A stretch of 20,907 bases of DNA, taken from the IMG/VR virus record IMGVR_UViG_3300025168_000838, positions 1-20,907 of that record; one strand, 5' to 3'. This document shows positions 1 through 20,907 of this stretch, piece by piece; positions within the stretch are counted from its first letter, which is position 1, and every line of letters starts with the position of its first letter. The notes under the pieces are model-generated. The model saw nothing but the letters and a program-made list of their open reading frames with translations, was not told where the DNA came from and ran no database searches. Source of the stretch: a virus. Made by a program: the position numbers and the translations under genes.

Positions 1-1
1 G

Positions 2-511
2 GTAAAAGGTTTACCCTCGTTTGGTTCTGTGGGTCAAATGGGCAATACGCCTGTCCCCGGACAAACAGAGGTTCGGGTAGGTCGAGAGTTATACGAATTC
101 CAAGGTGGTGACACAGGCGGTTATCAATTAGTAGGCAGTATGCCAGAGGAAACGTTTCAAGCCATACAGCCTAAGCCTGCGCCTAAACCGGCGGTAACAC
201 CTAAACCTAAACCAACACCACAAGCCGCAGCACCAAGACCGATGCAACCGCAAATGTCGTCGCCATCTGTATCACAAAATGTTAATTTGGATTCTCGTAC
301 AGCAGAATTAACAGCGCGATACAACATGCAGTTAGCCGAAATCCAGAAAACACTTGACGACGGGCTTAAGGCGCAAATGGAGCAACGTGAAGCAAATACA
401 ACTACTACAGAAGAACGCAAGAAACGAATAAAAAATCCAAGAAAATACGGCAGAAGAAGTTTGCTGTCAGGTTCTGAACTGGGCGTGCAAAGTGAGACGC
501 TAGGCGGATGA
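2..511 (+). CDS. Pro-rich virion-associated protein, 5' partial (T7 gp7.3-like position)
   Basis: The frame is open to the left window edge. The first internal starts (GTG at 29, ATG at 38) have no Shine-Dalgarno sequence, so this is most likely the C-terminal part of a longer gene. A Gly-rich segment is followed by a Pro/Lys/Ala low-complexity linker, then a helical, coiled-coil-like stretch (TARYNMQLAEIQKTLDDG). The C-terminus is basic and ends RRSLLSGSELG...LGG. Short, disordered proteins with a basic, Ser-Leu/Gly-rich tail sit just upstream of the portal in many T7-like phages (T7 gp7.3 ends in a comparable Lys/Ser/Gly tail) and are minor virion or tail-assembly proteins. That assignment rests on position and tail composition, not on recognised homology. 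The stop overlaps the portal start (ATGA). Confidence 0.6.
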   Translation, partial: VKGLPSFGSVGQMGNTPVPGQTEVRVGRELYEFQGGDTGGYQLVGSMPEETFQAIQPKPAPKPAVTPKPKPTPQAAAPRPMQPQMSSPSVSQNVNLDSRTAELTARYNMQLAEIQKTLDDGLKAQMEQREANTTTTEERKKRIKNPRKYGRRSLLSGSELGVQSETLGG

Positions 512-2043
512 AATATACTAAACCCAGCGAGCTTGGAACCTCAGAAGATATAATTAAACGGTTTCACGTAGCCAAAAAACAGCGTTCTACGTGGCAAACT
601 CATTTACGAGAGTGTTATGAATACGCGTTACCACAACGTAACACCATGACCCATTTTTCTCGTGGTCAAAAGAAAAACGAAGAAATTTTTGATAGTACAG
701 CGGTAGTGGGCACGCAAAAGTTTGCGAGTCGGTTACAAGCGACCTTAATTCCGCCGTGGCGCAATTGGAGTTTATTAGTGCCCGGCAGCGAAATACCAAA
801 AAAAGAACACGAGCAAATACAAAGAGAATTAGACAGTCTAACCGATATAATATTTGACCATATAAATCACTCTAATTTTGCCACACAAACTCACGAAGCG
901 TTTTTAGACTTAGCGGTATCTACTGGCGTGTTGTGTTTAGAACAATCCGAGGGCAGAGATAGCAGCCTGGAATTTCATGCCGCGCCTTTAGCCGAGATTT
1001 ATCCCGAAGCGGGTCCGTGGGGCACTATTGAAACGGTATGGCGTGAGCATAAAGTACCGGCTCGGCATGTTGATCGATTATGGCCGGGCTCTGATTTGTC
1101 GCAATCGATGAAAAAAAAGGCCAACGAGCACCCCGATGACAAATGCACGCTGATAGAGGGCACAATTTATATACCTGAGCGCGGTTACTACCATCAATGC
1201 GTCATTGAAGAATCAACAAAGCATTATATTTTCGGGCAAGATTACGACGTATCTCCATGGATTGTATTTCGTGAATACGTGGTTCCGGGCGAAGTATTAG
1301 GCAGAGGCCGAATAATGCAAGTCCTGCCGGATATTAAAACCGCCAATAAAGTTGTCGAATACGAACTTAAAAACGCTGCGTTAGCCATAGCAGGTATTTA
1401 TACCGCTGCCGACGATGGTGTCATAAATCCATATAACATTCGATTAAGCCCCGGCGCTATTATTCCGGTAGGATCTAACGATAACAGTAACCCTACTCTA
1501 CGTCCGTTACCTAGAAGCGGTGATGTGCAGTTTGCAACGCTTATTCTGGATGATCTAAGAACACGTATTAATAAGGCTTTATTTGCTGAACCCTTTGGAG
1601 AAATGGACTCGCCGGTACGAAGCGCTACCGAAATGGCTATGCGTAATCAGGAATTAGTGCAAGATTCCGGAAGTGCGTTTGGTCGCATGCAAACCGAGTT
1701 TGTAGAACGAGTTATAAAACGCTCCGTTAGTATTTTAAAACGCGCCGGTAAAATTCCTGATATTCGAATCGATGGAAAAGAAGTCACCATTAAACACACT
1801 TCCCCGCTTGCAAGAGCACAAGATCAGGACGATTTAGTATCTATAAATCAATATTTACAAACAGTAGCGGCGCTAGGACCGGAAATTCTAGGCATGGGCA
1901 CTAAACTGGAAGATCTACCCGCTTATATTGGTAAAAAACTAGGTATTGACGGTAATTTACTTAGAAATGCAGCAGAACGCGAGCAAGTAGCACAGGCTGC
2001 AGCTCAAGCCGCCGCGCAAACACAAGCACCACCCGTAGCATGA
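508..2043 (+). CDS. Portal (head-to-tail connector) protein, T7 gp8-like
   Basis: The 511-residue product has the length and features of the podoviral head-to-tail connecting protein, the dodecameric ring at one capsid vertex through which DNA is packaged and ejected and onto which the tail is built. The N-terminus shows the family signature: a Trp/Arg-rich helix (STWQTHLRECYEYALPQ), then a phrase on a target fragment filling the upper wing (DSTAVVGTQKFASRLQATLIPPWRNWSLL). The middle carries the YVVPGEVLGRGRIMQVLPDIKTANK stem segment in pieces, followed by the MAMRNQELVQDSGSAFGRMQTE crown-side helix. The C-terminus is a low-complexity Ala/Gln tail. The start overlaps the preceding stop by ATGA and has AGGCGG immediately upstream. 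The end overlaps the next gene by ATGA, so these genes are probably translationally coupled. Confidence 0.95.
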   Translation: MKYTKPSELGTSEDIIKRFHVAKKQRSTWQTHLRECYEYALPQRNTMTHFSRGQKKNEEIFDSTAVVGTQKFASRLQATLIPPWRNWSLLVPGSEIPKKEHEQIQRELDSLTDIIFDHINHSNFATQTHEAFLDLAVSTGVLCLEQSEGRDSSLEFHAAPLAEIYPEAGPWGTIETVWREHKVPARHVDRLWPGSDLSQSMKKKANEHPDDKCTLIEGTIYIPERGYYHQCVIEESTKHYIFGQDYDVSPWIVFREYVVPGEVLGRGRIMQVLPDIKTANKVVEYELKNAALAIAGIYTAADDGVINPYNIRLSPGAIIPVGSNDNSNPTLRPLPRSGDVQFATLILDDLRTRINKALFAEPFGEMDSPVRSATEMAMRNQELVQDSGSAFGRMQTEFVERVIKRSVSILKRAGKIPDIRIDGKEVTIKHTSPLARAQDQDDLVSINQYLQTVAALGPEILGMGTKLEDLPAYIGKKLGIDGNLLRNAAEREQVAQAAAQAAAQTQAPPVA

Positions 2044-2324
2044 TTGAAGCCCTAAAAAATAAAACAGGGTGGGCTGCGCTTGATATTGAAGGGGTTACGC
2101 AAATTGATGCGAACGTGGTCAAAGGTCGCGAAATTGCAAGTCAGTTTCACGAGTGTTTTCGTACCGATGCTGGACAGTATGTTTTAAATCGGCTTATTTC
2201 TATTACGTTGTTACGTCCAACGGTCACACCGGCTGCTACTCAGTTTGAGGCTGGTATCCGAGAGGGCCGGGCGGACATTGTGCGTCAAATATTAACCCAA
2301 CTTGAAACCGCTGAAAAACAATAA
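2040..2324 (+). CDS. Bbp19-like small structural-region protein
   Basis: The 94-residue product lies between portal and scaffold, the place where Bordetella phage BPP-1 and many other podoviruses carry a Bbp19-type protein. The visible features fit that family: an N-terminal segment, a central FHECFRTDAGQYVLNRL motif in which an F..CF.T..G..VL pattern is expected, and a C-terminal REGRADIVRQILTQLE helix matching the usual EGxRxxVxxIL..... ending. Function in the family is not firmly established; a role in head assembly or maturation is inferred from position. Start overlaps the portal stop by ATGA, and no independent promoter is apparent. Confidence 0.72.
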   Translation: MIEALKNKTGWAALDIEGVTQIDANVVKGREIASQFHECFRTDAGQYVLNRLISITLLRPTVTPAATQFEAGIREGRADIVRQILTQLETAEKQ

Positions 2325-2336
2325 CGAGGTTACGTA

Positions 2337-3125
2337 ATGAGCGAAGAACAAGCCGTAAGCCCACCTGTAGAAACCCCCATAGAATCGTCTAGTGAAACAC
2401 CGGAAAACGAGCCTGCATTAGCACAAGAGGCAATACCCGGTGAAAGTTTATTAGACACCGTTGATTCCGATAAACCATTAGAGGTTGACGGAGCTACAGA
2501 TATTCCATCGTGGTTTAAGTCTGAAAAATATAAAACGGTAGAAGATCAAGCAAAAGCCTATGCCGAATTGGAAAAACGTATGGGCTCTTTTACAGGCGCC
2601 CCGGAAACCGATTATGTGGTGCCGCAGGTTGAAGGGCTAGACCCGGGCGTTATCGAAAATAACCCTATGATTCAATGGTTTAAAGATGCAAGCAGAGAAG
2701 CCGGGATTAATCAACATGGATTTGATCGGTTTGTGTCCGGCTATTTATCCACCGAACAAGCCATGATAACGGCTAATAAGCAGCGGGAGCTTGCAGCGTT
2801 GGGCGAAAACGCGCAAACACGATTGTCCGACCTTGCTGATTGGGGAATCGGAAATCTTTCTGACGATGAATTTCAAATTTACAAAGGCGTAGCATCCACC
2901 GCTGTCGGAGTAAAGCTACTGGAAACCCTTATTGGTAAAACACGAGAGGCTAAATTAGCTCGCGATTCAAATACAGCGCAACCAAGCGGCCATACAACCC
3001 ATGAAGAATTAAAAAAACTTTTAGTTGCTGTCGATGAAAACGGTAATAGAAAAATGTCTCGCGATCCAGAATATAGAACGATGGTTAATAAATTATATCA
3101 AGAAAGTTACGGGGTTCCGGGTTAA
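2337..3125 (+). CDS. Scaffolding (capsid assembly) protein
   Basis: The 262-residue product has the typical layout of a T7 gp9-like scaffold. An acidic, disordered N-terminus (about residues 1-55, rich in Glu, Pro, Ser) is followed by a conserved WFKSEKYKTVEDQAKAYAEL segment, predicted helices, and a C-terminal Lys/Arg-containing tail that would bind capsid protein. Scaffold directs procapsid assembly around the portal and exits before or during packaging. The ATG has a good ribosome-binding site (AACGAGGT about 8 bases upstream). The gene lies immediately upstream of the 265-bp gap preceding the capsid gene, the same scaffold-gap-capsid order as in T7, where the gap carries late transcription signals. 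Confidence 0.9.
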   Translation: MSEEQAVSPPVETPIESSSETPENEPALAQEAIPGESLLDTVDSDKPLEVDGATDIPSWFKSEKYKTVEDQAKAYAELEKRMGSFTGAPETDYVVPQVEGLDPGVIENNPMIQWFKDASREAGINQHGFDRFVSGYLSTEQAMITANKQRELAALGENAQTRLSDLADWGIGNLSDDEFQIYKGVASTAVGVKLLETLIGKTREAKLARDSNTAQPSGHTTHEELKKLLVAVDENGNRKMSRDPEYRTMVNKLYQESYGVPG

Positions 3126-3191
3126 ATGTTGAACCGAAAAATAAGTAAAAGTACAATTCGTTTTATTAAATAGTTTTTATGGTAATGACCA

Positions 3192-3274
3192 GATACCTTT
3201 TATAAGCCTGACCTTAAACCATTTTAATTATTTGCTCTAGGAATGGATACCTTGATTCTTATCAAGCCCTGACC
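3192..3274 (+). repeat. Imperfect tandem hairpin element, two copies
   Basis: Two related elements occur, at 3192-3213 and 3246-3274. Each reads GATAC, then a hairpin opening with CTT and closing with AAG, then CC(C)TGACC. The first hairpin is CTT-TTAT-AAG; the second is CTTGAT-TCTT-ATCAAG, so the arm is longer but pairing is kept on both sides. A third GGATACC lies at 3323-3329 inside the next structured segment. The matched flanks with different but self-complementary interiors suggest that structure is conserved. They could be binding sites for a regulator, RNA processing sites, or parts of one folded leader. Only the sequence similarity and the pairings are observed. Confidence 0.5.
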
Positions 3275-3367
3275 GGAGCCGGTCATACAGCACGAAAGCT
3301 GTAAGACGTCGGCCCGCGATGCGGATACCCGAATGTCGAAAAGGCGCTAGCGTAAGCTAGTTTTTTT
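3246..3367 (+). promoter_or_regulatory. Structured leader / possible non-coding RNA upstream of capsid gene
   Basis: Consecutive helices can be drawn. CTTGAT/ATCAAG pairs at 3251-3256 with 3261-3266. GACCG/CGGTC pairs at 3271-3275 with 3280-3284 (loop GAGC). TACAGC/GCTGTA pairs at 3286-3291 with 3298-3303 (loop ACGAAA). An arm follows with GAC and TCGG at 3305-3312 against CCGA and GTC at 3329-3337, enclosing CCGC/GCGG at 3314-3317 with 3321-3324. A last helix, CTAGC/GCTAG, lies at 3347-3360 and is followed by seven T. The arrangement, folded RNA then terminator-like hairpin then gene, resembles a transcription-attenuating leader. It is also compatible with a stand-alone small RNA or with RNase III-type mRNA processing. 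I do not recognise a named riboswitch or ribozyme core. The segment is more GC-rich than the AT-rich first half of the same gap. Confidence 0.5.
3346..3367 (+). terminator. Terminator-like hairpin with T7 tract before the capsid gene
   Basis: CTAGC (3347-3351) pairs with GCTAG (3356-3360) around a GTAA tetraloop. A G-T wobble can extend the stem, and seven T residues follow at 3361-3367. This is the shape of a Rho-independent terminator. The five-pair stem is short, so termination may be partial or conditional. It ends 23 bases before the capsid start codon and leaves the capsid ribosome-binding site (GAGGA, 3379-3383) outside the stem. It could equally close a small RNA ending here. Confidence 0.45.
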
Positions 3368-3390
3368 AAGACATTGATGAGGATCAAATT

Positions 3391-4215
3391 ATGTCAATCA
3401 ATCTAAGTCCTGTCGCCCAAACTATTTTCGACGACGAGGTAAAGCACGCTTTTCAAACTGCAGGATCTTTGCGTGATACCGTTACCGTAAGAAATGGAGT
3501 AATAGGCGACATTTATAAATTTCGTAAAATGGGTAAAGGTTTAGCTAATCAAAAAGCAACCCAAGCCGATGTAACTCCAATGGATGTATCGCACGATAAT
3601 ATATCTTGCACACTACAAAACTGGAACGCTCCAGAGTACACAGATATATTTGACGCAGCAGAGGTTAACTTTGATGAGCAACGAGAACTGGCGCAAACTA
3701 TAGCCGGCGCTCTAGGTCGTCGTTTAGATCAGTTAATTATTGACGCACTGGCAGCAGAAGGCAGCCCCGCTGGCACCATTGTCCACGGATCTGCAGGTAT
3801 GACCCTGGCTAAAGTGGTTGAGGCTTCGAAACACCTAAACGATAAAGGCGTGCCCTCAGAAGATCGGCATTTCGCCATTAGCGCAGCTGGTTTAGAAGAT
3901 TTGCTAGTTATTTCCCAAGTTACAAGCTCTGACTTTAATAGCGTAAGAGCTTTAATGTCAGGTGAGCTTGATACCTGGATGGGTTTTAAATGGCACATCA
4001 TCGAAACACGTAGCGAAGGCGGTTTACCTTTTGCATCATCCACAACGGAATCGTTTGCCTGGCACAAAAGTGCCGTTGGTCTTGCCGTCGGTATTGATCT
4101 TAAAACCGAGGTGAATTACATCGCACAAAAAACGTCTTTCCTTTGTAATGGTGTAATGAAAGCCGGTGCAGTTTCACGAGACGGCGACGGTTCAGTATCC
4201 GTTAGTTACCAATAG
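3391..4215 (+). CDS. Major capsid protein
   Basis: The 274-residue product follows scaffold and precedes a small accessory protein and the tail tube gene, the canonical place of the podoviral capsid gene. It looks like a compact HK97-fold protein without long insertions. An N-terminal arm (MSINLSPVAQTIFDDEVKHAF) leads to an extended E-loop-like strand region with NWNAPEYTDIFDAAEVNFDE. Then come the long spine-helix region (ELAQTIAGALGRRLDQLIIDAL), a P-domain segment (EDRHFAISAAGLEDLL), and C-terminal beta strands in which WHKSAVGLAVG and the ending DGDGSVSV are typical for small phage capsids. Strong context supports the call more than any single motif. GAGGA upstream of the ATG provides a good ribosome-binding site. 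The leader upstream may control its level. Confidence 0.93.
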   Translation: MSINLSPVAQTIFDDEVKHAFQTAGSLRDTVTVRNGVIGDIYKFRKMGKGLANQKATQADVTPMDVSHDNISCTLQNWNAPEYTDIFDAAEVNFDEQRELAQTIAGALGRRLDQLIIDALAAEGSPAGTIVHGSAGMTLAKVVEASKHLNDKGVPSEDRHFAISAAGLEDLLVISQVTSSDFNSVRALMSGELDTWMGFKWHIIETRSEGGLPFASSTTESFAWHKSAVGLAVGIDLKTEVNYIAQKTSFLCNGVMKAGAVSRDGDGSVSVSYQ

Positions 4216-4224
4216 GAGATAATA

Positions 4225-4491
4225 ATGGCTTATTCATTAAGTGGGTTGCAACAAATCGGACCCGGTGGAAAAGGTCCAAGGCTGTGGATGTACTCCACTA
4301 CGGACGCAATTGCAGCGATGAACTCAGAAGGATATTTCAATAATGCTTCTGATTTATTGCAAGTACGCGACACTATTATCGCGGTCGATTCAAACACACC
4401 TACAAATCATTTAGTGATTGTGCTTTCAAATGCTAGTGGTGTAGTTGATGTGTCTGATGGACTTGCAATTACAGAAACCGACAGCGATTAG
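4225..4491 (+). CDS. Small capsid-associated protein (possible decoration protein)
   Basis: The 88-residue product is encoded nine bases after the capsid stop behind a very strong ribosome-binding site (AGGAGATAATAATG), implying high expression, and before the strong terminator, so it shares the capsid transcript. The segment with the SYTLSGL-like start (AYSLSGLQQIG), the WMYSTTDAIAAMN motif, GYFNNASDLLQVRDTI and a final beta-rich VVDVSDG stretch is a pattern I associate with small proteins next to the capsid gene in many phages. Those proteins and N-terminal parts of some head-fibre proteins share the 'DxI.....GYFN.A...L...D.I' pattern. A role as a capsid decoration or stabilising protein is inferred from position and predicted expression level. 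Confidence 0.65.
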   Translation: MAYSLSGLQQIGPGGKGPRLWMYSTTDAIAAMNSEGYFNNASDLLQVRDTIIAVDSNTPTNHLVIVLSNASGVVDVSDGLAITETDSD

Positions 4492-4521
4492 TAATTTGTT
4501 TGCCCTTGAGCAGACGTAACC

Positions 4522-4569
4522 AGAGGGGTAAGGGTTTCATATCAGAGCCCTTGCCCCTCTTATTTTTTT
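4522..4569 (+). terminator. Strong Rho-independent terminator after the capsid genes
   Basis: AGAGGGGTAAGGG (4522-4534) pairs with CCCTTGCCCCTCT (4548-4560), a 13-pair stem with one G-T wobble and a 13-nucleotide loop, followed by TATTTTTTT. This is a convincing intrinsic terminator in the + direction. Its place, directly after the capsid genes and before tail tubular A, parallels the T7 terminator T-phi after gene 10, which gives capsid mRNA in excess over tail mRNA. Some read-through is needed for downstream genes unless a promoter exists that I cannot identify. Confidence 0.88.
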
Positions 4570-4580
4570 AGGAATCAGTT

Positions 4581-5132
4581 ATGGCAACCGATATATCAAT
4601 GTGCAGTAACGCTTTTCTGATGATAGGACACGGTACTATATCCTCTTTTACAGAAGGTGGTAGCGGTGCGGAGGTGGCTTCTAATTTATACGATAGTACG
4701 TTTGAGGCATTGTTAACTACGCACAGATGGCGTTTTGCTTCGGCTAAAAGTCAATTAGGCCGATTAACAGATACACCGCTAAACGATTTTGATTATGCGT
4801 ACAGTCTGCCGTCGGGTTATTTGTTTGCTATAAAAGCGTATCCAGATGTATTTTATGAAATATATGAAAACAACGTGTACACCAATAGCAGCAGTATTGC
4901 TTTAGATTATATATTTAAACCAGACGAATCGAGATTACCATCTTATTTCGTTAAAACATTGGAGTATGATTTAGCTAGTCAATTTGCAATTCCGGTTACC
5001 GGCAATAGATCGCTTGCTGAAATTTATACAATCAAATTTGAAAATCAATTAAAACGATCTAAATATGTCGATAGTCAATCACGACCGCAGGTAGGAATTT
5101 TAGATGCGCCGTTTATTGAGGTACGCGCGTAG
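4581..5132 (+). CDS. Tail tubular protein A (adaptor), T7 gp11-like
   Basis: The 183-residue product matches the gp11 / tail tubular protein A family in size, position and sequence pattern. It shows an N-terminal helix with CSNAFLMIG, then LYDSTFEALLTTHRWRFASA, the characteristic 'Y...R...L..H.W.FA' phrase. The segment FDYAYSLPSGYLFAIKAY follows (family: Y.Y.LP.D.L....), then LDYIFKPDESRLPSYFVKTLEYDLA and a C-terminal helix ending QSRPQVG. The protein forms a dodecameric ring connecting the portal to the nozzle and docks fibres. The ATG uses AGGA at 4570-4573, which directly abuts the terminator T tract. The stop TAG overlaps the GTG start of the next gene (TAGTG). Confidence 0.9.
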   Translation: MATDISMCSNAFLMIGHGTISSFTEGGSGAEVASNLYDSTFEALLTTHRWRFASAKSQLGRLTDTPLNDFDYAYSLPSGYLFAIKAYPDVFYEIYENNVYTNSSSIALDYIFKPDESRLPSYFVKTLEYDLASQFAIPVTGNRSLAEIYTIKFENQLKRSKYVDSQSRPQVGILDAPFIEVRA

Positions 5133-7033
5133 TGCCTCGGCTTCGTACTTTACAAACCAATTTTAACGCAGGTGTGTTAGACCCGCGGTTAGCTGCGCGC
5201 ACGGATTTAAAAAGCTATTATCAAGGTGCTGATACCGGTAAAAACGTTTTAGCGTTACCGCAGGGCGGATTAAAAAGAAGGCCAGGCATGGCTTATCAAG
5301 CGACTTTAGGGGCTGAATCGCGCTTATTTACTTTTTCGTTTAACGTGGAACAAACCTACGTTATGGCTTTTCAAAACGAAGCTATAAAAGTTTATAAAGA
5401 TGGAGTATTGCAAGCAACTGTTTCTACGTCGTATACGTTGGCACAAGTCAAAGCGCTAAACGTTACGCAATCCGCCGACACAATGATAATTGTCCATGAA
5501 GATCATAACCCGGCAAAATTAGTGCGTGGTTCTGCGCACACCGCTTGGACGTTAAGCGACATTACATTAAGTAATATACCTAGTTTTGATTTTGCTTACA
5601 CAAATCAACTGAACGGCGCTATTAATGCTAGTGTTACGACAGTAACCGTAGACAGTACCGCATTATTTCCGAGCGCCGGTATTATATTAATAGGCAGCGA
5701 ACAAATTAGCTACAGCGGTAAATCGTCCACACAATTTACAGGCTGCAGTCGAGCACAAAACGGTACGTCTGCTACTTCCCATAATGATGATGCAATAGTT
5801 ACATCTACCTCAGAAAACGTATGGAGTGATACAAGAGGTTGGCCAAAAACAGCCGCTTTTTTTCAGCAGCGATTATGGTTCGGAGGTTCAAAAAATAGAC
5901 CGCAAACGTTATGGGGCTCACAAATAGGATTATTTTTTAATTTTAATGTTGGATCAGCAAGTGCAGATGACGCAATAGATGTTACGTTAGATACTAATCA
6001 AATAAACGGTATTACGGCGTTAATGCCGTCAAGGCATTTGCAAATATTTACTACAGGCGGCGAATTTTTTATTGATGTGTCGCCTATAACTCCAGCAACT
6101 ATTGCTATAAAGAATCAAACGCAGTTTGGCAGTAGTACCGTACCGCCGGTTAATATTGACGGTGCAACGTTATTTTTAGATTTTTCTAAAAGCGCTATAC
6201 GAGAGTTTTTATTTAGCTGGGATGAAGACGCTTATACTGCAAATTCAGCTACGTTACTCGCTGCACACCTGATTACTACGCCAGTGGATGTAGACGCGTT
6301 GCGCGGTACTGCAAACGAAAACGCGAATTATGTATACGTTGTAAATTCAGACGGAACCATGGCGGTTTTAAATACTTTGCGCTATCAGCAAGTGGCAGGC
6401 TGGACCAAATGGGAAACCACCGGGGAAATACAATCGGTAACAGTTGAAACGACTAACGTGTACTTTGCGGTAAAACGAACCATAAACAGCGCTACAGTTT
6501 ATTTTTTAGAAAAAGCCGATGACAACACCTTCACCGATGCTAATAAATTACAAACGCAATCAGCCAGCACTACGGTAGCTAACCTAGCCCATCTTAACGG
6601 GCAAGCGTGTCGCGTAAGAGCCGATTCGAGTGTAATGAGCAATGCCACACCATCATCGGGTTCAATCACACTAGCACGTAATGGCACAACGGTAGAAGTA
6701 GGATTAGATTTTGATTTAACAATAACTACGATGCCTGTTACGTCTGATTTTAGTAACGGATCGATCTTAACCGAAAAGAAAAGACTGATACGCATTGTTG
6801 CCGATTTATATGAATCATTAGGCGTGTTAGTGAAAACTACGGCACATACGGTTAACGTTACGGTTCCAGAACGAAAATTTGGTGAAGACATATTAGACGT
6901 AGCCCCTACTAGTTTTACTGGAATAAAAGAAGTGTATTTATCGGGGTGGGATCGATTAGCGCAAGTAACCATATCACAAACAGACCCGCAACCATTTACC
7001 TTATTAGGTTTGGTTGTTGAAGTGGAGGCATAA
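5132..7033 (+). CDS. Tail tubular protein B / tail nozzle, with an inserted module
   Basis: The 633-residue product begins with the conserved nozzle-family N-terminus (NFNAGVLDPRLAARTDL, then GADTGKNVLALPQGGLKRRPG). In this family these residues dock to the adaptor ring. Residues about 236-262 (RGWPKTAAFFQQRLWFGGS) and the later DGTMAVLNTLRYQQVAGWTKW are further family signatures of the propeller-like body, and the C-terminus carries the HLNGQACRVRAD...GLDFDLTI beta domain. Residues about 160-224 form an inserted 'IGSEQISYSGKSSTQFTGCSRAQNGT' type module, split here for length, that occurs as a mobile domain in other phage tail proteins. Start is a GTG overlapping the preceding stop. The role is to close the tail end and hold back DNA until receptor binding. 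Confidence 0.9.
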   Translation: MPRLRTLQTNFNAGVLDPRLAARTDLKSYYQGADTGKNVLALPQGGLKRRPGMAYQATLGAESRLFTFSFNVEQTYVMAFQNEAIKVYKDGVLQATVSTSYTLAQVKALNVTQSADTMIIVHEDHNPAKLVRGSAHTAWTLSDITLSNIPSFDFAYTNQLNGAINASVTTVTVDSTALFPSAGIILIGSEQISYSGKSSTQFTGCSRAQNGTSATSHNDDAIVTSTSENVWSDTRGWPKTAAFFQQRLWFGGSKNRPQTLWGSQIGLFFNFNVGSASADDAIDVTLDTNQINGITALMPSRHLQIFTTGGEFFIDVSPITPATIAIKNQTQFGSSTVPPVNIDGATLFLDFSKSAIREFLFSWDEDAYTANSATLLAAHLITTPVDVDALRGTANENANYVYVVNSDGTMAVLNTLRYQQVAGWTKWETTGEIQSVTVETTNVYFAVKRTINSATVYFLEKADDNTFTDANKLQTQSASTTVANLAHLNGQACRVRADSSVMSNATPSSGSITLARNGTTVEVGLDFDLTITTMPVTSDFSNGSILTEKKRLIRIVADLYESLGVLVKTTAHTVNVTVPERKFGEDILDVAPTSFTGIKEVYLSGWDRLAQVTISQTDPQPFTLLGLVVEVEA

Positions 7034-7888
7034 ATGAGTGTAACAATGGCGGTTATGGTAGGCGCAAAAGTATTAGGTGGCGTAATGCAAGCCTCTGCTG
7101 GACGATCAACACAACGCGCAATGAACGTCCAAGCCGACCGTACTTTAGAGTCCGGCGAAACTCAGGCGGGATTGTTGCGGGAATACGCTGAACGCCAGCA
7201 AGGTTATGCCGGTTTATACAGTGCGTATGCTGAAAGAAGCGCAGAGGCCATGCGACGTCAAACCGGATTACGATTTATGTACGCCGATCGTTCTGCGGAT
7301 TTAGAAGAACAAGAAATCCCGTTAATGATGATGTCTATTGAACGCGAAGTTGAAGCCGAAGAAAAAATGGCTATAGATCGTCAAATCGGACGGCAACGCG
7401 AATTAAACCAAGCGTTAGCGAGTCAAGTGGCGTTACGTACTGCGCAAGGTATACAAGCCTATGAAGGCAGCCCGATTGCTATGATGGGCGCTGATATTAA
7501 TCAATTTGACCAAGATCAAGCTATTGATAAGGCCGAGACCGCTCGGCGTATTGTTGACAACCGCTTTTTTGCATCTGAACGCGCAAAATTAATGAGCGAC
7601 CGTATTTCATTATTACGATTTGGAGCGGCTACCGAGCTCGATACCGGCATGCAACAAGCCGAGCTTGTCAAACAACAGTCGTTAATGCAAGCCGAGAGCA
7701 TACGTCTTGCTGCTGAGGGAACGCTTATGAGCGCTGAATCACGATTAGACGCCAGTCAATTAGAGGCAGAAGCAATTCGAATACAGGGTAAAACTGCTGC
7801 AACAAGGGGTTATATGGGCGCTGCGAATAGTTTATTAGATGCCGCGCAAACGTATCGCAATACGAGAATTCCACCTACAGGTAATTAG
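7034..7888 (+). CDS. Internal virion protein, T7 gp14-like
   Basis: The 284-residue product starts with a Gly/Ala/Val-rich hydrophobic segment (AVMVGAKVLGGVMQASAG) followed by almost entirely helical, charged sequence, the usual layout of gp14-type internal core proteins. These proteins are packaged in the head, ejected first, and form a channel in the outer membrane. Loose helical repeats are visible (AYAERSAEAMRRQ versus MYADRSADLEEQ; LMQAESIRLAAEG versus LMSAESRLDASQ). The family-typical phrase GIQAYEGSPIAMM followed by D...D......A is present near residue 145. GTGGAGG lies just before the ATG, partly within the previous gene. It is the first of three consecutive internal virion genes, as in T7 genes 14-15-16. 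Confidence 0.82.
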   Translation: MSVTMAVMVGAKVLGGVMQASAGRSTQRAMNVQADRTLESGETQAGLLREYAERQQGYAGLYSAYAERSAEAMRRQTGLRFMYADRSADLEEQEIPLMMMSIEREVEAEEKMAIDRQIGRQRELNQALASQVALRTAQGIQAYEGSPIAMMGADINQFDQDQAIDKAETARRIVDNRFFASERAKLMSDRISLLRFGAATELDTGMQQAELVKQQSLMQAESIRLAAEGTLMSAESRLDASQLEAEAIRIQGKTAATRGYMGAANSLLDAAQTYRNTRIPPTGN

Positions 7889-7889
7889 A

Positions 7890-10235
7890 ATGGCCGAAAC
7901 GCGCAGATACAGAACCGATCGACAAGCGGGAACGCCAAAAGGGCGCGATCCGTTTCGTTATGCAGAAGGCATACGAACGCCTGCCGCACCAAACATTCCG
8001 ATGCCACCTGCGCCACGCGGCGCACCACCCGGACCACCGCGTATTTTTGAGCCCAGAATTACACCTGCACAAGCACAAGCCGAGGGCAGCGCAAAAATAC
8101 AAAGTCAGCTCGCTACCACACTTAATAACTGGGGTAATCGCTTTGCTGAAAAAGCCGCAGTAGAAGCAAAGCAGGCGGGCCAAAGCGCCGGAATATCCTT
8201 CGGTGATTCTGCGGAAAAACTTGAATTACGTGGTGGGACCAATATTTACGATGTAAATTTTGATAGGTCTGCACGTAACGCGTATACCGCAAAAACCCAA
8301 ATAGATATAGAGCAGCGTTTAAACACATTAGCGCTTGAAAATTCGACCAGTTCAGAAATATATCAAGCAAAGGGCAACGCTTTAGTTACTGGTATTTTAG
8401 GTCAAATAAACGACCCCGAAACTGCGCAAAGAATAAAACATTATGCAACTAGCAGAATGTATGAGCATAAAACTAGTATTGATAAAAACACGTTTGCCAG
8501 AGAACAAGAAAACAATATAGCCGCTTTAAACGAAGCCGTAGAAGTATTACAAATTAAACAAGACCAGCATTTATTCGACGGTAATGCAGTTGGCGCGCTT
8601 AATGTTCAAGAAGAAATTGAAAAACTTATTAACGATCAAGTAACAGCCGGCGTATTGACACCAGCAGAAGCCGTTATAAAAATAGATGAATTTAGAAGAA
8701 TTGGCGTTATAAAAAGTTACGCTGCAGAACATAGGCGATATTTAGAAAGCGGTGATGTAGATGAAAACGGACGACCGCGAGCCGAAATTTTTCACGAAAA
8801 GCTCTTTGACGATCCGCCGCAGGGCATGAGCAGAGAAGACCTTAATAAAATTTTTGGCCTTATAGACGAAGCAAATAATAGAAAAAAGAAGGTTACTGCG
8901 ACTGAAATAGCTCAGCAAAAAGCAATACGACTAATCAAAGAAAAGGAAAATGCGCAAATTTTAGAAGCTGGTCAAGAAAAAGCACAAACAGGTAAAACGC
9001 CTATATCAGCAAACGATATAGCAATGATGACGCCAGATCAACAAGCTAAAGCACGACAATATAACGAAGACTATCAAACAGTATTTGAGTTTGGATTAAA
9101 CCCACTAGAACAACAACTGCTAATTTTACAAGAGGTTGCCAACTCTCCCGATTTAAAAGATGTAGAAACTTTTAAGTTATTGCAAGCTCGCCATGACGTA
9201 ATAAAAAAGATGATAGATAACGGGGACGGAATAACGTTAGCGCGACAACTAGGGTTTATAGAAGACCTAGGAACGATTACTAATTTTAATGAACAAAACG
9301 TTATTAAACGTAGAAGAGCAGCAGAAGAGTTAGGAGCTCTTTATAGCAAATATATCAGCCCATTGACTCAACGAGAAACAGAAGCACTTAGCAATCAATA
9401 TGCACGCCTAACTATCGATGACAAATTAGGGTTTGCCGTGTCGCTTGTTAACCAGTTTGGACCTACTATTACTCAGGCTTTTAATTCAAATAAAAAAATA
9501 AAAGGCGGTCAATATTTTGGCGTGATTACAGATTTGGTTGCAAACAAAGAAATAGGTGTAGCGAAAGAGTTAGTAGAAGGACAAGTATTATTTCCAGATA
9601 TAAAAATATTTACAAATAACCAAGACATAGAATTGGAAGTTATAGAAAAAATTCTAGCGTTATTTCCTGATGACGAAACCGGCATAAAAACTAGACATTT
9701 AGTAAATGCCGCCGAATATATTTTAAAAGCTAGGAACCAAAACACTCTTAGCAACGTAATTGAAAATATAAGTGCAGACGAAATTGTTACGCTTATTGAA
9801 GATGAAATATTAGGCGGTGTAATTACCCTCGACGCAGCCGGTGAAGATTATAAAATACTACCTTTTGAACGCGGTACTACAGACGCTGAATTTAATGAAA
9901 AAATACAAAATTTAACCGTTACGGATATAAACGATATGGGTGTAGTCGGCGGCCAGAACGCTATTATGGATCCTGAAAAATTGTTACAAGATATTAAAGA
10001 TTATAAATACAAATTGGTTCCTGTACCGAGGCAGGGAGGGTATGTACTTGAACAAACCGCAGGAGGGCACAAAGGTTTCTCTATTCCAGACGATGATAAT
10101 GTTGCTTTTATTTTACGATTAGACACAGGTGATATCGATATTGATAATAAACCCCATACTATTTTGGACATGGGCGAAGAGGCTCTAAGTGGCGAGTTAA
10201 AAAAACAAATTGAGAATTTAAAGGCAAACCCATGA
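7890..10235 (+). CDS. Internal virion protein, T7 gp15-like position
   Basis: The start is placed at ATG 7890 (MAETRRYRTD), one base after the preceding stop, with AGG at 7879-7881 as a weak ribosome-binding site. An upstream in-frame ATG at 7839 lies inside the previous gene and would add 17 residues of no evident value. The 781-residue product has a basic, Pro-rich N-terminus (about residues 15-65) followed by a long helical body with coiled-coil-like charged stretches and no membrane segment. The region DVNFDRSARNAYTAKTQIDI resembles conserved parts of large podoviral internal core proteins. By order it corresponds to T7 gp15, a periplasmic tube component of the ejection conduit. No catalytic motif is visible. 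The stop overlaps the next start by ATGA. Confidence 0.75.
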   Translation: MAETRRYRTDRQAGTPKGRDPFRYAEGIRTPAAPNIPMPPAPRGAPPGPPRIFEPRITPAQAQAEGSAKIQSQLATTLNNWGNRFAEKAAVEAKQAGQSAGISFGDSAEKLELRGGTNIYDVNFDRSARNAYTAKTQIDIEQRLNTLALENSTSSEIYQAKGNALVTGILGQINDPETAQRIKHYATSRMYEHKTSIDKNTFAREQENNIAALNEAVEVLQIKQDQHLFDGNAVGALNVQEEIEKLINDQVTAGVLTPAEAVIKIDEFRRIGVIKSYAAEHRRYLESGDVDENGRPRAEIFHEKLFDDPPQGMSREDLNKIFGLIDEANNRKKKVTATEIAQQKAIRLIKEKENAQILEAGQEKAQTGKTPISANDIAMMTPDQQAKARQYNEDYQTVFEFGLNPLEQQLLILQEVANSPDLKDVETFKLLQARHDVIKKMIDNGDGITLARQLGFIEDLGTITNFNEQNVIKRRRAAEELGALYSKYISPLTQRETEALSNQYARLTIDDKLGFAVSLVNQFGPTITQAFNSNKKIKGGQYFGVITDLVANKEIGVAKELVEGQVLFPDIKIFTNNQDIELEVIEKILALFPDDETGIKTRHLVNAAEYILKARNQNTLSNVIENISADEIVTLIEDEILGGVITLDAAGEDYKILPFERGTTDAEFNEKIQNLTVTDINDMGVVGGQNAIMDPEKLLQDIKDYKYKLVPVPRQGGYVLEQTAGGHKGFSIPDDDNVAFILRLDTGDIDIDNKPHTILDMGEEALSGELKKQIENLKANP

Positions 10236-12523
10236 GCAATATTTATTCGTCGTTAGGTGCTGACCAGGATAAATTTGAACGCGGTTTACAAAGTCGTGTT
10301 ATCACGAGTAAAGATCAATTACAAACCGATTTCGGAGATGTAGTAAGCGCAGCATTCGATACCGCATATTTAGAAGATCGTACCATGGGCAATGCCCAAA
10401 GAAAGCAGGAACTTTTAAACATAAACATTCAAGCAATTAATCAAATAGATACAAGTGTTCTTGATCATGGCGTGTTAAATACAGGAATGTTAGAGCAACA
10501 ATTTGTAAACGATAAATTTAAAGAATCTACCCCGCAAATTTTAGAATTACAAAAAAAATTTCCAGACGCAAAAATATATACTCACGAGGAAATTGAAGAA
10601 CAACTAAAAGCAGAAGCAGAAGATTTACGCCAAGTAAATGAAATAACGGCGGCCAACGCTTCCCCATTGGCGCGAATAGGCGGCACTGCATTTGGATTTA
10701 TGAACGCGGTATTTAGAGATCCATTAGTCCTTGCCTCTCTACTTTATGGTGGTGCAACCAGCAAAGCGCCTAAATTGTTAAGTCGTATTGCAAAAACCGC
10801 TTTTGCAGAAGCGGTCGCTGTAGGCACGATAGAAGCCTCGGTGATACAACCGTTTGTCTATCTTAATAAAAAAAAGTTGGACAGCCCATATACTTTAAAA
10901 GATGCAACTATAGCCATTTTGGCTGTAGCTGGAACCTCTGCGATGGGTAGAGCATTTGTAAGCGGCGCACAAGAAGGCGCAGTAGCACTTAAAGCACGAC
11001 AAGTAACGCCAGAAGCAAGAATATTTGCACAACAATTGCGAGATAAAGCACTGCAATTAGAAAAGCAAGGCAATTTTAGCACCGCTAATGTAGTAAACGA
11101 TTACGCAGATTCGGTTGATAGCGCGCCCTCACAAAGTGGAAAAACAACACCAGAGCAAGAACAACAACATATAGAAAATCAAGACAACGCATTAGAAGCG
11201 CACGCCGACGGCCGCATTGCGCGTGAAGAAATAAGCATGGAAGCCGATCAAATTGAATTTTTAGAACGCGATCTTAGTATAGAACGAGTAAACCCAAAAA
11301 CGTTAAAAAATTTAGATCGTGGTGAAGAATTAACACAACGATCCACGTCTTTAGACGACGTTAACATATGGGATGAAAGTAAAGCACAACGCATTATACT
11401 TTGGGAAAATCCACAAACCGGCCAGCGTTTTGTAACCGACGGACAAAATCGCGTTAATTTAGCAAAACGCCTTACCGATCAAGAAATAGAAATGGACGCA
11501 GTTGTTTTGCGTGGCAAAACGGAAGAAGAAGCGTTATTTATAGCAAGAAACGTCAACCTATCAAAAGGCAATACAAACGTTTTTGAAACCGCACTTGCGC
11601 TTAAAGAATACGGATCGGAGCTAACAGAGAATTTAGTTATGACTAAATCGTTCTCTAACGTAAATACACTTACTCAAAGTATAGCTCGATTAGATGCAAA
11701 AACAATACAGTATTTAAGTAAACAAAATAAAAAAACATTGAGTGATTTGTCCGATAAAGACACGTTAGAAATTTCTATTATCGGAGAAAAAAGTTCTGAT
11801 GGATTGCTGCAAACAAGTGAAGCGCAAATAGCTGCGCATAAAGTAATAAAAAAATTAGATTTAGACGATCCTTTAGATAATCGCTTTGTTGTCGAACAAT
11901 TAGCAAAATCTCAAAAAGCAACAACCGATCCTTTGACAAAAGAACGCGCACAAATAATGGCGCATATTACTAAAGCTATTGAAAGCGAAAGAACCTCTGA
12001 CATTAAACCGTATCAACTTAGGGCGCAAGAAAATGAAGAAATTATCAGAACAGTTGCAGAACTCGGAAACGTTTATGGAGCCCTCAGAAGACAACTTAAC
12101 GATGGAGCAAAACGAGTTGCAAATGGAGAATCAATCGATACCGTCGCAGGAGACATTGTATCCGGAGCTAGACGCGTCAATGCTGCTAAACGTCTCTTTA
12201 GCATGGCGAATCGCGCATTTAGACAAGATGAAGCAATCGATAAAGAGTTAAAAAATGTTACAAATCAATTTGTTAACGAAAATAAATCGCTATATCCAGA
12301 TGATCCAGAAATGGGCAATTTAAGCGAGGGTGAAGCGCGAGAGTTGAATAATATATTTAACGAACAACCCGATATAGAAATAGCAATAAAAATCGGTGAA
12401 GACTCGGCCGGTAATCCAATTAATGCACAGATGTCGTCAAGGGAATACTACAACCAACTTATAAGAGAAGAAAAGGAAACAAATGAAATATTTACTTGTT
12501 TAAAAGGAGGCGTAGGTGGCTAG
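10232..12523 (+). CDS. Internal virion protein with ParB-like (ddrB-type) domain
   Basis: The 763-residue product lies in the run of ejected internal proteins. Residues about 145-250 are hydrophobic/amphipathic (RDPLVLASLLYGGA, FAEAVAVGTIEASVIQPFVY, DATIAILAVAGTSAMGRAF), suggesting membrane insertion during ejection. Residues about 345-470 look like a ParB / ddrB-type domain: IDERVNPK-like entry (SIERVNPKTLKNL), then TGQRFVTDGQNRVNLAKRL at the position of the ParB 'G.HR...A' motif, then VVLRGKTEEEALFIARNVNLSKG and a helix. Related domains occur in phage polyvalent ejected proteins such as P1 DdrB. Whether it binds DNA or nucleotide, or has nuclease activity, cannot be told from sequence. The C-terminal part is helical and charged. 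The stop lies beyond the start of the next gene. Confidence 0.72.
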   Translation: MSNIYSSLGADQDKFERGLQSRVITSKDQLQTDFGDVVSAAFDTAYLEDRTMGNAQRKQELLNINIQAINQIDTSVLDHGVLNTGMLEQQFVNDKFKESTPQILELQKKFPDAKIYTHEEIEEQLKAEAEDLRQVNEITAANASPLARIGGTAFGFMNAVFRDPLVLASLLYGGATSKAPKLLSRIAKTAFAEAVAVGTIEASVIQPFVYLNKKKLDSPYTLKDATIAILAVAGTSAMGRAFVSGAQEGAVALKARQVTPEARIFAQQLRDKALQLEKQGNFSTANVVNDYADSVDSAPSQSGKTTPEQEQQHIENQDNALEAHADGRIAREEISMEADQIEFLERDLSIERVNPKTLKNLDRGEELTQRSTSLDDVNIWDESKAQRIILWENPQTGQRFVTDGQNRVNLAKRLTDQEIEMDAVVLRGKTEEEALFIARNVNLSKGNTNVFETALALKEYGSELTENLVMTKSFSNVNTLTQSIARLDAKTIQYLSKQNKKTLSDLSDKDTLEISIIGEKSSDGLLQTSEAQIAAHKVIKKLDLDDPLDNRFVVEQLAKSQKATTDPLTKERAQIMAHITKAIESERTSDIKPYQLRAQENEEIIRTVAELGNVYGALRRQLNDGAKRVANGESIDTVAGDIVSGARRVNAAKRLFSMANRAFRQDEAIDKELKNVTNQFVNENKSLYPDDPEMGNLSEGEARELNNIFNEQPDIEIAIKIGEDSAGNPINAQMSSREYYNQLIREEKETNEIFTCLKGGVGG

Positions 12524-14948
12524 TCTTTCATTTTGCGTAGAACAACAAGTTAAGGCAGGCGCATTAACAAAAGAGGAAGCAAACAAAATATTAGAAACGC
12601 AACAAATGTTTGCAAAACAGTTTGCAAATATAAAAAACATCTCTGCGGAAGCTGCACAACGGCAGGCCGATAAAAAAGTAATAAATAATGCACAAGAAAA
12701 TATTGTAAAGAAAAAAAGACAAGCTGCGTTACAAACTATTGCTACCTATAACGCAGAGCAAAATATGAATAAAAACGATAGAGGTCTATATGAAGGTCTG
12801 AAATCGCTTTTAGCCAAAGATGCAATGCGCTCAGGTGTTTCTAATGTTGATTACAGAGGAAATGCAATATTAGGCGAGTTTCATCGCATGTTTGCAAAAG
12901 GCATGGAAGGTATGCGCGTTAAAAATGCGGGGTGGACTCAAGACGTAGAACTAATTAGAAACGTAGCGCGAGAGGCTTATGGAACTAAAACTGGAAATGC
13001 AAGAGCCGCAAAAATAGCAAAAGAATGGAGCGAGGTATCTGAATACGCGCGCATACGATTTAACCGAGCCGGAGGCAATATTCCAAAATTAAAAGATTGG
13101 GGTATGCCGCAACATCACGACCCCATCAAAGTAAACAAAGCCGCTAAGACATTAAAATTAGGAGCTATAGATAACCGATCCGCGTGGAAACAATACATAA
13201 CGCCGCTATTAAATAGAAATAGAACATTTAACGAAGCCGGCGTACCTATGAACGATCAAGAATTTGATGAAATGCTTGATATTGTCTTTGACACCGTACG
13301 TACTAACGGGGCTACCGATTTAATTAAAGAACCGGGACAATTTAGAGGGCGCAGTAGCGTAGCTAATCGTCATCAAGACCATCGTATATTAGCTTTCAAT
13401 ACAGCCGATGACTGGTTGAACTATCAAGACACATTTGGATCGCAAGATTTGTACCACACAATGACCGATCATTTAAATATGATGTCAAGAGAAATTGCTC
13501 AAATGGAGATTTTAGGCCCGAACCCGGATGCTACCTTTAGATTATTAAAAGACAAGATTGCAATTAAAAGCGGTTTTAAAAGTCAAATGCAAGAAACGTA
13601 TATCGATTCTTTATGGAATGTTGTTAGCGGTAAAGCAGACGCTGCACAGAATGTAAGAATGGCTGATATTAGTTCTGGGACTCGTCATTTATTGGTATCG
13701 GCGCAATTAGGCGGAGCAACATTAAGCGCGGCTTCCGATGTTGCGTTTACGAGTATTACAGCACGGTACAACGGGTTTAGCGCTACTCGTACGATACAAC
13801 GGCAAATGTCTTTAATGAATCCTAATAATGCAGAAGATAGATTATTAGCTGTGCAGATGGGCCTAACAGCCGACGCGTGGGTAAGCCGAGCTCACGGCGC
13901 TAATCGGTTTGTTGAAATTAGCGGCAACGGGTTAACCGCAAAAATATCAGATCGTTTATTGCGGGCCTCGCTATTGTCGTCTTGGACTGATGCAGGTCGC
14001 AAAGCGTTTGGCATGGAGTTTATGGCGTATATATCAAAACAATCTAAATTTGCAGACACACTTAATGAATTAGATCGGCCATTGCGAGAAGCGTTTGAAG
14101 GCTACGGAATAACACCAGACGATTACAAAATTTTACGCACTACAGAAACAATAAATCATAAAGGTGTTGAATTTTTTAGTATAGAAAATTTTATGAATCG
14201 TGCTGATCTGGATATAAATAAAAAAGTTGATTTATCAACCAAAATACAAGAAATGATTTTAACGGAAACCGATTTTGCCGTGCCGGTGCCCGATGCCAAG
14301 GTACGCGTAATAACAACGGCTGGAGCGAAACGCGGCAGTATTTTGGGAGAAATAGCGCGCAACGTTGGGCTATTTAAATCATTTCCAATAACAATCATAA
14401 CAACGCATTTAATGAGGGGAGTAAGGCAAACTACGTTAGAAAAAAAAGCACGCTATTTAGGAGCGCTTGCAGTATCTACTACGTTATTTGGAGCATTAGC
14501 TTTGCAAGCTAAAGATTTACAAAAAGGCAAAACCCCGCGGAATATGAAAACCTCTGATTTTTGGCAAGCCGCTTTTATTCAAGGTGGCGGGGCGGGGATT
14601 TTTGGAGACTTTTTGTACAGCGGATTAAAAGGAAAAAACCGTTTTGGGCAAAGTATTCCTGAATCAATGATGGGTCCGGTTTATGGCTTAGGAAAAGAGA
14701 CTATAAACCTAGCGGTTTCTATTAACGAACCATCGTCAGTGCCTAAACAAACAGCGCGATACCTTGGAAAATACACCCCTTTTAATAATCTCTGGTATGC
14801 GCGTATAGCGTTTGAGCGAACGATGGGTGATTTTTTAAAAACAGTAACAGATCCAAACGCTAAAGGAACATTTCAAAGACAGATAAAAAGCACAGATACA
14901 GAATACGGGAACACATACTGGATTGAGCCCGGTGCGTTATTCAAATAG
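12516..14948 (+). CDS. Large internal virion / DNA ejection protein, T7 gp16-like position
   Basis: The 810-residue product uses a GTG at 12516 preceded by a near-perfect AAGGAGG five bases upstream, which decides the start. The N-terminal 90 residues are helical and charged. Residues about 180-200 (IRFNRAGGNIPKLKDWGMPQ then HHD) form a motif I associate with large internal proteins of marine podoviruses. The C-terminal third contains amphipathic or hydrophobic stretches: GLFKSFPITIITTHL (about residue 617), ARYLGALAVSTTLFGALALQA, and FWQAAFIQGGGAGIFGDFLYSGL. These would fit insertion into the inner membrane as the last part of the ejection conduit. No lytic transglycosylase motif like that of T7 gp16 is seen. 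It overlaps the preceding gene by eight bases. Confidence 0.75.
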   Translation: MASLSFCVEQQVKAGALTKEEANKILETQQMFAKQFANIKNISAEAAQRQADKKVINNAQENIVKKKRQAALQTIATYNAEQNMNKNDRGLYEGLKSLLAKDAMRSGVSNVDYRGNAILGEFHRMFAKGMEGMRVKNAGWTQDVELIRNVAREAYGTKTGNARAAKIAKEWSEVSEYARIRFNRAGGNIPKLKDWGMPQHHDPIKVNKAAKTLKLGAIDNRSAWKQYITPLLNRNRTFNEAGVPMNDQEFDEMLDIVFDTVRTNGATDLIKEPGQFRGRSSVANRHQDHRILAFNTADDWLNYQDTFGSQDLYHTMTDHLNMMSREIAQMEILGPNPDATFRLLKDKIAIKSGFKSQMQETYIDSLWNVVSGKADAAQNVRMADISSGTRHLLVSAQLGGATLSAASDVAFTSITARYNGFSATRTIQRQMSLMNPNNAEDRLLAVQMGLTADAWVSRAHGANRFVEISGNGLTAKISDRLLRASLLSSWTDAGRKAFGMEFMAYISKQSKFADTLNELDRPLREAFEGYGITPDDYKILRTTETINHKGVEFFSIENFMNRADLDINKKVDLSTKIQEMILTETDFAVPVPDAKVRVITTAGAKRGSILGEIARNVGLFKSFPITIITTHLMRGVRQTTLEKKARYLGALAVSTTLFGALALQAKDLQKGKTPRNMKTSDFWQAAFIQGGGAGIFGDFLYSGLKGKNRFGQSIPESMMGPVYGLGKETINLAVSINEPSSVPKQTARYLGKYTPFNNLWYARIAFERTMGDFLKTVTDPNAKGTFQRQIKSTDTEYGNTYWIEPGALFK

Positions 14949-15000
14949 AGATCACAAGACATGATTTTAGTAAAATAAAAGTATAAACACGGATTAAATT
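14949..15000 (+). other. AT-rich gap before the tail-fibre gene, possible promoter
   Basis: This 52-base gap is the only real break between the internal virion genes and the fibre gene. It is AT-rich and contains TAAAAGTATAA at 14976-14986, which resembles TAAAAGTACAA at 3146-3156 in the gap before the capsid gene (10 of 11 identical). TATAAA at 14982-14987 region could serve as a -10-like box, but I see no convincing -35 box. A promoter here is possible and unproven. The fibre gene has only a weak ribosome-binding site (GGAT). Confidence 0.25.
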
Positions 15001-17409
15001 ATGGCCACTTTAACAGTTGGAGATACGACCCCAAGAGTCCAATATACGGCGTCTGCGGGACAAACGGTTTTTGCCTATGGATTTCCTATATTTGCCGATG
15101 CGGATTTAAAAGTGTTCGTAGGCTCTACCGTAAAAACACTCGGAAGCACGGCTGCTACTAGTCATTATCAAGTGTCAGGTGCCGGAACCACAAGCGGCGG
15201 AAACGTTACATTTGGTGCTGGGCTTACTAATGGCGATATAGTAACTATTTACCGGGATTTAGCGGTATCACGAGCAACCGATTTTCAAACCGGTGGCGAT
15301 TTATTAGCTGAAACGTTAAACGATGAGCTGGATAAATCAATTATGATGATTCAGCAGCAAGAACGCGATGTAGCTACAAGAACGTTACGTTTTGGCCAAT
15401 TTGTAACCGGTTTACCTCTTAACGATATAAACACTAACGCTACAGATAGAGCTAATAAACTGATAGGATTTGGTTCGGATGGGCAGCCAATTGCCACCCA
15501 AGAGCTCGGAAGTTACAAGGGAAATTGGGCCGCGTCTACTGCGTATGTCCAACGAGATATCGTCAAAGATTCTGGGACCAATAATATTTTCTTAGCGAAT
15601 ACAGCGCATACCTCTAGTGGTTCACTGCCGATCACCTCTAATACAGATAGCGGAAAATGGGATTTACTAGTCGATGCCAGTAGCGCTACAACTTCTGCGA
15701 CTGCAGCTGCATCATCTGCTACAGCTGCTGCCTCCAGTGCCAGCACAGCTACTACTAAAGCAACTGAGGCGGAATCTGCAGCCTCGGCCGTAGGGTTTAA
15801 ATTTAATTTTGATAATGCTACTAGCATGGCCGACCCCGGTGCCGGAGATTTTCGCTTTAACCATGCTACGGTAGGGTCAGTAACAGCGGTTGCCTTTGAT
15901 GCAACAAGTGGCGATACGGGTAACCCCGATGTTTCTGATTTTATTGTAACGTGGGACGATTCCACTAGCACTATAAATGGCCATGTAATCTTCAAAAAAA
16001 GTGGAACCCCTGCTACCTACGCCATATTCACAGTTGGAGCGGTAACTGACAACACAGGGTGGTTACAAGTGGCGTTAACTCACGTAGCAAGTAACGGCAC
16101 GTGGAGTAATGCCGATGGATGTTATATACAGTTTGTTCGAACCGGTGACAAGGGAACTACTGGCGATCGAGGATCAGACGCTGGATTAGATATGACGTTT
16201 GAATCGGCGACTGGCGACAGCGATCAGGGTGCGGGCAAAGTGTGGTTTAATAATGGGACGCTTTCATCTGCGACGGTGCTTTATATGGACGACGCAGATG
16301 CGAACGGAGCGGATATTAACTCGCTGGTGGATAGCTGGGACGATTCGACTACAACTGCATTACGTGGAACCATTAAGGTTACACAAAAAGCCTCTAACGC
16401 CATATTTGCTATATACAATGTAACCGGTGCGGTAACGGACGCGAGTGGTTATAGTAAACTTGCAGTTACTTATGTTACAGGAAACGGTAGCTTTACCGAT
16501 GGCGATGCATCAACTGTTAATTTTGCTAGAACCGGTAATACGGGTGCCTCCGGTAGTGTAACGCCCGGTGACAATGAGTTTCGCATACTAGACAATGCCG
16601 ATGCGACTAAAAAAATAGCCTTTGAAGCCTCTAGTATAGGCTCTGGAACAACGCGAACTATTACTGTTCCAAATAGCAATATTACGCTTGTTGGTAGCGG
16701 TAGTATTGTAAATGCCGATATTGATGGCTCAGCCGATATAGCGTTGACAAAATTAGCAAGCAATCCATCTAATGCCAGTAATTTAGCCAGTGGCACTGTA
16801 CCCGTAGCGCGTCTTGGATCGGGTACAGCATCATCGAGCACCTTTCTAAGAGGCGATCAAAGCTGGCAAGCAATAAGCGGAGGCAGCCTAACAAAAATCG
16901 CGACCGCGGCTAATAATTCAGCCGTCAGTGCAATTACCTTTACTGACTGCTTTAGTGCTACGTATGACGTTTATCTTATAACGATAAAATCTATTGATGT
17001 GGTTTCGGATTCCAGTAATTTAATGATAAGTTTTGGAAACTCGGATTTGTCTAGCCTTACATCGTGCGGGTTTAGATTAACGGAACTAGATGTAGCAGGT
17101 TCAACAACTAACGCAATAGAAGCCAGTGGCCAAACAACGTCAAAAATAAGCCACGCGCAATCGTCAGGTAATATAACTACTGCTCCGTGTTGTGCGGATT
17201 TATTTGTGTATGCGCCGCATGATTCCGCTACGGCTACTCGGATTATTGGACAAAGTTCTTATTACAGAGCCAATCTTGCAAGAACTGATTTGCTTATTTC
17301 TGCAACCTCAGCAAGTTCAGACGTCTCATTTAAACTGGCCAGTAGCACTGGCAACATTGGAAACAGTTCTTTAAACGCGAGAGTTACGGTATATGGAGTA
17401 TCCCACTAA
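15001..17409 (+). CDS. Tail fibre protein with T7 gp17-type N-terminus
   Basis: The 802-residue product is modular. Residues 1-135 resemble the T7 fibre N-terminal domain that docks to the tail (SAGQTVFAYGFPIFADADLKVFV, in parts, then NGDIVTIYRDLAVSR and LNDELDKSIMMIQQ). Residues 171-224 form a KGNW...AYVQRDIVKD...W module. Residues 226-263 are Ala/Ser/Thr-rich, probably a coiled coil. Two tandem copies of one domain follow (about 266-392 and 397-517), each ending in a short collagen-like Gly-X-X run (TGDKGTTGDRG; TGNTGASG). Residues 522-567 and 593-627 are recurrent fibre modules (SNLASGTVPVARLGSG). The tip, 628-802, is beta-rich and ends RVTVYGVSH, as in many marine phage fibres. It recognises the host receptor. 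Tip composition suggests no enzymatic activity. Confidence 0.9.
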   Translation: MATLTVGDTTPRVQYTASAGQTVFAYGFPIFADADLKVFVGSTVKTLGSTAATSHYQVSGAGTTSGGNVTFGAGLTNGDIVTIYRDLAVSRATDFQTGGDLLAETLNDELDKSIMMIQQQERDVATRTLRFGQFVTGLPLNDINTNATDRANKLIGFGSDGQPIATQELGSYKGNWAASTAYVQRDIVKDSGTNNIFLANTAHTSSGSLPITSNTDSGKWDLLVDASSATTSATAAASSATAAASSASTATTKATEAESAASAVGFKFNFDNATSMADPGAGDFRFNHATVGSVTAVAFDATSGDTGNPDVSDFIVTWDDSTSTINGHVIFKKSGTPATYAIFTVGAVTDNTGWLQVALTHVASNGTWSNADGCYIQFVRTGDKGTTGDRGSDAGLDMTFESATGDSDQGAGKVWFNNGTLSSATVLYMDDADANGADINSLVDSWDDSTTTALRGTIKVTQKASNAIFAIYNVTGAVTDASGYSKLAVTYVTGNGSFTDGDASTVNFARTGNTGASGSVTPGDNEFRILDNADATKKIAFEASSIGSGTTRTITVPNSNITLVGSGSIVNADIDGSADIALTKLASNPSNASNLASGTVPVARLGSGTASSSTFLRGDQSWQAISGGSLTKIATAANNSAVSAITFTDCFSATYDVYLITIKSIDVVSDSSNLMISFGNSDLSSLTSCGFRLTELDVAGSTTNAIEASGQTTSKISHAQSSGNITTAPCCADLFVYAPHDSATATRIIGQSSYYRANLARTDLLISATSASSDVSFKLASSTGNIGNSSLNARVTVYGVSH

Positions 17410-17690
17410 TGAGCTATAGCAAAGAAGATGTTGCACCAGAATTAGTTAACGGCGTGTTAGTTGATTTATCAGACGAACAAAAAGAAAGCGTGGCTAATAG
17501 TTGGAATTCACCACCTCAACCACCATACACACAAGAGCGCGCAAATGCCTATCCACCTATAGGCGATCAACTGGACGCAATTTTAAAACATGTTAATTAC
17601 AGACGTACGCAAGGCGATGAATTGGTGCAAGACCTTGATGACATAATTGCCGCGTGGTTAGCGGTTAAATCGCAATACCCTAAACCATGA
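17409..17690 (+). CDS. Conserved fibre-associated small protein
   Basis: The 93-residue product starts in a TAATG overlap with the fibre stop, so the two genes are likely translationally coupled. The C-terminal half carries a motif common in phage fibre regions: RANAYPPIGDQLDAILKHV followed by a helix and the ending IIAAWLAVKSQYPKP. Proteins with a 'R...YP.i..QLD.l......K..YP' pattern are encoded next to tail fibres in many myo- and podoviruses, sometimes as C-terminal pieces of fibre or chaperone-like proteins. A role in fibre assembly or as a virion-associated protein is inferred; there is no signal peptide or membrane segment. Confidence 0.65.
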   Translation: MSYSKEDVAPELVNGVLVDLSDEQKESVANSWNSPPQPPYTQERANAYPPIGDQLDAILKHVNYRRTQGDELVQDLDDIIAAWLAVKSQYPKP

Positions 17691-18061
17691 AATTTATTGC
17701 AATAGTTTTTTTATCTGTATTTGTTGTTGGTGCGCATGCACAAACCAGACAACCGCCGGTTGATATGCGAACTTTAAACGTAAATTTTAGAATTCATTGT
17801 GTGGCAAGTCTTAATAGAATGATTGAAGTGCTAGCAGAACATGGTGAAAAACCAGTAATGCTTTCTACCATGTCTACTAAGATTGTGATGGCAGTATTTA
17901 CAAACAAAAATTATACCCAGTCAACGTTAGTCGTCGCTAGAAAAAGTGAAAAGACCGAAGAAGCATGTATCTTATGGAGTGGAACAAGTAACGGGCAATC
18001 GTTCGCGTTGGATTTAAATACGGACTTTCCAATACCTCTTAAAAAAGAGATTGAGCAGTAA
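17687..18061 (+). CDS. Secreted small protein of unknown function
   Basis: The 124-residue product begins with a clear signal peptide (MKFIAIVFLSVFVVGAHA, likely cleaved after AHA before QTRQ). The mature part of about 106 residues has two Cys (in FRIHCVASL and EEACILW) that could form a periplasmic disulfide. ILWSGTSNGQSF near the end is beta-like. I do not recognise the family with certainty, although similar signal-peptide proteins sit between fibre and lysis genes in marine phages. Start overlaps the preceding stop by ATGA and its stop overlaps the next start (TAATG), placing it in a coupled cassette. Export to the periplasm during late infection is the only firm inference. Confidence 0.65.
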   Translation: MKFIAIVFLSVFVVGAHAQTRQPPVDMRTLNVNFRIHCVASLNRMIEVLAEHGEKPVMLSTMSTKIVMAVFTNKNYTQSTLVVARKSEKTEEACILWSGTSNGQSFALDLNTDFPIPLKKEIEQ

Positions 18062-18294
18062 TGGATATTAGTGTTCTAGTTGATGCCCTGTTAGGTTGCA
18101 TAATTAGTTTATTTCTTTTTATTTGCAAAAGAATTTTCGCTAATATCGATCGGTTATCAAATCGCATTGCTCAAACTGATAAATCTCTTAACGAATTAGC
18201 TGTGAAATCAATTAGCCGATCAGAGTTGGATACTCAAACTGACAGGATTTTGGATCGGATAAATGCGTTGGAAACACGCTTGTTATCAAAATGA
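18061..18294 (+). CDS. Membrane-anchored coiled-coil protein (holin/spanin candidate)
   Basis: The 77-residue product has one N-terminal hydrophobic segment (about residues 5-24, VLVDALLGCIISLFLFICKR) followed directly by Lys/Arg and then a heptad-like, soluble helix (IDRLSNRIAQTDKSLNELAV and ILDRINALETRLLSK). It resembles many small phage membrane proteins with a single transmembrane segment and a coiled-coil tail. The positive residues directly after the segment suggest the tail stays in the cytoplasm. Its position in a run of membrane and secreted proteins makes a lysis role (holin or antiholin) possible, but no family feature confirms it. TAATG overlap in front and ATGA overlap behind. 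Confidence 0.6.
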   Translation: MDISVLVDALLGCIISLFLFICKRIFANIDRLSNRIAQTDKSLNELAVKSISRSELDTQTDRILDRINALETRLLSK

Positions 18295-18734
18295 GTGAAA
18301 CCGATTCTGTAAAATTATCAGATAGGACGTCGGTTGGTTTACCCGTTCGCAATCTTGTAGGTTTGGCCTTTGCAGTCAGTATAGGAACGTGGGCTTGGTT
18401 TGGCCTTCAAGAAAGATTAAATCAACACGATATGCGGATTCAATTAATGCGGGCAGAAGTTGACTCGAATTCGGAATTTAGTCAACAGTTATCAAGAGGA
18501 GAAATATCGACTGCAAATAGTCAGGAAATGTTTTTATTGCTAGAGCACACATCACGGCAATTAAATGCTTTGGAGGAATCTATATCAGAAGGTAAGGCAG
18601 TATCGGTAAATAAACAGCAAGAACTAACCCTTAATTTTTTAGCTGAACGTGTAGATACATTGGAATCAAAAATTGAAAGTTTAAGAGATAAATTTGCCGA
18701 AATGAAATCGAATGGTTACGGAGGAACACACTAA
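18291..18734 (+). CDS. Membrane-anchored coiled-coil protein, possible inner-membrane spanin-like
   Basis: The 147-residue product has a short charged N-terminus, a transmembrane segment at about residues 21-40 (NLVGLAFAVSIGTWAWFGL), and then about 100 residues of helical sequence with a strong coiled-coil appearance near the end (LAERVDTLESKIESLRDKFAEM). Topology N-in/C-out would put the coiled coil in the periplasm, the layout of an inner-membrane spanin. However, no partner o-spanin gene is nested in it. Similar proteins are frequent near the fibre genes of marine phages and remain uncharacterised. It overlaps its neighbours by ATGA and TAATG. Confidence 0.62.
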   Translation: MSETDSVKLSDRTSVGLPVRNLVGLAFAVSIGTWAWFGLQERLNQHDMRIQLMRAEVDSNSEFSQQLSRGEISTANSQEMFLLLEHTSRQLNALEESISEGKAVSVNKQQELTLNFLAERVDTLESKIESLRDKFAEMKSNGYGGTH

Positions 18735-18979
18735 TGCAAGCAATCGTTTTGGTGTTTTTTTTAAATGGGGCGCCTATTGAATTCATGGGCCATTACGAGT
18801 CAGCAAATGGCTCGTGGCAGCGGATGCAAATACAAAATTGTTTAAAAATAAAGAGGCAACTAAAACGCCATGGCTGGAGTCAGCCCGTAACGGGTTCGGC
18901 TCGATATTCGTGTGAAATGCAAAAAGTCACTTATGGCACAAGCTATGACGGAAAAGAAATTGTGGTTTCTATTCATTAG
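18734..18979 (+). CDS. Small conserved phage protein of unknown function
   Basis: The 81-residue product uses ATG 18734, overlapping the preceding stop, with GGAGG nine bases upstream. The N-terminus IVLVFFLNGAPIEFMGHYES is a short hydrophobic beta-strand motif rather than a membrane segment. The middle is basic (CLKIKRQLKRHGW), and two Cys are present (QNCLKIKR and RYSCEMQ). Proteins opening with 'VVFFLNGxP' are common small genes in marine phage late regions, and none that I know has an assigned function. Confidence 0.6.
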   Translation: MQAIVLVFFLNGAPIEFMGHYESANGSWQRMQIQNCLKIKRQLKRHGWSQPVTGSARYSCEMQKVTYGTSYDGKEIVVSIH

Positions 18980-18988
18980 GATAATTAA

Positions 18989-19243
18989 ATGACGCCTATT
19001 CTTGGGGGTAATTCTAACACTATTATGAAAAAAATATTTGATTCAAAGCATATAGAACGTGGAGAGTATTTAGGCCATATGTTGAAAGGTTTAAAAATGT
19101 GCTGGTTGTTTTTAGCAACGTCTTTGATAGGCTTAGCGCATGTATTTGTTCCGTCATTTTTACCAGAATTTTTTAAAGCCAGTCATAAAAAAATCGGCAA
19201 AGAATTAAAGCAGCCAATATGCGCATGCAATTCAAAATCGTAG
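18989..19243 (+). CDS. DUF6356-like small membrane protein
   Basis: The 84-residue product contains ERGEYLGHMLKGLKMCWLFL, followed by a hydrophobic helix ending LAHVFVPSFLPEFF and then KASHKKIGKEL. This order (E.Y..HM...........L......H...P..f...as..i..L) is what I recall of DUF6356, a family of short proteins widespread in alphaproteobacteria and found in their phages. One transmembrane segment is likely at about residues 39-60. AGGAT upstream favours the ATG at 18989. The internal ATG at 19025 would begin MKKIFDSKHIERG and still include the whole domain. It overlaps the next gene by 25 bases. Function unknown; location among membrane proteins suggests a lysis or envelope role. Confidence 0.6.
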   Translation: MTPILGGNSNTIMKKIFDSKHIERGEYLGHMLKGLKMCWLFLATSLIGLAHVFVPSFLPEFFKASHKKIGKELKQPICACNSKS

Positions 19244-19572
19244 CTCTAATTGGCCTACCTTTGCTAGCAGGATGTGCGAGTTTAAAAACGGGTACAGGCG
19301 CTGCTATAGGCGCTGCTACGGGCAGTTTACTTGGAGGGTTGCCAGGTGCTACCGCAGGCGCTTTGACGGGGGGTGTAGCCACAAGTTTAATCACCCAAGG
19401 GCTGAGCCCTGGGCAATGCCCGCAACCCGTTACGGGATTCTGGCCAATGCTAGGTGAATTAATTCACGTAGGAGGGTGGGTGTTAGGAGCTGTAATTTTG
19501 GTCCCTTTAGTTATGGGGTATCTCATTCCAAATGGTCTGGTTCGGCACAAAAATGCGAACAAAAATAGTTAG
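19219..19572 (+). CDS. Glycine-zipper lipoprotein with C-terminal membrane segment (u-spanin-like topology)
   Basis: The 117-residue product begins with a lipoprotein signal: MRMQFK, a hydrophobic stretch, and the lipobox LAGC with Cys at residue 19. The residues after it (ASLK) do not include an inner-membrane retention Asp at +2. Residues 24-58 are a Gly/Ala repeat with glycine-zipper spacing (GAAIGAATGSLLGG then GATAGALTGG). After a short Pro/Cys linker comes a single transmembrane segment at about residues 82-103 (VGGWVLGAVILVPLVMGYLI), followed by a basic tail RHKNANK. An outer-membrane lipid anchor plus a C-terminal inner-membrane segment is the topology of unimolecular spanins such as T1 gp11. 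The linker here is short and Gly-rich, so another lipoprotein class is also possible. The start overlaps the previous gene. Confidence 0.65.
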   Translation: MRMQFKIVALIGLPLLAGCASLKTGTGAAIGAATGSLLGGLPGATAGALTGGVATSLITQGLSPGQCPQPVTGFWPMLGELIHVGGWVLGAVILVPLVMGYLIPNGLVRHKNANKNS

Positions 19573-19783
19573 AGTCGTTTGGCAAGATATTATACAAGAT
19601 AGCTCGTGGGATTCACACGACAAAATCATATGTCCCAACATTGAATCAATTGGATGGCTCGCGTTTGAAGATGATTTAGTTTTAAAAATTGGATCAACAA
19701 AAGACGAAAACAATCAATTAAGCGCAATTTTATCAATTCCAAAAGGGTGCGTGCTTTCATGCAAGAAGATCTCCGAGAATTAA
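19553..19783 (+). CDS. Small conserved phage protein
   Basis: The start is put at ATG 19553 (MRTKIVRVVW) because the protein then matches the shape of a common short phage family that begins with a beta strand: RVVWQDI, then WDSHDKI, then a PNIESIGWLAFEDDLVLKIGS core, and an IPKGCV ending. A longer version from ATG 19532 would add seven residues and overlap the previous gene by 41 rather than 20 bases. Neither start has a good ribosome-binding site. The product has 76 residues, no membrane segment and two Cys near the end (CVLSC). Function is unknown. Its 3' end overlaps the start of the next gene by 25 bases. Confidence 0.6.
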   Translation: MRTKIVRVVWQDIIQDSSWDSHDKIICPNIESIGWLAFEDDLVLKIGSTKDENNQLSAILSIPKGCVLSCKKISEN

Positions 19784-20907
19784 AAAGATTTTGTGTTTCT
19801 GAAACCCAAACGGCGTTGCTTGATGCATTGATTCAAGCCAAAGGCAATAGACGAGTTGCCTCGGAAATTATCGGTATTAGAGAGCGTAGTGTCTATTACC
19901 TTCTTAAACGCATCAAAAGGCAAGCGGCCGCTAAAGGTTACGCTCCTGAACACGATATGACCAAAACATCGGCGCCAGGTTTTATCGTGAAAGGTGTTAG
20001 CACGCTTTACGATGCAGAGGGAGAGCTGAAAAGTCAGTGGGTAAAAACCACGTCCGATGGTGAAAAATATGATGCGCTCCAAGATGAACTTAAAAACGTT
20101 TTTTCAGAATGGAAAGGCAAAGGCAAAATTTATGCCGCGCCTAAAATTCAAGAATCAGAATTAATGACGGTTTATCCCATGGGTGATCCTCATTTGGGAA
20201 TGTTCGCATGGGGCGAAGAAAGCGGAGAAGATTTTGATTTAAAAATCGGAGAGCAAAATTTAACGACTGCGGTCGATCGATTAGTGAGTTGTTCGCCAAA
20301 AAGCGAAAACGCTTTAATTTTAAACCTAGGCGATTTTTTTCACGCAGACACGATGGATAACAAAACGCGTCGTTCTGGTGTTCCGCTTGACGTTGATTCA
20401 AGGTGGTCAAAATTATTGCGGGTGGGCGTTCGAACAATGATCCGGTGTATTGAAGCGGCTACCGCGAAACATCAAAAAGTTACGGTCGTAAATATGATCG
20501 GCAATCACGATGACCATACTTCTCAAATGTTATCTATAGCATTGTCTCTTTTTTACGAGGGCAATGATCGTGTCACGGTGGATTGCTCGCCTGCAAAATT
20601 TTGGTATTTGAAATTTGGTAACGTTTTAATCGGATCGACGCATGGCGATACCTGTAAAGTCAACGATCTTGCTGGCATTATGGCTACCGATCGTTGCGAG
20701 GAGTGGGGCGAAACCAAACACAGATATTTCTACACAGGGCACATCCATAATCGTAATGTAGGAGAGTATCCAGGAATGACGTGGGAATCTTTTCGAACCT
20801 TAGCAGCTAAGGATAGCTGGCATGCGGGTAAAGGCTATCGCTCCGGCCGCGACATGTATTGTATTGTCCTTTCAAAAGAGGGAGGCGAAATCGAGCGCCA
20901 TCGCGTC
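19759..20907 (+). CDS. HTH-metallophosphoesterase protein, 3' partial
   Basis: The frame starts at ATG 19759 within the preceding gene and stays open to the right window edge (383 codons visible). Residues about 14-55 form a Fis-type helix-turn-helix (ALLDALIQAKGN, then ASEIIGIRERSVYYLLKRIK). From about residue 137 a calcineurin-like metallophosphoesterase follows with all expected metal ligands: GDPHLG (D143, H145), GDFFHAD (D192), GNHDDH (N249, H250), THGD (H295) and GHIH (H328, H330). Such HTH-phosphoesterase proteins are frequent in phage genomes near packaging or lysis genes; substrate unknown, with nuclease or phosphodiesterase activity plausible. The HTH suggests action on DNA. The domain is nearly complete, so only a short C-terminal piece seems to be missing. 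Confidence 0.88.
   Translation, partial: MQEDLRELKRFCVSETQTALLDALIQAKGNRRVASEIIGIRERSVYYLLKRIKRQAAAKGYAPEHDMTKTSAPGFIVKGVSTLYDAEGELKSQWVKTTSDGEKYDALQDELKNVFSEWKGKGKIYAAPKIQESELMTVYPMGDPHLGMFAWGEESGEDFDLKIGEQNLTTAVDRLVSCSPKSENALILNLGDFFHADTMDNKTRRSGVPLDVDSRWSKLLRVGVRTMIRCIEAATAKHQKVTVVNMIGNHDDHTSQMLSIALSLFYEGNDRVTVDCSPAKFWYLKFGNVLIGSTHGDTCKVNDLAGIMATDRCEEWGETKHRYFYTGHIHNRNVGEYPGMTWESFRTLAAKDSWHAGKGYRSGRDMYCIVLSKEGGEIERHRV

Follow-up and report, generated by a model that had tools for sequence, protein, structure and literature searches.

The window analysed here is a virus record of 20,907 nucleotides (20.9 kb), in which a portal gene is followed by a scaffold gene and a major capsid gene. The gap at 3126-3390 carries the leader under study, and its features are listed in Table 1. 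Folding of the window leader was more favourable than that of all 200 of 200 dinucleotide shuffles (z -4.5). The original prediction had drawn five consecutive helices (3251-3266, 3271-3284, 3286-3303, 3305-3337 and 3347-3360) followed by seven T, 23 bases before the capsid ATG at 3391. All five could be drawn at these positions, and the T tract occupies 3361-3367. Further downstream, after a small gene located 3' of the capsid gene, a strong terminator-like hairpin of 16 pairs (4522-4560) is followed by a T run, which suggests a separate transcription unit for the capsid.

Table 1. Features of the capsid leader and the adjoining gene in the window
Feature	Position	Strand	Composition	Basis
Sigma70-like promoter	3129-3157	+	TTGAAC, 17 nt, TACAAT	sequence match
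Module copy 0	3190-3210	+	X then Y strand order, CAG-AUAC-C...G-C-CUG	module descriptor
P1 helix enclosing module A	3234-3279	+	3234-3241 pairs with 3273-3279	homologous CUC(C/U)/GGAG pairing in relatives' leaders
Module A	3245-3269	+	GG-AUAC-C UUGAU..AUCAA G-C-CC, M = C3250; contains helix 3251-3266	module descriptor
P2 hairpin	3286-3303	+	UACAGC/GCUGUA	A-U/G-C exchanges in relatives
Module B (3309-3332) with outer stem	3305-3337	+	GAC GU CGG-C-CCGC GAU GCGG-AUAC-CCG AAU GUC, M = C3328	MFE, homologous compensatory changes
Terminator-like hairpin and U tract	3346-3367	+		present in window and near relatives
Major capsid protein gene	3391-4215	+		PF19821, phrog_3437

The leader is built around a recurring bulge module. 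In this module, two stems flank a bulge of three nucleotides, Y-A-M (M = C or A), with an A.C wobble on the side of the first stem and a closing pair, usually C-G, on the side of the second. Its first recognised form was two strings, X = GGAYACC and Y = GCCC, which make up opposite strands of a hairpin and can occur in either order. The window leader holds three copies. The stem of copy 0 is fully complementary in L001 (GGCCAGATACC...GCCTGGCC), and the MFE fold of module B in the window returned the 1x4 internal loop. In the Vibrio VP5-type phages, the A.C wobble is replaced by an isosteric G.U in both copies of the leader. Longer leaders, with two X-first modules in tandem 5' of a Y-first module, were seen in L028-L031.

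Comparison with relatives supported four of the five helices initially drawn, the exception being 3271-3284. This hairpin was not kept in the relatives, which carry TGACCGGAGTCGGATCA there, and it competes with the P1 helix, to which its bases more likely belong instead. A possible pseudoknot crossing P1 was observed in four leaders of the compact window-type class (L033, L036, L135 and L138), with CAUGCC/GGCAUG in L033 and CAUACC/GGUAUG in L138. Two pairs of P2, 3286-3303 and 3289-3300, vary in the relatives (U-A/C-G and A-U/G-C/C-G) and ranked high among the column pairs, with E values of 0.95 and 2.6 that are individually not significant. The stem 3347-3360 is kept by compensatory change, with a pair varying between A-U and G-C, in near relatives only, whose stem sequences differ; the T run is reduced to three in L019.

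With its hairpin and U tract between modules and gene, the leader of the window and its near relatives resembles intrinsic-terminator attenuators, whereas these elements are lacking in other module-bearing classes, being missing in the compact-class relatives and in the Pseudomonas-type leaders. The terminator was thus conserved alongside the putative sensor domain in near relatives only, and visual inspection of the relatives' leaders that were read revealed no alternative antiterminator pairing. Since the hairpin is limited to near relatives, general attenuation is unsupported. Hence, the attenuating riboswitch that had been suggested for this leader was not established, and the same grounds speak against the proposal of a phage small RNA that terminates at the T tract.

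We have searched for the element in other phages. Leaders were read from viral contigs encoding relatives of the capsid protein, at least 80 in the first set. Further homology scans added Pseudomonas-type prophages, which include named Pseudomonas, Stenotrophomonas and Burkholderiales genomes, as well as Vibrio VP5-type phages and three more sets. The scans covered 576, 255 and 179 loci, with leaders analysed for the 80 matches listed per scan, and those capsid proteins of the sets that were tested belonged to Pfam PF19821. A gene-blind pattern scan of one strand order also returned many matches outside long reading frames that sit shortly 5' of capsid genes, including those of phages unlike the window. 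The module was found 5' of T7-type capsid genes (PF21703; L148, plus L128 and relatives), with the stem being kept through a G-C to A-U change in L501 of this set, and 5' of a scaffold-capsid pair of another family (L155, phrog_9953). In L148, a tRNA-like sequence (around 3965-4300, reverse strand) lies directly 5' of the two-module leader. Only one copy was detected by the descriptor in L105, L092, several L126-type leaders and HTVC203P, and none in TPWB-05 and Piluca, whose genes abut. The Pelagibacter phages HTVC010P and HTVC203P (L281 and L289) have an apparent single shortened module 5' of the capsid gene, reading GGATAAC in HTVC203P. A few paired modules elsewhere in the contigs fell in coding frames and were taken as chance.

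Every module association found was with a capsid operon and none with a metabolic gene. This bears on a small-molecule riboswitch composed of two tandem aptamer modules in a guanidine-II-like layout. Such a device would account for the tandem arrangement of two identical small motifs in a 5' leader and for the terminator-like hairpin of the window class, but we consider it improbable given the exclusive link to capsid operons and an expression platform that is not conserved.

The density of the module was then compared between leaders and the remaining contig sequence. The leader set consisted of 229 unique leaders (57 kb), among the matches listed, of phages whose capsid proteins are homologous (PF19821). 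The descriptor gave 271 copies in these 57 kb, and the other 1,125 kb of these contigs contained 184 (4.75 vs. 0.16 per kb on the sense strand, about 29 times), an enrichment that is descriptive, as the descriptor was derived from these same leaders; the gene-blind scan used no gene information. The antisense strand of the leaders contained five copies (0.09 per kb). When the bulge was left open, AYAC and AYAA made up 218 of the 249 leader matches, with about 2 expected, and GUAG with a G.U wobble occurred 5 times (0.05 expected), all other bulges being near expectation. A role at the DNA level, as an operator or packaging site, was considered and is disfavoured by the strand specificity of the modules and by the presence of G-U among the pair types.

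The module stems are maintained by compensatory change. The 52 distinct module sequences had 94% of their cells paired (77% when shuffled), and 58 cells carried double changes, compared to 15.8 in shuffles; sliding the register lowered pairing to 15-51%. The selection of modules had fixed the closing and first inner pairs, and partly the second inner pair, leaving the outer and third inner pairs free. We have also evaluated covariation against a tree-keeping null, using our own re-implementation in the spirit of R-scape rather than R-scape itself. In the Pseudomonas-type leaders, the top four of about 17,000 column pairs were predicted module pairs, two of them with E<0.05, and the L126-type set gave two significant pairs. 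The covariation proposed for the leader was therefore detected in these two sets but not for single pairs of the window class (17 leaders, low power), in which P2 and hairpin pairs rank high. Whole-leader folding energy was a weak criterion, with several families not falling below their shuffles.

No Rfam 15 family matched the leader at the gathering threshold, and loose thresholds returned chance matches only, so that the leader fits no known RNA family. BLASTN against named phages gave short chance matches for the window leader and none for a Pseudomonas-type leader. The literature yielded no description of the element in a comparison that did not extend to the supplement of a 2017 survey (224 candidate structured RNAs). 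The original prediction of a folded capsid leader, conserved in relatives and without an Rfam family, was therefore confirmed, but the element begins further 5', extends over more sequence and occurs more widely than it stated. Taken together, the sequence comparisons identify it as a real, widespread and uncatalogued cis-acting RNA of phage capsid operons.

The base M of the bulge agreed across the copies of one leader, being C/C, A/A or, in VP5-type phages, G/G. Among two-copy leaders, a clear mismatch was found only in L233 and L376, with L429 pairing a real copy with an apparent chance match. Across the tree of 71 unique Pseudomonas-type leaders, changes of M fell on 12 branches for one copy and 13 for the other, with 10 branches common to both, compared to a mean of 2.3 and a maximum of 7 in 20,000 random placements. 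Position 1 of the bulge varied freely, changing on 19 and 12 branches with 2 shared (3.3 expected). Three-copy window-type leaders were all CCC or AAA, and in one lineage (F1) all three copies carried the same switched M. The copies thus seem to be read as a set, with M changing together.

These features bear on the view that the modules are ordinary 5' hairpins that only protect the capsid mRNA against decay, without being specifically recognised. The hairpins are indeed stable, GC-rich and located near the 5' end, upstream of the ribosome site. However, the bulge sequence, the wobble and the concerted M would then be needless, and several families do not stand out by folding energy alone, making this view very unlikely.

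We have then investigated what might read M. The capsid proteins of L223 (A/A) and L224 (C/C) are identical, which argues against the capsid protein as the reader of M. Autoregulation by the capsid or scaffold protein through the modules, as translational repression of the MS2 or P22-scaffold type, would suit an element confined to the capsid operons of several families. The MS2 coat-protein operator is a small bulged RNA element that controls structural or neighbouring genes. In the capsid leaders, however, the concerted M does not follow capsid identity, a comparison that tests M only, the modules lie beyond the ribosome footprint, and the same module is common to capsid proteins of three different families. 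We regard this explanation as highly improbable.

Among conserved proteins of 20 prophage contigs (families present in at least 12 of the 20), no residue column convincingly tracked M; this screen is blind to any host reader. One gap-free column that tracked M perfectly was rejected, as its reading frame runs antisense across the leader. Two other perfect scores were discarded because their frames are doubtful and their columns small, rich in gaps or mixed. No other column of the leader tracked M. Such a lack of tracking by the capsid, conserved proteins or leader columns points either to direct contact between the copies or to a reader outside the conserved phage proteins.

The latter could be a trans-acting RNA-binding factor (a host protein, a host RNA or an accessory phage protein) that binds each module and raises or represses capsid synthesis, with its specificity for C, A or G at M forcing the copies to agree. 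The unpaired bulge letters and the wobble are kept beyond the needs of a plain hairpin, and a copy number of one to three with free strand order fits independent binding sites. Three-copy leaders agree in M as well, and the switched M shared by the three copies of the F1 lineage is explained by a common reader no less well than by docking in pairs. On the other hand, the capsid protein is unchanged across the L223/L224 switch, no conserved phage protein column convincingly follows M in the 20 contigs, and M switches among phages of the same host genus. We therefore hold a trans-acting reader to be a tentative explanation.

The position of the modules relative to transcription and translation start sites was also analysed. 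A sigma70-like site was found just 5' of the first module in 31 of the 42 unique window-type leaders, compared to 4.5 expected in shuffles. In 157 leaders, the core of the last module ends at least 33 nt before the AUG, mostly 33-45 nt, a distance that we read as placing the module cores just outside the initiating ribosome. No sigma70-like promoter was seen by eye near a conserved hairpin of the Pseudomonas-type leaders L201-L280. This hairpin, GUCGGGAAACCGAC, follows CAAATA about 130-170 nt 5' of the capsid start and, in several cases, lies just 3' of a terminator-like hairpin trailing the scaffold gene.

From the position and specificity of the modules, we infer a role in setting capsid output. 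In the mechanism that we prefer, a host-type promoter, as judged from its sequence, would start the transcript shortly before the first module, and two or three bulge modules would fold directly 5' of the ribosome landing zone, leaving the Shine-Dalgarno region free. The copies would dock with M meeting M, producing a compact 5' fold that would shield the very abundant capsid mRNA and keep its start site accessible; the docked fold could be stabilised by a binder or a ligand. We give an even chance to such a twin-module leader, with its copies docking M to M and protecting the capsid mRNA while the start site is open. We place docking ahead of a separate reader because M is not tracked by any other leader column, by the capsid protein of L223 and L224 or, convincingly, by conserved phage proteins in the 20 contigs. 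A separate reader comes next, and we judge ligand switching and simple attenuation less probable. More speculatively, the leaders may represent a new RNA class spanning at least three capsid families, in which twin bulges in homotypic contact (C-C, A-A or G-G) would switch the timing or scale of capsid synthesis.

Structured leaders of capsid genes have been little studied in dsDNA phages. The module recurs in tailed phages that infect marine bacteria, Pseudomonas, Stenotrophomonas, Yersinia and Vibrio, in each case preceding the gene of the protein that they produce in the largest amount. Its concerted bulge letter provides a clear genetic signature, making the mechanism testable by single and double point mutants, which could uncover a novel RNA-RNA contact or a novel means of setting capsid output.

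Other known RNA elements were compared with the module. A kink-turn has a 3-nt bulge followed by tandem G.A pairs, whereas the module bulge lies between a wobble (A.C or G.U) and a C-G pair. The put antitermination RNA of phage HK022 consists of tandem hairpins in a phage leader; no paired modules were found in the 26-34 kb stretch of HK022, in which the put sites themselves were not located. In guanidine-II (mini-ykkC) RNAs, the conserved letters are those of ACGR apical loops. The capsid leaders use instead an internal YAM bulge beside an A.C wobble, have neither ACGR loops nor an Rfam match, and are linked to capsid genes. They share with guanidine-II the tandem hairpins bearing one small conserved unpaired motif. 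Passages in two reports propose that the guanidine-II hairpins contact each other (PMC9094411, PMC9300104), and a passage in a third questions this (PMC7544219).
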